A DNA stretch of 64,000 bases from Celeribacter persicus (lineage in GTDB: Bacteria; Pseudomonadota; Alphaproteobacteria; Rhodobacterales; Rhodobacteraceae), in assembly GCF_003050785.1 (NCBI RefSeq), contig NZ_QAOH01000003.1:62001-126000 (forward strand), given 5' to 3'. The first letter of the stretch is position 1. Each line of letters starts with the position of its first letter. The position numbers and the translations under genes were made by a program. The notes beneath the pieces are model-generated. The model was not told the origin of the DNA and did not search any database. It saw only the letters and a list, made by a program, of their open reading frames with translations. Positions 1 through 64,000 of this stretch are shown piece by piece.

Positions 1-1
1 G

Positions 2-301
2 GTTTACGATGGCATCTGGGCCAATTTCAGCCTGCTGCATGCGGAGCGTCAGGAGCTACCCGATCTGCTCCACCGCATTCACCGGGCGTTGAAACCCGGA
101 GGTGTCTTTCACATCGCCATGAAGCTCGGAGAGGGTGCCGGACCGGACAAGCTTGGGCGGTATTATACCTATTACGGCGAGGCGGAACTCGAAGACCTGC
201 TGCACGCAGCGAGGTTTACCGTCCAGGATCGGCGGCTGTTTGGCGGCGTGGGGCTTGACGGCACCGCCGGGCACTATATCACCCTGCTCTGTCATGGCTG
301 A
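2..301 (+). CDS. SAM-dependent methyltransferase, C-terminal part (5' end outside window)
   Basis: An open frame enters from the left edge and ends at TGA 299-301, giving about 99 residues. It begins within [13 protein letters not shown], followed by [20 protein letters not shown]. This is the usual post-motif of class I SAM methyltransferases: an acidic strand, then an L-(K/R)PGG turn and a beta strand. The tail [14 protein letters not shown]...F is also typical of small UbiE/BioC-like enzymes. The SAM-binding glycine motif lies outside the window, so the substrate cannot be guessed. The stop overlaps the start of the RNase H gene, so the two are probably translationally coupled. Confidence 0.8.
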
Positions 302-755
302 ATTCTACGCATATACCGACGGAGCTTGCTCCGGAAATCCCGGTCCCGGCGGGTGGGGCGCTTTGCTCGTCGCAAAAGACGGAGACAAGGTGCTCAAAGA
401 GCGCGAACTCAAGGGCGGCGAGGCGGAAACCACCAACAACCGGATGGAGCTTCTGGCCGCGATCACCGCGCTCGAAACGCTGGAGCGCCCCTCGCACATC
501 ACCGTCGTGACCGACAGCGCCTATGTGAAAAACGGCGTCACCGGCTGGATTCACGGCTGGAAACGCAACGGCTGGAAAACCGCCGCGAAAAAGCCGGTGA
601 AGAATGTCGATCTCTGGCAGAGGCTCGACGATGCGCAAAAGCGGCACGATGTAACTTGGGAATGGGTCAAGGGCCACGCCGGTCACCCGGAGAACGAGCG
701 CGCCGATGAACTGGCCCGCGCAGGCATGGCACCGTTCAAGAAGGCGACGTCATGA
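294..755 (+). CDS. rnhA: Ribonuclease HI
   Basis: A 153-residue protein of the normal RNase HI length. The N-terminal [17 protein letters not shown] carries the first catalytic Asp. ETTNNRMEL supplies the Glu, VVTDSAYV the second Asp, and [12 protein letters not shown] the flexible-loop His and the fourth acidic residue. The basic-protrusion region [14 protein letters not shown] is present. It cleaves RNA in RNA:DNA hybrids (R-loops, Okazaki primers). ATG at 294 overlaps the upstream methyltransferase stop, and the gene ends in an ATGA overlap with the following channel gene. These overlaps support the start chosen over an upstream in-frame extension. Confidence 0.96.
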
Positions 756-1375
756 CCCCTCTCGCGGCTCTCGATTATGCCTCCGTAATCGTCTTCGCGA
801 TCTCCGGTGCACTCGCCGCCTCCCGCGCCCAGCTCGATCTTGTCGGCTTCGCCTTTGTCGCCTGTCTGACCGCCGTGGGTGGCGGCACGCTGCGTGACGT
901 GCTTCTCAATCGCGATGCGGTGTTCTGGATCGCCGATCCGGCCTATATCGTCATTGCCTGTCTCGTGGCTGCCGTCGTGTTCTTTACCGCGCATCTGTTC
1001 GAGAGCCGCCAGAAAGCCCTGATGTGGGCCGATGCCGTGGCGCTGTCCGTCGCCGTCGCCGCAGGTGCCGGGGTCGCGCTCAAGCTCGGGCAGCCCCCGG
1101 TGATCGTCGCGCTCATGGGGGTCGCGACCGGCTGTTTCGGCGGGCTGATGCGGGATGTGGTCTGTAACGAGGTACCATTGGTGCTTAAGCAAGGCGAACT
1201 TTACGCCTCGGCCGCACTGGCCGGAGCGCTCGCCCTGCTTTTTGCATCCTACATAGAACTTCCGAGCATTTTTGAATTCATTTTCTGTGGTATTCTGACA
1301 TTTACGCTGCGGGCAGGTAGCATGATCTGGGGCTGGTCTCTGCCTGTCTACAAATCACGCCCCCCTAAAAACTGA
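752..1375 (+). CDS. TRIC / UPF0126 family cation channel-like membrane protein
   Basis: A 207-residue hydrophobic protein with about seven membrane helices. It contains two copies of the glycine-rich family signature: [10 protein letters not shown]...[10 protein letters not shown] in the first half and [13 protein letters not shown] in the second. This is the internal duplication of the YicG/UPF0126 (prokaryotic TRIC) family. Prokaryotic TRIC proteins form trimeric monovalent-cation channels; the physiological role here is unknown. ATGA overlap with rnhA (752-755) suggests co-transcription. It ends four bases from a convergent small membrane gene, with no clear terminator between. Confidence 0.85.
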
Positions 1376-1379
1376 GCTC

Positions 1380-1517
1380 TCACGCCTTGATATACCAAGT
1401 TGCCGCCACTGCGAGACAACAGGCGACGAACCATCCTCCGGGGCGGAACATGAGCCAGAGCGCGAGGCTGAAGAGCACGCGCGCGATCATCCCCGGGATG
1501 GACAATAACCAGATCAT
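1380..1517 (-). CDS. 45-residue membrane protein
   Basis: A short frame starting at ATG 1517, overlapping the stop of the upstream GlsB-like gene as ATGA (1514-1517). The 45-residue product has two hydrophobic stretches: MIWLLSIPGMIARVLFSLAL, then WFVACCLAVAATWYI. It has no recognisable domain. The exact stop/start overlap and its position as last of three co-oriented small membrane genes are the main evidence that it is expressed. It ends four bases from the convergent TRIC-like gene. Function unknown. Confidence 0.6.
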   Translation of the reverse strand: MIWLLSIPGMIARVLFSLALWLMFRPGGWFVACCLAVAATWYIKA

Positions 1518-1753
1518 TTCCGGCCCGTGATCGCTTTCCACGCCCAGATCAGCGCCATCGCCCCAAGGATCGCACCGACGAAACCCGCAGCTATGCCCGA
1601 GAGCATCAGCAGGAAGCGCAACACCAGCCCGCCGATCAGTGCCCCGAGCATGCCGATGACAACCGTGGTGATCAGATCGGTTTTCAAATCCATGACACGG
1701 GTCGCAATGAAACCCGCCGCAGCGCCGACAATGATCAGGAAGAGAACGGGCAT
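1514..1753 (-). CDS. GlsB/YeaQ/YmgE-family small membrane protein
   Basis: A 79-residue protein with three hydrophobic helices and the Gly-rich pattern of the transglycosylase-associated/GlsB family: IVGAAAGFIATRVM, VIGMLGALIGGLVLR, GFVGAILGAMALIW. Proteins of this family are small inner-membrane stress proteins; the name 'transglycosylase-associated' is historical and no enzyme activity is implied. It follows a second GlsB-like gene after 9 bases and is coupled by ATGA to the 45-residue protein downstream. Confidence 0.75.
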   Translation of the reverse strand: MPVLFLIIVGAAAGFIATRVMDLKTDLITTVVIGMLGALIGGLVLRFLLMLSGIAAGFVGAILGAMALIWAWKAITGRK

Positions 1754-1762
1754 GGGTGCCTC

Positions 1763-2002
1763 CTATCTTTTCCGCCAATGGGTCGGTACGATGATCAGCG
1801 CACCGATTGAGGAGGCGATGGCATTCAGCCCCGGTGAGCCGAATCCGATGCCGAACATCAGCCGGACAAAATAGGCCAGAAACGCGCCGCCCACACAGAT
1901 GATGATCGAGGGCAGGATGCCGTTGCGGGTGAAACCGGTCCGCTCGCTGGCGTAGCCGACGATGCCCGCGATCACGATGGTGCCGATCATCACTGGAAAC
2001 AT
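1763..2002 (-). CDS. Small membrane protein, second GlsB-like paralogue
   Basis: A 79-residue hydrophobic protein. Its glycine-rich helices (IVIAGIVGYASERTGF, ILPSIIICVGGAFLAYFVRLMFGIGFGSPG, IGALIIV) resemble the GlsB/YeaQ fold but are more diverged than in the neighbouring copy. It lies 10 bases downstream of the fmt stop codon on the same strand and may be read from the deformylase-fmt transcript. Assignment to the family rests on the Gly spacing and size only. Confidence 0.65.
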   Translation of the reverse strand: MFPVMIGTIVIAGIVGYASERTGFTRNGILPSIIICVGGAFLAYFVRLMFGIGFGSPGLNAIASSIGALIIVPTHWRKR

Positions 2003-2012
2003 GGCTTCACCC

Positions 2013-2918
2013 TCACACGAACCGGCTGCCTGTCGGCAGATCGAGCCCTTTCAAAATCTCCGCCACCGGCATAGCACGTTTGCCTTCGCGCTGCGCGGTG
2101 AGAATTTCGACGGCACCATCACCACAGGCGATGGTAAAATCCCCTATCACCTCGCCGGGAGCGCCAGTGCCGTCCGTGACGCGCGACATGTGGAACTTGA
2201 TCCGCTCACCGTTCAGCGTGGCCCAAGCGCCGGGAAAGGGGGAGAGGCCACGAATTTGTCGGTCGATCTCCTCCGCCGGACGGGTCCAGTCAATATGCGC
2301 CTCAGCCTTGTCGATCTTTTTCGCGTAGGTCACGCCATCGTCCGGCTGCGCTTCGGGCACGAGATGATCCAGCGTGTCCAACGCTACGGTGATCGCATCC
2401 GCTCCCATTTCAGACAGACGGTCATGGAGTGTCGCGGTGGTGTCCTCCGCCGTGATCTCGGTTTCCTGACGCAACAGCACAGGCCCGGTGTCGAGCCCTG
2501 CCTCCATCTGCATGATACAGACGCCGGTTTTTTCATCGCCTTCGAGGATCGCGCGATGGATGGGGGCGGCACCCCGCCAGCGCGGCAGGAGAGAGGCGTG
2601 GATGTTGAGGCAGCCACGCTTCGGTGCATCGAGAATGCTCTGCGGCAACAAGAGGCCATAGGCCACGACCACGGCAATTTCGGCGTTCAGCGTGGCGAAG
2701 GCGGCGACATCCGCCGGGTCCTTGAAATTCACCGGATGCCGGATCGGCAGGCCAAGCTCTTCGGCGCGGGCCTGAACAGGTGTCGGGCGGTCTTTCTTGC
2801 CCCGCCCCGCCGGACGCGGCGGCTGGCAATAGACGCAGGCGATCTCATGGCCTGCCTCGACAAGTGCGTCGAGCACAGGAACGGAGAATTTCGGGCTGCC
2901 CATGAAGATCACTCTCAT
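2013..2918 (-). CDS. fmt: Methionyl-tRNA formyltransferase
   Basis: A 301-residue protein beginning [26 protein letters not shown]. The signature [18 protein letters not shown] contains the catalytic Asn-His-Asp region of the 10-formyl-THF transferase fold. The C-terminal beta-barrel domain ([13 protein letters not shown]...[25 protein letters not shown]) binds the tRNA acceptor. It formylates Met-tRNAi in the cytoplasm. It is coupled by ATGA to the deformylase-like gene upstream, so formylation and deformylation enzymes are made from one transcript. Confidence 0.97.
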
Positions 2919-3418
2919 GTCATGGCCCCCGTCTTTTTCGCCTTCTTGAGGAACATCTGACGTTTCACCGGCTTGAGATTGTCGAAATACATCCTGCCAT
3001 TCAGATGGTCGATCTGGTGCTGCACCGAGGTGGCCCAGAGACCGACGAAATCGCGCTCCTCAACCTCCCCCGCCTCGTTGAAAAAGCGCACGGTGACGGC
3101 GCGCGGGCGGGAGATCACGGCGGACATACCGGGCAGGTTCGGGGAGGCCTCTTCGTGTTCACGCATCTGTACGGAGGCGTGAAGCACCTCGGGATTGGCC
3201 AGTTTGATCGCCTTGCCCCGCTCGTCGGAACAATCGACCACGGCCAGGTGTTGCATCACCCCGATTTGCGGCCCGGCAAGGCCATAGCCCGGCATGGCAT
3301 CCATGGTCTCGACCATATCGGCCCAGATCGTGCGAATCTCGTCCGTGATCTCGGCCACGGGCGGCACTGCGGTTTTCAGACGTTTGTCGGGATAAGACAC
3401 AAAGGGGCGGATGGTCAT
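2915..3418 (-). CDS. Peptide deformylase-like protein, catalytic residues lost
   Basis: A 167-residue protein with the deformylase fold: [12 protein letters not shown] at the N terminus, [10 protein letters not shown] at 44-53 (motif 1) and [15 protein letters not shown] from 134 (motif 3). The canonical EGCLS motif reads EASPN (90-94), so the metal-ligand Cys is Ser92. The HExxH Glu is Gln135. Both metal-binding and general-base positions are therefore changed, and normal deformylase activity is unlikely. The frame is intact and coupled on both sides (ATGA with fmt and with the second paralogue), which argues for a retained role rather than decay. Confidence 0.85.
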
Positions 3419-3906
3419 GCGTAGGCCTCCTCCAGACGGGCGCGGGTTTTCGCATCGAGTCGGTCGAAATGCACAAGCCCGTCGAGATGGTCGTATTCGT
3501 GCTGGGCGATACGGGCCTCAGCACCCTCCATCTCGCAGCTGTGGCGGCCCCCATCAAGATCGGTCCAGCTCAGCGTGATCCGCATCGGCCGGGCGACGGT
3601 TGCGGTGATGCCGGGGATCGAAAGACAACCTTCGTCCATCTCACAGGTCTCATCGGACATGGCGGTGATCTCGGGATTGATCGCCACGAGGGGGGATCTC
3701 GTCCCCTCCTTCCATGTCGCATCCATCACGAAGAGCCGCAGCATTGCCCCGACCTGAGGCCCGGCAAGGCCACGACCGGGGGCGTCATACATCGTGTCGA
3801 ACATATCTGCGACGAGGGTGCGAATCTCTGCGGTGATCTCAGTCACCGGCGCACAACGCGTACTCAGGCGCGCATCCGGCCAGAGCAGGATCTCGCGTAG
3901 CGCCAT
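3415..3906 (-). CDS. Peptide deformylase paralogue (catalytic motifs intact)
   Basis: A 163-residue member of the deformylase family. Motif 1 is GRGLAGPQVG (44-53), with Gly in place of the second Ala of the usual GxGLAAxQ. Motif 2 is EGCLSIPG with Cys94. Motif 3 is HEYDH (His136, Glu137, His140), so the metal ligands and general base are all present. It is more diverged than the third copy, and its C-terminal tail is shorter. The start at 3906 overlaps the preceding def stop by one base (TGATG). It is plausibly active on formyl-methionyl peptides, perhaps with a different substrate preference. Confidence 0.88.
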   Translation of the reverse strand: MALREILLWPDARLSTRCAPVTEITAEIRTLVADMFDTMYDAPGRGLAGPQVGAMLRLFVMDATWKEGTRSPLVAINPEITAMSDETCEMDEGCLSIPGITATVARPMRITLSWTDLDGGRHSCEMEGAEARIAQHEYDHLDGLVHFDRLDAKTRARLEEAYA

Positions 3907-4427
3907 CAGAGGCGCGCCTTCTCGCGTTTGAGTTTCTGCATCTTGCGAGTGATCATTTGCCGTTTCAGCGGCTTGAGATAGTCGATGAACAGCACTCCGT
4001 CCAAATGGTCGATCTCATGCTGTACACAGGTCGCCCAAAGCGCGTCAAACTCCTGTTCGTGTGGCTTGCCCTCGACATCCTGCCATTTGACGCGCACCAT
4101 CTTGGGGCGCTCTACCTCGGCATATTGGCCGGGGATGGAGAGACAGCCCTCCTCGTAGACATTGCGTTCTTCGCTTTTCCACGTCACTTCGGGGTTCACC
4201 AGAACCATCGGCTCCGGCGTACCATCCGCTTCCTTAGCGCAATCCATCACCAGCATGCGTTTGATCAGCCCGACCTGCGGCGCGGCAAGGCCGATGCCGG
4301 GCGCATCATACATCGTCTCAAGCATATCGTCAGCAAAGCGCGCGAGTTCCTTGTCGAACTCGGTGACGGGATCGCAGTGCTTTTTAAGACGCGGGTCGGG
4401 ATGGATGAGGATCGGTTTCAGTGTCAT
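3906..4427 (-). CDS. def: Peptide deformylase, canonical copy
   Basis: A 173-residue protein with all three canonical motifs: GIGLAAPQVG (44-53), EGCLSIPG (Cys95) and HEIDH (His137, Glu138, His141). A basic C-terminal tail ends KRQMITRKMQKLKREKARL. It removes the formyl group from nascent chains at the ribosome. I chose ATG 4427 because it follows a GCAGGA ribosome-binding site at normal spacing and gives the standard MTLKPILIHPDPRLKK start; an in-frame ATG lies three codons upstream. First gene of the def-def-def-fmt run, divergent from the malY/patB gene. Confidence 0.96.
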   Translation of the reverse strand: MTLKPILIHPDPRLKKHCDPVTEFDKELARFADDMLETMYDAPGIGLAAPQVGLIKRMLVMDCAKEADGTPEPMVLVNPEVTWKSEERNVYEEGCLSIPGQYAEVERPKMVRVKWQDVEGKPHEQEFDALWATCVQHEIDHLDGVLFIDYLKPLKRQMITRKMQKLKREKARL

Positions 4428-4565
4428 GTCCTGCATTTAGTCAATGCGCCCGCCGCACGCAATATCAGCGCTGCGAAAACGCATAGCCCCTCGCGCGGGA
4501 TTTTCGGTTTTCCTTCGGCAAGTGGGGCGATTAGGCTCGCACATAATGATTTCAGGGAGCCCTCC

Positions 4566-5744
4566 ATGACCAATCCGCTGTTCGACCCGATCATCAACCG
4601 TTTTGGCACCCATTGCGCGAAGTGGGACAAGATGGAGGACCTCTACGGCGTGCCCGCCGAGGATGGCATTGCGATGTGGGTGGCGGACATGGATTTTCAC
4701 CCGCCGGCCTGTGTGCAAAGGGCACTTGAAAAGATGACCGCTCATGGGGTCTATGGTTATTTCGGCGATGAGCGCGATTATCATGCCGCCATTCAGTGGT
4801 GGATGAAAAACCGTCATGGCTGGGAAGTCGACCCCGGCTGGATTTTCACCACACACGGGCTGGTGAACGGCACGGCGCTTTGCATCGACGCGTTTACCAA
4901 GCCGGGCGACGGGGTCGTTCTGATGACGCCCGTCTACCATGCGTTCAGCCGGGTGATCAAAGCCGCCGGGCGCGAAATCGTCGAATGTCCTCTGGCACTC
5001 GAAGGCGGCAAATACATCATGGATTTCGAGGCTTGGGACGCACAGATGACCGGCAATGAAAAGATGCTGATCCTCTGTTCTCCGCACAATCCCGGCGGGC
5101 GCGTGTGGACCCGTGAGGAACTGGAGAGCGTTGCCGAGTTCTGCAAGCGGCACGACCTCATTCTGGTCTCTGATGAGATTCACCACGATCTGGTGATGCC
5201 GGGACACATACACACGCCGATGGCCCTGATCGAGGGCATTGAAGATCGTCTGATCATGATGTCGGCGACCACGAAAACCTTCAACATTGCGGGGACGCAC
5301 TCGGGCAATGTGATCATCCCCGATGCGACCTTGCGCGCGAAATTCGCCTCCCGCATGGCGGCGCTGGGGATTTCTCCGAACTCTTTCGGTCTGGAAATGG
5401 CCACCGCCGCCTATAGCCCGGAAGGCGCCACCTGGGTCGATGAGCTGATTGTCTATCTCGATGGCAACCGTCAGATTTTCGATGCCGCTATCGCAGAAAT
5501 TCCAGGGCTGAAATCCATGCCGCTGGAGGCGACCTATCTGGCCTGGGTCGATTTCTCCGACACCGGCATGTCACGGGAGGAATTCACCGCCCGTGTCGAA
5601 AAAACCGCCCATATTGCGCCGAACCACGGGCCGACTTTTGGAAAAGGTGGGGAGCTTTACCTACGGTTCAATCTCGCAACTCCACGCAGCCTTGTGGAAA
5701 CCGCCTGTGGACGCCTGAAGGACGCGTTCAGCGATTTGCAGTAA
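4566..5744 (+). CDS. MalY/PatB-type PLP-dependent C-S lyase (cystathionine beta-lyase family)
   Basis: A 392-residue fold-type I PLP enzyme. It starts MTNPLFDPIINRFGTHCAKWD, with GIAMWVADMDF, the hallmark of the MalY/PatB subgroup. SDEIHHDLV supplies the cofactor Asp, SATTKTFNIAG the Schiff-base Lys, and LYLRFNLATPR the carboxylate Arg. Members cleave cystathionine or cysteine to thiol, pyruvate and ammonia. The start sits 6 bases behind an AGGGAG site at 4554-4559. It is divergent from the deformylase genes and ends three bases from a convergent hypothetical gene. Aminotransferase annotation is the usual alternative name. Confidence 0.9.
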   Translation: MTNPLFDPIINRFGTHCAKWDKMEDLYGVPAEDGIAMWVADMDFHPPACVQRALEKMTAHGVYGYFGDERDYHAAIQWWMKNRHGWEVDPGWIFTTHGLVNGTALCIDAFTKPGDGVVLMTPVYHAFSRVIKAAGREIVECPLALEGGKYIMDFEAWDAQMTGNEKMLILCSPHNPGGRVWTREELESVAEFCKRHDLILVSDEIHHDLVMPGHIHTPMALIEGIEDRLIMMSATTKTFNIAGTHSGNVIIPDATLRAKFASRMAALGISPNSFGLEMATAAYSPEGATWVDELIVYLDGNRQIFDAAIAEIPGLKSMPLEATYLAWVDFSDTGMSREEFTARVEKTAHIAPNHGPTFGKGGELYLRFNLATPRSLVETACGRLKDAFSDLQ

Positions 5745-5747
5745 AGA

Positions 5748-6095
5748 TCAGCGCGGCAAAAGCGCGACCGGCGCATCATCGGGCCGGTCGTAGTCGAGCG
5801 GCGGGCGATCCGTGGCACAGGTCGCGCGTTTGAACTCGAAGCTCATTTCGTGACCTTCTTCCTGCGAGGCCACGATCAGGGCTTGGTAAAGATGTTTCGA
5901 GCCATCGAACACGTCCACAAGCCCGCGCAGATGATCGGTGTTGTCCCGGTCCAGCGCAAAGCCGTTGTCCCAGGCTCGCAGGATCGGATAGGTCTGATCC
6001 CCGACTTTCACCCGAAGCCGCGACCGTTTTTTCAGATCGCGTTTGCGGGCCAGCTCAAGCCCTTCAAGCACTTCTTTCGGCAGAAAGTCGATCAT
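5748..6095 (-). CDS. Conserved hypothetical protein (115 aa)
   Basis: Starts MIDFLPKEVLEGLELARKRDLKKRSRLRVKV. A charged N-terminal helix is followed by a small beta-rich region (QTYPILRAWDNGFALD...LRGLVDVFDGSKHLYQALIVAS) and an acidic Pro-rich tail. There is no signal peptide or membrane segment. ATG 6095 is preferred over a GTG at 6107 because GGAGG lies just ahead of it. I recognise no named domain; the basic KKRSRLRVKVGD stretch could contact nucleic acid, but this is speculation. Its 5' flank carries the palindromic element at 6154-6273. Confidence 0.7.
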   Translation of the reverse strand: MIDFLPKEVLEGLELARKRDLKKRSRLRVKVGDQTYPILRAWDNGFALDRDNTDHLRGLVDVFDGSKHLYQALIVASQEEGHEMSFEFKRATCATDRPPLDYDRPDDAPVALLPR

Positions 6096-6153
6096 GTCAT
6101 CCTCCACGACAATCGTCTTGTCTTAAGGATGGCACAGGAATGGTTTTGGTCAA

Positions 6154-6273
6154 GTTAAAGCGTTTTGCGAACAATCTGAATCACAGATTTTCGGAAAACG
6201 TTGTGCAGGGCTCATATGTTGAGGGCCTTTTGCAACTGTTCTGTGCCTCAGATCAATTGCAAAAGGCTTTAAC
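6154..6273. repeat. Dyad repeat element, copy A, centred on CATATG
   Basis: A 120-bp imperfect palindrome between the 5' end of the hypothetical gene and the cobM stop. The outer ends are GTTAAAGC (6154-6161) and its complement GCTTTAAC (6266-6273). The exact centre is CATATG (6213-6218). Each half folds on itself. The left hairpin has arms 6161-6178 and 6184-6200 (16 of 17 pairs plus a bulge, 5-nt loop). The right hairpin has arms 6225-6235 and 6257-6267 (11 perfect pairs), with CTGTGCCTCAG in its loop. A related copy lies at 50090-50207. No U-run follows on either strand, so it is not a simple terminator. It could be a REP/MITE-like element or a structured RNA. Confidence 0.75.
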
Positions 6274-6323
6274 GATAACGCGAGTGTACCGCCCGATGCA
6301 CGAGAGTCACCCGATTGCCGCAG

Positions 6324-7091
6324 TTACCGCTTCACCTTCGGGCGCAACACATGCGGTATCGCCGGATCGTAAAGCGCAGAATCCTTGAAATCCGCCACCT
6401 CTCCAAGAGCAGGCCCCACAAGGATCAACGCCGTGCGGGTGATCTTCTCAGCCCGGATTTTTTCATGAATATCGGACAGCGTGCCACGGATCAGCATCTG
6501 ATCCGGCCAACCAACGCGATACGCCACCGCCACCGGACAATCGGCCCCGTAATAAGGCGCAAGCTGACGTTCGATCTCGCGTAAATTGCGAATACCAAGG
6601 TGAATGGCCAGAGTCGCACCGGTCTTTGCGAAATTCTCCAGCGTCTCACCTTCGGGCATTGAGGTCGATTTCATCGAGACCCGCGTGAGAACAATGCTCT
6701 GCGCAATCTCCGGGATGGTCAGTTCCTGCCCCAGCGCCGCCGCTGCCGCAGCATAGGCTGGAACACCGGGAATGATCTCATAGGGGATACCATCGGCGCG
6801 CAAACGGCGAATTTGCTCTGCGATCGCACCATAGAGAGAAGGGTCGCCACTGTGCACACGCGCAACATCAAGTCCATTTTGATGCGCTATTTTGATTTCT
6901 TTGTGAGTATCATCCAGCGTCATCGGTGCCGTGTCGAGAACCCGCGCACCCTCCGGGGCACAGGCGACAACTTCCGGCGGCACCAGAGAACCGGCATAAA
7001 GACACACGGGGCATTCCCCGATGATCCGCTCGGCCTTTTTCGTCAAAAGCTCCGGATCGCCGGGACCGGCTCCGATGAAAAAAACCGTCAT
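6324..7091 (-). CDS. cobM: Precorrin-4 C11-methyltransferase
   Basis: A 255-residue tetrapyrrole methylase. It starts MTVFFIGAGPGDPELLTKKA, the SAM-binding GAGPGD loop. VARVHSGDPSLYGA and IIPGVPAYAAAAAALGQELTIPEIAQ are characteristic of CobM/CbiF. It transfers a methyl group from SAM to C11 of precorrin-4 (or cobalt-precorrin-4). Last gene of the minus-strand operon, coupled by ATGA to the cbiG-cobJ fusion. Its stop is followed by about 50 bases and then palindromic element A. Confidence 0.96.
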   Translation of the reverse strand: MTVFFIGAGPGDPELLTKKAERIIGECPVCLYAGSLVPPEVVACAPEGARVLDTAPMTLDDTHKEIKIAHQNGLDVARVHSGDPSLYGAIAEQIRRLRADGIPYEIIPGVPAYAAAAAALGQELTIPEIAQSIVLTRVSMKSTSMPEGETLENFAKTGATLAIHLGIRNLREIERQLAPYYGADCPVAVAYRVGWPDQMLIRGTLSDIHEKIRAEKITRTALILVGPALGEVADFKDSALYDPAIPHVLRPKVKR

Positions 7092-8908
7092 AGATTGTCC
7101 TCCAGATGGCGATTGCCAACGTCCTGCAAATCTCCGTCGATCCGTCTCGCATAACCGCGCGGCGTGAACATCCGCGGCCCTTCGCCCAACTGCGCCAGAC
7201 GTGTGTTCGACGAACCGATCAGCACCACGGTCAGCATGTCCACCTCCTCCACCTCAAGCGCGTCGAGCCGTCGATAACGCACATATTCCGTCGGGCGGCC
7301 CAGATTGGACGCCAGCATGACCGGCGTATCCGCCGGACGATGTTTCAACAATATCTCCCGCGCCTCGGCCAAAAGCGTGCGGCGTTTTTTTGAGACCGGA
7401 TTGTAAAAAGCGATGACGAAATCTCCCTCGGCGGCGGCTTTCAAGCGGCGCAGGATGTCGTCGCGCGGGGTCAGCAAATCCGATAGCGAGATCGCACAGA
7501 AGTCATGTCCCAAAGGCGCGCCCGCCCGTGCCGCCGCGCCTTGCAGGGCCGACACGCCGGGAGAGCAGATCACTTCGACCCGACGCGCGGCATCGGAGAC
7601 ACCGTGCTCTTCCGGCTTGCGATCGAGCAGTTCGAACACCAGTGCGCCCATCGCGTAGATACCCGCATCTCCGGAACAGACCAAAGCTACGTTCTTGCCT
7701 TTTGCTGCCTGTTCCAAGGCATAGCGGCACCGGTCTTCCTCACCCCCCAAAGGGAAATCGCTGCGGAGTTTACCGGCAGCTAATGAGCCGAGAATATCAA
7801 TATAGAGGCCATAACCAACGAGTTCTTCGGCTTCCGAGATCATTTTCGATACTTCCGGTGTACGCCAGCTTGCCTGTCCCGGCCCGATCCCAACAACCGA
7901 CAGACGCCCCCGGGCGCGGCCTTTCAAATCAACGAGCGGTGTCTCGGAACGGGTCAGCGCGCAGGTCGTATTGGCGGTTTTGCGCTTTTCTGCAACCAAC
8001 ATCCCGCCCGCCGCCAAAGCCGCGCCTTCTGCAACACCATGACACCCGACCTCGGCGAAGACCACTTCCGACGGGTTGGCCAACCGATCCGCCTGCGCCT
8101 CCAGCTCCTGCGCCGTGAACAGCCGCAAAGGCACGTCCAGACGTTTTGCCAAAGCGATCATCGCCAGTTCATCCGCCTTCAGATCAATCGTATTGACCGA
8201 AGCAATCGCTCCCGGTGCAACCCCCTGTTCCGCCAACATATCCGAGACATTCTGCCAAAGCTCATCGGGATCGGCATTGCGCGCACACCCGACACCGAGG
8301 GCGTAACGTTGCGGGTGATAAACAAGGCGTTGCGATCCCGGCGCGCCCGGCGCATCGGTCACGGAAAGCGCCACCTCGCCACCCTCATCGGTCAGCTCGA
8401 AAATGTTTTCTCCCTCAACCGAGACACCGGCCCCGCAGAGCAATGCGGCCATCGCGGATTTGGCATCTTCGGGGTTGGCAAGGCGATAGCCCAAGGGCGG
8501 CTCATCCAGGGCGATCCCCAACGCAATATCCCCCGCCGTCGTGATGGCAGCTTTCGCCTCAAGGGTTTGTGCGATCTCTTGCGCCAGACGGTTGGCGCCG
8601 CGATGCCCCCCCAGAAGCGGGACAACGACGGAACCGTCGTCGGACACGGAAATCACCGGTGGTTCGCTTTTCTTGTCGTGCAATAGCGGCGCGACGGCGC
8701 GGATCAGGATACCGGACGCACAGACGCCGATCACCGGAATACCCGCCGCGAAAAGATCGCGGATGTGGTCCAGGGCATTTGGAAAACTGATCTTTGCGCT
8801 GGTCCGGCCTTCACGGCCATGCAGCTCTGCACCAAGGGCAACGGCAATTTTTGCCGCAACCTTCTCGCCAGAGGAATTCAGAGCGACGACAACCGGGGTC
8901 ACAGCCAT
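7088..8908 (-). CDS. cobJ: CbiG-CobJ fusion: cobalt-precorrin-5A hydrolase-like domain plus precorrin-3B C17-methyltransferase
   Basis: A 606-residue two-part protein. Residues 1 to about 325 are CbiG-like. The N-terminal domain has GIPVIGVCASGILIRAVAPLLHDK and PLLGGHRGANRLA. The C-terminal CobE-like part has LGVGCARNADPDELW...VNTIDLKADELAM. From about 335, RLSVVGIGPGQASWRTPEV starts a CobJ/CbiH methyltransferase (LVCSGDAGIYAMG, VEVICSPGVSALQGAAARAGAPLGHDFCAISLSDLLTP, FYNPVSKKR). In the cobalt-early route CbiG opens the delta-lactone and CbiH/CobJ contracts the ring, so the fusion joins neighbouring steps. It overlaps cobI by 10 bases and cobM by ATGA. Confidence 0.94.
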   Translation of the reverse strand: MAVTPVVVALNSSGEKVAAKIAVALGAELHGREGRTSAKISFPNALDHIRDLFAAGIPVIGVCASGILIRAVAPLLHDKKSEPPVISVSDDGSVVVPLLGGHRGANRLAQEIAQTLEAKAAITTAGDIALGIALDEPPLGYRLANPEDAKSAMAALLCGAGVSVEGENIFELTDEGGEVALSVTDAPGAPGSQRLVYHPQRYALGVGCARNADPDELWQNVSDMLAEQGVAPGAIASVNTIDLKADELAMIALAKRLDVPLRLFTAQELEAQADRLANPSEVVFAEVGCHGVAEGAALAAGGMLVAEKRKTANTTCALTRSETPLVDLKGRARGRLSVVGIGPGQASWRTPEVSKMISEAEELVGYGLYIDILGSLAAGKLRSDFPLGGEEDRCRYALEQAAKGKNVALVCSGDAGIYAMGALVFELLDRKPEEHGVSDAARRVEVICSPGVSALQGAAARAGAPLGHDFCAISLSDLLTPRDDILRRLKAAAEGDFVIAFYNPVSKKRRTLLAEAREILLKHRPADTPVMLASNLGRPTEYVRYRRLDALEVEEVDMLTVVLIGSSNTRLAQLGEGPRMFTPRGYARRIDGDLQDVGNRHLEDNL

Positions 8909-9615
8909 GGATCGGCCCCTTTCACGATAAGGATCATGGAAAAATACGGTGCCTTTTCAGGCGCTTTCGAGAGCGGCATCACCTGTTCGTCCGGGGTCGA
9001 TGCACGTTCGATATAGACCGCTTTATCGGTCAGTCCCGCCACCTCAATCGCCGCCCGGACCGCCGCGAAATGACGCCCGAGTTTCATCACCACAATGGTG
9101 TCTGAGGGTGGCAGGGTTTGCGTCGGATTTCCGCCCGACAAACGTCGGGCAAGTTCCGGGGCGGGGAGGATCGTCACCACCTCGTTGCGGGCGGCGAGTG
9201 GAAGGCCCGCAACAGCGGCACAGCTCATGGCGGAGCTGACGCCGGGCACGACCTCGACCGGATAATCGGACCGCAGACGAGCGTAGAGATACATGAAGGA
9301 GCCGTAGAAAAACGGATCGCCCTCACAGAGCACCACCACGTCATGACCGGCATCGAGTTCGGTCCGAATGGCCAAAGCCCCCGCATCATAAGCGGCCTGT
9401 GCCGGGGCGCGGTCGACGGTCATGGGAATGTCCATGACGATCTCGCGTGTACCGGGGGCGATGTGATCTGCCGCAATGGAGCGGGCAAAAGATGTGCCGC
9501 CCGCGAGCCTCGGATAGGCAATGACCTTGGCCCCCGCGATGAGCCGCGCGGCCTTGAGGGTCATCAGTTCGGGATCGCCCGGACCAAGGCCAATACCGTA
9601 AAGTTTTCCGGTCAT
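8899..9615 (-). CDS. cobI: Precorrin-2 C20-methyltransferase
   Basis: A 238-residue tetrapyrrole methylase. MTGKLYGIGLGPGDPELMTLKAARLI carries the SAM loop. VVVLCEGDPFFYGSFMYLYARL and VEVVPGVSSAMSCAAVAGLPLAARNEVVTILPA are CobI/CbiL signatures. It makes precorrin-3A. ATG 9615 is preferred over ATG 9630 because it forms the ATGA overlap with the cobL stop that recurs through this operon. Confidence 0.95.
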   Translation of the reverse strand: MTGKLYGIGLGPGDPELMTLKAARLIAGAKVIAYPRLAGGTSFARSIAADHIAPGTREIVMDIPMTVDRAPAQAAYDAGALAIRTELDAGHDVVVLCEGDPFFYGSFMYLYARLRSDYPVEVVPGVSSAMSCAAVAGLPLAARNEVVTILPAPELARRLSGGNPTQTLPPSDTIVVMKLGRHFAAVRAAIEVAGLTDKAVYIERASTPDEQVMPLSKAPEKAPYFSMILIVKGADPWL

Positions 9616-10808
9616 TTGGTGAGACTCCATTGCGTGACGGGCATGAAAGGCTTCCAGCCCGACAGGCTTCCGACTGGTTTGGCACGTGAGACGGACAGAC
9701 GGGTGAGATCGCCACCGAATTCGCTGCGCAGCGAAAGCAGCATGGTTTCGCTTTCCAGCGTCACCGCATTGGCAACCAGACGGCCATGCGGTTTAATCGC
9801 GGCGAGGGCAATCTCGACGACTTCGCGTGATAATCCGCCGCCAATGAACACCGCATCCGGGGCGGGCAAATCCTCAAGCCCCTCCGGCGCTTTCGCGTCG
9901 ATCAGTTTCAAACCCGGCGTGCCCAGAGCCAAGGCGTTTTGCGCCGCCAAAGCGCGACGGTCGGCGCGGTGTTCGATGCCGATAGCACGGGCGTCACGCG
10001 CCGCGCGCATCCATTCGATGGCGACCGAGCCGGACCCGCAACCGATGTCCCAGAGCATCCCACCACGCACCGGACCGAGCTTGGCCAAGGTCACGACGCG
10101 CACCTCTTGTTTGGTCATGTTGCCGTCGGACACAAAGGCGCTGTCGGGCAAACCAAAACGCGGCAGCAGGGTCGCGCCCTCTTCCGCAATTAGATCGACA
10201 GCGAGGGTATGGAACTCTGGCACTTCATGTGACCAATCGGCGGCGGTACCGTCAAAGCGGGCTTCATCAACACCACCCATATGGGCCAGCACCGTCATGC
10301 GAGAAGGGTAAAATCCAAGATTACGCAAAATTTTCGCAACTTCTGACGGGCTATCAGAACCTTTTGTCAAAATGAGCAATTTCTGCGATGCGGCGAGGAA
10401 AGGAATAACCTGTTCTGCCGGACGCCCGTGAATGGTCAATATTTCGCAATCGGCTAGCGACCATCCCATGCGGCAAGCCGCAAGCTGGAAGGCGGAAAGC
10501 TGCGGATGGTAGAGTATCTCGGACGAGTCGATCTCCCGTCCGATCCGGGCTCCGACAGAATACCAGAGCGGATCGCCGGTGGCGAGCACGGCGACACGAC
10601 GCCCACGCAGGGAGTTCAGATCGGAGATCAGCGCATCGAAAGGCGAGGGCCATACGCGACGCTCGGCAATCAGCGATGCTGTCAGTTCATGGTGGCGTTC
10701 CGCTCCGAAGATCACCTCCGCATCTTCAAGCACCATGCGGGTGGCGGGGGCGAGGCTGTCGAGACCGTTGTCACCGATACCGATGATATGGAGCCACGGA
10801 GCACTCAT
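9612..10808 (-). CDS. cobL: Precorrin-6Y C5,15-methyltransferase (decarboxylating), CbiE and CbiT domains
   Basis: A 398-residue bifunctional enzyme. The N-terminal half (LHIIGIGDNGLDSLAPATRMVLEDAEVIFGAERH, RRVAVLATGDPLWYSVG, PQLSAFQLAACRMGWSLAD) is the CbiE-like C5 methylase. From about 205, GNMTKQEVRVVTLAKLGPVRGGMLWDIGCGSGSVAIEW is the CbiT Rossmann methyltransferase that methylates C15 and decarboxylates the C12 acetate. The intact CobL fusion is typical of the aerobic route. Coupled by ATGA to both cobH and cobI. Confidence 0.95.
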   Translation of the reverse strand: MSAPWLHIIGIGDNGLDSLAPATRMVLEDAEVIFGAERHHELTASLIAERRVWPSPFDALISDLNSLRGRRVAVLATGDPLWYSVGARIGREIDSSEILYHPQLSAFQLAACRMGWSLADCEILTIHGRPAEQVIPFLAASQKLLILTKGSDSPSEVAKILRNLGFYPSRMTVLAHMGGVDEARFDGTAADWSHEVPEFHTLAVDLIAEEGATLLPRFGLPDSAFVSDGNMTKQEVRVVTLAKLGPVRGGMLWDIGCGSGSVAIEWMRAARDARAIGIEHRADRRALAAQNALALGTPGLKLIDAKAPEGLEDLPAPDAVFIGGGLSREVVEIALAAIKPHGRLVANAVTLESETMLLSLRSEFGGDLTRLSVSRAKPVGSLSGWKPFMPVTQWSLTK

Positions 10809-11443
10809 TCGCCGATCTCCGGCAGTCCGGCCGCCAAGGCATTCACGGCGGCGGAAGCGATAGCCGATCCGCCGCGGCGTCCGCGAAGCGCGATGAAATC
10901 ACAGCCTCGGGGATTGGCGGCAAGCTCGGCCTTGGATTCCGTCGCGCCCACGAACCCGACGGGAAAGCCGAGGATCAGAGCCGGTTTGGGAAAGCCCTGC
11001 TCGATCCGCTCCAGAAGGTGAAACAGCGCCGTGGGGGCATTGCCGATGGCAACGACGGCGCCCTCAAGATGCGGCTCCCAGAGGTCCACGGCGGCGGCGG
11101 AACGGGTGGTGCCGATCTCTCTGGCGTGCTCGGGGACGGAGGGGGCGTTGAGCGTGACGACCACCTCGTTGTCTGCTGGCAGATAGCGGCGGATAATCCC
11201 CGCCCCGGCCATTTCGCAGTCACAGAGGATAGGCGCGCCGGATTTCAGCGCGTCGTACCCGGCGGCATAGGCACCGGGAGAAAATGCGAGACGATCCGCC
11301 ACCTCCACCATGCCGCAAGCGTGAATCAGGCGGATTGCAAGGCGTTCCATGCCGGGATCGAAACGATCCAGACGCGCCTCACGCCGTACGGTTGCGAAAC
11401 TCTGGGCGTAGATCGCCTGTGGGTCCTTTTCATAAGGGCGCAT
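10805..11443 (-). CDS. cobH: Precorrin-8X methylmutase
   Basis: A 212-residue protein. YEKDPQAIYAQSFATVRREA at the start and IRLIHACGMVEVADRLAFSPGA are the CobH/CbiC signature, including the catalytic His41 that moves the C11 methyl to C12. APILCDCEMAGAGIIR, IGNAPTALFHLLERIEQG and GFPVGFVGATESKAEL complete the family motifs. The product is hydrogenobyrinate (or cobyrinate). Five bases separate it from the CbiX-like gene upstream, and ATGA couples it to cobL. Confidence 0.96.
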   Translation of the reverse strand: MRPYEKDPQAIYAQSFATVRREARLDRFDPGMERLAIRLIHACGMVEVADRLAFSPGAYAAGYDALKSGAPILCDCEMAGAGIIRRYLPADNEVVVTLNAPSVPEHAREIGTTRSAAAVDLWEPHLEGAVVAIGNAPTALFHLLERIEQGFPKPALILGFPVGFVGATESKAELAANPRGCDFIALRGRRGGSAIASAAVNALAAGLPEIGE

Positions 11444-11448
11444 GCGGT

Positions 11449-12762
11449 TCAGCCTTTGGTTTTGCGCGCCGACTCGGGGCCGAGCGGGTGATTGGCGTGC
11501 GGGTAGACCGGATGGCGGTGGTCGTGGCTGTGGTCATGACCATGATGATGATCGTGGTCATGCGGGTGCTCATGATCGTGATGATGGTGACTGTGGTGGT
11601 GAGCATGATGATCGTGATCGTCATGATGGTGATGATGATCGTGGTGGTGGTCATGGTGATGACCCGCCGCCTCAAGCCGACACAACCCGGTGCAGAAGGT
11701 ATCGCAAAGCGTACAATCGGCCACGTTGGAACCCGGCGCAGAGGCTCCCTGCCCCTCGACATGGTGATGGTGGCTTTCCTGAACCGCGCCAAGCTCGGCT
11801 TCGAACCCCAACACCTCGGTGCGGTATTTACAGAGCACACAGGTCGGTGGCGGCACTTCGCTCAACGCCGGGTGGCCCTTGCCGTAGCGGGACAGATCGG
11901 CGGTGCGCTCGGTGGGGCTGATCTTGCGCGGTGCTTCCCCCTCGATGGAGAGAACCTGCGTGCGGTAGGGACAGATCCCGCAATTCGGCACTGGAATATC
12001 ACCGTCCTGTTCGAGCACGCGTTCGGCGAAGGTTTCGAGCACTTTCGGATGGTCGTTGAGATAACCCGCCTTGACGAACTGAATGTCGGGATATTTGGCG
12101 GCGACCTGATCGGTGAAGCCATAGATGCGGTCGATCAGGATGCCGGTGAAAAGGAAATAGGGAAAGACGATGACACGTTTGTAGCCAAGCCTGGCGACAT
12201 GTTGCAGGCAGGGTTCAACGAGCGGGAAGGTAACGCCGGAATAACCGATCTCGCACCAGCCAAAGCCCATGCCCTCCCAGAGAAGACGCGCGATCTTGGC
12301 GACATTGGCGTTGGCGTCCGGGTCGGAGGCGCCGCGACCGATGACCACAAGGCAGGTGTCGTGCAGAGGCAGTTCTCCCAAATCGGCATTGGCGCGGTCG
12401 ACGGCATCCTGCACACGACCGGCGGCGGCGGCGATCATTTTCGGATCGACACCCAGTTCGCGGCCATAAGAGACCTCGATCCCATGCTTGGCGGCATAGG
12501 TGTTGAGCACCGTCGGAATGTCGTTTTTCGCATGCATCGCAGCAAAAAGCATCCCCGGCACGGCAAGGATGCGCTCGCACCCGGCCTCGCGCAGACGGTC
12601 GAGGCCATCGCGCAGCACGGGGTTGGCGAATTCCAGATAGCCGTAGTCCACGAGCCAGTCGGAGGGCAGCAAAGCGGGGAGTTTCTCCGCCAGAACGGCA
12701 AATTCGTCCACCGCAGCCTGGCTGCGGGAGCCATGGCCACAAATCATCACACCGGTTTTCAT
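11449..12762 (-). CDS. cbiX: CbiX-type sirohydrochlorin cobaltochelatase with Cys-rich and poly-His C-terminal tail
   Basis: A 437-residue protein. Its first ~245 residues are two chelatase half-domains: MKTGVMICGHGSR...PGMLFAAMHAKNDIP, with the catalytic His pair, and a second half with VVIGRGASDPDANAN and VFPYFLFTGILIDR. The C-terminal third holds Cys clusters (CGICPYRTQ, CVLCKYRTEV, CTLCDTFCTGLC) that could hold an Fe-S centre or metal. It ends in a tail of over 30 His within about 60 residues. Long CbiX proteins in other bacteria also have an Fe-S motif and a His-rich stretch. I chose ATG 12762, four bases after the preceding gene's stop, because upstream frame translation is non-protein-like. 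Confidence 0.88.
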   Translation of the reverse strand: MKTGVMICGHGSRSQAAVDEFAVLAEKLPALLPSDWLVDYGYLEFANPVLRDGLDRLREAGCERILAVPGMLFAAMHAKNDIPTVLNTYAAKHGIEVSYGRELGVDPKMIAAAAGRVQDAVDRANADLGELPLHDTCLVVIGRGASDPDANANVAKIARLLWEGMGFGWCEIGYSGVTFPLVEPCLQHVARLGYKRVIVFPYFLFTGILIDRIYGFTDQVAAKYPDIQFVKAGYLNDHPKVLETFAERVLEQDGDIPVPNCGICPYRTQVLSIEGEAPRKISPTERTADLSRYGKGHPALSEVPPPTCVLCKYRTEVLGFEAELGAVQESHHHHVEGQGASAPGSNVADCTLCDTFCTGLCRLEAAGHHHDHHHDHHHHHDDHDHHAHHHSHHHHDHEHPHDHDHHHGHDHSHDHRHPVYPHANHPLGPESARKTKG

Positions 12763-12766
12763 GGGA

Positions 12767-12979
12767 TCAGACCTCTTGCGGCTCGACCTCGGCTTCCGCC
12801 TGCCCGGTCTCGTCCTCTTTCCTGCCCTTGATGGCGCCCCAGATCGCAATAGCGACAGCGGCCCCGATGGCAGCACCGGCAAGCCAGTGATTGTGACCGG
12901 CCATTTCGCCGATATGGCCCGGATGCGCGAGCGCCGGGGCGGCGAACAAAGTGAAAATGAGTGCAAGACTGCGAGTCAT
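12767..12979 (-). CDS. Small HPGH membrane protein heading the cobalamin operon (DUF6732-like)
   Basis: A 70-residue protein. The signal peptide or first helix MTRSLALIFTLFAAPALA is followed by the mature start HPGHIGEMAGHNH, a second helix (WLAGAAIGAAVAIAIWGAI) and a charged tail KGRKEDETGQAEAEVEPQEV. The four His and Met just after the cleavage site could bind metal in the periplasm. The short size, His motif and position before a cobaltochelatase recall CbtB-type cobalt proteins, but the His motif is at the opposite end of the helix. DUF6732 is my recollection of the family. First gene of the operon; four bases separate it from cbiX. Confidence 0.7.
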   Translation of the reverse strand: MTRSLALIFTLFAAPALAHPGHIGEMAGHNHWLAGAAIGAAVAIAIWGAIKGRKEDETGQAEAEVEPQEV

Positions 12980-13282
12980 GGCATTTCCTTGTCTGTGGCC
13001 CCCATTTCGGGTCTGTGGGCCGTCGTGAATTCAAGGAGGCTGGGACGTCTGACGATGCTGCGCGTGATCCCCGGTTTGGGTCGATCCGCCACTGCCAACC
13101 TCTCTGGTCCCGTGTCGGGACGTCGTCATGCGTTCTCTATAGGCGGGGCCCGTGCTTCGCGCAAATGCTTTCGCTGTCGCAGCACCAACCTGTGCATGAG
13201 TGCACCATCACTGCGCTCGCAGGCCTGTTTGCACAGAAACGCAAAGTCTTTAGGTGAGCACCAAAGGCAAAAGGAGGCCCCG
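12980..13282. promoter_or_regulatory. Divergent intergenic region between the cobalamin operon and the hydroquinone reductase gene
   Basis: About 300 bases without a believable gene. It must hold the promoters for the minus-strand cob operon and the plus-strand reductase gene. It contains a perfect 6-bp hairpin with a three-base loop (GTCCCG-TGT-CGGGAC, 13107-13121) and an AAGGAGG ribosome-binding site (13271-13277) for the gene at 13283. I looked for a cobalamin riboswitch reading into the cob operon and found no B12-box (AGCCAGGAGACC-type) sequence on the minus strand. Confidence 0.5.
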
Positions 13283-14257
13283 ATGGGTTATCTGCAAGAC
13301 GGCATCTGGCATGACCAGTGGTACGACACCAAATCTTCCGGTGGCCGGTTCCAGCGGACCACCACCGGCTTTCGCAACTGGATCACCCCGGACGGTGCCC
13401 CCGGCCCCTCGGGCACGGGTGGCTTCCGGGCGGAAAGCGGGCGCTATCACCTCTATGTCTCCTACGCCTGTCCCTGGGCGCACCGGGCGCTGATCTTTCG
13501 CGCCCTGAAAGGGCTTGAGGACCATATCTCCATCTCGGTCGTGCATCCCGATATGCTGAAGGACGGCTGGACCTTTGCAAGCGACTTTGCCGGGGCAACC
13601 GGAGATACACTTCTGGGCAAACGCTTTCTGCGTGAAATCTACACCGAAGCCGCCCCGCAGATGTCGGGCCGGGTGACAGTGCCGATCCTTTGGGACAAGA
13701 AGCGGAACACTATCGTCTCCAACGAATCCGCAGAGATCATCCGCATGTTCAATTCCGCCTTCGACGGGATCACCGGAAACGACCTCGACTTCTGGCCCGA
13801 AGAACTTCGCGACCAGATCGAACGCCTGAACGCTCGTGTCTATGACACGGTCAACAACGGCGTTTACAAGGCGGGCTTCGCCACCACGCAGGATGCTTAT
13901 GACGAGGCCATCGAACCGCTGTTCGACAGTCTCGACTGGCTTGAAGGCATCCTGTCAGAAAGCCGGTATCTTACTGGCGATCATGTGACCGAAGCCGACT
14001 GGCGGTTGTTCACCACTTTGGTGCGTTTCGACAAGGTCTACCACACGCATTTCAAGTGTAACCGGCGGATGCTGAAAGACTATCCCAACCTCTGGGGCTA
14101 CACCCGTGAACTGTACCAAACGCCCGGCGTGCGGGAGACCACACATTTCGACCATATCGTGCGGCATTATTATTTCAGTCACGACACGATCAATCCCAAC
14201 CGGATCGTGCCTGTCACACCCGCGCTCAGCTTCGACGCGCCGCACGGACGCGCTTGA
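13283..14257 (+). CDS. Glutathionyl-hydroquinone reductase (Xi-class GST, YqjG/ECM4 family)
   Basis: A 324-residue cytoplasmic protein. It starts MGYLQDGIWHDQWYDTKSSGGRFQR and continues YHLYVSYACPWAHRAL; the CPWA motif with nucleophile Cys63 defines this class. TVPILWDKKRNTIVSNESAEIIRMFNSAF is the glutathione-binding thioredoxin-fold part. A helical GST-C domain follows (ADWRLFTTLVRFDKVYHTHFKCN). These enzymes reduce glutathionyl-hydroquinones with GSH. A strong AAGGAGG site precedes ATG 13283. The 3' end overlaps the convergent response-regulator gene by 32 bases. Confidence 0.93.
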   Translation: MGYLQDGIWHDQWYDTKSSGGRFQRTTTGFRNWITPDGAPGPSGTGGFRAESGRYHLYVSYACPWAHRALIFRALKGLEDHISISVVHPDMLKDGWTFASDFAGATGDTLLGKRFLREIYTEAAPQMSGRVTVPILWDKKRNTIVSNESAEIIRMFNSAFDGITGNDLDFWPEELRDQIERLNARVYDTVNNGVYKAGFATTQDAYDEAIEPLFDSLDWLEGILSESRYLTGDHVTEADWRLFTTLVRFDKVYHTHFKCNRRMLKDYPNLWGYTRELYQTPGVRETTHFDHIVRHYYFSHDTINPNRIVPVTPALSFDAPHGRA

Positions 14258-14630
14258 CCTCGCTCAGGGCGCTGTCCTTGCCGTAATGCTCCACCATGGC
14301 AGTCAAATCTTCCAGATCGACCTTCTTGGGCAGGAAGGCGCAGGCATTCGCGACGTGTTGAAAAATCGACCCATCGGAGAAGAAACTCGAATTGGTGGTG
14401 AAGATCACCCGCGTGTCCGGATGGCGGTAATTGGCATAATCCGCGACAGCAAAGGCCGAGCCTTGCTCCAACACCAGATCGAGCACGATCAGATCCGGTG
14501 CGGAGTTCTGCAAACTCTCAATCGCCTCGTCCTGCCCGGCCACCAGCGTCACGCACATGCCTTGGCGTTCCAGATGGCGTTGCCAGACACGTCCAATGTC
14601 CGGGCTGCTTTCGACGATCAATACCTGCAT
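14226..14630 (-). CDS. Single-domain response regulator receiver
   Basis: A 134-residue CheY-like receiver without an output domain: MQVLIVESSPDIGRVWQRHLERQGM, the phospho-acceptor Asp in LIVLDLVLEQGS, TNSS at the Thr/Ser position, and Lys in FLPKKVDLEDL. The acidic pocket is reduced (ESS instead of the usual DD), so phosphorylation may be atypical. I chose ATG 14630 because it starts the first beta strand. No histidine kinase is adjacent. Convergent overlap of 32 bases with the reductase gene. Confidence 0.85.
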   Translation of the reverse strand: MQVLIVESSPDIGRVWQRHLERQGMCVTLVAGQDEAIESLQNSAPDLIVLDLVLEQGSAFAVADYANYRHPDTRVIFTTNSSFFSDGSIFQHVANACAFLPKKVDLEDLTAMVEHYGKDSALSEVKRVRAARRS

Positions 14631-14816
14631 GTTTCTTCTGCCGCCGGCCTCTGCCGCAAGCAACTCCGCTCAGCGCTGTTCGCGTGTCCTTGGATTCGAT
14701 AGGCCACACTTAACGGAGCTTTAGTCGCTGGGTCAATCGACCCCGTCCCTGCCGTGCAGCGGAAAAGGCTAAGATTTTAGCTTGCACTCTGCGCGGGCTA
14801 GGGCAAAACACGGGAT

Positions 14817-15224
14817 ATGACAGAAAGCATCCCCAATTCCGCACAGACCTGGATCACGACCTGCGAAGGCTGCAAAGGCGCTGGCTGGGCGGAGCGGGGT
14901 GAGTCGCAAACCGATGGCGCGCGTCTGGCCGACGCCATCGAACGTCGCGCCGATCCGGCAGGGATCAGGACCCGACGGGTGAGTTGCACCATGGGATGCG
15001 AACGCGCCTGCAATGTGATTGTGCAAGCCGAAGGGAAAATCGGCTATTCCCTTGGAAAATTTGACGGAACCGAGGCGGATGCAGAGGCAATCGTGGCCTA
15101 TGCACGGCTCCATGCCGCCTCAGCTACGGGGCAGGTTCCGTTCCGGGACTGGCCGCAGGGCGTCAAGGGACATTTCGTGTCACGGCAGGTGCCGCTGCCG
15201 GTTGAGGGAGATGCGGAAAGATGA
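14817..15224 (+). CDS. DUF1636 Cys-rich metal- or Fe-S-binding protein
   Basis: A 135-residue protein with CEGC (Cys16, Cys19) and SCTMGCERACNV (Cys57, Cys61, Cys65). This is the pattern of DUF1636 and resembles the thioredoxin-like [2Fe-2S] ferredoxin fold. The C-terminal segment YARLHAASATGQVPFRDWP is also typical. The family is frequently found with cobalamin genes; here it overlaps cobC by ATGA (15221-15224) and is first in a DUF1636-cobC-cobD run. Electron transfer or cobalt handling is possible but not shown. Confidence 0.85.
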   Translation: MTESIPNSAQTWITTCEGCKGAGWAERGESQTDGARLADAIERRADPAGIRTRRVSCTMGCERACNVIVQAEGKIGYSLGKFDGTEADAEAIVAYARLHAASATGQVPFRDWPQGVKGHFVSRQVPLPVEGDAER

Positions 15225-16192
15225 GTCACCGGCGCGATCATGGCGGCGGGCTGGACGCCGCATTGGCCCGTTGGGGGGGGGAGAAATCCGACTGGATCGA
15301 CCTCTCGACCGGCATCAATCCGGTGCCTTACCCCATCGGCGAGATTCCGCAAATCGTATGGAATGCGCTGCCGGATGCTGCGGCGCAAGATGCGCTGGTT
15401 CAGGCCGCGCACAGTTTCTGGCAGGTGCCCCATGGCGCCGCCGTGCTGGCCGCGCCCGGAGCATCGAGCCTGATCGCACGCCTGCCCGCGCTCTGGGCAG
15501 AGATGAGCAACCGGGGCAAGGTGGAGATTCAGCCACCGACCTATAACGAACATGCCGGAGCGTTCGAGGCTCATGGCTGGGAGGTCATGACCTCCGATCC
15601 GACGCGCAAAGCCAGCGTGCTGGTCGCGGTGCATCCGAACAATCCCGACGGGCGGCTTTGGCGGGACGAGGAATTCACCGCCCCCATAACGATCATCGAC
15701 GAGAGTTTCTGTGATGTGATGCCCGAGGAAAGCCATATCGAACGGGTGCGGGACGGGCAGACGATTGTGCTCAAGAGCTTTGGCAAGTTCTGGGGACTGG
15801 CCGGGCTGCGTCTTGGCTTTGCCATCGGCGCACCGGAGTTGATCGACCGTCTCGCCACCTTGATCGGGCCATGGGCGGTGTCGGGACCGGCGCTTCTCGT
15901 TGGGACAGAAGCGTTGAACGATCCCGATTGGGCGATGCGCACACGGATCAGATTGGCACGAGATTCGGCGCGTTTGGATGAGATGATGGAGCGGAAAGGC
16001 GCGAATCTCGTGGGCGGCACCACGTTGTTCCGACTGTATGATGTGGGCGATGCCCATGCGGTGCAGAGCCGTCTGGCGGAGCATCATGTCTGGTCGCGGC
16101 TCTTCCCCTATTCTCGGCGCTGGCTGCGGCTTGGCTTTCCACCGCCCGATTGCTGGGAACAATTGGAAACGGCTTTGGAACACGCGCTTTGA
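15221..16192 (+). CDS. cobC: Threonine-phosphate decarboxylase / cobalamin aminotransferase-fold enzyme
   Basis: A 323-residue small PLP enzyme. [14 protein letters not shown]...[14 protein letters not shown] is the CobC/CobD(Salmonella) N terminus. [24 protein letters not shown] (cofactor Asp), [16 protein letters not shown] (Schiff-base Lys and phosphate Arg) and WLRLGFPP complete the active site. It supplies (R)-1-amino-2-propanol phosphate for the nucleotide loop. Coupled by ATGA to DUF1636 and by TTGA to cobD. Confidence 0.93.
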
Positions 16193-17091
16193 GCACGGCA
16201 CTGGCCCTCTGTTTCGCCATGGTGCTTGATGCCCTGTTCGGCGAACCGAAATGGCTCTGGGACCGGGTGCCGCATCCGGCGGTGCTGATGGGGCGCCTGA
16301 TCGGCTGGGCCGATACGCGGTTCAATCGGGGTCCAGGGCGAAAAGCGAAAGGCGTCGTGCTGATGGCGGCGCTGGTGATTGGAGCAGCGGCGCTGGGGCT
16401 GGTGCTGCGGCAGATCCCTTTGATCGAAGTGCTTCTTGGCGCCATCCTTCTCGCCCAGAAATCGCTCATTGATCACGTGAAGGCCGTGACGCGCGGGCTG
16501 GAGACCTCTCTCGACGCGGGACGCCATGCGGTGTCGATGATCGTCGGGCGGGACACCTCTGACATGGATAAACCCGCCGTCGCGCGCGGGGCCATCGAGT
16601 CGGCGGCAGAGAATTTCTCCGACGGGGTGATCGCACCTGCGTTTTGGTTCCTCATCGCGGGATTGCCGGGCATTCTGGTCTACAAGGTGGTGAACACCGG
16701 CGACAGTATGATCGGCTATCGCACCGAACGGCATCGCGATTTCGGCTGGGCAGCGGCGCGACTGGACGATGTGCTGAACCTGATCCCGGCACGGCTCACG
16801 GCGCTTTTGCTGTTTCCCTGGGGCAAGCCGCTGTCGCTTTGGCGCGAGATCGTAACAGAAGCCCATCGCCACCGTTCCCCGAATGCCGGCTGGCCCGAGG
16901 CCGCCCTGTCACGCAGTCTTGGCGTCGCACTGTCCGGACCACGCGCCTATCATGGCGAGATGCGCGACTACCCTTGGGTCAACCCCGAGGGACGCGAAGC
17001 CACTACGCGCGACATCGACGCCGCCTGTGTGCGGCTTTGGGCCGCTTGGGCTTTTGTTCTAATCTGCGTCGCCATTCTGTCATTTGCCTGA
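16189..17091 (+). CDS. cobD: Adenosylcobinamide-phosphate synthase (CobD/CbiB), TTG start
   Basis: A 300-residue integral membrane protein. Early motifs are [74 protein letters not shown] contains the conserved Glu/Asn/Asp cluster. The late motif is [11 protein letters not shown]. It attaches aminopropanol (phosphate) to adenosylcobyric acid. TTG at 16189 overlaps the cobC stop as TTGA and gives the family-like start [22 protein letters not shown] 16219 would cut into the first helix, so TTG is preferred. Confidence 0.92.
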
Positions 17092-17143
17092 CACCGACCT
17101 GCCCGCTATCTTGCCCGTCAACATGACTTTAAAAGGTAACCCT

Positions 17144-18328
17144 ATGCGTCTTCACGTCGGCTCTCTGGGCCTCATTCTCGCTCTCTCCCTCGCCTCCCCC
17201 GCTTTCGCGGACGTACCCTGCGGCGGAAATTTTTCAAGCTTCGTCAACCAGATGAAGCAATCCGCCCTGCAACAGGGTCATTCGAAAGCAGCCGTCGATC
17301 AGTTCTTCGCCTACGCCCGCCAAGACCCCGCCGTGATCAAGGCCGACCGCGCGCAGGGCGTGTTTCAGAAGAATTTCATCGACTTCTCCCGCGCCCTCAT
17401 CAGTCAGAACCGGATGCAGAACGGCGCAGCCAATGCGGCGAAATACAAAAGCGTATTTGATCGGATCGAACGCGACTATGGCGTTTCGCGCGGGGTGCTT
17501 TTGGCGTTCTGGGCGCTGGAGACCGATTTCGGGCAGGTGCAGGGCAATTTCAACACGCTGAATGCGCTGATGACCCTGTCGCATGACTGCCGCCGCCCGG
17601 AACTGTTCCAGCCACAGGTCTTTGCCGCGCTGACACTTTTCGAGCATGGCGATTTCGACCCGGTGACCACGCAAGGCGCCTGGGCCGGGGAGATCGGCAT
17701 GGTGCAGATGCTGCCGAAAGACATCCTTGAAAATGGCGTCGATGGCGACGGGGACGGCCATGTACGGCTCAAGACCTCCGCGCCGGATGCCCTGATGTCC
17801 GGGGCGAAAATGCTGCGGCATCTGGGCTGGCGGGCGCATGAGCCGTGGCTTCAGGAGATCGTGGTACCCGCAAATCTCGACTGGTCGAAAACCGGGCTTA
17901 ATCACAAGATGACGGTCAACCAATGGGCCAAACTGGGCGTGAAGGCCCGCAGTGGGTCGCTTGGCAATGGCAATTTGCAGGCTTCTGTGTTGCTGCCGAT
18001 GGGGCGCAATGGTCCGGCCTTTCTCGCCTATCCGAATTTCGAGGTCTATTTCGAATGGAACAAGAGCTTTGTCTACGTGACGACAGCGGCCTATTTCGCC
18101 ACCCGTCTCGAAGGCGCACCAGTCTATAGTGTGGGCAATCCCGACGCGGGTCTCGCAGGCGCGCAGATGAAACAGTTGCAACAGAAGCTCGCCAACATGG
18201 GCTACGATGTCGGCGGCATCGACGGCATTCTGGGCGAAAAGACCCGTGAAGCGGTGCAGAACGTACAAGAAAAGCTCGGACTGCCCGCCGACGCCTGGCC
18301 GACGCCTGCGCTCTTGTCCAAGCTTTAA
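17144..18328 (+). CDS. Lytic murein transglycosylase (MltB-like) with peptidoglycan-binding domain
   Basis: A 394-residue secreted protein. The signal peptide MRLHVGSLGLILALSLASPAFA ends at AFA-D. The catalytic domain has DYGVSRGVLLAFWALETDFGQVQGNFN (catalytic Glu) and GAWAGEIGMVQMLP. The last ~65 residues (AQMKQLQQKLANMGYDVGGIDGILGEKTREAVQNVQ) are a PG_binding_1 domain. It cleaves the MurNAc-GlcNAc bond to 1,6-anhydro products. ATG 17144 directly precedes the signal peptide. It follows cobD closely, and a hairpin terminator follows the gene. Confidence 0.93.
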   Translation: MRLHVGSLGLILALSLASPAFADVPCGGNFSSFVNQMKQSALQQGHSKAAVDQFFAYARQDPAVIKADRAQGVFQKNFIDFSRALISQNRMQNGAANAAKYKSVFDRIERDYGVSRGVLLAFWALETDFGQVQGNFNTLNALMTLSHDCRRPELFQPQVFAALTLFEHGDFDPVTTQGAWAGEIGMVQMLPKDILENGVDGDGDGHVRLKTSAPDALMSGAKMLRHLGWRAHEPWLQEIVVPANLDWSKTGLNHKMTVNQWAKLGVKARSGSLGNGNLQASVLLPMGRNGPAFLAYPNFEVYFEWNKSFVYVTTAAYFATRLEGAPVYSVGNPDAGLAGAQMKQLQQKLANMGYDVGGIDGILGEKTREAVQNVQEKLGLPADAWPTPALLSKL

Positions 18329-18347
18329 GTGCACAGGTGAAGTGTAC

Positions 18348-18378
18348 AGGGGCTGTGCCTCGCAGCCCCTTGTCTTTT
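18348..18378 (+). terminator. Rho-independent terminator after the transglycosylase gene
   Basis: The stem AGGGGCTG (18348-18355) pairs perfectly with CAGCCCCT (18363-18370) around a seven-base loop, followed by TGTCTTTT. It lies 20 bases after the stop. Confidence 0.8.
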
Positions 18379-18438
18379 CCTGAGTGAAATACTTTTTTTG
18401 AGCAACGCGTCGCAACGCCCACAACAAAGGAATGTCCG

Positions 18439-19116
18439 ATGGACGCCCCTACGATCCGCCGCATGCGGCACGAATTGAAATTCCGCGAGTTGACCGTAGC
18501 CAACACCAAGCGGCTGACCCCGCATATGATCCGCATGACCCTCACTGGCGTGGATCTTGCCGATTTCGCCAGCGGATCGTTCGATGACCACATCAAGGTT
18601 TTCATCCCCGGCGAGGGCGAACCTGCAAAGCGCGACTATACCCCGCGCCGCTTCGATGCAGACGCGCAGGAACTGGTGATCGACTTTGCCGACCATGGCG
18701 AGGGGCCTGCCGCAAGCTGGGCTCGGACAGTGAAACCGGGCAGCACGGTGCAGATCGGTGGCCCGCGCGGGTCTCGCGTGATCGAAGGTGAGATCGCGCA
18801 TTGGGCCCTGATCGGCGATGAAACCGCACTTCCGGCGATGGGACGCAAGCTTGAGGAGCTGCCCAAGGGGGTCAAAGCCACAATGATCGCCGCCGTGCCA
18901 GGGCCGGAAGATGAGCAAGTTATCGAAAGTCAGGCCGATGTCACGATCCACTGGTTGCACCGCCCGCTGAGCGAGGCGACGGAGGCTAAACCTTTCCTTG
19001 ACGTTTTGCCGCAGATTGAGTTGATCCCCGACACCTTCGTCTGGATCGCGACCGAGGCCGAAATTGCCAAACACCTACGCGAGGCTGTGCTGGCGATGGG
19101 ACACCCCTTGCCCTGA
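18439..19116 (+). CDS. Siderophore-interacting protein / ferric reductase, reading frame stops at a TGA before a conserved-looking tail
   Basis: A 225-residue ViuB/SIP-family protein. Its FAD domain has LTPHMIRMTLTGVDL, the flavin motif RDYTPRRFD and GPAASWARTVKPGSTVQIGGPRGSRVI. The NADPH-side domain has HWALIGDETALPAMGR and TFVWIATEAEIAKHLR. These proteins reduce ferric-siderophores in the cytoplasm. The frame ends ...MGHPLP-TGA (19114-19116), but the next 34 codons stay open in the same frame and read LKAAGYWINGEAEAS, a tail like the family's usual C-terminal YW motif. TAA follows at 19219-19221. Either TGG became TGA, or the stop is read through. Confidence 0.85.
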   Translation: MDAPTIRRMRHELKFRELTVANTKRLTPHMIRMTLTGVDLADFASGSFDDHIKVFIPGEGEPAKRDYTPRRFDADAQELVIDFADHGEGPAASWARTVKPGSTVQIGGPRGSRVIEGEIAHWALIGDETALPAMGRKLEELPKGVKATMIAAVPGPEDEQVIESQADVTIHWLHRPLSEATEAKPFLDVLPQIELIPDTFVWIATEAEIAKHLREAVLAMGHPLP

Positions 19117-19221
19117 CTAAAAGCCGCTGGCTATTGGATCAATGGCGAGGCGGAAGCTTCGATCAAGAATCTGGATGCACCAGCCGGAGACCATGGCGGT
19201 GGCGACATGGGGCGCGGTTAA
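19117..19221 (+). other. In-frame continuation of the siderophore-interacting protein beyond the TGA
   Basis: 34 codons and a TAA directly follow the TGA in frame. The translation LKAAGYWINGEAEAS, then IKNLDAPAGDHGGGDMGRG, begins with the conserved aromatic tail expected of this family. The stop and next codon read TGA-CTA. The segment is either a lost C terminus or a readthrough extension. Confidence 0.6.
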
Positions 19222-19322
19222 CCATGTTTATCGCACATTCCCAAGCGTGCTTTACGATTTGGTAAGGAATCTGTTAGAGTCTAAACTAGCGAAATGAGAC
19301 ATCCAGTGTCATCATCCAAATG

Positions 19323-19360
19323 CCCCGGCGGAGTGGCTTCTCCGCCGGGGCTCTCTTTTT
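19323..19360 (+). terminator. Rho-independent terminator after the siderophore-interacting protein gene
   Basis: A strong 11-bp GC stem, CCCCGGCGGAG (19323-19333) with CTCCGCCGGGG (19340-19350), has a six-base loop and is followed by CTCTCTTTTT. It lies about 100 bases beyond the TAA of the extended frame and terminates plus-strand transcription. Confidence 0.88.
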
Positions 19361-19364
19361 CGGA

Positions 19365-19460
19365 TTATAACCCGATCCAGAGCCGGATGATGGCCAACAC
19401 GAGCGTTGCCGCCGCAATAATCACCATCCATTTACGAAATGATTTCTCTTCCAGTATCAT
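19365..19460 (-). CDS. 31-residue single-helix membrane ORF with perfect Shine-Dalgarno
   Basis: ATG 19460 opens a 31-codon frame: MILEEKSFRKWM, a hydrophobic helix VIIAAATLVLAII, then RLWIGL and TAA. It is preceded by AGGAGGTG (complement of 19461-19468), a full match to the 16S anti-SD, though unusually close to the ATG. An upstream hairpin (complement of 19476-19496 region, ACCGCAA/TTGCGGT stem) ends inside the SD. It lies 88 bases downstream of smc on the same strand. A charged start plus one membrane segment fits many bacterial small proteins. The function is unknown. Confidence 0.5.
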   Translation of the reverse strand: MILEEKSFRKWMVIIAAATLVLAIIRLWIGL

Positions 19461-19548
19461 CACCTCCTGACACCGCAATGGGTTGCGGTATCGTCAGAAT
19501 TAGAGTCGAATTGTTGGAAAAGTCTTAAGAGTCCGCGCAACACCCGGT

Positions 19549-22500
19549 TCACGCAACAAGCGCCTCGGCCTTTTTCAGGTCCACCGACACCAGTTGTGAC
19601 ACCCCCTGTTCCTGCATGGTCACGCCGAACAGGCGATCCATGCGGGCCATAGTCACGGCGTGGTGGGTGATCACCAGAAAGCGCGTGTCGGTGCGCTGGG
19701 TCATCTCGTCGAGCATGTCGCAGAACCGCGTCACGTTGGCGTCGTCCAAGGGCGCATCGACCTCGTCCAGCACACAGATAGGCGCCGGGTTGGCCATGAA
19801 CACGGCGAAGATCAGAGCCAGCGCAGTCAGCGTCTGTTCCCCACCCGAGAGGAGCGACAGGGTGGAGAGTTTCTTACCCGGAGGCTGGCACATGATCTCA
19901 AGCCCGGCCTCTAGGGGATCGTCGCTTTCGACCATCATGAGACGCGCTTCGCCACCACCGAAGAGATGGGTGAAAAGCATGGAAAAATTGCTGTTCACCT
20001 GTTCGAAAGCGGTCAGCAAACGCTCCCGCCCCTCGCGATTCAACGACGCGATGCCCGAACGCAGCGTCTTGATCGCTTCTTCCAGGTCGTCTTTTTCTTT
20101 CACAAGGGTATCGTGTTCCTCACGGACCTCTTTCGCGTCTTCCTCCGCCCGCAGGTTGACCGCCCCGAGACTGTCGCGCAGACGTTTCAGACGGTTCACA
20201 TCCACCTCGATTTCGCTGTGGGGCGGGATTTTCTCCGGGTCGACGGCCAGTTCTTCCAAAAGCTTCGCGGGCGTCGTTTCCAACTCCTCGCGGATGCGCT
20301 CTATCGCGGCCCCCACTGTCTCCTTCGCCGCATCCCGGCGGGCCTCGGCGGCGGCGCGGGTTTCGCGCGCCTCGGAAGCCAGACGCTCCGCCTCACGCTC
20401 CGCATGAACCGCTTCGCGCAGGCTCTCTTCGGCCACCGCAAGCGCATCGGACGCCCGTTTACGCCGATGCTCCGCCTCCTCGATCTGCGCCATCAGAGCC
20501 TCGCGTTTCTCCGCGATTTCCTCGGGCTGGGCTGCGGCCTCGTAAAGCTCTTCCTCGGTCGCTTCCTTGCGATCCTGAAGCTCCGCAATGCGCTTGCCCG
20601 CAGTCTCAAGACGGTGCCGCCAGCCGGACAGTTCCTTGGTCACTTCCTGAGAGCGCCGGGTGCGGGCCTCACCTTCGCGGCGAATTTCGTCATGAGACGA
20701 ACGCTTCGTCATCATGGTGATCCGCGCCGCCTCTACGGCGAGCTTGACCTCTTCGATCTCGGACCGGGCAACCTCCAAATCAGGCAAGTCCTTGACCGCT
20801 TTCTCCGCCTCGCGCAACCGCTGCTCCGCTCCCCGCGCCTCTTCTTCGTGACGCGCCACCGCAAGGCCGAGATTTTCGACCTTACCTTCGGCGAGGGTCT
20901 TTTCATTCTCGACCTTCGAGAGCGTCCGCGCCGCTTCCGACATCGCACGATCCGCGTCGCGGCGGGCCTCGCGGGCCAGACGGTCGGCTTCGGTCAGACG
21001 GGCCAGTTCCGCTTTCAGATGCTCATGCGCCTGCGCGGCGCCATCCGCCTTGGCTTCTGCGGCGACGAGGTCCTGTTTCAAATCCTCAAGCCGGTTGAGC
21101 TGTTGCAGGCGCAGAGCGGCTGCGGAGGGCGCATCCTCCGCACCGGCACGATAGCCGTCCCAGCGCCACATATCGCCCTCGACGGAAACAAGCCGTTGGC
21201 CGGGTTCGAGATCGGCCTGAAGCCGCGCGCCATCTTCGGCGCGCACGAGACCGATCTGCGCCAGACGACGCCTTAGTACCGGCGGCGCTGTAACGTAATC
21301 TTCCAGCGGCTCAACCCCGTTGGGCAGGTCTTGATCATCGGAGTAATCAGGCAATGTAACCCAACCGGAGGCCTGATAGGCTTCAATCGCGGGCTGTCGC
21401 AAATCATCAGAAAGCGCTGCACCGAGCGCTTTTTCATATCCTGGTTTGACCTTAATGAGATCGAGCAACTGCTTGCCGCCGATCTGGTCGCGGTCGAGCA
21501 TTTTCGCCAAAGCCCCTACTTCGGCCTTGAGCGCCCCGACCTCACCCTCCGCCTCGGAACGCGCAGCACGCGCCAGAGCCTCGCGAGATTGCGCCTCTGT
21601 CCGGGCATCATCCGCCTCGATCAACATCGCCTCCGCCTCTTCGGCGCGGGCGATGGCCTCTTCCTGACTAACTTCGGCCTCTTCCAACGCCTCGGCAGAG
21701 CGCACCAGCGTTTGGCGCGCCTCATCGACGGCGCCACGGGCGCGATCCGCCTCATCCCTCGCGCGGTCCAGCGTCTTGCGATTGTCCTCGACCAGACGGT
21801 TCGCGGATTGATGGCGGGCCGCGAGACGAGCCACGTCTTCGGTCATCTGGGTCAGGGCCGTTTCGCGATCCGCCAAAATCTGGCTGGCCTCAGAAGCCTC
21901 CGCTGCCGCTTCGAGCAGGCGCGGCTCATGGCCGTCGGCGGCTTTGATCAGCTCGCGCTGCTCCCATTCGAGCCGCGCAATGGTTTCACCCGCATCCTTG
22001 TTGAGCTGCTCCTCTCGCGCCATGTCGGCGACCAGTTGGTCGATCCGGCGCGACAGGGTTTCGATCATCTCGCGGGCACGACGTTCCTCGTCGGAGAGCT
22101 GATCGCGGGACACGGTCAGACGCTGCAACACCGCCGCTGCGATGGCCTCCTCCTCACGGAGCGGCGGCAGGGATTCTTCCAGGCCTTCGCGTTGCTTGGC
22201 GGCGTCGCGGGCGAGACGTTCGGCCTCGGAGGCCTGTTTCAACCGGGTGCGCAGAATGTCTTCTGCCTCGGCCCGCGCCTGATCGGCATCGCGCCAGCGA
22301 CGATAATGCAAAAGCCCCTCGGCATGGCGCAACTCGGTGCCGATCTCGCGATAGCGCGCCGCCTGACGCGCCTGACGCGCGAGCGAGGCAAGCTGACTGG
22401 CAAGCTGTTCGATCACGTCATCGACGCGAGCGAGGTTGGTCTCGGCCCCCTTGAGTTTCAACTCCGCCTCGTGACGGCGCTGATAAAGACCGGAAATCCC

Positions 22501-23004
22501 GGCGGCCTCTTCGAGAATACGACGACGCGCTTTGGGTTTGGCGTTGATCAGCTCGGATATCTGCCCCTGCCGCACAAGCGCGGGCGAATGCGCGCCGGTC
22601 GAAGCGTCGGCAAACAGCATGGAAACGTCACGGGCACGCACGTCCTTCGAATTCACCTTATAGGCGGAACCGGCATCGCGGGTGATCCGACGGATGATCT
22701 CGACCGAGTCGCTGTCGTTGAAGCCCGCAGGAGCAAGGCGCTCTGAGTTGTCGATCATCAGACAGACTTCGGCGAAGTTGCGTGCCGGGCGCGAGGCGGC
22801 TCCCGCGAAGATCACGTCTTCCATTCCCGCGCCGCGCATCGCCTTGGGACGGTTCTCGCCCATCACCCAGCGCAACGCTTCGAGAAGGTTCGACTTGCCA
22901 CAGCCGTTCGGGCCGACAACCCCCGTCAGCCCATCCGCGATCACAAGATCGGTGGGGTCCACAAAGCTTTTGAAGCCATTGAGACGCAGACGGGTGAAAC
23001 GCAA
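19549..23004 (-). CDS. smc: Chromosome segregation ATPase SMC
   Basis: A 1151-residue protein of full SMC length. The N-terminal head has MRFTRLRLNGFKSFVDPTDLVI and Walker A GPNGCGKSN. QGQISELINAKPKARRRILEEAAGI precedes the coiled coil. A hinge lies near 490-640, two long coiled coils flank it, and the C-terminal head has the signature LLSGGEQTLTALALIFAVF and Walker B ICVLDEVDAPLDDANV. It condenses and resolves chromosomes with ScpAB, neither of which is in this window. Upstream lies the riboswitch region in the opposite orientation. Confidence 0.97.
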   Translation of the reverse strand: MRFTRLRLNGFKSFVDPTDLVIADGLTGVVGPNGCGKSNLLEALRWVMGENRPKAMRGAGMEDVIFAGAASRPARNFAEVCLMIDNSERLAPAGFNDSDSVEIIRRITRDAGSAYKVNSKDVRARDVSMLFADASTGAHSPALVRQGQISELINAKPKARRRILEEAAGISGLYQRRHEAELKLKGAETNLARVDDVIEQLASQLASLARQARQAARYREIGTELRHAEGLLHYRRWRDADQARAEAEDILRTRLKQASEAERLARDAAKQREGLEESLPPLREEEAIAAAVLQRLTVSRDQLSDEERRAREMIETLSRRIDQLVADMAREEQLNKDAGETIARLEWEQRELIKAADGHEPRLLEAAAEASEASQILADRETALTQMTEDVARLAARHQSANRLVEDNRKTLDRARDEADRARGAVDEARQTLVRSAEALEEAEVSQEEAIARAEEAEAMLIEADDARTEAQSREALARAARSEAEGEVGALKAEVGALAKMLDRDQIGGKQLLDLIKVKPGYEKALGAALSDDLRQPAIEAYQASGWVTLPDYSDDQDLPNGVEPLEDYVTAPPVLRRRLAQIGLVRAEDGARLQADLEPGQRLVSVEGDMWRWDGYRAGAEDAPSAAALRLQQLNRLEDLKQDLVAAEAKADGAAQAHEHLKAELARLTEADRLAREARRDADRAMSEAARTLSKVENEKTLAEGKVENLGLAVARHEEEARGAEQRLREAEKAVKDLPDLEVARSEIEEVKLAVEAARITMMTKRSSHDEIRREGEARTRRSQEVTKELSGWRHRLETAGKRIAELQDRKEATEEELYEAAAQPEEIAEKREALMAQIEEAEHRRKRASDALAVAEESLREAVHAEREAERLASEARETRAAAEARRDAAKETVGAAIERIREELETTPAKLLEELAVDPEKIPPHSEIEVDVNRLKRLRDSLGAVNLRAEEDAKEVREEHDTLVKEKDDLEEAIKTLRSGIASLNREGRERLLTAFEQVNSNFSMLFTHLFGGGEARLMMVESDDPLEAGLEIMCQPPGKKLSTLSLLSGGEQTLTALALIFAVFMANPAPICVLDEVDAPLDDANVTRFCDMLDEMTQRTDTRFLVITHHAVTMARMDRLFGVTMQEQGVSQLVSVDLKKAEALVA

Positions 23005-23170
23005 AGGGGCCTCTTTCTGATTCCTTTTAACGGAAAATTCTTCGGGAGGTGGACGCCGGAGTCAACGGGGACACCCCGAGATATGGGGAAAACGGTGAAG
23101 TTATCCACAAAATATCGCCAATCTTCGAGAAATGACTAGGTTAACCTACGGGGGCAGAGGGCTAAAACGC

Positions 23171-23200
23171 TTGACCATACCATCGCGCACGCGCCAAATA
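23171..23200 (+). promoter_or_regulatory. Candidate promoter for the riboswitch-cbiM-cobW transcript
   Basis: TTGACC (23171-23176) and CAAATA (23195-23200) are spaced by 18 bases and would start transcription near 23207, just ahead of the riboswitch. A perfect hairpin ACGCGCC-AAATA-GGCGCGT (23189-23207) spans the -10 region. The -10 match is weak. Confidence 0.4.
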
Positions 23201-23207
23201 GGCGCGT

Positions 23208-23436
23208 CATGGTTCCCCGACAAAGACGCATGAGCGTTCGGGGAGAAATGGGAATGTGGTGCGTGTGATCCACCCCGGAGCACAAGGCCACAGCCGCCCC
23301 CGCGACTGTAAGCGGAGAGTGCCCGTCGGCATACCACTGAGGGAAACCTTGGGAAGGTGACGAGAGCGCTTTGACCCGCGAGCCAGGAGACCAGCCCTGA
23401 CCACATAACTCAACCCGCCGACGGGGATGTCGGCTA
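23208..23436 (+). promoter_or_regulatory. Adenosylcobalamin riboswitch upstream of cbiM
   Basis: All main landmarks of the AdoCbl aptamer occur in order: a 5' stem CCCCGA/TCGGGG (23216-23243), AAATGGGAATGTGGTGCG, GCCCCCGCGACTGTAAGCGG, ACCACTGAGGGAAACC, and the B12 box AGCCAGGAGACCAGCC (23381-23396). TGGT (23210-23213) can close with ACCA (23400-23403) as P1. Next comes a hairpin GCCGAC/GTCGGC (23417-23434) with a GGGGAT loop that is complementary to the CCCCC loop of the aptamer, consistent with an L5-L13-type kissing contact. The SD GGAGG (23438-23442) follows at once, so control of translation initiation is likely. Confidence 0.93.
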
Positions 23437-23450
23437 TGGAGGATGTTTCG

Positions 23451-24125
23451 ATGCATATCGAACCCGGTATTGTCACCGGTGCGAAGATCGCACTGTCTTA
23501 TGCCACCGCTGCGGGCGCTGGCCTTTACACTCTCAAGGAAAGTATCGGCGCGTTGCGCGATCAGGGCGCGGGGTCGTTTCTGGCCCGGACCGTGATTTCG
23601 ACCGCCGCCGTATTCGTGTTCTTTCAGGTTTTACCGCATTATCCAGTGGGGGTTTCCGAGGTTCACCTGATCCTCGGCTCCACGTTGTTCCTGCTGTTCG
23701 GGGCGGCCCCTGCGGCACTCGGTCTGGCGCTCGGGCTTCTGGCGCAGGGCGTGTTTTTCGCCCCCTTCGATCTGCCGCAATACGGGATGAACGTCACCAC
23801 GCTTCTGGTGCCGCTTTTCGGGATCAAGGCGGTCGCGAACCGCATCATTGCGCCCGATACCGCCTATGCGGATGTCTCCTACAAACAGGCGCTGGCGCTT
23901 TCCACCACCTATCAGGCGGGGATCGTGCTCTGGGTCGGGTTCTGGGCCTTTTACGGTCAGGGTTTCTCTGCGGAAAGCCTTGCGGCAGTCGGCATGTTCG
24001 GCGGAGCCTACATGACCGTCATCATCCTTGAGCCGCTGGTGGATCTGGCCGTTCTGGCAGGCGCGAAAGCGATCAGGGGGCTGGGCAAGACCGGTCTCGT
24101 GTCCTCGCGCACTCTCGCGGCCTAA
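23451..24125 (+). CDS. cbiM: CbiM-like cobalt permease, solitary
   Basis: A 224-residue integral membrane protein starting MHIEPG. The N-terminal Met-His-Ile of CbiM/NikM proteins places His2 in the metal-binding loop, which fixes the start at 23451, 8 bases after GGAGG. Six or so helices follow, with GVSEVHLILGSTLFLLFGAAPAALGLALGLLAQG the recognisable CbiM core (conserved His in SEVHLI). No cbiN, cbiQ or cbiO lies nearby, so it is either a stand-alone transporter or uses remote ECF partners. The riboswitch ahead and cobW behind support cobalt as substrate. Confidence 0.85.
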   Translation: MHIEPGIVTGAKIALSYATAAGAGLYTLKESIGALRDQGAGSFLARTVISTAAVFVFFQVLPHYPVGVSEVHLILGSTLFLLFGAAPAALGLALGLLAQGVFFAPFDLPQYGMNVTTLLVPLFGIKAVANRIIAPDTAYADVSYKQALALSTTYQAGIVLWVGFWAFYGQGFSAESLAAVGMFGGAYMTVIILEPLVDLAVLAGAKAIRGLGKTGLVSSRTLAA

Positions 24126-24176
24126 GCATATGACGCCGGGGCCTGTGGTCCCGGCGGTTTCCCAAAGGATAGTGAT

Positions 24177-25238
24177 ATGGCAGCGAAAATTCCTGCAACC
24201 GTTGTGACGGGGTTTCTCGGCGCGGGCAAAACCACGCTGATCCGGCACATGCTGGCCAATGCGAATGGCAAGCGGATCGCCCTGATCATCAACGAATTCG
24301 GCGATCTCGGGATTGACGGAGATATTCTCAAAGGCTGCGGCGACGCGAGCTGTTCCGACGAAGATGTAATGGAGCTGTCGAACGGCTGTATCTGTTGCAC
24401 CGTCGCCGATGAGTTCATCCCGACGATGCAAAAACTCCTGGAGCGCGAGGACAAGCCCGATCACATCGTCATCGAGACCTCCGGGCTCGCCCTGCCGCAA
24501 CCTCTGGTGCGGGCGTTCAACTGGCCGGAGATTTCAACGAAAGTCACCGTCGACGGCGTCGTGACCGTGGTCGATGGCAAAGCGGTGGACGAGGGCCGGT
24601 TTGCCCATAATGTCGCCGCCGTGGATGCGCAGCGCAAGCTGGACGAAAACCTCGACCACGAAACGCCGCTCTCGGAGTTGTTCGAGGATCAGATCGCCTG
24701 TGCCGACATGATCGTGGTGAACAAGGCGGATCTTTTGGGCGAGGATCAGGCGGAAGCTCTGGTCACGAAACTCAAGGACGAGGCTCGGGAAGGCGTGCAT
24801 GTGCTCCGCTCGACCATGGGGGCTTTGCCTGTCGATGTGCTCTTAGGTCAGGGGATCGGCGCGGAGGGCGATCTTGAGGCGCGTGGCGAGGTACATCATC
24901 ACCATCACGACGACGATCATGAGCATGATGACGATCATCATCATGAACACGGCCACGACGAATTCGAGAGCTTCGTGGTGATCCGCCCCGAAATCGAAGA
25001 CCCGAAAGCCTTTGTCGAACAGATCGCCGAAGTGATCCGGGAACACGACATTCTGCGGCTCAAGGGCTTCGTCGCGGTCAAGGGCAAACCGATGCGTCTC
25101 ACGGTGCAGGCCGTCGGCCCGCGCGTCGACAGCTATTTCGATCAGCCCTTCGGCACCGCACCCCGCCTGTCGCAACTTGTCGTCATCGGTGAAGCGGGGC
25201 TTGACCGCACCATGATCGAAGCGGCCCTGAAAGCATAA
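24177..25238 (+). CDS. cobW: CobW, metal-trafficking GTPase of cobalamin synthesis
   Basis: A 353-residue G3E-family GTPase. Walker A is GFLGAGKTT (12-20), the metal-binding GCICC motif lies near 72, VIETSGLALPQP is the switch region and VVNKADLL gives base specificity. A His/Asp-rich loop (about residues 239-262) precedes the CobW C-terminal domain (FESFVVIRPEIEDP...LRLKGFVAVKGKPMRL). It is thought to load cobalt into CobN-type chelatase. 51 bases follow cbiM, so it falls under the riboswitch transcript. Confidence 0.95.
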   Translation: MAAKIPATVVTGFLGAGKTTLIRHMLANANGKRIALIINEFGDLGIDGDILKGCGDASCSDEDVMELSNGCICCTVADEFIPTMQKLLEREDKPDHIVIETSGLALPQPLVRAFNWPEISTKVTVDGVVTVVDGKAVDEGRFAHNVAAVDAQRKLDENLDHETPLSELFEDQIACADMIVVNKADLLGEDQAEALVTKLKDEAREGVHVLRSTMGALPVDVLLGQGIGAEGDLEARGEVHHHHHDDDHEHDDDHHHEHGHDEFESFVVIRPEIEDPKAFVEQIAEVIREHDILRLKGFVAVKGKPMRLTVQAVGPRVDSYFDQPFGTAPRLSQLVVIGEAGLDRTMIEAALKA

Positions 25239-25248
25239 GGGAAGGCCG

Positions 25249-25401
25249 TTACTCGGCCTTCTTCTTCTCCGCCGCCGCTTTCATTCGCGCCAGCAACTCG
25301 GCTTTCGGGGCCTGTTTGCCTTTGGGTTGTTGGCGTTTGTGTTCACCGTGTTTCGGAGCGCCGGAGGCTTTCTTCGGCCCACCCATTTTCGAATAATCCA
25401 T
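25249..25401 (-). CDS. 50-residue Lys-rich hypothetical protein between cobW and cobN
   Basis: ATG 25401 gives MDYSKMGGPKKASGAPKHGEHKRQQPKGKQ, then APKAELLARMKAAAEKKKAE, a very basic, probably disordered protein ending in a short helix. It is transcribed against cobW and cobN and occupies most of the 226 bases between them. An AGAGG site lies a few bases upstream of its ATG. It has no known domain; the compact charged composition is unlike a random shadow frame. Confidence 0.6.
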   Translation of the reverse strand: MDYSKMGGPKKASGAPKHGEHKRQQPKGKQAPKAELLARMKAAAEKKKAE

Positions 25402-25453
25402 CGGAGACCTCTTTGGAGTTTTCCGAGCAATGCCCCGAAACGCGGGGCGTGAC

Positions 25454-25467
25454 AAGGAGAAGCGATA
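25454..25467 (+). promoter_or_regulatory. Shine-Dalgarno deciding the cobN start at an ATA codon
   Basis: AAGGAG (25454-25459) stands five bases before ATA (25465-25467). ATA is in frame with cobN and is followed by HLLAATPGS, the usual CobN N terminus after Met. An in-frame TGA at 25450-25452 excludes an earlier start, and no ATG occurs before the GTG at 25516. Confidence 0.7.
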
Positions 25468-28400
25468 CATCTGCTCGCCGCCACCCCCGGTTCCATCGAC
25501 GACGGCAGCGAGGCCGTGGATTTGGGCCAGACGCCCGCCGATCTCGTGGTGATCTCGGCGGCGGATACGGAGCTTGCGCTTTTGTCGGAAGCGCGGGTGG
25601 CGATGGCGGATGCACTCTCCCTGCGGTTGGCCTCCTTGATGCATCTACGCCATCCGATGTCGGTCGATCTGCATCTCGACACCTGCGCCACGCGGTCCCG
25701 GATGGTGATCGCCCGTGTACTCGGCGGGGCAGGCTATTGGAAATACGGTCTCGAACAATATGCCGCGCGATTGCATGAGGCGGGCGTCGCCTTTGTCGCG
25801 CTGCCCGGCGATGACAAGCCCGATGCGGAACTGGCGGCGCTCTCGACCGTCTCAACCGAAGATTACCACCGCCTCTGGTCTTATCTGACCGAGGGCGGGG
25901 CGGAAAACGCGGTTGGATTTCTGGCCTATGCCCGTGCGATGCTCGACGGTGGTGAAAAGCCCGCCTCCGCCAAGCAGCTTCTGCGCGCAGGGATTTATTG
26001 GCCGGGGAAGGGCGTCGTGGATCTCGACCGACTCGCACAGGGCTGGACCGAGGGCGCGCCGGTTGTGCCACTGGTGTTTTACCGCGCATTGGTTCAGGGT
26101 GCGGGGCTTGGCCCGATCAACGCACTGGTGAAAGCGCTTTTGGCGCAGGGCCTGAATCCCCTACCCGTCTTTGTCGCCTCCCTGAAAGACCCGGTGTCTG
26201 CCGCCACTCTGGAAAGCCTTTTCCAGAACGCCCCACCGGATGTCATCCTGAACTGCACCGCCTTTGCCGTCGGAACACCGGAGAGCGGCGGTACGGAAAC
26301 ACCGCTGAGCAATGCTGCCACGAACGGAGCGCCGGTGTTTCAGGTCGTGCTGGCAGGGTCATCGCATGAGGCGTGGGAAGCGGGCACCTCCGGACTTTCG
26401 GCGCGCGACATCGCAATGAACGTCGCGCTGCCGGAGGTGGACGGGCGGGTGATGACCCGTGCCGTGTCCTTCAAGGGTGAGGCCTATCGCGATACGGCAA
26501 CGGAATGCACCATCGCGACCTACCGCGCGGAAGAGAGCCGCATCGCGTTCGTTGCGGAACTGGCGGCGAACTGGGCTCACCTGCGCCGCACCCCGCGCCC
26601 CATGCGCAAAGTTGCGCTGGTGCTGGCGAACTATCCGAACAAGGACGGACGACTTGCCAATGGGGTCGGTCTCGACACCCCCGCCGCGACGGTGAACGCG
26701 CTGCACAGGCTGGCGGAAGAGGGCTATGTCATCGACACGCCGCCAAAGGACAGCGATGCCCTGATGCAGCAGATCATGAACGGGCCAACCAACTGGCTCA
26801 CCGACCGCGCGGCGCGGGAGGGGGGCGTTCGGCTGTCGCTGGTGGCATATCGTGCAGAGTACGACACCCTGCCCGACGCGGTGCGGCAACAAATCGAGGA
26901 GAGGTGGGGCCAACCCGAAGACGATCCCTTCTTCACGCAAGACGGCTTCGCCCTCTCGATCCTCCCCTTCGGCAACGCGCTCGTAGGTATCCAGCCCGCA
27001 CGCGGCTATAATATCGACCCGACGGAGACCTACCATTCCCCGGACCTCGTGCCACCGCACAATTACCTCGCCTTCTATTTCTACCTGCGCCACAGCTTTG
27101 GCGCGCAAGCCATCGTGCATATGGGCAAGCATGGCAATATGGAATGGCTGCCGGGCAAGGCGGTCGCGCTGTCGGAGACCTGTCTGCCCGAGGCGGTCTT
27201 TGGCCCGACCCCGCATCTTTACCCGTTCATCGTCAACGATCCGGGCGAGGGAACGCAGGCAAAGCGCCGGGCGCAGGCCGTGATCATCGACCACCTCACC
27301 CCACCTCTGACCCGTGCGGAGACCTATGGCCCGCTGCGCGATCTGGAGGCCTTGGTGGACGAATATTTCGAGGCGGCGGGCGTCGATCCGCGCCGGATCG
27401 CGACGCTGCGCCATGAGATTTTGAGTCTCAGTTCCGTGACCGGTCTGGACCGCGATGTCGGCATGAGCGGGGCGGATGACGAAAGCGATCTGGCAAAGCT
27501 CGACGCCTATCTTTGCGACCTCAAAGAGGCGCAAATTCGCGACGGGTTGCACATTTTCGGCACCGCCCCCGAAGGGCGTCTGGCCCGCGATCTGGCGCTT
27601 GCGCTCGTGCGGGTGCCGCGCGGGGATGGCAAGGGGCGCAATGCCTCCTTCATTCGGGCGATTGCACTGGATTTGGGGCTGAGTTTCGATCCGCTCGATT
27701 GCGATATGGCGAAGGTTTTTGATCAAAATCGACCCAAATGTCTGGCCGAGGTCAGCCCGGACACATGGCGAACCTATGGCGATACGGTCGAACGTCTGGA
27801 ACTTTATGCGGGGAACCTTCTGGATGAGGGCACAGACGCCCCCGGTCCCGCATCGCAAACGGTGCTCGACGCATTGCGCAAAGAGACCATGCCAACGGTG
27901 GCCGCCTGTGGCCCCGCGGAGATGAACGCGCTCCTGACCGGACTGGACGGGCGGTTCGTGCCTCCCGGACCTTCCGGCGCGCCAACGCGCGGGCGGCTGG
28001 ATGTGTTGCCGACCGGCAAGAATTTCTATTCCGTCGACGCTCGTGCCGTGCCGACCCAAACCGCATGGCAGTTGGGCTGGAAATCCGCCAACCTTCTGAT
28101 CGAGCGGCATTTGCAGGAACATGGCGACTGGCCGCGCGCTATGCTGATCACCGCATGGGGCACGGCGAACATGCGCACGGGCGGCGATGATATTGCGCAG
28201 GCGCTCGCGCTCATGGGGATCAAACCGACGTGGGATACGATGTCGCGCCGCGTCACCGGGTTCGAGATTCTGCCCGCCTCGGTACTGGGCCGTCCGCGTG
28301 TCGATGTGACGCTGCGGATTTCGGGCTTCTTCCGCGATGCCTTCCCGCAATTGATCGCCCTCGTAGACAGTGCCGCACGGGCGGTTCAAGCGCTCGATGA

Positions 28401-29142
28401 GCCTGAAGAGGACAACCCGGCGGCCGCGCGGGCGCGGCGTGGCGCGGGCAAATCCCGTGTGTTCGGGGCGAAACCGGGGGCTTATGGCGCGGGGCTTCAG
28501 GCGATGATCGACGAGCGGATCTGGACCGACAAGGCCGATCTGGCGGAAGCCTATCTTGAGTGGGGCGGCTATGCTTATGGCACGGCGCAGGAAGGCGTGC
28601 AGGATCGCGCGGGGTTCGAAGCACGATTGTCCGAGGTCGAGGCCATCGTGCAGAATCAGGACAACCGCGAACACGACCTTCTGGACAGCGACGATTATTA
28701 CCAGTTCGAAGGCGGCGCGGCGGCCGCCGTGGTGACACTTCAGGGCCGTGATCGCCCGATCTACCACAACGACCATTCGCGACCGGAACGCCCGGTGATC
28801 CGCACGCTCGACGAGGAAATCGGCCGGGTGGTGCGGTCGCGCGTGGTCAATCCGAAATGGATCGAGGGCGTCAAGCGGCATGGCTATAAGGGCGCGTTCG
28901 AGATCGCCGCAACGGTGGATTACATGTTCGCTTTCGCCGCCACGACCCATGCGGTGAAGGACCATCATTTCGATCTGGTGCATACGGCCTTTATCGAAGA
29001 CGATGACACGCGCGACTTTATCGCAGAGCACAATGCGCCCGCACTGCGCGAGATCGCGGAGCGGCTGATCGAGGCGATGGAGCGCGGATTGTGGCGGCCC
29101 CGGTCGAATTCGGCACGGGGGCTTTTGGAGAGACTCAGATGA
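25465..29142 (+). CDS. cobN: Cobaltochelatase large subunit CobN
   Basis: About 1225 residues, normal for CobN. Landmarks are HLLAATPGSIDDGSEAVDLG, QTPADLVVISAADTEL, YPNKDGRLANGVGLDTPAA, YHSPDLVPPHNYLAFYFYLR, HMGKHGNMEWLPGK, GTQAKRRAQAVIIDHLTPP, AWGTANMRTGGDDIAQALALMG and the C-terminal HGYKGAFEIAATVDYMFAFA. With CobS and CobT (not in this window) it inserts Co2+ into hydrogenobyrinate a,c-diamide in an ATP-driven, Mg-chelatase-like reaction. The start appears to be ATA (25465); the first conventional start, GTG 25516, would remove 17 residues of conserved N terminus and has a poor SD. It ends with an ATGA overlap to a GNAT gene. Confidence 0.94.
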   Translation: MHLLAATPGSIDDGSEAVDLGQTPADLVVISAADTELALLSEARVAMADALSLRLASLMHLRHPMSVDLHLDTCATRSRMVIARVLGGAGYWKYGLEQYAARLHEAGVAFVALPGDDKPDAELAALSTVSTEDYHRLWSYLTEGGAENAVGFLAYARAMLDGGEKPASAKQLLRAGIYWPGKGVVDLDRLAQGWTEGAPVVPLVFYRALVQGAGLGPINALVKALLAQGLNPLPVFVASLKDPVSAATLESLFQNAPPDVILNCTAFAVGTPESGGTETPLSNAATNGAPVFQVVLAGSSHEAWEAGTSGLSARDIAMNVALPEVDGRVMTRAVSFKGEAYRDTATECTIATYRAEESRIAFVAELAANWAHLRRTPRPMRKVALVLANYPNKDGRLANGVGLDTPAATVNALHRLAEEGYVIDTPPKDSDALMQQIMNGPTNWLTDRAAREGGVRLSLVAYRAEYDTLPDAVRQQIEERWGQPEDDPFFTQDGFALSILPFGNALVGIQPARGYNIDPTETYHSPDLVPPHNYLAFYFYLRHSFGAQAIVHMGKHGNMEWLPGKAVALSETCLPEAVFGPTPHLYPFIVNDPGEGTQAKRRAQAVIIDHLTPPLTRAETYGPLRDLEALVDEYFEAAGVDPRRIATLRHEILSLSSVTGLDRDVGMSGADDESDLAKLDAYLCDLKEAQIRDGLHIFGTAPEGRLARDLALALVRVPRGDGKGRNASFIRAIALDLGLSFDPLDCDMAKVFDQNRPKCLAEVSPDTWRTYGDTVERLELYAGNLLDEGTDAPGPASQTVLDALRKETMPTVAACGPAEMNALLTGLDGRFVPPGPSGAPTRGRLDVLPTGKNFYSVDARAVPTQTAWQLGWKSANLLIERHLQEHGDWPRAMLITAWGTANMRTGGDDIAQALALMGIKPTWDTMSRRVTGFEILPASVLGRPRVDVTLRISGFFRDAFPQLIALVDSAARAVQALDEPEEDNPAAARARRGAGKSRVFGAKPGAYGAGLQAMIDERIWTDKADLAEAYLEWGGYAYGTAQEGVQDRAGFEARLSEVEAIVQNQDNREHDLLDSDDYYQFEGGAAAAVVTLQGRDRPIYHNDHSRPERPVIRTLDEEIGRVVRSRVVNPKWIEGVKRHGYKGAFEIAATVDYMFAFAATTHAVKDHHFDLVHTAFIEDDDTRDFIAEHNAPALREIAERLIEAMERGLWRPRSNSARGLLERLR

Positions 29143-29600
29143 CATCGGAACAGATTGCCCCGGAGGATGCGCGGGTAACTGAGGCACTGAACCTGATCCG
29201 CACGACCTTTGCCGGAATGGAGGGACGGATCGACCCGCCTTCTTCCATGCATAGGATGACGTTTGAGAGCCTGCGCGAGGATGCGCGGACCAAGGAGCTT
29301 TGGGGCATCGGCACCCCGCTTGTCGCCTGCGTGATCCTGACGGAAAAGCCCGGGCGGCTTTACATCGGGAAACTGGCCGTGGCGGAAGAGGCGCAAGGCA
29401 AGGGGTTGGCACGAGCGTTGATCGGGATGGCCGAAAAGCGGGCCAAAGAATTGGGACTGAACCGTTTGGAATTGGAAACCCGGGTGGAGTTGACGGAGAA
29501 CCATGCGGTGTTCACCCGGCTCGGCTTTGTCGAGACCGGGCGCAAGGCCCATGCGGGCTATGATCGTCCGACCTCGATCACTTTTCAGAAGCAAATCTAG
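29139..29600 (+). CDS. GNAT-family N-acetyltransferase
   Basis: A 153-residue acetyltransferase. LYIGKLAVAEEAQGKGLARALIGMAEKRAKELGLNRLELETRVEL contains the acetyl-CoA pyrophosphate loop (Q/R-G-x-G). ENHAVFTRLGFVETGRKAHAGYDRPTSI is the C-terminal GNAT motif. ATGA overlap with cobN (29139-29142) suggests it belongs to the same transcript. The substrate is unknown, and I see no known cobalamin step it would serve. Confidence 0.88.
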   Translation: MTSEQIAPEDARVTEALNLIRTTFAGMEGRIDPPSSMHRMTFESLREDARTKELWGIGTPLVACVILTEKPGRLYIGKLAVAEEAQGKGLARALIGMAEKRAKELGLNRLELETRVELTENHAVFTRLGFVETGRKAHAGYDRPTSITFQKQI

Positions 29601-29613
29601 GGATCATCCTCTC

Positions 29614-29982
29614 TTAACCCCAAGGACGAATATTGCAGGTGCCGGGCACCCAATCCTTGGCACCGGGCCCCTCCGAGCAATCGAGCTGACCTTTCGACAT
29701 CGCCTGATCACCAATAAACGTGCCCTTCCTGATCTTGCAGCCCGTGGTCTGCATCGCGGCACTTTCCATCTGCATCAGGATCAGCATGCGCGAAGGTGGC
29801 GGGAACACCATGTTGACGCGATGCACCTCGACGCAATTGCGGGTCTCTTCAGTGTAGACGCGATAGCTGTTGCCGCCGATCTCCACCGGGTAGAACCCCG
29901 CTCGGGAATAGCCCAGAGCAGGGCTGTCGGCGGCACATCCGGGCAAAAGGAAAAGAGGCAGGAGGGCGAGGAGCGGTTTCAT
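29614..29982 (-). CDS. Small lipoprotein, unknown function
   Basis: A 122-residue protein with a lipoprotein signal: MKPLLALLPLFLLPGCAADSP, lipobox LPGC with Cys16. The mature domain has GYYPVEIGG-like strands (AGFYPVEIGGNSYRVYTEETRNCVEVHRVNM), several Cys (NCVEV, TGCKI, LDCSEG, GTCNI) that may form disulfides, and a Trp/Pro-rich end. ATG 29982 gives a compact signal peptide; an in-frame start seven codons upstream would prepend polar residues. Convergent with the GNAT gene. Confidence 0.75.
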   Translation of the reverse strand: MKPLLALLPLFLLPGCAADSPALGYSRAGFYPVEIGGNSYRVYTEETRNCVEVHRVNMVFPPPSRMLILMQMESAAMQTTGCKIRKGTFIGDQAMSKGQLDCSEGPGAKDWVPGTCNIRPWG

Positions 29983-30069
29983 GCCGCGAGCTTCGCCGGA
30001 CAAGATTAACGAGTGATTAACGCCAGTCCTTCCATAAGGCGCAACCCGCAGCTTATGCCATGGCCTCGG

Positions 30070-30918
30070 CTAAAACGACTGTTCACCACCCCGCTTCGGA
30101 TCAAGCAGGTTCGACGGCCCTTGCTCCAGCACCTCGACCTCATCGCCAAGAACGATGTTGCCCTCTTCCTCGACGATCAGGTTTTGGCCGAAGATGATCT
30201 TGCCGGTGACGGCGCGGTGAATCCGCCCAAGGGTTGCAAGCGGCTCACGCGGATGGGTCTGTTCCCCAGTCTGCGGGTCCTGCGTGATCATGACGCAACG
30301 CTCACAGGGCTTCACCACCCGGAACACCGCAGATCCAATGCGGATCACCCGCCATGTGTCTTCCGACCAGGGTTCGATATCACCGGCGATCACGATATTG
30401 GGACGGAAACGCTGCATCTCCACCGTGTTACCCAGCTCAGCGTTCAGTTCGGCCAGAGAGGCCATCGTCGTCAGCAGTAACGGATACCCATCGGAGAAGG
30501 CCGTGAAATGCCCCTCCCCAGCATAGGCCCGGGACACCGGACGACGGGCCGTGTCGGGGAACCAGACCAGACGCACCTCCCGTTCGAGCGCGGAGGACAG
30601 GAAGTGCGAAGCGTAGTTGCCCGCATCTTCGACGCCTTCGATCAGATGCGAAAATACCTTGACCGAGGTCTGCGCACCGGAGGGAAACGGAATATCGAGG
30701 CGAGCGCCTTCGAAGGAAATGGAGATGCCATAGGGCATGCAAACCGCGCTCAGATGCGCCATGCGTGGCAATTCCCGACGCGTGGCCACGGTACCGTTCG
30801 GATAGACAACCGCCCAGCGCCGATCGCCCTCGATGCCGATCGGTTGCACTTTGACCGCAGCGTGATCCGATCCGGTCAGACTTTTGACCGGATAGGTTGT
30901 GATACGCGCGAGTTTCAT
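30070..30918 (-). CDS. MOSC domain protein (MOSC N-terminal barrel plus MOSC)
   Basis: A 282-residue protein. MKLARITTYPVKSLTGSDHAAVKVQPIGIEGDRRWAVV is the MOSC_N beta-barrel start. FRPNIVIAGDIEPWSEDTW and the conserved Cys of KPCERCVMITQDPQTGEQ belong to the MOSC core, which in the YcbX/mARC family holds molybdenum cofactor. Such proteins reduce N-hydroxylated compounds with a ferredoxin or cytochrome partner. No C-terminal ferredoxin domain is present. A 15-bp dyad (30962-30976) lies about 45 bases upstream of the start. Confidence 0.87.
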   Translation of the reverse strand: MKLARITTYPVKSLTGSDHAAVKVQPIGIEGDRRWAVVYPNGTVATRRELPRMAHLSAVCMPYGISISFEGARLDIPFPSGAQTSVKVFSHLIEGVEDAGNYASHFLSSALEREVRLVWFPDTARRPVSRAYAGEGHFTAFSDGYPLLLTTMASLAELNAELGNTVEMQRFRPNIVIAGDIEPWSEDTWRVIRIGSAVFRVVKPCERCVMITQDPQTGEQTHPREPLATLGRIHRAVTGKIIFGQNLIVEEEGNIVLGDEVEVLEQGPSNLLDPKRGGEQSF

Positions 30919-30961
30919 TGTCCCCCCGAACAACACATTACAATGCTATCCACACCTAGCG

Positions 30962-30976
30962 CTTTGTGTCACAAAG
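30962..30976. promoter_or_regulatory. 15-bp dyad CTTTGTG-T-CACAAAG
   Basis: A perfect 7-bp inverted repeat with a one-base centre, 44 bases upstream of the MOSC gene start (minus strand), in a divergent promoter region. The symmetry and place fit a repressor or activator half-site pair. No regulator can be named. Confidence 0.45.
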
Positions 30977-31063
30977 AACCAGTTGCCTCAAAAGACAGGC
31001 CGGTTGCAGCAAGAACGTCATTGCGCTCGTTTTTGCCGCCGCTCCATTTGGTCGCGCGGCGTT

Positions 31064-31120
31064 TTGACATGTATCAAGGATGCACGTTTGTCAGGAAATA
31101 TATTCGTCAAAAGGAATATA
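31064..31120 (+). promoter_or_regulatory. Promoter with ATTC-N8-GAAT operator (SqrR/BigR-like)
   Basis: A perfect -35 hexamer TTGACA (31064-31069) would place the start of transcription near 31099. There a perfect 7-bp inverted repeat TATATTC (31099-31105) and GAATATA (31114-31120) is separated by 8 bases; its inner core is ATTC-N8-GAAT. That core matches the consensus I recall for the sulfide/persulfide-responsive ArsR-family repressor SqrR. GAATATATTC at 31114-31123 is itself a palindrome. The -10 element is weak (TTTGTC, 31087-31092). Confidence 0.55.
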
Positions 31121-31135
31121 TTCAGGAGACCTTCC

Positions 31136-32338
31136 ATGAAACCGACACGTGCAGCGGACCACTACGTCCCGACGTACTTTCTCGCCTCACTCGGCGCCGG
31201 TGGCCTCTCTGTCACCTTCTTCATGTATCTCATGTTCTGGGTGCCCCATCCGGGCCGCCCGGTGCCGGTATTCGAAGACATTCTCGCCGCCTTTTCCACG
31301 GGTGCCCTGCCGATGAAGATCGCCATTCTGGCGGCCTGGATCGGCATTGCCGTCTTCGTCTTTCTCAACCTCAAGTACCTGATCTGGAACCTCAGCCAAT
31401 ATGCCGCTCTCAAGAAGACCGAACGGTTTCAGGCGTTGCGCAATTCCAATGCCGAATCGACCATGCTGGCAATGCCGCTGGCACTCGCCATGTCGGTGAA
31501 CGCGCTGTTCGTGGCGGGTATGGTCTACGTGCCAAAGCTCTGGAGCGTGGTGGAATATCTTTTCCCCTTCGCAATGATCGCCTTCGGTGTCATCGGCTGG
31601 ATCGCGCTGTCGATCATCGGCGATTTCCTAGGGCGGGTTTTGGCGAAAGGCGGCGTGTTCGATGTGACATCGCACAACTCCTTTGCCCAGATGCTACCGG
31701 CCTTCGCACTTTCGATGGTGGGCGTGGGCTTTGCCGCGCCAGCCGCCATGTCGCATGTGCCGTGGATCGTTGCGACCGCTCTGGTGCTGTCGACCTTCTT
31801 CGCCGTTGCCGCCCTGATCTATGCGCTCGTCGCGTTGACTACCGCGTTCAACTCGATGCTGCATTACGGCACGCATGAGGAATCGGGACCGACTCTTCTG
31901 ATCGTGATTCCGATCGTGACGATCCTGTCGATCCTGTTCATGCGTCAGGCACATGGGCTCCACACGTTCGAGGGTCATTCCGATCCGGCCAGCACGATGA
32001 TGTTCCTGGCCCGCATGGTGTCGCTGCAATTCGTCTTTCTCGGGCTCGGCCTCGTCGTGCTCAAACGTCAGGGCTATTTCAAGGATTTCGTCTTCGGGTC
32101 GAAAACCTCTCCGGGTTCCTATGCTTTGGTCTGTCCGGGGGTGGCGCTGTCGGTGCTGATCCAGTTTTTCGTAAATTCGGGTCTGGTGCAGGCCGGGGTG
32201 ATTGCGAAATTCAGCGTGATCTATTGGGTGATCACGGCCATCGCCATCGGCTTCCAGATCGCGATGATCGCATTGGTCTTCCGCCTGAATGCGCAGCATT
32301 TCACCCGCACAGAGGCAACACCGGTACCGGCTGAATAA
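31136..32338 (+). CDS. Ten-helix membrane protein (TDT/SLAC1-like or TsoY-like), function uncertain
   Basis: A 400-residue protein with about ten hydrophobic segments and short loops. It starts MKPTRAADHYVPTYFLASLGAGGLSVTFFMYLMFWVPHPG. The LASLGAGGLSVTFF opening and the regular helix pairs resemble TDT/SLAC1 transporters (tellurite, malate, sulfite) and what I remember as the TsoY family. I cannot separate these by eye. ATG 31136 follows CAGGAGA by seven bases. The upstream ATTC-N8-GAAT operator points to control by a sulfur-responsive repressor. A terminator follows, so it is probably monocistronic. Confidence 0.65.
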   Translation: MKPTRAADHYVPTYFLASLGAGGLSVTFFMYLMFWVPHPGRPVPVFEDILAAFSTGALPMKIAILAAWIGIAVFVFLNLKYLIWNLSQYAALKKTERFQALRNSNAESTMLAMPLALAMSVNALFVAGMVYVPKLWSVVEYLFPFAMIAFGVIGWIALSIIGDFLGRVLAKGGVFDVTSHNSFAQMLPAFALSMVGVGFAAPAAMSHVPWIVATALVLSTFFAVAALIYALVALTTAFNSMLHYGTHEESGPTLLIVIPIVTILSILFMRQAHGLHTFEGHSDPASTMMFLARMVSLQFVFLGLGLVVLKRQGYFKDFVFGSKTSPGSYALVCPGVALSVLIQFFVNSGLVQAGVIAKFSVIYWVITAIAIGFQIAMIALVFRLNAQHFTRTEATPVPAE

Positions 32339-32358
32339 GCCTTCGAAACATCACAGAG

Positions 32359-32387
32359 AAAGGCGCATCCCAAGGCTGCGCCTTTTT
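32359..32387 (+). terminator. Rho-independent terminator after the ten-helix membrane protein gene
   Basis: AAAGGCGCA (32359-32367) pairs with TGCGCCTTT (32377-32385) across a nine-base loop, followed by TT; 20 bases after the stop. Confidence 0.85.
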
Positions 32388-32489
32388 CATGTTCGCTATG
32401 CCCTCAACATCAGGCAGGCTTGCGCTTGCAGCCCGGTCGCATGCGCGTAAAACTGCCCGCGCGTCATGCGACGCAAACGAGGCACGCAC

Positions 32490-32855
32490 ATGATCCTACA
32501 TTTCGGCATTCTTCTCGGGTTTCAGCTTATCGGCGAAATCCTCGCCCGCTCTTTCTCCCTGCCGCTGCCTGGCCCGGTCATCGGCATGATCCTGTTGGCG
32601 ATCCTGCTTTTGACGCGGCCTCGTGTCGGCCCGGCGATCGAGAAAACCGCCAGCGGGTTGCTGTCGCATCTCTCGCTCCTGTTCGTGCCAGCGGGCGTGG
32701 GTATCGTGCAATATCTCGACCAGATGTCCACCATCGGCCTGCCTCTGGCCGCCGCCCTCGTGGGATCGACGGTGCTCTCCATCGCGGCGGGGGCGCTCAC
32801 GTTCAAATTCGTCAATCAGGCGCGCGGATACAAGGACCAGCCTCATCATGACTGA
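32490..32855 (+). CDS. lrgA: CidA/LrgA-family holin-like protein
   Basis: A 121-residue membrane protein with four hydrophobic helices: MILHFGILLGFQLIGEILARSFSLPLPGPVIGMILLAILLL, with the LPLPGPVIGM motif of the family, and LSLLFVPAGVGIVQYLD, the LFVPAGVG signature. Family members modulate murein hydrolases or act in small-acid/pyruvate export with LrgB. ATG 32490 begins the first helix. Overlaps lrgB by eight bases. Confidence 0.93.
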   Translation: MILHFGILLGFQLIGEILARSFSLPLPGPVIGMILLAILLLTRPRVGPAIEKTASGLLSHLSLLFVPAGVGIVQYLDQMSTIGLPLAAALVGSTVLSIAAGALTFKFVNQARGYKDQPHHD

Positions 32856-33564
32856 GATTCTCGACATCTGGAGCTATCTCTCCACAGGCCCGCTCCTGTG
32901 GCTGACGCTGACGCTTCTGGCCTATCTGATCGGATTGGGGGTGTTTCACCTGTCTGGGCATCGCCCCTTTGTGAACCCGGTGCTGATCTCGATGATCCTC
33001 CTGTCCACATTGTTGGTGGCAACCGACACAAGCTACACAACCTATTTCGAGGGTGCCCAATTCGTTCATTTCCTCTTGGGCCCGGCCACGGTAGCGCTGG
33101 CTGTGCCGCTTTGGCAGAATTGGCAAAGGATCAAGAAAAGCGCCATTCCGATGCTCGCCGCGCTGATTGTGGGCGGCCTTGTTGCGATGGCCTCGGCCAC
33201 GGCGATTGGCTATGCCTGCGGACTTCGTGGCGAGGTGCTCTTGTCGCTGGTACCCAAGGCCGTCACCTCGCCTGTCGCCATCGGTGTGTCGGAGACCATC
33301 GGCGGGCTGTCGACCCTTACCGTTGCGCTGGTGCTGATCACCGGGGTGATCGGCGCTGTCGTCACGACACCCCTTCTCAATGCCATCCGTGTGCGCGACT
33401 ATCGGGCGCGTGGCTTTGCGACCGGCGTGGCCGCGCACGGGATCGGCACGGCGCGCGCGTTCCAAGTGGATGGGACAGCGGGTGCTTTCGCTGGCATCGG
33501 CATGGTACTGAACGCCATTTTCACCTCGTTGATCGCTCCGATCTTCGTACAACTGTTTTTCTGA
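32848..33564 (+). CDS. lrgB: CidB/LrgB-family membrane protein
   Basis: A 238-residue polytopic protein. PFVNPVLISMILLSTLL, FLLGPATVALAVPLWQNWQRIKK, PKAVTSPVAIGVSETIGGLSTLTVALVLITGVIGAV and GFATGVAAHGIGTARAFQVDGTAGAFAGIGMVLN are the LrgB family motifs. It partners the upstream LrgA. The following cobO starts 12 bases downstream behind GGGAGG, so the pair probably shares a transcript with cobO. Confidence 0.94.
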   Translation: MTEILDIWSYLSTGPLLWLTLTLLAYLIGLGVFHLSGHRPFVNPVLISMILLSTLLVATDTSYTTYFEGAQFVHFLLGPATVALAVPLWQNWQRIKKSAIPMLAALIVGGLVAMASATAIGYACGLRGEVLLSLVPKAVTSPVAIGVSETIGGLSTLTVALVLITGVIGAVVTTPLLNAIRVRDYRARGFATGVAAHGIGTARAFQVDGTAGAFAGIGMVLNAIFTSLIAPIFVQLFF

Positions 33565-33576
33565 CCGGGAGGACAT

Positions 33577-34191
33577 ATGTCAGACCAGAACGACCTTGAC
33601 CGCCACGCCGCCAAGATGGCCAAGAAGAAGGCCGCCCGCGACAAGATCATGGCCACCAAGACCGATCAGAAAGGGCTGATCATCGTCCATACCGGCAAGG
33701 GCAAAGGCAAAAGCTCCGCCGCTTTCGGGATGATCTTCCGCTGCATCGCGCATAGGATGCCCTCTGCCGTGGTGCAGTTCATCAAGGGCGGCATGGAGTG
33801 CGGTGAGCGCGATGTGATCACCGAACATTTCTCAGACATCTGCCAGTTCTACACGATGGGCGAGGGCTTTACCTGGGAGACACAGGACAAGGCCCGCGAC
33901 ATCGAAATGGCACAGGCGGCGTGGGAAAAGGCCAAGGAGCTGATCCGCGACCCGGAAAACCGCATGGTGTTGCTCGACGAGATCAACATCGCGCTGCGCT
34001 ACGATTATCTCGATGTGCAGGATGTGGTGGATTTTCTGATTACGGAGAAACCGCCTTTGACCCATGTCGTCCTGACCGGACGTAACGCGAAAGATGAGAT
34101 CATCGAAATCGCCGATCTGGTGACGGAGATGGAACTGGTAAAACACCCCTTCCGGTCAGGGGTGAAGGCGCAGCAGGGGGTGGAATTCTGA
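33577..34191 (+). CDS. cobO: Corrinoid adenosyltransferase (CobA/CobO/BtuR type)
   Basis: A 204-residue protein. KGLIIVHTGKGKGKSSAAFGMIFR holds the P-loop that binds ATP. VVQFIKGGMECGERD, MGEGFTWETQDKARD and MVLLDEINIALRYDYLD are the other family motifs. It transfers the adenosyl group of ATP to Co(I) of cobyrinate a,c-diamide or cobalamin. GGGAGG (33567-33572) precedes ATG. TGATG overlap with the flavodoxin-fold reductase downstream. Confidence 0.96.
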   Translation: MSDQNDLDRHAAKMAKKKAARDKIMATKTDQKGLIIVHTGKGKGKSSAAFGMIFRCIAHRMPSAVVQFIKGGMECGERDVITEHFSDICQFYTMGEGFTWETQDKARDIEMAQAAWEKAKELIRDPENRMVLLDEINIALRYDYLDVQDVVDFLITEKPPLTHVVLTGRNAKDEIIEIADLVTEMELVKHPFRSGVKAQQGVEF

Positions 34192-34730
34192 TGCTCAAAC
34201 TTCTTGGCATCTCCGGCGCTTTGCGCGCCGCATCGACCAATACCAAGCTGCTGCACGAGGCGGTGCGGCTGTTCGGGCCTTGTGACGTCACGCAGGCCAA
34301 CCTGCGCCTGCCGCTTTATGACGGCGATCTGGAGGCGGAGGGCATTCCGAGCGAGGTCATGACCCTCGCCGAACAGATCCGCGATGCCGACGCGGTGGTG
34401 ATCTCGACACCCGAGTATAACAAGATGATCTCCGGTGTGCTGAAAAACGCTCTCGATTGGGTGAGCCGTACCGGCGTGAAACCGTGGGAGGGCAAACCCG
34501 TCGCGATCATGTCGGCAGCAGCAGGACGCGCAGGCGGAGAGCGGTCGCAATACAGCCTGCGTTGGGCGATGACGCCGTTCAACGCGAATCTGTTGCAGGC
34601 CCCGGAGGTTCTCGTCGCGGACAGTTCGAACGTTTTCGACAATCAGGGACGACTGATCAATGAACAGACCGAAGCGGCGCTTCAAAAGCTGATGACTGCC
34701 TTGCGCGAAGCCGCGTCAAAGCCGGTTTGA
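34191..34730 (+). CDS. NAD(P)H-dependent FMN reductase
   Basis: A 179-residue flavodoxin-like protein. LLGISGALRAASTNTKLLHEA is the FMN phosphate loop. DAVVISTPEYNKMISGVLKNALDWVSR is the conserved SxPEYN...LKNALDW motif, and MSAAAGRAGGERSQ is the third FMN contact. Its start overlaps the cobO stop by one base, so the products are made together. An attractive inference is that it reduces Co(II) corrinoid to Co(I) for CobO, the role of CobR elsewhere, though CobR belongs to a different flavoprotein fold. The 3' end overlaps the convergent VOC gene by 15 bases. Confidence 0.9.
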   Translation: MLKLLGISGALRAASTNTKLLHEAVRLFGPCDVTQANLRLPLYDGDLEAEGIPSEVMTLAEQIRDADAVVISTPEYNKMISGVLKNALDWVSRTGVKPWEGKPVAIMSAAAGRAGGERSQYSLRWAMTPFNANLLQAPEVLVADSSNVFDNQGRLINEQTEAALQKLMTALREAASKPV

Positions 34731-35108
34731 CACCTCGATGAGGTTGCCGTCCGGATCCCGCAGATAGATCGACAGAAGCGGTCCAGCGGCCCCCGTGCGA
34801 CTGACAGGCCCCTCTTCCACGGCAATCCCCTTTTCCGCAAGATGCCGCATCCAGTCGGCCACGGGCATGTCGGTCAGGAAGCAAAGATCGCCTGAGCCCC
34901 ACTGCACATGGGCAGCTTTCGGTTCGAACTCGCGCCCCGCCTGATGCAAGTTGATCTTCTGCGCCCCGAAACGCAGCGCATGGCGCGTTGTGCCATCGGA
35001 CGGCTGGAATTCTTCGGCCACCATGCCCAAAGCCTCAGTGTAAAACGCGACGGTCGCCGGGATGTCGGCCACGGTCAGCACGAGGTGATCGAGAGAGGTC
35101 ACTTTCAT
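34716..35108 (-). CDS. VOC-family (glyoxalase/bleomycin-resistance fold) protein
   Basis: A 130-residue protein with the two-module VOC pattern: LDHLVLTVADIPATVAFYTEALGMV, then ALRFGAQKINLH. The second half is DLCFLTDMPVADWMRHLAEKGIAVEEGPVSRTGAAGPLLSIYLRDPDGNLIEVSN. Metal ligands typical of the family (His in LDHLV and INLH, Glu in LIEV) are present. The substrate is unknown. Coupled by ATGA to the FAD oxidoreductase upstream. Confidence 0.88.
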   Translation of the reverse strand: MKVTSLDHLVLTVADIPATVAFYTEALGMVAEEFQPSDGTTRHALRFGAQKINLHQAGREFEPKAAHVQWGSGDLCFLTDMPVADWMRHLAEKGIAVEEGPVSRTGAAGPLLSIYLRDPDGNLIEVSNRL

Positions 35109-36145
35109 AGACTCGCCTCCACGCGGAACTCTTCCGGGACAGCGTCGCGCCCCTCCAAGACGAGGTCAATCAAAACCTGTGCTGCCAGCGGAGCCATGCC
35201 ATAACCGATCTTGAACCCGCCATTGGCGATGAAATGTCCGGCACGTTCGGGCCATGGCCCCAGCATCGGCGCACGGGATTTCGCACGCGGTCGCACCCCG
35301 GCCCAGCGACGGATTTCACGTGCCTCACGCAACGCAGGCACCGCCTCGCGCGCACGGGCCAGAAGCGCGTCGGCCTGCTCATCGGTGGTGTCGGGATTGT
35401 CGAAGTCGCGCTCTGAGGTCGAGCCGATCGCGGTGGTACCGTCAGCATGCGGGATGACATGCAGGCTTTCGCCGTAAAGCTGTGGCGCTTCGGGGAGGGC
35501 AAGATCCAGAAGTATGGCCTGCCCTTTCACCCCGTTGCCGACCTCTTTGCCGAAAGCGTCATTGAGCGCCTTGAGCCCCCACCAGCCGGAGGCATGGATG
35601 ACAGCGCCCTCTTCCGGGCCTTCGGTAACGATCTCTCCGCCCAGAGCCGTAATTGCAGCCGCAAGTGACTGACAGGCGCGCCACGGGTTGAGGCGAGCCG
35701 AAAGCGTATCGAAAATAAGATACCCGGTGGGGCTGATCGGGGCCCAATAACCCGTCTCGCCCTGTGTCACCACGCGCCACTCGGCCTTGCCCTGCCAAAG
35801 TTCCTTCGCCTGATCTTCGCGCTCGCGGGCCAGTTGCAATTGACGCTCATCCTTGATGGCCTGCACACGCCCGAGATTGCCGTAACCCGAAGACACACCG
35901 CCCGTCGCCTCGACTTCCGGCCAATGGGTGCGGGCCATGATCAGGCTTTGAAACTGGAACTCCTTCTTTGCATTCCAGCGCTCCGGCGTATGCGGGGCGA
36001 GTGCCCCTACCACCCCACCCGAAGAACCGTGCCCAACGCCGTAAGGGTCGATCACCCGCACCTTCGCGCCGCGTCTGGCCGCCTCATAGCCACAGGACAG
36101 ACCAAAAGCCCCCGCACCGTAGATCGTGATTTCCGCTCTGCCCAT
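35105..36145 (-). CDS. FAD-dependent oxidoreductase resembling the MnmC oxidase domain
   Basis: A 346-residue DAO-fold flavoprotein. EITIYGAGAFGLSCGYEAARRGAKVRVID is the FAD-binding beta-alpha-beta unit. GVGHGSSGGVVGALAPHTPERWNAKKEFQFQSL resembles the substrate-side motif of MnmC C-terminal domains (GALYP...). IRRWAGVRPRAKSRAPMLGP...HFIANGGFKIGYGMAPL closes the FAD site. I chose ATG 36145 because the Rossmann fold begins at once. It lies head to head, 75 bases from the mnmD-like methyltransferase gene, which suggests a split MnmC. D-amino-acid/glycine oxidase is the alternative. Confidence 0.78.
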   Translation of the reverse strand: MGRAEITIYGAGAFGLSCGYEAARRGAKVRVIDPYGVGHGSSGGVVGALAPHTPERWNAKKEFQFQSLIMARTHWPEVEATGGVSSGYGNLGRVQAIKDERQLQLAREREDQAKELWQGKAEWRVVTQGETGYWAPISPTGYLIFDTLSARLNPWRACQSLAAAITALGGEIVTEGPEEGAVIHASGWWGLKALNDAFGKEVGNGVKGQAILLDLALPEAPQLYGESLHVIPHADGTTAIGSTSERDFDNPDTTDEQADALLARAREAVPALREAREIRRWAGVRPRAKSRAPMLGPWPERAGHFIANGGFKIGYGMAPLAAQVLIDLVLEGRDAVPEEFRVEASL

Positions 36146-36220
36146 CTGCGATTTTACCCGTTGCAAGTGACCCCCGCCCAAAGCATGGTCTGCCAAACTC
36201 GCCTTCTCATAAGCCATCCC

Positions 36221-36886
36221 ATGACCAACGACCAGACAGCCAGCATCGAATGGCGCGACGGGAAAATTCCCGTATCGCGCCAGTTCGACGATCCCTATTT
36301 CTCGCTCGGCAACGGGTTGGAGGAAACGCGACATGTTTTCCTGACTGGCAATGATCTGCCCGCGCGGCTCTGCGATGGGTTTCAGGTCGCCGAACTGGGC
36401 TTTGGCACCGGGCTCAACATGCTGGCGATGGCGCTGATCTGGCAGGGGCCGGGTGTGGTGAAATTCACCTCCTTCGAGGCCTTTCCCATGGTCACCTCCG
36501 ACATCGCCACGGCGCTTGAGGCCTTTCCCGAGGCCGCCACGATTGCCGATCCGTTCCTAACCGCCTGGGCAGCGGACAAACGCGCCTTCCGTTTGGGCCA
36601 TATCGAAGTTGAAGTGAAAATTGGCGATGCACGGGAAACCCTTGCGACATGGGACGGTCAGGCGGATGCCTGGTTCCTCGACGGGTTTTCCCCCGCCAAG
36701 AACCCCGAACTTTGGGGGGAGGACCTGATGCTTGAGGTCGGGCGACATACCGCGCCGGGCGGCACCTTCGCGACCTATACGGCGGCGGGCCATGTGCGTC
36801 AGAAACTCACCGAGGCGGGATTTGCCGTCGAGCGCACGCCCGGTTTCGGGCGCAAACGCCACATGAGCCGGGGCGTGAAAGCATGA
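36221..36886 (+). CDS. mnmD: tRNA 5-methylaminomethyl-2-thiouridine methyltransferase (MnmD / MnmC N-terminal type)
   Basis: A 221-residue protein. IEWRDGKIPVSRQFDDPYFSLGNGLEETRHVFLTGNDL is the MnmC/MnmD N terminus. FQVAELGFGTGLNMLAMA is the SAM loop, DAWFLDGFSPAKNPELW the catalytic region, and RKRHMSRG the C-terminal signature. It methylates nm5s2U34 in the wobble position of some tRNAs. The oxidase domain, fused in enterobacterial MnmC, is absent and may be the divergent FAD protein next door. Coupled by ATGA to the exporter gene. Confidence 0.92.
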   Translation: MTNDQTASIEWRDGKIPVSRQFDDPYFSLGNGLEETRHVFLTGNDLPARLCDGFQVAELGFGTGLNMLAMALIWQGPGVVKFTSFEAFPMVTSDIATALEAFPEAATIADPFLTAWAADKRAFRLGHIEVEVKIGDARETLATWDGQADAWFLDGFSPAKNPELWGEDLMLEVGRHTAPGGTFATYTAAGHVRQKLTEAGFAVERTPGFGRKRHMSRGVKA

Positions 36887-37752
36887 CGAAACAGAACCCC
36901 GCGCTTGGCATCTGGTTGATGATCGCCACAAGTTTCATCTTTGCCATGCAGGACGGCATCTCGCGTCATCTCGCGGGCGCCTACAACGTCTTCATGATCG
37001 TGATGATCCGCTATTGGGTTTTTGCGCTGTTCGTCCTGATACTGGCCGCGCGCAAGGGGAAGCTCGCTTCGGTGCTGCGCTCGGCGCGTCCGCGCCTTCA
37101 GTTCTTTCGCGGTGCGCTTCTGGCCTTTGAAATACTGATCATGGTCACCGCTTTCGTCCGCATGGGGCTGGTGGATGCGCCGGCGATCTTTGCCGCCTAC
37201 CCGCTTCTGATCACAGCACTCTCCGGGCCGGTGCTGGGCGAGCATATCGGCTGGCGGCGGTGGATGTCGGTCGTGGTGGGCTTTGTGGGCGTGATGATCA
37301 TCATCCAGCCGGGCAGTGGCGTGTTCTCCCTCAACGCAATCTTCCCTATCGCCGCCGCTTTCTGTTTCGCGCTTTACGGGTTGCTCAATCGCTATGTCGC
37401 ACGCTTCGACAGCGCCGATGTGACCTTTGTCTACACCGGGATTGCGGGCGCGGTGGTCACCACTCTGATCGGCATCTGGTATTGGGAGCCCATGCTGCCC
37501 GCCGACTGGCTCTGGATGGGGCTTTTGTGCGTGACCTCGATCTCGTCGCATTACCTTCTGATCAAGGCCTATGAGCTGTCTGAGGCCTCCGCGATCCAGC
37601 CCTTCGCCTATCTGCAACTGCCGTTTTCCGCCATACTCGGGCTTTTCGTCTTCGGCGATGTGATCCGCAGCAATGTGGTGATCGGCGCGGCGATCGTGGT
37701 CAGCGCCGGGGTGTTCACCTTCCTCCGCGCCCGTCAGGTCAAAAACGGTTAA
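36883..37752 (+). CDS. EamA/DMT-family membrane exporter
   Basis: A 289-residue protein with ten predicted helices in two EamA repeats. The first is GIWLMIATSFIFAMQDGISRHLAG and the second begins near INAIFPIAAAFCFALYGLLNRYVA. Conserved FAAYPLLITALSGPVLGEHIGWRRW ends the first half and LPFSAILGLFVFGDVI the second. The family exports amino acids, purines or other small metabolites; the substrate cannot be read from sequence. Overlaps mnmD by four bases and the convergent transglycosylase gene by four. Confidence 0.87.
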   Translation: MTKQNPALGIWLMIATSFIFAMQDGISRHLAGAYNVFMIVMIRYWVFALFVLILAARKGKLASVLRSARPRLQFFRGALLAFEILIMVTAFVRMGLVDAPAIFAAYPLLITALSGPVLGEHIGWRRWMSVVVGFVGVMIIIQPGSGVFSLNAIFPIAAAFCFALYGLLNRYVARFDSADVTFVYTGIAGAVVTTLIGIWYWEPMLPADWLWMGLLCVTSISSHYLLIKAYELSEASAIQPFAYLQLPFSAILGLFVFGDVIRSNVVIGAAIVVSAGVFTFLRARQVKNG

Positions 37753-39686
37753 CGGGCCGCGAGTTCTTTCGACAGACGGATCGGCCCGGTCTCCCCGTGC
37801 AGGCGCGCGCGGTAGACCGGCAGGCTCTCGGCCACCCGCATCACATAATTGCGCGTTTCCCGGAAGGGCAGGTGCTCGATCCAGTCCACCGGATCGACCT
37901 TGCCCGTGCGCGGATCGCCATAGCGGATGATCCAGTCGCGGGCACGTGACGGACCGGCGTTGTAGCCCACGGAGATCAGCATGACGTTATTGCCGAATTC
38001 TTCTTCCAACTGCGCAAGATAGGCAGACCCGAGCCGCGCATTGACGATCGGATCGAAAAGCTGACCGTCCGAATAGCTCTCAAGCCCGAGTTTTTCCGCC
38101 ATGGCAGCGCCTGTACGTGGCATGAGTTGCATCAACCCGCGTGCGCCAACATGGCTCTGCGCCATGGGATAGAACTCGCTTTCCCGCCGGGCAATCGCCA
38201 TGGCCAGTTCTGGTGCGACCGGAAGATCAGCCTCGGCCAGCGCATGCAGCGGGTAATAAGCGCGGTTCAGAACGATGCCCTGATCGGCCGCGAATTTCGC
38301 CACCAGAACCGCAAGGTAAGGATCGTGATCAAGCGCCAGATCGCCCAATTGCCCAAGTTCCTGCGGCGAGAGGCTTTCGCCCAGATGGCGCATAAACCGT
38401 GCGGCGAGCGGCAAATCCCCGACTTCTTCGAGCAGAAGCGCCGCCTTGAGCACGGAAGACCCCATGAAACCCGCTTGTTTATAATCGGCAAAGCGCATCT
38501 CGCCGGTCAGGGCCGGATCGAGAGAACGCCCGATTTTCTCGGCAGACAGCAGGCCATAGAAAGACGTCTGAAACTGCGCCCCGAAAGCATAGGCGGCGGC
38601 GGCATCGTCTTTGGCTCCCATGGCTTCAAGCGCCCGGCCCTCCCAATAACCAGCCCGGCCAAGAGAGATCGGCGTACTCACCGCCATGCGGAAACGGTTG
38701 AAATGATCGAGCGCCTTGCCCGGTTCCTTGAGATAGCGCAGCGCCACATAGCCCGCGAGCCATTCGAGATCGGCATAGTCGTCCTGATCCGGGGTCAGGC
38801 CATGACGGGTTGCCACGCTGTAGGCGATCTGTTCCTTGCCGTCGCGCATCATCTGACGCGCCAGAGTGCGGCGACGGTCGCTCCAGGCCTCGGCCCGTCC
38901 CAGCCCCTCGGACGTCGATTGTTGCAACAGAAGCGTCACCGCATCCTCGTTGCGTCCGCGCCGCACACGCCACTCGAAACGCGCATGGGCCAAAATCGGG
39001 TGATCGGCGAGGCTCGCAGGAACTGCGGCGATGGCCTCGTCCACCCCGGCCTCGTCGCGGACCAGAACGGCGGTGGCGGCAATCAGCTTGTCCCAGCCGG
39101 TCGGCAGATTGGGCAACATCCGCTCGGCATCATTAAATCGGTCGCGCCAGAGCAGCATTTCGGTGCGCGCCACATGGGAAGATTTCAGGATCGAGCCATA
39201 GCGCGCCAGAAGGATCTGTTCCTCCTCCGGTTTCAACGCCAAAGTGTTCCAGACCAGCACAGCCTCCGCCTGCGCATCGCCGGACTGACCGAGTTTTTCA
39301 TAGGCCGAAATGAGCCGCAGAGCCCCCGCACCGGTCTGCGGCGGGTAGGCGGTCAGGTAGTCGATCACGGCGCGCGGCTCCGCATCCTCCGGGATGGTCG
39401 CCTCGCCCTTCTCGGCCAGAAGCGGCAGACCCGGCCAGTCCGCATGACGTTTCAGGAAATCACGATACTCGGCAAAAGTGCCGCGCCCCGCGCGCAGATA
39501 ATTCCAGTCGATGATGTCGCGCCCGATGCCGCGCGCTTCCTCGCGTGCCAGTCGCCAGTCGCCCTGTCCCTGTGCCGCATATGCCCGCGACAGCGCCTCC
39601 GATTCGGGAGACGCGGTGGCGGAGATCGCGGAAAAAACTGCGAATACAAATGCGTAAGCCGTCTTCATGGCGGACTTTTGAAACAT
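37749..39686 (-). CDS. Soluble lytic murein transglycosylase (Slt-type)
   Basis: About 645 residues. The signal peptide lies in [26 protein letters not shown] long alpha-helical, TPR-like superhelix (residues ~30-460) with repeated A-x3-Y/W helices follows. The catalytic SLT domain has [35 protein letters not shown] (catalytic Glu in RRESEF), [14 protein letters not shown] and [11 protein letters not shown]. It acts in the periplasm on glycan chains. Start 39686 is used; ATG 39668 is equally possible and still leaves a full signal peptide. Divergent from dapA. Confidence 0.92.
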
Positions 39687-39876
39687 GATCGGGTCTGGAC
39701 CTTCAGGATATCTGGCGGGGACTGCTCGGTTTTTCCCAAGGATGAACGCGCGCGCGAGGGACAGCAACACAGATTCTTGTGAACCGCAGCGAAGGCGGCT
39801 AGTTTCCGCCGGAACTTTCACGGGCGACTCGGGCACAAATGACCCGGGGCCCATATTTGCGAAAAAGGAGCGTACG

Positions 39877-40749
39877 ATGTTCAAAGGATCCATTCCTGCA
39901 CTGGTGACGCCGTTCAAGAACGGCGAACTGGATGTCGATACGCTCAAACGTCTCGTCGAATGGCATATCGAACAGGGCTCCAGCGGTCTCGTGCCCGTGG
40001 GCACCACGGGCGAGTCCCCCACCCTCAGCCATGCCGAACACCAGCAGGTGATCGAAATCGTGGTTGAGACCGCCGCCGGTCGTGTGCCGGTGATCGCGGG
40101 TGCCGGCTCGAACAACACTGCCGAGGGGCTGAACCTGATCAAGCACGCCGCGAAAGTCGGTGCGGACGCCGCGCTGGTGGTCACACCCTATTACAACAAG
40201 CCGACTCAAAAAGGCCTGATCGCGCATTTCACCGCAATGCATGACGCCGCCGAACTGCCGATCGTGATCTACAACATTCCGGGCCGTTCGGTGATCGACA
40301 TGACCACCGCAACCATGGCGGAGCTTGCGAAACTGCCGCGTATCGTCGGCGTGAAAGACGCCACCGGCGATCTGTCTCGCGTGCCGAAAACCCGCATCGC
40401 CTGCGGGCCGGACTTCGTGCAGCTCTCCGGTGAGGACGCAACCGCGCTGGGTTTCAACGCCCATGGAGGTGTCGGCTGTATCTCCGTGACCGCCAACGTC
40501 GCGCCGAAGCTCTGCGCCGAGATGCAGGCGGCGACTGAGGTGGGCGATTACGCGACAGCGCTTGAGATCACCGACAGGCTGATGCCGCTGCATCTGGCGA
40601 TCTTCCTTGAGCCAGGGGTATGCGGCGCGAAATACGCCATGTCGCTTTTGGGCCTGTGCTCCGATGAGGTGCGCCTTCCGCTCACGCGGCTGTCGGATGA
40701 AACCAAATCCGCGATCAAAGCGGCGATGGAACACGCCGGGCTGCTCTGA
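39877..40749 (+). CDS. dapA: 4-hydroxy-tetrahydrodipicolinate synthase
   Basis: A 290-residue TIM-barrel aldolase. [18 protein letters not shown] and [14 protein letters not shown] carry the Thr-Thr motif. YYNKPTQKG, Tyr132 in VIYNIPGRS and Schiff-base Lys160 in [12 protein letters not shown] complete the DapA active site. [12 protein letters not shown] is also conserved. It condenses pyruvate with aspartate semialdehyde for lysine and peptidoglycan DAP. AAGGAG (39865-39870) precedes ATG. A terminator follows. Confidence 0.97.
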
Positions 40750-40771
40750 GCCTATCGTTAATAAGATCGGG

Positions 40772-40795
40772 AAGGGGCCCTTTGCGGCCCCTTTT
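40772..40795 (+). terminator. Rho-independent terminator after dapA
   Basis: AAGGGGCC (40772-40779) and GGCCCCTT (40786-40793) pair around a six-base loop and are followed by TTGCTTT. It may serve the convergent channel gene in the other direction as well. Confidence 0.85.
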
Positions 40796-40798
40796 GCT

Positions 40799-41251
40799 TT
40801 ACCGATGTCGGCTTTCAAGCTGCGTGCGCCTTACATGGCGCAGCACTTCCATCAAAAGTGCGGTCATCATGCCGATGTTCAAAAGCCCGTTGGTCGCAGC
40901 AAACCCACCCAAAAGCCGCCAGGCGTCGGGCAGCAGGAGATCGCCGAACCCAAGCGTCGTGAAGGCCACGAGCGAGAAATACAGCGCCTCCTCGAAATGC
41001 ACGAACAGCCCGAGCGAGCGAAAAGCGATGGCCCAGATCCACACCCCGGTCGTGATCATCCACAACACTGCGATCACCGCCCCAAAGAGCACAAACGCCA
41101 GTTTCGGCCTGTGCGGTTCGCGGATCAGCCAGTTATGCGCCCTTTGCAGCACCAGTTCGAGCATCAGAAATCCCAAGGCGGCCACGAAGACCGACAGAAG
41201 AATGAGCGCGCTGCCGACGAGGATCTGGAGAAACATGGGGGCTCCGGTCAT
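40799..41251 (-). CDS. Two-TM potassium channel-like protein
   Basis: About 150 residues. An N-terminal helix (FLQILVGSALILLSVFVAALGFLML) and a second (LAFVLFGAVIAVLWMITTGVWIWAIAF) precede the pore region. EEALYFSLVAFTTLGFGDLLLP contains TLGFGD, a variant of the K+ selectivity filter TxGYGD. A last helix follows (GGFAATNGLLNIGMMTALLMEVLRHV). No cytoplasmic regulatory domain is seen. Convergent with dapA and divergent from smpB. Confidence 0.85.
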   Translation of the reverse strand: MTGAPMFLQILVGSALILLSVFVAALGFLMLELVLQRAHNWLIREPHRPKLAFVLFGAVIAVLWMITTGVWIWAIAFRSLGLFVHFEEALYFSLVAFTTLGFGDLLLPDAWRLLGGFAATNGLLNIGMMTALLMEVLRHVRRTQLESRHR

Positions 41252-41330
41252 ATTTCATCGTGTTTTGCCAGATTTCCCGGCGGTGAACCAGTGGACAGAT
41301 GACCGCCGAACGCCTATCTGACTGTCCACC

Positions 41331-41813
41331 ATGGCCAAGAAAAAACAGACTCCGGAAGAAAAAAACTACAAGGTGATCGCCGAGAACCGGCGCGCGCGCT
41401 ACGACTATGCCATCGAAGATGACATAGAATGTGGCATCGTGCTCACTGGCTCCGAGGTCAAATCCCTGCGCACCGGGCAGTCGAATATCGCCGAAAGCTA
41501 TGCTTCGGTCGATGACGGCGAGCTTTGGCTCACAAACGCCTATATCGCGCCCTATGAGCAGGCGATGTTTCCGCATGAGGAACGCCGCAAACGCAAGCTT
41601 CTGGTGTCGCGACGCGAACTCGCCCGGCTCTGGCAGGCGACGGGGCGACAAGGCATGACACTGATCCCGCTGGTGATGTATTTCAACCATCGCGGCAAGG
41701 TGAAGCTCAAGCTTGGCATCGCCAAGGGCAAGAAAAACGTCGACAAGCGCGAAACCGAAGCAAAGCGCGACTGGGGCCGTCAGAAACAACGGCTTCTGCG
41801 CCACGGCGGTTGA
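41331..41813 (+). CDS. smpB: SsrA-binding protein SmpB
   Basis: A 160-residue protein. [47 protein letters not shown] is the SmpB oligonucleotide-binding barrel. YIAPYEQ...[16 protein letters not shown] and [21 protein letters not shown] precede a basic C-terminal tail [13 protein letters not shown] that becomes helical in the ribosome. It brings tmRNA to stalled ribosomes. No tmRNA gene (ssrA) is seen nearby in this window. Confidence 0.97.
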
Positions 41814-41929
41814 CGCAACGTTACGGCGGGAATTCCTTTCCCATTCTCCCCTGAAATTCCCGACCTGCTTCTGACATGTTTTCAGAAACAGAAGAGCCGG
41901 TGGTGGGCCGGACCTCTAAAGGGGCAGAA

Positions 41930-42220
41930 ATGGAACAACTGATCACATCTCTCATCGCCGGGGCCGTGGGCGGCAATGCCGGTGGTGCAATTTTCAAGAA
42001 CATCAGTCTTGGCACACTCGGCAACTCGCTTGCCGGGATCGTTGGTGGCGGGCTCGGCGGCCAGCTTCTTAGCGTGCTCGGTGCAGGCGGTATGGGCGAT
42101 GCGGTGGCAGGCGCCACGGGTTTCGACATCGGCAGCCTCGTGCAACAGGCCGCAGGCGGTGGCGTCGGTGGTGTGATCCTGATGGTGGTCGTCGGCTTCA
42201 TCAAATCGAGGATGTCCTGA
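41930..42220 (+). CDS. Gly-rich small membrane protein
   Basis: A 96-residue protein, [54 protein letters not shown]..., ending [18 protein letters not shown]. About a quarter of the residues are Gly, in helix-glycine patterns like GlsB or glycine-zipper proteins (DNA condensation/ YtjA-type families look similar). It is predicted to have one strong C-terminal helix and several weak ones. ATG 41930 follows AAAGGGG; an earlier ATG at 41876 would add 18 polar residues. A terminator follows. Confidence 0.75.
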
Positions 42221-42265
42221 TCGCGCCCGTCTCGCGCGCTGCACCTCTATCCTATTGTAACGAGT

Positions 42266-42296
42266 ACGGGACGCCCCAAAAGGCGTCCCGTTTTTC
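42266..42296 (+). terminator. Rho-independent terminator after the Gly-rich protein gene
   Basis: A perfect 10-bp stem, ACGGGACGCC (42266-42275) with GGCGTCCCGT (42282-42291), has a six-base loop and is followed by TTTTTCT. Confidence 0.93.
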
Positions 42297-42414
42297 TAAT
42301 TTCCGGACGATTTTCCACCAGCTTACTCACATAACCGGCGGATAACCCGTACACGCTTGCATGGCGCAATCGGGACCTGTATGGCAAAGAGCGTTACCGC
42401 AAAGAGAGCTGCCC

Positions 42415-43269
42415 ATGCCCTATAGCGATCCGAAAACTCTCGTCTCGACAGACTGGCTTGCAGAGCATCTGAAAGCGCCAGAGCTTCGGCTCATCGACGC
42501 CAGCTGGTACATGCCTGCCGACAATCGGGATTGCCGCGCCGAATACGAGCGCGAACATATCCCCGGTGCGCGTTTCGTCGACATCGACGAGGTGGCCGAT
42601 CTGCGCTCCGCCCTGCCGCATATGTTGCCGCCGGTGGAGAAATTCATGTCCCGCATGCGCGCGCTCGGCATCGGTGACGGGCATCAGGTGGTGGTTTATG
42701 ACACCTCCGGCATCTTCTCCGCGCCGCGCGTCTGGTGGATGTTCAAATACTTCGGTCAGGACAATGTCGCCGTGCTCGATGGTGGCCTGCCGAAGTGGAA
42801 ATCCGAAGGCCGTCCCGTCACCGATATTCCGCCGGTCATCCGCGACCGGCACATGGTTGTCGACGTGCGCCCCGAACTGGTGCGCGACGTGACACAGGTG
42901 GCTGCCGCCTCCAAACTCGGCGATTATGTGATCATCGACGCGCGTTCCTCCGGGCGGTTCAGGGGCGAGGAACCCGAACCGCGGCCGGGCCTCGCATCCG
43001 GTCACATTCCGAACTCCCGCAATGTGCCCTTCACCGAGGTGTTGAACCCCGATGGCACACTGAAATCTAATGAGGCGCTGCGCCGTATCTTCGAAACTGC
43101 GGGCGTCGATCTGAACAAACCGGCGATCACCACCTGCGGGTCGGGGGCGAGCGCCGCCATTTTGGGCCTCGCGCTCACCCGTCTTGGTGTAGCTTTCTCG
43201 CTCTATGACGGTTCCTGGGCGGAATGGGGCATGTACGGCGACCTGAAAGTCGCAACTGGAGACGCGTAA
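42415..43269 (+). CDS. sseA: 3-mercaptopyruvate sulfurtransferase
   Basis: A 284-residue tandem rhodanese. The inactive N-terminal domain is LIDASWYMPADNRDCRAEYEREHIPGARFVDIDEVADL. The C-terminal domain ends in the active loop CGSGASA with Cys241; the CG[S]G form is typical of mercaptopyruvate sulfurtransferases rather than thiosulfate rhodaneses (CRKGVT). It moves sulfur from 3-mercaptopyruvate to thiols or cyanide. Its stop overlaps the start of the aminotransferase gene (TAATG), a meaningful pairing because aminotransferases make mercaptopyruvate from cysteine. Confidence 0.93.
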   Translation: MPYSDPKTLVSTDWLAEHLKAPELRLIDASWYMPADNRDCRAEYEREHIPGARFVDIDEVADLRSALPHMLPPVEKFMSRMRALGIGDGHQVVVYDTSGIFSAPRVWWMFKYFGQDNVAVLDGGLPKWKSEGRPVTDIPPVIRDRHMVVDVRPELVRDVTQVAAASKLGDYVIIDARSSGRFRGEEPEPRPGLASGHIPNSRNVPFTEVLNPDGTLKSNEALRRIFETAGVDLNKPAITTCGSGASAAILGLALTRLGVAFSLYDGSWAEWGMYGDLKVATGDA

Positions 43270-44453
43270 TGCTGAGCACTCTGAAACCGCAACCGGCGGA
43301 TAAAATCCTTCAACTGATGCAGTTCTACCGCGAGGACCCGCGCGAGACCAAGATCGACTTGGGGGTCGGCGTCTACAAGGACGCGACCGGCCACACACCG
43401 ATCATGCGCGCGATCAAGGCGGCGGAGAAAAAACTCTGGGACGAGGAAACCACCAAGACCTACACCGCGCTTTCCGGTGATCCGGCCTTTGGCACGGCGA
43501 TGAAGACGCTGGTTCTGGGCAATTCTGTCGATCATGCCCGCGTCAGTGCGATCGCGACCCCGGGCGGCACCGGCGCGATCCGTCAGGCGTTTGAATTGGC
43601 GAAACTCGCCAACCCCGATGTGACGATCTGGACCTCGAACCCGACCTGGCCGAACCATGTCTCGATCATCAACTTCATGAAGCTGAACCACGCCGAATAT
43701 GCCTATTTCGACGAGGCCTCCTGCACCGTCGATTTCGACGCGATGATGGAGAGTCTGAAGGCGGTGAAAGCGGGTGATGTGGTGTTGCTGCATGGCTGCT
43801 GTCACAACCCGACGGGTGCGAACCTGACGCTGGAGCAATACGGTCTGGTGGCCGATCTGATCGCCGAAAAAGGCGCAACCGCGCTGGTGGACATCGCCTA
43901 TCAGGGCTTTGGCGACGGTCTTGAGGACGACGCGGCGGCAACCCGTCTTCTGGCCTCAAAACTGCCGGAGCTTCTGGTTGCCTCAAGCTGTTCGAAAAAC
44001 TTCGGCATCTACCGTGAGCGCACCGGCTGCCTGATGGCGGTCTCCGAGAAGGCCGAGCAAACTCCGGTGACCCAAGGCACGCTTAACTTCCTGAACCGTC
44101 AGAACTATTCCTTCCCGCCGGATCACGGCGCGCGTCTGGTGACGATGATCCTGAACGACGAGGCCCTCAAGGCCGACTGGATGGCGGAGCTTGAAGAGGT
44201 GCGTCTTGGCATGCTGGGCCTGCGTCAACAACTCGCCGACGAGTTAAAACGCCAGACCAACAGCGACCGGTTCGATTTCATTGCCCGCCACCGTGGCATG
44301 TTCTCACGCATCGGCGCGAGCCCCGAGGAAGTGCTCAAAATCCGTGAAGACTTCGGCATCTACATGGTCGGCGATTCGCGGATGAACATCGCCGGGCTGA
44401 ACACTCGAACCGTGCCGCTTCTGGCCGAGGCGATCGCCAAGACCTGCAAGTAA
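43269..44453 (+). CDS. Aromatic/aspartate aminotransferase (class I)
   Basis: A 394-residue PLP enzyme of the AspC/TyrB subgroup. KIDLGVGVYKDATGHTPIMRAIKAAE, HGCCHNPTGANLT, LVDIAYQGFGDGL (cofactor contact), VASSCSKNFGIYRERTG (Schiff-base Lys and phosphate Arg) and SRMNIAGL (carboxylate Arg) are all present. It transaminates aromatic amino acids or aspartate with 2-oxoglutarate, and some members also act on cysteine. The TAATG junction with the sulfurtransferase gene suggests coupled translation. A terminator follows. Confidence 0.94.
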   Translation: MLSTLKPQPADKILQLMQFYREDPRETKIDLGVGVYKDATGHTPIMRAIKAAEKKLWDEETTKTYTALSGDPAFGTAMKTLVLGNSVDHARVSAIATPGGTGAIRQAFELAKLANPDVTIWTSNPTWPNHVSIINFMKLNHAEYAYFDEASCTVDFDAMMESLKAVKAGDVVLLHGCCHNPTGANLTLEQYGLVADLIAEKGATALVDIAYQGFGDGLEDDAAATRLLASKLPELLVASSCSKNFGIYRERTGCLMAVSEKAEQTPVTQGTLNFLNRQNYSFPPDHGARLVTMILNDEALKADWMAELEEVRLGMLGLRQQLADELKRQTNSDRFDFIARHRGMFSRIGASPEEVLKIREDFGIYMVGDSRMNIAGLNTRTVPLLAEAIAKTCK

Positions 44454-44476
44454 GCACTTGCGAATATTTGCCACTC

Positions 44477-44503
44477 AAAAGCGCGCTTCGGCGCGCTTTT
44501 TTG
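44477..44503 (+). terminator. Rho-independent terminator after the aminotransferase gene
   Basis: AAAAGCGCGC-TTCG-GCGCGCTTTT (44477-44500) is a perfect stem with a stable UUCG-type tetraloop, continuing into TTTT. Confidence 0.95.
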
Positions 44504-44616
44504 ATGTTTTCCATGCTAAATTGAAAATGTCGCATCGCGTCACATCAAGATGACTTTTAAATGCAACTTATTCGCATATGTCTGATTACCGGACAGAAAC
44601 ATCAAAAGGAAACGCC

Positions 44617-44997
44617 ATGAAAACCGAAACCGTAGATGGGCTGAACTTCGAGACCTGGACCGTGGACGAGGTCGCGAAAGCTTTCGACGCCAACGAGATC
44701 GCCCTGATCGACGTGCGTACACCGCAAGAATATGCCTTCGAGCATATTGAGGGCGCGCTGCTTTTGCCGCTGTCCTTCTTCTCCGCCGAAAAACTGCCAT
44801 CGCAAGAAGGCAAGCGCATCATCTTCCACTGCGGCTCCGGTGTCCGTTCCGGCAAGGTCGCGATGATGTGTGCCGCCGCCGGGATCAGCCCGGTCGGTCA
44901 TATGGAAGGCGGCTTTGGCGCATGGAAAGCGGCGGGCCAAGCCTACACCGGCACCGACATGGCGACTGGGGCACCGAAAAAGGTTCCGGCCCAGTAA
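44617..44997 (+). CDS. Single-domain rhodanese-like sulfurtransferase
   Basis: A 126-residue protein. WTVDEVAKAFDANEIALIDVRTPQEYAFEHIEGALLLPL is the rhodanese N half. IIFHCGSGVRSGKVAMMCAAAG has the active Cys72 in the loop CGSGVRS. MEGGFGAWKAAG is the CH2B-like end. There is no signal peptide, so it is cytoplasmic. AAAGGA (44605-44610) precedes ATG. It is a separate transcript from the mercaptopyruvate sulfurtransferase pair but plausibly in the same sulfane-sulfur economy. Confidence 0.93.
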   Translation: MKTETVDGLNFETWTVDEVAKAFDANEIALIDVRTPQEYAFEHIEGALLLPLSFFSAEKLPSQEGKRIIFHCGSGVRSGKVAMMCAAAGISPVGHMEGGFGAWKAAGQAYTGTDMATGAPKKVPAQ

Positions 44998-45018
44998 GCC
45001 CCAAACCTGTTATAACTG

Positions 45019-45043
45019 CGGGCGTCCCTCGGGACGCCCGTTT
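45019..45043. terminator. Bidirectional terminator between rhodanese and the endolysin-like gene
   Basis: CGGGCGTCCC (45019-45028) pairs perfectly with GGGACGCCCG (45031-45040) with only TC between, followed by TTT. The genes on either side converge here. Confidence 0.75.
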
Positions 45044-45047
45044 CGCG

Positions 45048-45803
45048 TCAGCCGGGAAAGGCTTCCGCCATTGCCCGCTCGAATTCGGCCCAGGAAATCG
45101 TCGCCTTGTTTCCGGCATAACCGTGATAATGCGATTTGCCCGAAGCGGTCGGCAAACCGGCCCAGATTTTCGCCAGATTGTTCATAAAGCTGTGCCGCGT
45201 GATCGCTCCCGCACGCAACTCATACACCCCCGCATCCGCCAAAAGAACGTCGGCCAGCCGGTCCTGCACGGCGGGGGTGAAAATCACCTCCGGTCCGAGA
45301 TCAAGCTCGGTGACCAGAGAGGCCAGCGTCGAGGGAATGAACTGATAATAGCCGATGGCATGAGGCTGGCCCGGTGTCGCGTCGATCCATGCGAAAATCT
45401 CGCCCAGTGTCATTTGCGTCGGTTTCTTCACAGGCTTGCGTTTTGCCCCGTGCTGCACCGCATCATAACCATCGCGAGGGCTTTCAGCGCGGCCGATCAG
45501 GGCCCGGAGACGCAGGATGTCCAGAGGCGCATTAGACAGCCTGCGAATGCGCGCGCGGGCTTCGGGGCGCGGCGGCAGCTGTTCGAAAAAACTGCCCTCC
45601 GCACGCCCGACAAAGAGGCTCGGGCCAGGGCTTTCGGCCCCGCTCAGGGAGGTGGCAAGCGGTTGTGGCAGATTGACGACGAGGGGTTGACGTTCGAGGT
45701 CCCAGGCCTGCCCGCTGGGGCGCAGGAGAGATACGGGTTCCGCCGCCAGAAGGAACGGCCAGAGCAGAGCGATAACAAGCAGAACGCAATTCTTGCGCGA
45801 CAT
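45048..45803 (-). CDS. Secreted protein with lambda-endolysin (GH104)-like domain
   Basis: A 251-residue protein. The signal peptide MSRKNCVLLVIALLWPFLLAAE is followed by a ~75-residue linker. The C-terminal domain has RALIGRAESPRDGYDAVQHGAKRKP, MTLGEIFAWIDATPGQPHAIGYYQFIPSTLASLV, FTPAVQDRLADVLLADAGV and FMNNLAKIWAGLP. The order E-S..GYD, G-YYQF, Q-D-A, NIWA-LP parallels phage lambda endolysin (SEGTD..GYD, GRYQLL, SQDAVAL, SNIWASLPG). The likely catalytic Glu is in GRAES. It probably cleaves peptidoglycan in the periplasm. No phage genes surround it. Confidence 0.72.
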   Translation of the reverse strand: MSRKNCVLLVIALLWPFLLAAEPVSLLRPSGQAWDLERQPLVVNLPQPLATSLSGAESPGPSLFVGRAEGSFFEQLPPRPEARARIRRLSNAPLDILRLRALIGRAESPRDGYDAVQHGAKRKPVKKPTQMTLGEIFAWIDATPGQPHAIGYYQFIPSTLASLVTELDLGPEVIFTPAVQDRLADVLLADAGVYELRAGAITRHSFMNNLAKIWAGLPTASGKSHYHGYAGNKATISWAEFERAMAEAFPG

Positions 45804-45883
45804 CGGGTCCTCACGGAGAGAAGGGCGAAGACCGGATTAAGACAGTTTGGTTGAGAAAAGGTTAGGACCCAAAATTCGGACAT

Positions 45884-45912
45884 GAAAAACCCGGGCGCTT
45901 GCACGCCCGGGT
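45884..45912 (-). terminator. Rho-independent terminator of glnK-amtB
   Basis: On the minus strand ACCCGGGCG and CGCCCGGGT (45889-45897 and 45904-45912) pair perfectly around a six-base loop and run into TTTTTC. It lies 24 bases after the amtB stop. Confidence 0.92.
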
Positions 45913-45935
45913 CTGTTTCTAGACTGAGGAAGGGA

Positions 45936-47270
<1,335 letters not shown>

Positions 47271-47307
47271 CTGTCTCTGGTCCCTTTTCGTTTCGGGTAT
47301 GCGCGAC

Positions 47308-47646
47308 TTAGATCGCGTCGTCGTTGGTCTCGCCGGTGCGGACGCGGGTTGCGCCTTCCACGTCGAGGACAAAAATCTTGCCATCGCCGATCTTGTCGGT
47401 CTTGGCGGTGGTTGCGATGGTCTCGACCACCTGATCAGCCATGGCGTCGGACACGACGATTTCGAGCTTCACCTTCGGCACGAAGTTCACGGCATATTCT
47501 GCGCCGCGATAGATTTCGGTGTGACCGGACTGGGAGCCAAAGCCCTTGATCTCCGTCACCATCATGCCGCGCACACCGATACCGGTGAGTGCTTCGCGGA
47601 CTTCTTCAAGCTTGAACGGCTTGATTGCAGCAATAATGAGTTTCAC
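47308..47646 (-). CDS. glnK: PII nitrogen-regulatory protein GlnK (GTG start)
   Basis: A 112-residue PII protein: MKLIIAAIKPFKLEEVREALTGIGVRGMMVTEIKGFGSQ, with the T-loop EIYRGAEYAVNFVPKVK carrying uridylylation site Tyr51. ETIATTAKTDKIGDGKIFVLDVEGATRVRTGE is the B/C-loop region. The start is GTG (complement of 47644-47646), 5 bases after GGAAGGGG; an upstream in-frame ATG would add unrelated residues. GlnK binds and closes AmtB when nitrogen is sufficient. The 250-base upstream region is AT-rich and holds its promoter; no clear sigma-54 site was seen. Confidence 0.96.
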   Translation of the reverse strand: MKLIIAAIKPFKLEEVREALTGIGVRGMMVTEIKGFGSQSGHTEIYRGAEYAVNFVPKVKLEIVVSDAMADQVVETIATTAKTDKIGDGKIFVLDVEGATRVRTGETNDDAI

Positions 47647-47925
47647 GTTTTTCCCCTTCCGTTTGAGCGGGCGGCGTCCAAAGGACAGCCACGGGGTCAG
47701 CAAAACGGTGTTCAGACTTGCTTCACAAGGAATCCGCGCAGGAGGGATGAGTTATTTCTAGGCATCGCTGCTCAAAAATTGTACATTTTGTGCGTCATGG
47801 TCAAAAAATAGGCGTAAAATAAAGAGGTGGAGGCGACTCGTTTCCCCTTAACTTTCCTCTCAACATCCGCAGGCCAAGTCTTTACACTTACGGCAATAAG
47901 AATGGACCGAGATCGAGCAAAAGAC

Positions 47926-50091
47926 ATGACCAGACCAAACCGGGGGAAGCCCAGGCTGGTGGCCGAGAAACGCTATCCCGCGACCCAAAAGACGCAGAAA
48001 AAACAGACAAAGCCCAAAACGAAGGCCCCGAGGAAGGCGCGCACCACGCGCACGACACGCGTTCGCAAACGCTCGTCCAACCTGTTTGTCCGGTTCATCG
48101 GCGGGCTCTGGCGTCTGATCTGGATCACCCTCACACGGGCCGGAATCGCGCTTGCGGTGGTCGTCGGAATTGCCGTCTTCTACCTCTACTCCAGCCTGCC
48201 GCCTTACGACTCCTTGCTCGACGGGCGCGCACGCGGTTCGGTCACGCTTCTGGACCGCGACGGGTCGGTCTTTGCCTGGCGCGGCGAACAGTTCGGCGGC
48301 CAGATCACCGCCGACACCGTTTCGCCCTATCTGAAAGAGGCGATTGTCGCGACCGAGGACAAACGCTTCTACCGCCATTTCGGGGTCTCGCCCCGCGGCA
48401 TTGCCTCGGCCATTCGCATCAACCTGTCTGAGGGGCGTGGCCCCCTGTCCGGGCACGGCGGCTCGACCCTGACCCAGCAGACCGCGAAACTTCTGTGTCT
48501 TGGCGTGCCCTATGATCCGAAGAAGTGGAAGACCCAGGCCGAATACGAGGCCGATTGCCGGGAAAGCACGATTGCGCGCAAACTCAAGGAAATGGTTTTC
48601 GCCATGGCGATGGAAGCGCGCTATTCCAAAGATGAAATTCTCTCGATCTACATGAACCGCGCCTATCTCGGGGCCGGTGCGAACGGGTTTGAGGCCGCAG
48701 CTCAGCGCTATTTCGACAAATCCGCAGCCGAGGTGAACATTTCCGAGGCCGCCATGTTGGCCGGTCTTTTGACCGCGCCAACCCGTTATGCACCGACCAA
48801 TAACCTGCAACGCTCGCAGGAACGTGCGGGGATCGTGCTTTTGTTAATGAACCAGCAGGGGTACATCACCGACGAGGAACGCGCCTATGCCAAGGCACAT
48901 CCCGCAGAACTTTCGGAAACCGCGGAGAAACGCGCAGGCGGATACTTCGCCGACTGGGTCATGGGCGCCGGGCCGGATTTCCTGACCCGTGACACCACCG
49001 AAGACGTGGTGATCGAAACCACGTTTGACCAACGCATCCAATCTGCGGCCGAAGAGGCGCTGACGTGGATTTTCGAGAACAAGGTGAAGGAAGGTTCGGA
49101 CGCGCAGGCCGCCATCGTGGTGATGTCCGCCGACGGGGCCGTGCGCGCCATGGTGGGCGGACGCAAGCTCAAGGTCTCCGGCGCCTTCAACCGCGCAACA
49201 CAGGCGAAACGCCAGCCCGGGTCGAGTTTCAAACCTTTCGTCTATGCCACAGCGCTCGACATGGGCTGGTCCTATGACGATGTGGTGGTGGACGAGCCGA
49301 TCACCCTTAACATTCCCGGTTCGGGCCCATGGTCGCCGCAGAACTACGACCGTAAATTCCATGGTGCCGTGACCCTGACCGACGCGCTCAGGCACAGTTA
49401 CAACATCCCGGCGGTCGAGTTGGCGATGGATGCAGGACTTGAGAATGTGCGCACCGTGGCTTCGAGTTTCGGGATCGAGAGCGATCTGGCGCAAGGCCCC
49501 GCTCTGGCGCTCGGCGTGTCGGAAACCACGCTTCTGGAGATGACCGGAGCCTATGCCGGCATCCTCAACGGCGGCTCTTCGGTAACGCCTTACGGGTTGA
49601 AATCCCTGCGTCTCAAAGGCGACAGCACGCCGCTGATGGGACAGGAAGGCGGGCTTGGCGAGCGTGTCATCACCCCGAACAGCGCCCAGCAGCTTATTTA
49701 CATGATGTATAACGCGGTCCAGAGCGGCACCGGCACGCGAGCGCAAATCCCCGGCGTCGAGGTGGCGGGCAAGACCGGCACGACGCAGGCCGCGCGCGAT
49801 GCCTGGTTCATGGGGTTCACCGCCGATTACGTCGCAGGCGTCTGGATGGGCTATGATGACAACTCGCCATTGACGGGCGTGACAGGCGGCGGACTTCCGG
49901 CTGAGATCTGGCAACGGACCATGGCGCAGGTGCAGGAAGGTCTCGAACCCAAACCTCTGCCGATGATCCGTCCGGCTAGCCCCCCCACGGTACAACGGGT
50001 GCAACCCTCCGGCAACGGCCAGCGCGGCGGCAACAAGGCCGACAACGTGCTGCTCGATCTGTTGGGCGCGATTTTCGGAAATGGGAACTAA
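47926..50091 (+). CDS. Class A penicillin-binding protein (PBP1A-type, transglycosylase/transpeptidase)
   Basis: A 721-residue bifunctional enzyme. A very basic N terminus of ~60 residues (TQKTQKKQTKPKTKAPRK) precedes one membrane helix (AGIALAVVVGIAVFYLYS). The glycosyltransferase domain has ATEDKRFYRHFGV, GGSTLTQQTAKL and KLKEMVFAMAME. The transpeptidase domain has PGSSFKPF (active Ser), SYN (SxN motif) and KTGTT. The Pro/Gly-rich tail is probably disordered. ATG 47926 is preferred over 47902 because it starts the recurrent MTRPNRGKPRL segment. Repeat element B starts at its stop codon. Confidence 0.95.
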   Translation: MTRPNRGKPRLVAEKRYPATQKTQKKQTKPKTKAPRKARTTRTTRVRKRSSNLFVRFIGGLWRLIWITLTRAGIALAVVVGIAVFYLYSSLPPYDSLLDGRARGSVTLLDRDGSVFAWRGEQFGGQITADTVSPYLKEAIVATEDKRFYRHFGVSPRGIASAIRINLSEGRGPLSGHGGSTLTQQTAKLLCLGVPYDPKKWKTQAEYEADCRESTIARKLKEMVFAMAMEARYSKDEILSIYMNRAYLGAGANGFEAAAQRYFDKSAAEVNISEAAMLAGLLTAPTRYAPTNNLQRSQERAGIVLLLMNQQGYITDEERAYAKAHPAELSETAEKRAGGYFADWVMGAGPDFLTRDTTEDVVIETTFDQRIQSAAEEALTWIFENKVKEGSDAQAAIVVMSADGAVRAMVGGRKLKVSGAFNRATQAKRQPGSSFKPFVYATALDMGWSYDDVVVDEPITLNIPGSGPWSPQNYDRKFHGAVTLTDALRHSYNIPAVELAMDAGLENVRTVASSFGIESDLAQGPALALGVSETTLLEMTGAYAGILNGGSSVTPYGLKSLRLKGDSTPLMGQEGGLGERVITPNSAQQLIYMMYNAVQSGTGTRAQIPGVEVAGKTGTTQAARDAWFMGFTADYVAGVWMGYDDNSPLTGVTGGGLPAEIWQRTMAQVQEGLEPKPLPMIRPASPPTVQRVQPSGNGQRGGNKADNVLLDLLGAIFGNGN

Positions 50092-50207
50092 AGTGCCCCG
50101 CCTTTAACCTGAGGCATCAGATAAAGGCGGGGTGCGTGCAACGTTCATATGTTGCGCGGCGTTCGGCCAAAAGCTGTGTCTCAGGTTAAAGGCGTGACGC
50201 TTTCAAC
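50090..50207. repeat. Dyad repeat element, copy B, centred on CATATG
   Basis: A 118-bp palindromic element abutting the PBP stop codon, with CATATG at its exact centre (50146-50151). The left half forms a hairpin with perfect 11-bp arms CCCCGCCTTTA (50096-50106) and TAAAGGCGGGG (50122-50132). The right half forms GCGTTCGGCC/GGCGTGACGC (50159-50168, 50191-50200; 8 of 10 pairs) with CTGTGTCTCAG in its loop. Alternatively 50099-50116 pairs with 50177-50194 over 18 bp (17 Watson-Crick, one G.U). Block order and spacing match copy A at 6154-6273. A terminator follows directly. Confidence 0.75.
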
Positions 50208-50208
50208 A

Positions 50209-50236
50209 AAAAACGCGCCTCTCAGGGCGCGTTTTT
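50209..50236. terminator. Bidirectional terminator between the PBP gene and mlaC
   Basis: AAAAACGCGCC (50209-50219) pairs with GGCGCGTTTTT (50226-50236) around a six-base loop. It gives a U-run on both strands, as expected between convergent genes. Confidence 0.95.
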
Positions 50237-50257
50237 CAATTCAGATTTTAACTGCGA

Positions 50258-50842
50258 TCAGGCCAGCGCGGCTGTCAGCTTGTCGATCGAGCCACCGGCC
50301 CTGTCGAGCATGGCACCGATCTCGGCCCGTTCGGATTTCAGCAGGGAAACGCCTTCGATCTGAAGGTCGATGAACTTCCCTGCCTTGTCATGCACGATGA
50401 AGGAAATCGCGAACGGCGCTTCGCCTTGCAGAATGGCGGTGCAACGCACATCGTAGATCGAATTGACCTGCTGGGTGCTGTTGACCTGAATCCTGCCGCC
50501 AATGAATTCGCGGAAGCGCGAACCGTATTTGCGGGCGATATAGGTCTGGAACGCCTTGGTGAAGGCCCCGAGCTGCGAAGACGAGGCGGAGCGGGCGGGC
50601 GGACCCAGTACCGAGCGCGCGATGTTGGGCATGTCGGCATAGCGCACGAGCACCCTCTCGAAATCCACATACATGGCGGCTTCGGACTTGCCTGAATTGA
50701 TGATGGTATTGATGTCCGCCACCGCCTTGCCAATCAGCGCCTCCGCCTGCGAAGCCGAAAAGGCCAGCGCAGCCCGGGGAAGCACCAGAGCGGCCCCCAG
50801 AGCGGTCAGAACCGTGCGGCGTGTAAACCCGAAGTCACTCAT
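50258..50842 (-). CDS. mlaC: MlaC-type phospholipid-binding ABC transporter periplasmic protein
   Basis: A 194-residue protein with a twin-arginine-like signal (FTRRTVLTALGAALVLPRAALA). The mature MlaC/Ttg2D domain is KAVADINTIINSGKSEAAMYVDFERVLVRYADMPNIARSVLG, SSSQLGAFTKAFQTYIARKYGSRF and VNSIYDVRCTAILQGEAPFAISFIVHDKAGKFIDLQIEGVSLL. It shuttles phospholipids between outer and inner membrane. ATG 50842 overlaps the mlaA stop by eight bases. The MlaFEDB ABC complex is not in the window. Confidence 0.9.
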   Translation of the reverse strand: MSDFGFTRRTVLTALGAALVLPRAALAFSASQAEALIGKAVADINTIINSGKSEAAMYVDFERVLVRYADMPNIARSVLGPPARSASSSQLGAFTKAFQTYIARKYGSRFREFIGGRIQVNSTQQVNSIYDVRCTAILQGEAPFAISFIVHDKAGKFIDLQIEGVSLLKSERAEIGAMLDRAGGSIDKLTAALA

Positions 50843-51605
50843 AGAAATCCTCATAAATATCATAGGTCGCGGCCTGCTCCGTCCCTTCTTCGCCCGCAAT
50901 GATCGGTGTGCCGAGCTCATAGCGGCGATTGTCGAGGTAGGTCAGGCGCATCTGTGTGTAGCTGTCCACGCTGTCATACAGCACGGATTCATACAGTTCC
51001 GAATAACGATAGCGTGTGTCGGCCAGATCGGCGACTTTCAGCCCCGTCTTGTAGCCCTTTTCCGGATTGCCCAGAAGGTTGCCCACCGGATCGAGCGCAA
51101 TGTCGATGATCAGCCCAAGGGCATCGCGTTCCGTCGATGGGCCGTAGACCGGCAGCACGACATAGGCCCCCTCGCCCACACCCCAGGTGTAAAGCGTCTC
51201 GCCAAAGTCCGAATCGCGCTCTTCGAGCCCCATTTCGGTCGCCGGATCGAACAGCCCGCCAATGCCCACGGTGGCGTTCACCGCAAAACGGGCGGTGTTG
51301 TGCAGGGCATCGCCAAGGCGCAGTTGCAACACGTCGTTCACCACGGTACCCGGAATACCCAGCGTATCGGAGACATTCGACAGCCCCTTGCGCAGCGGAT
51401 CGGGTACCACCGTACCATAGGCGGTCGACACCGGTTTGATGACCGTCCGGTCGAGCGCAATGTTGGTTTCGTGCCAGCTGCGGTTCACTTCCTCATAAGG
51501 ATCGTTGATCCCGCCACCTTGCGGCGCGGCGGTACACCCCGCCAGAATTCCGAGAGACAGGGTGGCGATCAACGGCGTGAACCGGTTATGGATAACTCGC
51601 ATCAT
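50835..51605 (-). CDS. mlaA: MlaA (VacJ) outer-membrane lipoprotein
   Basis: About 256 residues. The lipoprotein signal ends in LAGC (FTPLIATLSLGILAGCTAAPQ). NDPYEEVNRSWHETNIALDRTVIKPVSTAYGTVVPDPLRKGLSNVSDTLGIPGTVVNDVLQL is the VacJ family core, followed by FAVNATVGIGGLFDPATEMGL and YVVLPVYGPSTERDALG. It removes mislocalised phospholipid from the outer leaflet and passes it to MlaC, encoded immediately downstream. Either of two adjacent ATG codons (51605, 51602) could be the start. Confidence 0.93.
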   Translation of the reverse strand: MMRVIHNRFTPLIATLSLGILAGCTAAPQGGGINDPYEEVNRSWHETNIALDRTVIKPVSTAYGTVVPDPLRKGLSNVSDTLGIPGTVVNDVLQLRLGDALHNTARFAVNATVGIGGLFDPATEMGLEERDSDFGETLYTWGVGEGAYVVLPVYGPSTERDALGLIIDIALDPVGNLLGNPEKGYKTGLKVADLADTRYRYSELYESVLYDSVDSYTQMRLTYLDNRRYELGTPIIAGEEGTEQAATYDIYEDFYE

Positions 51606-51802
51606 GGGCAAACTTTCGGTTCAGGCGTGACAGAACAATCCCATCGGGGATATATGCCCAGATAATAGTACACGAATGAAAGCCCAATATTAACGCTCCG
51701 GGTGTTATCAGCCTGTGACATAGTTTCAACAGATTGTGCATGGTCGTGTCCTTCCGCCAGCCGACCCCCACACACATCACGAAAACCGGATAAGACAGCC
51801 GT

Positions 51803-53569
51803 ATGAGTGAACACAGCCGCATCGGACAAGGGGAACTGATCAGCGCCCGCAGGGAATCGCGTGGCCTGTTCTGGGCTGTCGGGCTGTTTTCCATCTGCAT
51901 CAACCTCCTGATGCTCACCGGCCCGCTCTTCATGTTGCAGGTCTATGACCGGGTGCTCGGCTCCGGCTCCGAGGCGACATTGCTTGCGCTCTTCTCCATC
52001 GTCGGCTTTCTTTATCTGATGATGGGGCTGCTCGACGGCACCCGTGCGCGAATTCTGTCGCGCATCGGGGCACGGTTCCAGAGCCGGCTCGAAGACCGTG
52101 TTTTTCACGCCTCCCTCGGCCATGCCGCCCTGACCCCGCGCGAAGCGGGCAAAGGCCGCGCCATGGAACAGCTCTCCGCAATCCGCCGCTTCTTCGGCTC
52201 CCCGGTCTTCGCCGCGCTGTACGACCTACCCTTCACGCCTTTCTTTCTTTTGGGGATTTCCCTGTTCCATCCCTATCTTGGCATTCTGGCCGTTGGTGGT
52301 GGCACGGTTCTGGTTATTGTCGCGCTGGTGCACCGCAGCCTCGCAAAGCCCGCCCAGGACGCTGTGATGCGCGCCGAATCCGAAGCCAGCCAGACCGCCA
52401 GTCGCATGGGAGCCTCCGCCGAAGCGCTTACCGCTTTGGGCATGCGCGAAGCCGCCTACCGGCGCTGGTTGCGCATGCGCAGCGTCGCGCTTGAGAAGAC
52501 GGTCACGAGCGAGGACACCACCCACGGCTTTACCGCCGCCTCCCGTACCCTGCGGCTTTTCCTGCAATCCGCGATGCTTGCGATGGGGGCATGGCTTGTG
52601 CTGGAGCGTCAGGTCACGCCGGGTGCGATGATCGCCAGCTCCATTCTTCTGGGCCGGGCGCTGCAACCCGTCGATCTTTTGATCGGGCAATGGAATGTCG
52701 TGCAACAGGCCCAGCGTGGCTGGTCCGATCTGGCCGGGCTTCTGGGTAAGACACCCAAACCCGAGGCCCGCACCGAACTTCCACGCCCGCACGCGCAACT
52801 CAGCGTGCATCAGATTTCCGTCGTACCACCGGGGCAACAACAGGCCTCGCTGCGAATGGTCAGTTTCGATCTCGCCCCCGGAGAGGCTCTGGGTGTCATC
52901 GGACCCTCGGGGGCCGGAAAATCGACGCTGGCGCGCGCGCTCACCGGTGTCTGGCAACCGGCCAGCGGCTCCATTCGTCTCGATGGTGCGAAACTCTCGC
53001 ATTACAATCCCGAGGTACTTGGAAGTTACATCGGCTACCTGCCGCAACAGGTGCAGCTTTTCGATGGCACGATTGCCGAGAATATCGCGAAGCTTTCCCT
53101 GACACCCAATGCGGAGGCCGTTGTTTCCGCCGCGAAAAAGGCCGATGCGCATGATCTGATCCTGTCGCTGCCCGATGGCTACGACACGCCGGTCGCCTCG
53201 GCAGGCGGGCTTTTGTCCGGCGGGCAGTTGCAGCGCATCGGACTGGCCCGTGCCTTTTACGGCAATCCGGTGATCGTCATTCTGGATGAACCCAACTCCA
53301 ATCTCGACAACACTGGTTCTCTGGCGCTGAACACCGCGATCCGCCGCCACAAGGAAGAGGGTGGTGCCGTGCTGATCATGGCGCACCGGCCGTCTGCGAT
53401 TCAGGAATGCGAAAAGCTCATGGTGCTGGATGGTGGCATGCGCCGCGCTTTCGGGCCGCGCGATCAGGTACTCTCGGAAATGGTCAAGAATTCCAAGGAC
53501 ATCCAGAAGGCGCGCGCCAAAACGGGCCCGCGACCGGGACCTGCCTCGGGCATGGGAGGCGTGCAATGA
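51803..53569 (+). CDS. Type I secretion system permease/ATPase (PrtD family ABC transporter)
   Basis: A 588-residue half-transporter. The membrane domain (residues ~20-300) begins LFWAVGLFSICINLLMLTGPLFMLQVYDRVLGSGS, the PrtD/HlyB-type opening. The ATPase domain has Walker A GPSGAGKST, Q-loop YLPQQVQLFDGTIAENI, signature LLSGGQLQRIGLARA, Walker B VIVILDEPNSNLDN and an H-loop AHRP. There is no N-terminal C39 peptidase-like domain. It pairs with the HlyD-type adaptor downstream (ATGA overlap). No RTX substrate or TolC is nearby, so the cargo is unknown. Confidence 0.93.
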   Translation: MSEHSRIGQGELISARRESRGLFWAVGLFSICINLLMLTGPLFMLQVYDRVLGSGSEATLLALFSIVGFLYLMMGLLDGTRARILSRIGARFQSRLEDRVFHASLGHAALTPREAGKGRAMEQLSAIRRFFGSPVFAALYDLPFTPFFLLGISLFHPYLGILAVGGGTVLVIVALVHRSLAKPAQDAVMRAESEASQTASRMGASAEALTALGMREAAYRRWLRMRSVALEKTVTSEDTTHGFTAASRTLRLFLQSAMLAMGAWLVLERQVTPGAMIASSILLGRALQPVDLLIGQWNVVQQAQRGWSDLAGLLGKTPKPEARTELPRPHAQLSVHQISVVPPGQQQASLRMVSFDLAPGEALGVIGPSGAGKSTLARALTGVWQPASGSIRLDGAKLSHYNPEVLGSYIGYLPQQVQLFDGTIAENIAKLSLTPNAEAVVSAAKKADAHDLILSLPDGYDTPVASAGGLLSGGQLQRIGLARAFYGNPVIVILDEPNSNLDNTGSLALNTAIRRHKEEGGAVLIMAHRPSAIQECEKLMVLDGGMRRAFGPRDQVLSEMVKNSKDIQKARAKTGPRPGPASGMGGVQ

Positions 53570-54870
53570 GCGCCCCGACCGCATGGCCCGCCCGCCGCAC
53601 CGTGATGTTCGGCCTGTTCTGCGTCGCGCTTCTGATCGGCGGCTTCGGTGGCTGGTCGGTCTTTGCCCGGATCGACGGCGCGGTCGTCGCCTCCGGTCAG
53701 GTTCAGGTCGAACAGAACCGCCAGGCCGTGGCCCATCGCGACGGTGGCGAAGTGGCCGCCGTCTATGTCTCCGAAAGCAATCAGGTGGCCGAAGGGGAAC
53801 TTTTGATCTCCCTGTCGCCGGATGAATATCTGAGCGAACTTGCCCTGATCGAAACCCAGCTTTTCGAATCCATGGCGCGCGCCGCGCGCCTTGAGGCCGA
53901 ACGCGACGGAGCAGATGAGCTCACCCTGCCTGAGGAACTCGTGACCCGTATGGCGGAGGACCCGCAGGTGGCACGCTCCGTTACAGGGCAGCGCGATCTG
54001 TTCACCGCGCGGCGCGAAACAGCACGGGCGGAGATCGACCAGCTCGACAAGCAGCGCAACCAGATCGAGGTGCAAATCGACGGACTCGCCAGCCAAAAAG
54101 CTGCGCTGTCCGAACAACTCACCCTGCTCGAAGAAGACCTTGCGGCACAAAATGTCCTGCTCGACCGTGGCCTGACCCAGCAAAGCCGGGTGATCGGCCT
54201 GCGCCGCGATGCGGTGAGCCTTGCCGCCGAGATCGGGCGTATCGACAGCTCCGAGGCGCAGGCACAGGTGCAGATCACCGAAATCGAACTGCAAATCCTC
54301 AAGGTCGGCAGCGACCGGCGCGAAAGCGCCATCACGGAGCTGCGCGACATTCAGGCCGAGATTGGCAGCCTGCGAGAACAACGCAGCGCCCTGCGCGCCC
54401 GACTCGACCGGCTCGACATTCGTGCCCCTGTGGCGGGTGTGATCTATGGCCTGACCGTGTTCGGCCCCGGTGCCGTGGTTCAACCCGCGCAGCCCGTACT
54501 CTACATCGTGCCGCAGGACCGCCCCCTGATCATCACCGCGAGCGTCAGCCCGACCCATGTCGATCAGGTCTACCCCGGCCAACCGGTGCGGCTGCGCTTC
54601 ACCTCTTTCGATCGTCGCACCACACCGGAGCTTGAAGGTCAGGTGACGCGCGTCTCGCCGGACGCCTTCACCGATGAAGTCACAGGCGCAAGTTTCTATC
54701 GCACCGACATTCACATCCCCGAGGAACAGCGTGCGCGCCTGCCCGACGGCTCCGTACTCATTCCCGGCATGCCGGTCGAGGCCTATATGGCGACGGGGGA
54801 GCGCTCGCCCATCGCCTATCTGACGAAACCGCTCACCGATTACTTCACCCGCGCCTTCCGCGAAGACTGA
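53566..54870 (+). CDS. HlyD-family type I secretion periplasmic adaptor
   Basis: A 434-residue membrane-fusion protein. A short cytoplasmic end and one helix (VMFGLFCVALLIGGFGGWSVFA) are followed by the lipoyl half VVASGQVQVEQNRQAVAHRDGGEVAAVYVSESNQVAEGELLISL. A long coiled coil spans about 95-290. The second lipoyl/beta-barrel part has RLDIRAPVAGVIYGLTVFGPGAVVQPAQPVLYIVPQDRPLII, and VEAYMATGERSPIAYLTKPLTDYFTRAFRE is the HlyD/PrtE C terminus. It bridges the ABC transporter to a TolC-type channel encoded elsewhere. Confidence 0.94.
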   Translation: MSAPTAWPARRTVMFGLFCVALLIGGFGGWSVFARIDGAVVASGQVQVEQNRQAVAHRDGGEVAAVYVSESNQVAEGELLISLSPDEYLSELALIETQLFESMARAARLEAERDGADELTLPEELVTRMAEDPQVARSVTGQRDLFTARRETARAEIDQLDKQRNQIEVQIDGLASQKAALSEQLTLLEEDLAAQNVLLDRGLTQQSRVIGLRRDAVSLAAEIGRIDSSEAQAQVQITEIELQILKVGSDRRESAITELRDIQAEIGSLREQRSALRARLDRLDIRAPVAGVIYGLTVFGPGAVVQPAQPVLYIVPQDRPLIITASVSPTHVDQVYPGQPVRLRFTSFDRRTTPELEGQVTRVSPDAFTDEVTGASFYRTDIHIPEEQRARLPDGSVLIPGMPVEAYMATGERSPIAYLTKPLTDYFTRAFRED

Positions 54871-54905
54871 GGGCGTCACAAGACATCGCAAACCAAGGAC
54901 TGACA

Positions 54906-55364
54906 ATGGACCTTTCCGCCAAACTTTCCGATCTCGGCCACGCCCTGCCCGATGCCCCTGCTCCCGCCGCCAATTACGTGCCTTTCGTGCAGAGCGGTCA
55001 GCAACTTTTCATTTCGGGTCAGATTTCCGCCGGTCCCGAGGGGTTGATCTGCGGCAAGCTGGGCGCAGATCTCGACACCGAAGCCGGCGCAAAAGCTGCG
55101 GAACGCTGTGCTCTGGCGCTTCTGGCACAGGCCAATGCCGCCGTCGGCGGGGATTTCTCCAAGGTGAAACGGCTGGTGAAACTGGTGGGCTTCGTCAACT
55201 CGACGCCGGAATTCACCGATCAGCCGAAGGTCATCAACGGCGCATCCGATCTCATGGTGGCTGTGCTGGGCGAGACCGGACGTCACGCCCGCTCCGCCGT
55301 CTCCGCCGCCAGCCTGCCGCTGGGCGTCGCGGTCGAGATCGAAGCGATTTTCGAGCTGGCCTGA
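54906..55364 (+). CDS. RidA/YjgF family protein (larger subgroup)
   Basis: A 152-residue protein. The family core is FVQSGQQLFISGQISAGPEG...GAKAAERCALALLAQANAAVGGDFSKVKRLVKLVGFVNSTPEFTDQPKVINGASDLMVAVLGETGRHARSAVSAASLPLGVAVEIEAIFEL. The Arg of RHARSAVSAASLP corresponds to the imine-binding Arg of RidA deaminases. The ~20 extra residues mark the longer RidA subgroup. It probably hydrolyses reactive enamine/imine intermediates. TGATG overlap with the glycerophosphodiesterase gene. Confidence 0.92.
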   Translation: MDLSAKLSDLGHALPDAPAPAANYVPFVQSGQQLFISGQISAGPEGLICGKLGADLDTEAGAKAAERCALALLAQANAAVGGDFSKVKRLVKLVGFVNSTPEFTDQPKVINGASDLMVAVLGETGRHARSAVSAASLPLGVAVEIEAIFELA

Positions 55365-56122
55365 TGCCGCAACTCGATCCCGCCTTTCTCAAGGCACCGA
55401 TTGCACACCGGGCGCTGCATGACGGCAATCACACCCGTGCCGAGAACAACATGAAAGCCATCGAATCCGCCATCGCAGGCGGGTTCGGGATCGAGATCGA
55501 CCTGCAACTTTCCTCGGACGGGGAGGCGATGGTGTTTCACGATTACAGTCTCGACCGGCTGACCGAGGGTTCCGGGCCTTTTGCGCAGCGCAATGTCACC
55601 GAGCTTTCGGAATTGCGCTTCAAGACCGGTGAGATCGGAGTGCCGACGCTTAGACGGGTGCTTGACGCCGTGGACGGGAAAGTGCCGCTTCTGATCGAAG
55701 TAAAGGATCAGGACGGCGCCATGGGCCCCAGGGTGGGCCTGCTCGAAGAGGCGGTGGCCCGTGCGCTTGCCGGTTATGAGGGGCCGGTGGCGCTCATGTC
55801 CTTCAATCCGCATTCCGTTGCGAAACTGGCGGAACTCTGCCCCGATATTCCGCGCGGACTGACCACCAGTGCTTGGGCGGATCGCGAGGACGAATTGGTC
55901 CCTGCCGCACGGCGGGCCGAGCTTCGGGATATCCCGGATTACGACCGGGTCGGGGCCTGTTTCATTTCGCATCAATGGGATGACCTGTCTTCTCCGCGGG
56001 TCGCGGGGCTGAAATCGGCAGGTGCGCATATCCTGTGCTGGACGATCAAAAGTGCTGAGGCCGAAGCGCAGGCGCGTGTCGTTGCGGAGAATATCACCTT
56101 CGAAGGCTACCTGCCGACTTGA
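55364..56122 (+). CDS. Glycerophosphodiester phosphodiesterase
   Basis: A 252-residue TIM-barrel enzyme without a signal peptide. IAHRALHDG...AENNMKAIESAIAGGFGIEIDLQLSSDGEAMVFHDYSLDRLT carries the HR..EN..E-x-D..HD catalytic and metal-binding set. LLIEVKDQDG adds the later Glu and Lys. It hydrolyses deacylated phospholipids to glycerol-3-phosphate. Middle gene of a co-directional run. Confidence 0.93.
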   Translation: MPQLDPAFLKAPIAHRALHDGNHTRAENNMKAIESAIAGGFGIEIDLQLSSDGEAMVFHDYSLDRLTEGSGPFAQRNVTELSELRFKTGEIGVPTLRRVLDAVDGKVPLLIEVKDQDGAMGPRVGLLEEAVARALAGYEGPVALMSFNPHSVAKLAELCPDIPRGLTTSAWADREDELVPAARRAELRDIPDYDRVGACFISHQWDDLSSPRVAGLKSAGAHILCWTIKSAEAEAQARVVAENITFEGYLPT

Positions 56123-56174
56123 CGCCCCGAACCTGCGTGCCAGTTTCTAACGGAATGACGTGCGCAGGATTTTC

Positions 56175-57353
56175 ATGACGGACCAGATCGAGATTAGCCT
56201 GATGAACAGCCTCGGCGCGATGCCCCCCGAGGACTGGGATGCCTGCGCCGCACCGCGAGACGGGCGCCCCGAGGACCCGTTTGTCACCCACCGGTTTCTC
56301 ATGGCACTGGAGCGGTCCGGGTCGGTCGGCCCCGGCACCGGCTGGCAACCGAGCTATCTTGTGGCGCGGGCAGCGGGCCAAGTGATCGCCGTCGCGCCAA
56401 TGTATGCCAAGAGCCATAGCCAAGGCGAATATGTGTTCGATCACAACTGGGTCCATGCCTATGAACGTGCAGGAGGGCGATATTATCCGAAACTTCAGAT
56501 CGCGGTGCCCTTCACCCCGGTGACCGGGCGGCGGCTTCTGGCCCGTCCGGGGTTCGAAGCCGTCGGTCAAGCGGCCCTTGTGCGGGGGGCGGTCGAGATC
56601 GCGGAGCAAAACCGGCTCAGTTCCCTTCATCTCACCTTTTGCACCGAGGACGAGATTGCGGCGGGCAAGGCTATGGGGCTGATGCATCGCACCGGGCAGC
56701 AGTTTCACTGGGACAATGCGGATTACACCACGTTTGACGATTTCCTCGCAGCACTCTCCTCACGCAAACGCAAGAACATCCGCAAGGAACGCGCGCAGGC
56801 ACAGGGTTTTGGCGGTGAGATCATGCAACTGACGGGCAAAGCGATTGAACCCGAACACTGGGACGCCTTCTGGACCTTTTATCAGGACACCGGCGGGCGC
56901 AAATGGGGCACGCCCTACCTAACGCGCGCGTTCTTCGATGAGTTGCATGAAACCATGCGCGCCGACGTTCTTCTGGTGTTGGCGCTTCGCGACGGGCAAC
57001 CCATCGCAGGGGCGTTGAACTTCATCGGGCGGGAGCGGCTTTTCGGACGCTATTGGGGCTGCACCGAATATCATCCGAGTCTGCATTTCGAACTCTGCTA
57101 CTATCAGGCCATCGACTACGCCATCGCCCATGGGCTCAAGCGCGTCGAAGCGGGCGCGCAGGGCGAACACAAGCTGGCGCGGGGGTATTTGCCCAACACC
57201 ACCCATTCGCTGCACTGGATCGCCGATCCCGGTTTTGCCCGCGCCGTGGGCGATTATCTTGAGGCGGAACGTGCCGCCGTGGCCGAAGAGGTTGAGGTTC
57301 TGACCGCTTACGGCCCGTTCAAATCCACCGCAGAGGAGGAAGATCATGACTGA
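56175..57353 (+). CDS. DUF482/FemAB-like GNAT-fold protein
   Basis: A 392-residue protein. [68 protein letters not shown] and [16 protein letters not shown] are DUF482 hallmarks. [59 protein letters not shown] completes the GNAT-like C half. The family is annotated as peptidogalycan biosynthesis or acyltransferase, but the reaction is unproven. ATG 56175 is used; GTG 56160 is possible. Overlaps the dehydratase gene by eight bases. Confidence 0.87.
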
Positions 57354-57648
57354 GCTTTTACAAGGCGCGACCCGGACCGAGGCCCTTGCGCCGCTTCTGG
57401 CACAAGGCTGGACAGAAACACCGGACAGAGTCGCCATCGAAAAACGCTTTGTCTTTCGGAACTTTAACGAGGCCTTCGGGTTTATGACACGGGTTGCGCT
57501 TATGGCCGAAAAAAGGGATCACCACCCCGACTGGCGCAATGTCTACCGCACGGTCGAGGTAACGCTTTCGACGCATGATGCGGGAGGACTGACCACAAAA
57601 GACACCGAATTGGCACAGAGAATGGACGAGGCAGCCGCATATGTTTGA
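57346..57648 (+). CDS. Pterin-4a-carbinolamine dehydratase-like protein
   Basis: A 100-residue protein of normal length. [62 protein letters not shown] contains the catalytic EKRDHHPDW motif (His59, His60, Pro61, Trp63) and the later His. It dehydrates 4a-hydroxytetrahydropterin, usually for phenylalanine hydroxylase, which is not in this window. Eight-base overlaps on both sides place it firmly in the run. Confidence 0.93.
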
Positions 57649-58489
57649 ACAACTCCTGAATTACGAAATCTACAACGGTCACACCGTGGGGGACTATCTG
57701 TCGCTCGAATTCCTTGCGGGTATTGCAGGTTCGATCCTCGGCGCACTCCTGCTTCTGGTCGTGGGAATGATGATTGCAGGCTGGGTCGGGCGGCGCATCC
57801 GCGCAATCGGCCTGCGGTATCAAAGCCTCGACGACACGTTGTTCAATTTCCTTGCCAATATCGCGCGCTATGCGGTTCTGGCCTTCACCGTTCTGATCAT
57901 CCTGAACACCTTCGGCGTCCAGACCACCTCCATCGTAGCAGTGATCGGTGCCGCAGGTCTCGCCATCGGTCTGGCGCTACAAGGCACGCTGTCGAACATT
58001 GCCGCAGGCGTGATGATCATCCTGTTCCGGCCCTTCAAGATCGGCGATTTCGTCGAAGTCGCGGGCAAATCCGGCACCGTGAAAGATATTTCTCTGAACT
58101 ATACCGAACTTGCCGATCTCTCCAACGTGCAGGTGATCGTGCCGAATTCGCAAGTCTGGGGAAATATCATCACCAACTATTCCACCAACCAGATGCGGCG
58201 CGCCGAATGGACCTTTGGTGTGGGCTATGGAGCCAACCTCAAGACCGCCGAAGAGGTCATTCGCAACACGATCATGTCCGATCCACGCTCTCTTACCGAT
58301 CCGGAACCGTTCATTCAGGTCAACAATCTCGGCGATTTCTCGGTCGATTTTCTCGTCCGGGTCTGGGTCAAATCCGCCGATTTCTTCCAGTATCAGGCCG
58401 ATATGAAGCGTAAGGTGAAAGAGGCTCTTGATGAGGCCAAGGTGGACATTCCTTTCCCGACACGGACCATTCTCAACGCCGCCGAATAA
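57641..58489 (+). CDS. mscS: Small-conductance mechanosensitive channel MscS
   Basis: A 282-residue protein. Three membrane helices end in the pore helix [57 protein letters not shown], the MscS Gly/Ala-rich TM3 and beta domain. [20 protein letters not shown] and a C-terminal alpha/beta vestibule follow. It releases osmolytes on hypo-osmotic shock. Last gene of the run; a terminator follows. Confidence 0.95.
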
Positions 58490-58492
58490 GAA

Positions 58493-58519
58493 AACGCCCG
58501 GGGGTCATCCCCGGGCGTT
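58493..58519. terminator. Bidirectional terminator between mscS and the peroxiredoxin gene
   Basis: AACGCCCGGGG (from 58493) pairs with CCCCGGGCGTT (to 58519) with a short loop and one bulged G. On the minus strand the stem runs into TTTTCTT. The flanking genes converge. Confidence 0.85.
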
Positions 58520-58525
58520 CGTCTT

Positions 58526-59014
58526 TCAGATCTTCTCAAGCAGCGACTCACCCGCCGAGATCGTGCATTCGCCGGGGCTGGTCTCGACTTCGAGCACCTT
58601 CACAACGCCGTCCTCGGCATAGAGCGCGAAGCGTTTCGAGCGGTTGATCAGGCCCGCAGGTGGGGCGGTGAAATCGAGTCCCAACGCCTTGATGAACCCG
58701 CCCTCGGCATCGCCCAGCATGGTGATCCCCGCAGCATCCGCCCCGGTGTCCCTGGCCCAGGCGCCCATCACGAACGGATCGTTGACGGAGACGCAAATCA
58801 CCTCGTCCACGCCCTTGTCCTTGAACCTGTCCATGGTGCGAATGAAGCTCGGCACATGGGCGGTGGTGCAAACGCCGGTATAAGCTCCCGGCAGACCGAA
58901 CAGCACAACCTTGCGCCCCTTGAACTTGCCCGCCAAATCAACCGGCGCAGGTCCGTCCGCCGTCATTTCAAGCACGCTGCCACCCGGCAAGCTGTCTCCA
59001 ACCGAAATCGTCAT
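58526..59014 (-). CDS. Peroxiredoxin, Prx5 (AhpE/hybrid Prx5) type
   Basis: A 162-residue protein. VDLAGKFKGRKVVLFGLPGAYTGVCTTAHVPSFIRTMDRFKDKGVDEVICVSVNDPFVMGAWARDTG matches the Prx5 subfamily with peroxidatic Cys49 in T-x-x-C (TGVC). LYAEDGVVKVLEVETSPGECTISAGESLLEKI is the C terminus; Cys150 could act as the resolving Cys. It reduces peroxides with glutathione or thioredoxin. ATG 59014 starts the compact domain. Divergent from the ferredoxin reductase gene. Confidence 0.94.
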   Translation of the reverse strand: MTISVGDSLPGGSVLEMTADGPAPVDLAGKFKGRKVVLFGLPGAYTGVCTTAHVPSFIRTMDRFKDKGVDEVICVSVNDPFVMGAWARDTGADAAGITMLGDAEGGFIKALGLDFTAPPAGLINRSKRFALYAEDGVVKVLEVETSPGECTISAGESLLEKI

Positions 59015-59092
59015 ATTTATGATCCTCTGTACGTTGTCATTCTCTCTTGCGACGATATAGGGTCGGGGCGTTTCACGACCAGAGGAAAGATC

Positions 59093-60298
59093 ATGAGCCA
59101 CTTCATCGTCATCGGGGCCGGACAAGCCGGACAAAGCATCGTCACCACATTGCGCGGGCAGGGGTTTGACGGAGCGATCACCCTGATCGGGGATGAACCC
59201 GTGCCCCCCTATCAGCGCCCGCCTCTGTCCAAAGCCTATCTTCTTGGGGAAATGGAGCTGGATCGCCTGTTCCTGCGGCCCGAAAGCTATTACGCGGATG
59301 AGAACATCACCCTGCGCACGGATACGAAAGTGACCGGCATCGACCCGGTTGCGAAAACCGTGTCCATCGGCGATGAGATACTGTCCTACGACAAGCTGGC
59401 GCTCACCACCGGTTCCGCCCCACGCCTGTTGCCCTCTGCCATCGGTGGCGATCTGGGCGGGGTGTACACCATGCGCACGCTCGCCGATGCCGATGCGATC
59501 GGGCCGGAATTCCGCGAAGGTGCCTCCGTGTTGATCGTGGGCGGCGGCTATATCGGGCTTGAAGCCGCAGCCGTCGCCGCCAAGAAGGGGCTCAAGGTCA
59601 CACTCGTGGAAATGGCCGACCGGATTTTGCAGCGCGTCGCTTCGGTTGAGACCTCCGACTATTTCCGCGCGCTGCATAAGGAACACGGCGTCGATCTGCG
59701 CGAAGGCGTGGGGCTTGTCAGACTCACCGGAGAGGGGCGCGTACAGGCTGCCGAACTGACCGATGGTACCATGCTGGATGTGGATTTCGTCATCGTCGGC
59801 GTCGGCATCACTCCGGGTACGGAACTCGCGGAACGCGCCGGGCTGATGCTGGAAAACGGCATCAAGACCGATCTGCATGGTGCAACCTCCAACCCGGATA
59901 TTTTTGCTGCGGGAGATTGTGCCTCCTTCCCGCATGAGGGCGCGCAAATCCGCCTCGAATCCGTCGGCAATGCGATTGACCAAGGTGCAGTCGTTGCGAA
60001 AAACATGCTGGAGCAGGGTGTCACCTATGTGCCGAAACCGTGGTTCTGGTCGGATCAGTATGACGTCAAATTGCAGATTGCCGGGCTGTCCACGGGCCAT
60101 GACCGCATCCTGATCCGTGAGGACGAAGGCACGCGCTCGCATTGGTATTACAAGGACGGGCAGTTGATCGCCATCGACGCGATGAACGATCCGCGTGGGT
60201 ATATGGTCGCGAAACGCCTTATCGAGGGCGGCAAGACTGCCGATCCCGCGAAAGTGGCCGATCCGGCGACCGATCTCAAAGAGCTGATGCGCGGCTGA
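59093..60298 (+). CDS. Rubredoxin/ferredoxin--NAD(P)H reductase, FAD-dependent
   Basis: A 401-residue flavoprotein. FIVIGAGQAGQSIVTTLRGQGFDGAITLIGDEP is the FAD Rossmann motif, followed by YQRPPLSKAYLLGEM. The NAD-binding fold is ASVLIVGGGYIGLEAAAVAAKKGLKVTLVE. The second FAD contact is SNPDIFAAGDCASFPH, and RLESVGNAIDQGAVVAKNML and WSDQYDVKLQIAGL are typical of the ferredoxin-reductase branch serving P450s or dioxygenases. AGAGGA (59081-59086) precedes ATG. TGATG-type overlap with rsmD. Confidence 0.94.
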   Translation: MSHFIVIGAGQAGQSIVTTLRGQGFDGAITLIGDEPVPPYQRPPLSKAYLLGEMELDRLFLRPESYYADENITLRTDTKVTGIDPVAKTVSIGDEILSYDKLALTTGSAPRLLPSAIGGDLGGVYTMRTLADADAIGPEFREGASVLIVGGGYIGLEAAAVAAKKGLKVTLVEMADRILQRVASVETSDYFRALHKEHGVDLREGVGLVRLTGEGRVQAAELTDGTMLDVDFVIVGVGITPGTELAERAGLMLENGIKTDLHGATSNPDIFAAGDCASFPHEGAQIRLESVGNAIDQGAVVAKNMLEQGVTYVPKPWFWSDQYDVKLQIAGLSTGHDRILIREDEGTRSHWYYKDGQLIAIDAMNDPRGYMVAKRLIEGGKTADPAKVADPATDLKELMRG

Positions 60299-60858
60299 TG
60301 CGGATCATCGCCGGAAAGTTTCGCGGGCTGGCGCTTGCTTCGGTGGGAAAGGGCGACGCGGGTGCGCATCTGCGCCCGACCACCGACCGCGTGCGCGAAA
60401 GCCTGTTCAACGTCCTGATGGGCGGAAAATACGGTGATCCGATCACGGATATGCGGGTTCTGGACCTGTTTGCCGGCACCGGCGCTCTGGGTCTTGAGGC
60501 TCTTTCGCGTGGAGCCTCTCATGTCACATTTGTTGATGATGGACGTAAATCCCAAGAGTTAATCCAGAAGAATATCAAAATCTGCAAATCAAATGCAGAA
60601 ACGAAGCTGATCCGCTCGGATGCTACGCGCCTACCCCGGAACCCCGATGCACCTTATGACCTGATCTTCCTCGACCCGCCCTATGCGAACGCTCTCGGAG
60701 AAAAGGCAATAGAGGCTGCCATGCAAGGTGGCTGGGTGGCGGAGACTGCGCTCATCGTCTGGGAAGACAGTGCAGCCATTACCCCGCCCGAAGGACTGGT
60801 GCTTCTGGACACACGCAAATATGGCGATACGAAAATCAATTTCCTGGAACCCGCATGA
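60298..60858 (+). CDS. rsmD: 16S rRNA m2G966 methyltransferase RsmD
   Basis: A 186-residue protein. MRIIAGKFRGLALASV, LRPTTDRVRESLFNVL, VLDLFAGTGALGLEALSRGASHVTFVDD (SAM loop) and the catalytic DLIFLDPPYA are all RsmD signatures. It methylates G966 in the 30S subunit. Its ATG overlaps the reductase stop, and the next gene starts in an ATGA overlap. Confidence 0.96.
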   Translation: MRIIAGKFRGLALASVGKGDAGAHLRPTTDRVRESLFNVLMGGKYGDPITDMRVLDLFAGTGALGLEALSRGASHVTFVDDGRKSQELIQKNIKICKSNAETKLIRSDATRLPRNPDAPYDLIFLDPPYANALGEKAIEAAMQGGWVAETALIVWEDSAAITPPEGLVLLDTRKYGDTKINFLEPA

Positions 60859-61502
60859 CACCGAAAGCCGTGATCTTCGATTGTGACGGGGTGATCGTCG
60901 ACAGCGAACCGCCCCTGCTCGCCTTCCTGCAAAAGGACTTCGCGCGCTTCGGGCTTGATGTTTCCCTGCACGATCTTGAAACCCAATATGTCGGCGGGAC
61001 GATGAAGCTGGTGGGCGAACGCGCTCGCGCTTCCGGCGCTGACCTGCCAAAGAATTGGGAGGTGGACGTTTACCCCCGCGTCTTCGAAATGCTGCGCGCG
61101 GGCGTCCCGCTGATCCCCGGCATCGAAGCCGCATTCGACGCACTGGATGCGGCGGGCATTCCCTATGCGGTCGGCTCCAATGGGCCTATGGAGAAGATGG
61201 ATGTCACGCTCGGCGCGCATCCCAAGGTTTTCGCCCGCCTGAAAGGCCGCATCCATTCGGCCCACACCCATGGCACGGCCAAACCGGAGCCGGAACTCTT
61301 CCTGATCGCTGCAGCCCAACTTGGGGTCACGCCTGAAACCTGCATCGTGATCGACGACAGCCCGTCCGGCTGCATCGCAGCGCGTCGAGCGGGTATGCGC
61401 TGTTTTGGCTTCGACCGTCACGGCGACGGTGCGCGCCTGATCGCGGAAGGGGCAGAACACCTCTCCGACATGCACGACCTCGTTAACCAGCTCGGCCTCT
61501 AA
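60855..61502 (+). CDS. HAD-superfamily phosphatase (subfamily IA)
   Basis: A 215-residue protein. Motif I is FDCDGVIVDSEP (nucleophile Asp and acid Asp), motif II VGSNGP, motif III the Lys of GTAKPEPELF, and motif IV VIDDSPSGCIAARRAGM. The cap domain is the helical type of beta-phosphoglucomutase/phosphatase relatives. The substrate is likely a small sugar phosphate or nucleotide. ATGA overlap with rsmD; a terminator follows. Confidence 0.92.
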   Translation: MTPKAVIFDCDGVIVDSEPPLLAFLQKDFARFGLDVSLHDLETQYVGGTMKLVGERARASGADLPKNWEVDVYPRVFEMLRAGVPLIPGIEAAFDALDAAGIPYAVGSNGPMEKMDVTLGAHPKVFARLKGRIHSAHTHGTAKPEPELFLIAAAQLGVTPETCIVIDDSPSGCIAARRAGMRCFGFDRHGDGARLIAEGAEHLSDMHDLVNQLGL

Positions 61503-61528
61503 TTCTTCTTGGTCAAATACTCACAAAG

Positions 61529-61552
61529 AAAAGCCGCCCGAAGGCGGCTTTT
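61529..61552. terminator. Bidirectional terminator between the HAD phosphatase and dctP-like genes
   Basis: AAAAGCCGCC-CGAA-GGCGGCTTTT (61529-61552), a perfect stem with U-runs on both strands, sits between convergent genes. Confidence 0.95.
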
Positions 61553-61571
61553 CCATTCAATATCACAGATT

Positions 61572-62657
61572 TTACTCCGTGGTGATCTTATATGCCGCCC
61601 CGTTGGCATCGACCCAGGGCGCCGCGTCATAAGCGTGCTCCATCGCCGCTTTCACATCGGCCACGAGTTTCTCCCCGTCGAAACCTTTCTCATCCATTTC
61701 GGCGATCCAGTCGGCCACGACCTCATCGCCTAGTTCATAAATCTTCGCGGTTTCCGCTTCGCTCAACACGTTCACCGCATTGTCGCTGTCTGCGATGACT
61801 TTCACGCCATCCTCGTCACCCATGTCATAGGCCACACCGGACCAGCGCGAGGCCATCAGGCCGGAATTGCGGTCGATCACCTCTTTCAGGTCATCGGGCA
61901 GGCTGTCGTATCTCGCCTTGTTCATCGCCCAGAGGAAATAGAGGTTATAGAAGGACCGGTTCCCCGCCACATCGGTTTCCGCGTCGGTCAGTTCGTCGAG
62001 CTTCAGCGACGGCGACATGGCGAAGGTGATGATCCCCCCGTCCAACACGCCCTTGGACAGCGCTTCGGGAAAGGCTGGCACCGGCAGGCCCACCGGAGTC
62101 GCCCCCATTTTTTCCAGCAGAAGCGTCGAGGTCCGCGTTGGCGCACGCAGTTTCAGCCCCTTAAAATCCTCGACCTTGCGGATCGGTTCACCTTTCTTGT
62201 GGACCAGTCCTTCGCCATGGGTGTGGGCGGCCAGAATGTGAATGTCCGCGAAATCGTCGAGCAGATGTTCCTGAGTGAACTCCCATGCGGCCATGGAGGA
62301 CAGTTCCGCCGATTTCAGCGAAAGGAACGGCAGTTCGATCGCCTCGGTTTCCGGGAAACGGCCCGGTTGATAGCCCGGAATGATCCAGCCCCCGTCGATC
62401 GCACCGTCACGGATCAGATCGTACTGATCCGGCGCGTTACCGCCGAGCTGCATCAATGGGTAGATCTCGATCTTGATGCGACCGCCACTGTCCTTCTCGA
62501 CCTTGCGCGCCCAGGGCTCCATAAAATAGGTCGCGGACCCGGCTTTCGGCGAGACGAAATGCTGGAAACGGAGCGTGACCTCCTGCGCCGCGAGCGACAG
62601 GGGGCCGCTGGCCGTGACAAATGCCGCAAGCGCGACGGTTTTCAGAAAGGATGTCAT
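61572..62657 (-). CDS. TRAP transporter solute-binding protein, DctP family
   Basis: A 361-residue periplasmic protein. The signal peptide is MTSFLKTVALAAFVTASGPLSLAAQ. VTLRFQHFVSPKAGSATYFMEPWARKVEKDSGGRIKIEIYP and LKLRAPTRTSTLLLEKMGATPVGLPVPAFPEALSKGVLDGG are the DctP core with the substrate carboxylate Arg. GAGGAGG stands eight bases before ATG 62657. No dctQ or dctM gene follows, since the gene downstream is convergent, so its membrane partners are elsewhere. The substrate is unknown. Confidence 0.93.
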   Translation of the reverse strand: MTSFLKTVALAAFVTASGPLSLAAQEVTLRFQHFVSPKAGSATYFMEPWARKVEKDSGGRIKIEIYPLMQLGGNAPDQYDLIRDGAIDGGWIIPGYQPGRFPETEAIELPFLSLKSAELSSMAAWEFTQEHLLDDFADIHILAAHTHGEGLVHKKGEPIRKVEDFKGLKLRAPTRTSTLLLEKMGATPVGLPVPAFPEALSKGVLDGGIITFAMSPSLKLDELTDAETDVAGNRSFYNLYFLWAMNKARYDSLPDDLKEVIDRNSGLMASRWSGVAYDMGDEDGVKVIADSDNAVNVLSEAETAKIYELGDEVVADWIAEMDEKGFDGEKLVADVKAAMEHAYDAAPWVDANGAAYKITTE

Positions 62658-62797
62658 GAACAAGCCTCCTCGCTTGGCGGCCCCATCGGCGACCGCAACC
62701 GGATGAATGATGCTGTTAGCTAATCCAGCCGGGATAGGCACACAACATCCGAAGGCGAAGTTTTCTCTGACCCTTTGGTCAGGCTTTTGAAATCATG

Positions 62798-62830
62798 GCA
62801 AAAGCAAAAGGCGGGACATCGCCCGCCTTT
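62798..62830 (-). terminator. Rho-independent terminator of map
   Basis: Read on the minus strand, AAAGGCGGG and CCCGCCTTT (62822-62830 and 62807-62815) form a perfect 9-bp stem with a six-base loop, followed by TGCTTTTG. It lies about 30 bases after the map stop. Confidence 0.88.
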
Positions 62831-62857
62831 GACACGTCACATGGGTTTCAAGACCGT

Positions 62858-63673
62858 TCAGACCTTGTAGGTCGGATGGAACAGGTTGCCCGGAGAGAGG
62901 GTGAAAATCTCGCATCCCGTGGCGGTCACGCCGATGGAATGCTCGTATTGCGCGGAGAGAGATTTGTCCCGCGTCACGGCGGTCCAGTCATCGGACAGCA
63001 CCTTGGTCTCCGGACGGCCAAGGTTAACCATCGGCTCAATGGTGAAGAACATGCCTTCTTCAAGTACCGGCCCTGTCCCCGGACGCCCGTAGTGCAGCAC
63101 ATTCGGCGGCGCATGGAACACCCGGCCAAGCCCGTGACCGCAGAAATCGCGCACGACCGACATGCGGTTGCTTTCGACATAGGTCTGGATCGCGTGACCG
63201 ATGTCGCCAAAGGTATTGCCCGGCTTCACCGCTTCAATGCCGATCATCAGGCTGTCATAGGTCACCTGCAACAACCGCTCCGCCTTGCGCGACAGTTTGC
63301 CCGCAACATACATGCGCGAGGTGTCGCCGAACCAGCCGTCCTTGATCACCGTCACGTCGATATTGAGGATATCGCCGTCCTTGAGCGTCTTGTGCCCGGG
63401 AATACCGTGACAGACGACATGGTTCACGGAAATGCAGGAGGCGTGTTTGTACCCCTTGTAGCCGATGGTGGCCGAGGTCGTGCCAAGTTCCACCACACGG
63501 CGTTCGATGAAAGCATCAAGCTCCTCGGTCGAGACACCGGGCACCACGAGCGGCGCCACCTCGTCGAGAATCTGCGCCGCGACCTGCCCGGCCGCGAGCA
63601 TGCCGGCATAATCGGCGTCCTCGTAGATGCGAATTCCGTCTTTGGTGATGCGGCCGCGATGCGTCTCGTCCAA
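62858..63673 (-). CDS. map: Methionine aminopeptidase, type I (TTG start)
   Basis: A 271-residue protein. It contains ISVNHVVCHGIPGHKTLKDGDILNIDVTVIKDGWFGDTSRMY (substrate His, first metal Asp pair), FCGHGLGRVFHAPPNVLHYGRPG (metal His) and EEGMFFTIEPMVNLG and QYEHSIGVT (metal Glu pair), the full type I ligand set. It removes N-terminal Met. No ATG or GTG exists in frame upstream within the open stretch. TTG 63673 follows GGAG at eight-base spacing and gives LDETHRGRITKDGIRIYE, the expected N terminus. Confidence 0.94.
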   Translation of the reverse strand: MDETHRGRITKDGIRIYEDADYAGMLAAGQVAAQILDEVAPLVVPGVSTEELDAFIERRVVELGTTSATIGYKGYKHASCISVNHVVCHGIPGHKTLKDGDILNIDVTVIKDGWFGDTSRMYVAGKLSRKAERLLQVTYDSLMIGIEAVKPGNTFGDIGHAIQTYVESNRMSVVRDFCGHGLGRVFHAPPNVLHYGRPGTGPVLEEGMFFTIEPMVNLGRPETKVLSDDWTAVTRDKSLSAQYEHSIGVTATGCEIFTLSPGNLFHPTYKV

Positions 63674-63741
63674 GGGTCCAACTCCATTGTCTTTCCCGGC
63701 CCATATAAGCCTTTCGATAAGAAAGGACCAGTGCCGGAGGG

Positions 63742-64000
63742 TTAAAGCGCGCGCACAGGGGTTGCGTTGAAAGTCACCGCCTCGGGTGTCGCCCTGACCG
63801 GGAAGACCATGATCTCGACACCTGCCGCCTTTGCCTCACGCTCAGCCTCGGCATAGACCGGATCAATATCGGAGGCGGGCGCAAAGCGGGCGCAATCGTC
63901 GCGCGAAACGAGATAGAGCATCACGGCGCGGTCGCCCTCGGCCACCCGCGCGGCCAGTTCGCCAAGATGTTTGGCGCCGCGTGCGGTCCTGGCATCCGGG
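63742..64000 (-). CDS. sfsA: Sugar fermentation stimulation protein SfsA, C-terminal part (5' end outside window)
   Basis: The frame enters from the right edge as DARTARGAKHLGELAARVAEGDRAVMLYLVSRDDCARFAPASDIDPVYAEAEREAKAAGVEIMVFPVRATPEAV. This is the typical SfsA C-terminal half (GxKHLxEL, F-x-A-D-IDPxY). SfsA proteins are nucleic-acid-binding or nuclease-like, with a role in sugar metabolism regulation. About 85 residues are visible. It lies 68 bases upstream of map on the same strand. Confidence 0.9.
   Translation of the reverse strand, partial: PDARTARGAKHLGELAARVAEGDRAVMLYLVSRDDCARFAPASDIDPVYAEAEREAKAAGVEIMVFPVRATPEAVTFNATPVRAL

Follow-up and report, generated by a model that had tools for sequence, protein, structure and literature searches.

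A dispersed double-hairpin element of Celeribacter persicus is probably a MITE family mobilised by IS630-type transposases

Two palindromic elements in a 64,000-nucleotide stretch of Celeribacter persicus DNA (the window) belong, with a probability that we put at about 93% and judging from sequence comparison, to a family of MITEs (miniature inverted-repeat transposable elements) that IS630-family (Tc1/mariner-type) transposases mobilise in trans. We assign them to MITEs because copies are dispersed, because related genomes keep the empty site with a single TA, because some copies are recent and identical, and because their ends are common with IS630-type insertion sequences (IS) of this genome and its relatives. 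The family is a new one of a known kind, an IS630-type MITE, although its double-hairpin, doubled-end build is unusual.

Results

Two elements with a common layout

The first-pass annotation of the window had described two elements of common layout about 44 kb apart. Both were found where it had reported them, and their bounds were refined to 6156-6271 (copy A) and 50089-50204 (copy B), with the following features.

6156..6271, + strand: copy A, 116 bp from TA to TA; family member; single-TA empty site in the congeners L396, L401 and L402
6156..6184, + strand: left terminal inverted repeat of copy A, TAAAGCG...CTGAATCAC; up to 21/29 identical to an IS630-family end
6160..6201, + strand: left hairpin of copy A, a covarying helix; the outer arm is the terminal repeat and the inner arm an inverted copy of the outer
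6202..6224, + strand: centre of copy A, with CATATG at 6213-6218; the centre has the lowest conservation in the three subfamilies compared
6225..6267, + strand: right hairpin of copy A, a covarying helix
6243..6271, - strand: right terminal inverted repeat of copy A, TAAAGCCTTTTGC...CTGAGGCAC; 25/29 identical to the IS630-family end of genome G244
50089..50204, + strand: copy B, 116 bp; family member with its 3' terminal A mutated to C
50089..50117, + strand: left terminal inverted repeat of copy B; 24/29 identical to the IS630-family end of genome G049
50093..50135, + strand: left hairpin of copy B, the same covarying helix as the left hairpin of copy A
50159..50200, + strand: right half of copy B; 3' arm converted to the complement of the left hairpin 5' arm, by eye against sister copies
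50176..50204, - strand: right terminal inverted repeat of copy B; 24/29 identical to IS630 ends of G049 and of C. persicus itself
50089..50091, + strand: TAA of copy B, which is the stop codon of a penicillin-binding protein gene (47827-50091; ORF end; Pfam Transgly and Transpeptidase)

As had been reported, CATATGTTG is followed in both copies by exactly 19 bases and then CTGTG(C/T)CTCAG. CATATG, said to mark the exact centre of symmetry, is 2 bp away from the midpoint between the refined bounds; it occurs in just 7 of 37 aligned copies of this genome and is therefore not a defining feature of the family. In two relatives (L397, L403) without copy B, the penicillin-binding protein gene has its stop at this very position, as TGA or TAA. 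Just 3' of copy B, a GC hairpin with a T-run (50214-50231) looks by eye like a terminator common to the flanking convergent genes, and it is also found in relatives that lack copy B. The sole Rfam match in the window at gathering thresholds is a cobalamin riboswitch (23193-23413, 122.7 bits).

Copy number and subfamilies in C. persicus

BLAST and profile searches of the C. persicus genome joined copies A and B into one dispersed family. The covariance-model search that the first-pass annotation had suggested, run with a model built from the alignment of 37 near-full-length copies of this genome, revealed many more copies, mostly between genes and with covarying stems. It gave 118 matches at E ≤1 with both strands counted, and merged places numbered 62 at E ≤1, 58 at 0.01 and 54 at 0.001, these E-values being rough, so that the weakest matches may be chance; at either of the two stricter thresholds, 48 places were at least 105 bp long. 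Elements measure ~112-117 bp, run from TAAAGCG to CGCTTTA and contain no gene, and deletion forms and solo hairpins of ~51-66 bp were also present. A simple motif rule divided the 37 copies into subfamilies B (15), A' (12) and A'' (4), with A and others making up the remaining 6; A, A' and B have a similar centre. At one locus (L041 1550-1565), a B copy adjoins a short AAGCCTTTCGCAAAAGGCTT palindrome, which may be what is left of an older copy.

GAATC, of the GANTC type, stands at 6178-6182 and at the same place in sister copies, where it was found in 20/37 left loops and 0/37 right loops. It was also seen in three of the four IS 5' ends read, and at either end in loci of other genomes. GANTC is the site of the CcrM methylase, and one may speculate that GAATC methylation could mark one end of the element after replication.

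Identical copies and empty sites

Sixteen flank pairs from two genomes with bursts of the element (G312, a congener, and G308) were joined and searched in 20 genomes of the genus, and 12 filled loci were compared with relatives. At 10 of these 12, relatives had a single TA against the two of the filled site, and at the other two (L119, L133) they had a TGA stop at the site. One flank was diverged in relatives at L131, L135 and L137; L203, considered as an empty site, was actually filled. For the copies of C. persicus, eight flank pairs were searched and five compared. A single TA was present in relatives at the sites of window copy A (empty in three species), L017 and L018, while at copy B and L023 the junction in relatives was diverged, with no clean TA duplication readable for copy B. 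The check for target-site duplications that had been proposed thus showed mostly one TA in empty versus two in filled sites; IS630 members, as described for ISY100, insert at TA with duplication (PMC2170065).

The same 115 letters recurred between differing flanks in 14 of the 23 G312 loci examined (a set taken with L154) and in 4 of 9 G308 loci. Five of the 14 identical G312 copies (L115, L118, L124, L125 and L127) lie inside one larger repeated IS, and therefore represent, with the others, at most ten independent G312 insertions. This larger element, which carries one MITE, belongs by its Pfam HTH_Tnp_1 and rve matches to the IS3/IS481 type, with the NCBIfam models for IS3 and IS481 scoring below cut-off, and the identical MITE copy is spread by the element in which it rides. 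Lone TAAAGCGTTTTTC ends in G312 (70 matches) were considered as marks of a larger IS, but none of 12 inspected stretches fits: ten hold copies of near-full length, L219 is a truncated copy and L215 a chance match.

Ends common with IS630-family elements

Among five genomes searched, Pfam DDE_3 was found in one, that of C. persicus (109 bits). This genome holds an IS with ends of the MITE type at ~C4:102529-103628 (L061 1530-2629), the DDE part of which scored 130 bits with NCBIfam IS630 (cut-off 100); its frame is interrupted between the helix-turn-helix and DDE parts, which counts against the IS630 reading. Of 32 genomes searched with a 201-residue transposase query, 8 gave relatives. The other 24, the burst genomes G312 and G308 included, gave no related transposase at E 1e-10, another point against; in these two the enzyme must therefore have been lost, or be present in strains beyond those sampled. 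Genome G300 carries seven copies of an IS630-type IS that are 99.4-100% identical, three of which (L236, L243, L245), read end to end, measure 1057-1058 bp; despite so many IS copies it had just two MITE matches with both strands counted, one of them listed, which also counts against.

The MITE ends were up to 27/29 identical to IS630-family ends and, beyond TAAAGCG, the best agreement was 21/22 positions against a maximum of 16 in 500 shuffles. The IS end sequence varies by lineage much as the MITE stems do; the G049 end TAAAGCATTCCGCCTTTAACCTGAGACAT is close to subfamily B, and that of G244, TAAAGCCTTTTGCTTTTAATCTGAGGCAT, to the right end of copy A. The sequence of the burst subfamily A'' was in none of the eight IS ends read, a further point against. 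The loops that had been described as conserved are so, yet they are the inner parts of transposon ends, since outer arms and loops match IS630 ends. An A' copy (L030 1504-1615; C1:408602-408714) was found inside a relative of the IS630 transposase gene, an insertion of the element into the very type of gene that would drive it.

The first-pass annotation had left the choice between a REP, BIME or MITE type of palindromic family. Many palindromic copies between genes would be in keeping with REP/BIME elements, which a RAYT (Y1 transposase) moves, but REP is a unit of ~20-40 nt with a REP head motif, whereas the unit here is ~115 bp long, starts with TAAAGCG, has 29-bp inverted ends of IS630 type, duplicates a TA within a YTAR target, and leaves solo hairpins no smaller than ~51 bp. 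We consider REP/BIME very improbable; the MITE designation was right, in view of the dispersed copies, TA duplications and IS630-type ends.

Target site and placement

The target was YTAR in 47 of 54 insertions and ATAG or ATAA in the other 7, the set being drawn from 65 insertions after 11 with damaged or unclear ends were dropped; YTAR made up ~9.6% of TA in 17 background stretches. The outward base after the TA was A in 49 cases, G in 52, T in 7 and C in 0 (n = 108). One report, by its title, is said to give IS630 a preference for TA in CTAG.

By crude gene calls with a simple codon score, 21 of the 37 C. persicus copies lie between co-directional genes, 15 between convergent genes, 1 inside a gene and 0 between divergent genes; the same calls for 28 G312/G308 copies gave 15 convergent, 11 co-directional and 2 divergent. 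A called gene ends on the TAA of the element in 11/37 C. persicus and 15/28 G312/G308 copies, although some of these genes may be cut short rather than naturally stopped, L118 inside the IS being one. The element starts with TA-AAG and ends with CTT-TA, and insertion into a TAA or TAG stop therefore leaves a TAA stop. Stop-codon placement (26/64) was above that expected from the YTAR background (37/204, stop codons versus between genes; P 2e-5), in a test whose G312/G308 loci are partly not independent and whose background held some elements; for the C. persicus copies alone, P was 0.05.

Two covarying hairpins

Folded singly, copies A and B had z-scores of -5.83 and -8.04 against dinucleotide shuffles (0/200 shuffles as good). 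The minimum-energy fold of each copy alone is a single long pairing from one end of the element to the other; when copies are compared, by contrast, the covariation falls on two separate hairpins. The two-hairpin model left 83.2% of cells paired versus 70.6% when shuffled (0/500 reach), with a covariation of 0.374 versus 0.174 (0/500 reach; at most 0.199 when slid) and 200 double-change cells versus 84. Two weaker measures separated less, pairs with changes on both sides (20/37) being reached by 9/500 shuffles and further pair types (49 versus 48.6) by 252/500. The long end-to-end dyad was rejected as the conserved fold (73.4% paired versus 72.3% shuffled; 53/500 reach), its covariation of 0.133 versus 0.097 (0/500) being much less than that of the two hairpins. 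In 64 distinct copies from outside Celeribacter, pairing reached 84.7% in the left helix and 86.2% in the right, where the highest values from 200 shuffles that ignore relatedness were 73.6% and 72.1%; double-change cells numbered 143 and 129, with shuffle maxima of 55 and 57. These copies, distinct among 69 non-Celeribacter places of 84 in all, came from the best 150 of 170 matches, were picked by intact ends, and stand in an alignment fitted to the model. The compensating stems noted at first are thus real.

Strong folding of both window copies, covariation of the two hairpins and the position of copies at gene 3' ends (15 convergent, 21 co-directional and 0 divergent in C. persicus) would suit a structured RNA or mRNA-processing element, in which hairpins act in transcripts (as terminator, RNase III site or 3'-end protection) and are kept for that, a role also suggested for NEMIS of Neisseria. 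Stem departures of G·T type also exceeded those of A·C type in C. persicus (96 versus 51), but outside Celeribacter the two were about equal (107 versus 113); with wobble bias inconsistent in this way, selection on RNA is not clearly indicated. Moreover, the element had no Rfam match at gathering thresholds, YTAR targeting explains much of the placement, and an RNA function leaves the empty sites and the IS-like ends unexplained. We therefore regard it as unlikely.

For inner arms, outer arms and centre, the values were 0.077, 0.081 and 0.151 in subfamily B and 0.041, 0.041 and 0.145 in A', so that inner and outer arms show equal conservation and both are better conserved than the centre (Fisher tests, cells treated as independent). 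In A'' (four copies, poorly in register), inner arms varied at 8/120 and outer arms at 0/131. The proposed selection on structure was thus borne out in part: pairing is kept and the B and A' inner arms match the outer ones in conservation, but outer arms and loops are transposon ends that vary with the IS630 lineage, and no consistent wobble bias is seen.

Quite possibly, the inner arms have no function, each subfamily having arisen by one fold-back duplication of its own IS end, with template switching continuing to perfect the palindromes. By eye, arm conversion is seen in three copies: in copy B and L050 the right 3' arm reads much like the left 5' arm complemented, and in L033 the left 5' arm reads much like its own inner arm complemented; the absence of wobble bias outside Celeribacter and the varying A'' inner arms point the same way. 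Against this, the similar centre of A, A' and B argues that stems changed after common descent, and the inner arms of B and A' are conserved as noted above.

Distribution across genomes

The family is patchy, being present in 18 of 295 genomes of the same family and in 16 of 20 genomes of the genus, C. persicus included in each, with 1 to 121 matches per genome of the genus (both strands counted). A class-wide screen of 385 genomes at E ≤1e-4 matched one genome, that of C. persicus; the class and family screens were run with stricter filters, and few genomes of the same family were in the class sample. An exact-pattern scan of named genomes returned at least 114 stretches. Among the 80 listed were Celeribacter, Roseovarius, Aliiroseovarius, Shimia, Lentibacter, Loktanella, Roseicyclus, Pelagivirga and Maritimibacter, the rest being Rhodobacteraceae, Paracoccaceae or Rhodobacterales without genus, plus one contig filed as Verrucomicrobia. 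That contig (L289, a MAG) has two copies, at 1476-1591 and 2967-3082; it may be misbinned or reflect a transfer, because its longest matches to other fetched loci are element-sized. In genome G244, three copies lie inside ~7 kb of a single contig (L148, C82:12291-19607). In plasmid records, neither copy A nor the burst type A'' had a match, and copy B had one (74.3%, on a Roseovarius plasmid).

Discussion

For an IS630-mobilised MITE, the sequences suggest that a transposase acting at the two ~29-bp ends would excise a 111-bp body and join it at TA within YTAR. Inward of each end lies an inverted copy of that end, which gives two hairpins, and in subfamilies whose ends differ the inner copy stays matched to them. 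This match is most likely due either to a role of the inner arms in transposition, as extra transposase sites or through hairpin geometry, or to template switching that keeps correcting the arms. Tentatively, the element may be unable to move without the inner copy of each doubled IS630 end, which would act as a second transposase site or help the ends to meet across less than one DNA persistence length.

The closest described case is RUP of Streptococcus pneumoniae, which is related to IS630-Spn1 and is described as ~107 bp long, with a TA target, IS630-like ends, high copy number and insertions into IS elements (PMC2229807, PMC3049150); set beside it by description, the Celeribacter family is alike in all of these. 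The terminal repeats of RUP are reported to hybridise to each other (PMC3049150), whereas in the Celeribacter family each end covaries with its own inner copy to form two hairpins, and the host differs. Correia/NEMIS elements of Neisseria (~107 and 155 bp) are likewise described with TA ends and stem-loops, and RNase III processing of NEMIS transcripts has been proposed (PMC2229807).

Paracoccus yeei is an alphaproteobacterium of the Rhodobacter group. Its MITEPye1 resembles the Celeribacter family as an alphaproteobacterial MITE with a stem-loop fold, but is described with IS1182-like rather than IS630-like ends and 1-3 chromosomal copies (PMC11578231). CIR of Caulobacter and Brucella are also alphaproteobacterial intergenic repeats with a GANTC motif, recalling the GAATC of 20/37 left loops here; they are tabulated without terminal inverted repeats (PMC2229807), whereas the Celeribacter family has 29-bp inverted ends and an IS partner. 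A literature search on IS630-type MITEs and intergenic repeats in Rhodobacteraceae, roseobacters and Roseovarius did not find the family, which ISfinder may name.

When base pairs covary strongly over dozens of copies, this is usually taken to indicate a structured RNA; in the present case the carrier is a DNA mini-transposon with doubled ends. If the element is a four-end mini-transposon, ends and inner copies would co-evolve with the transposase and produce covariation that mimics structured RNA. The YTAR target offers a simple account of copies between genes and on stop codons, and the bursts in genomes without a matching transposase provide a natural series in which to study the loss of a driver.
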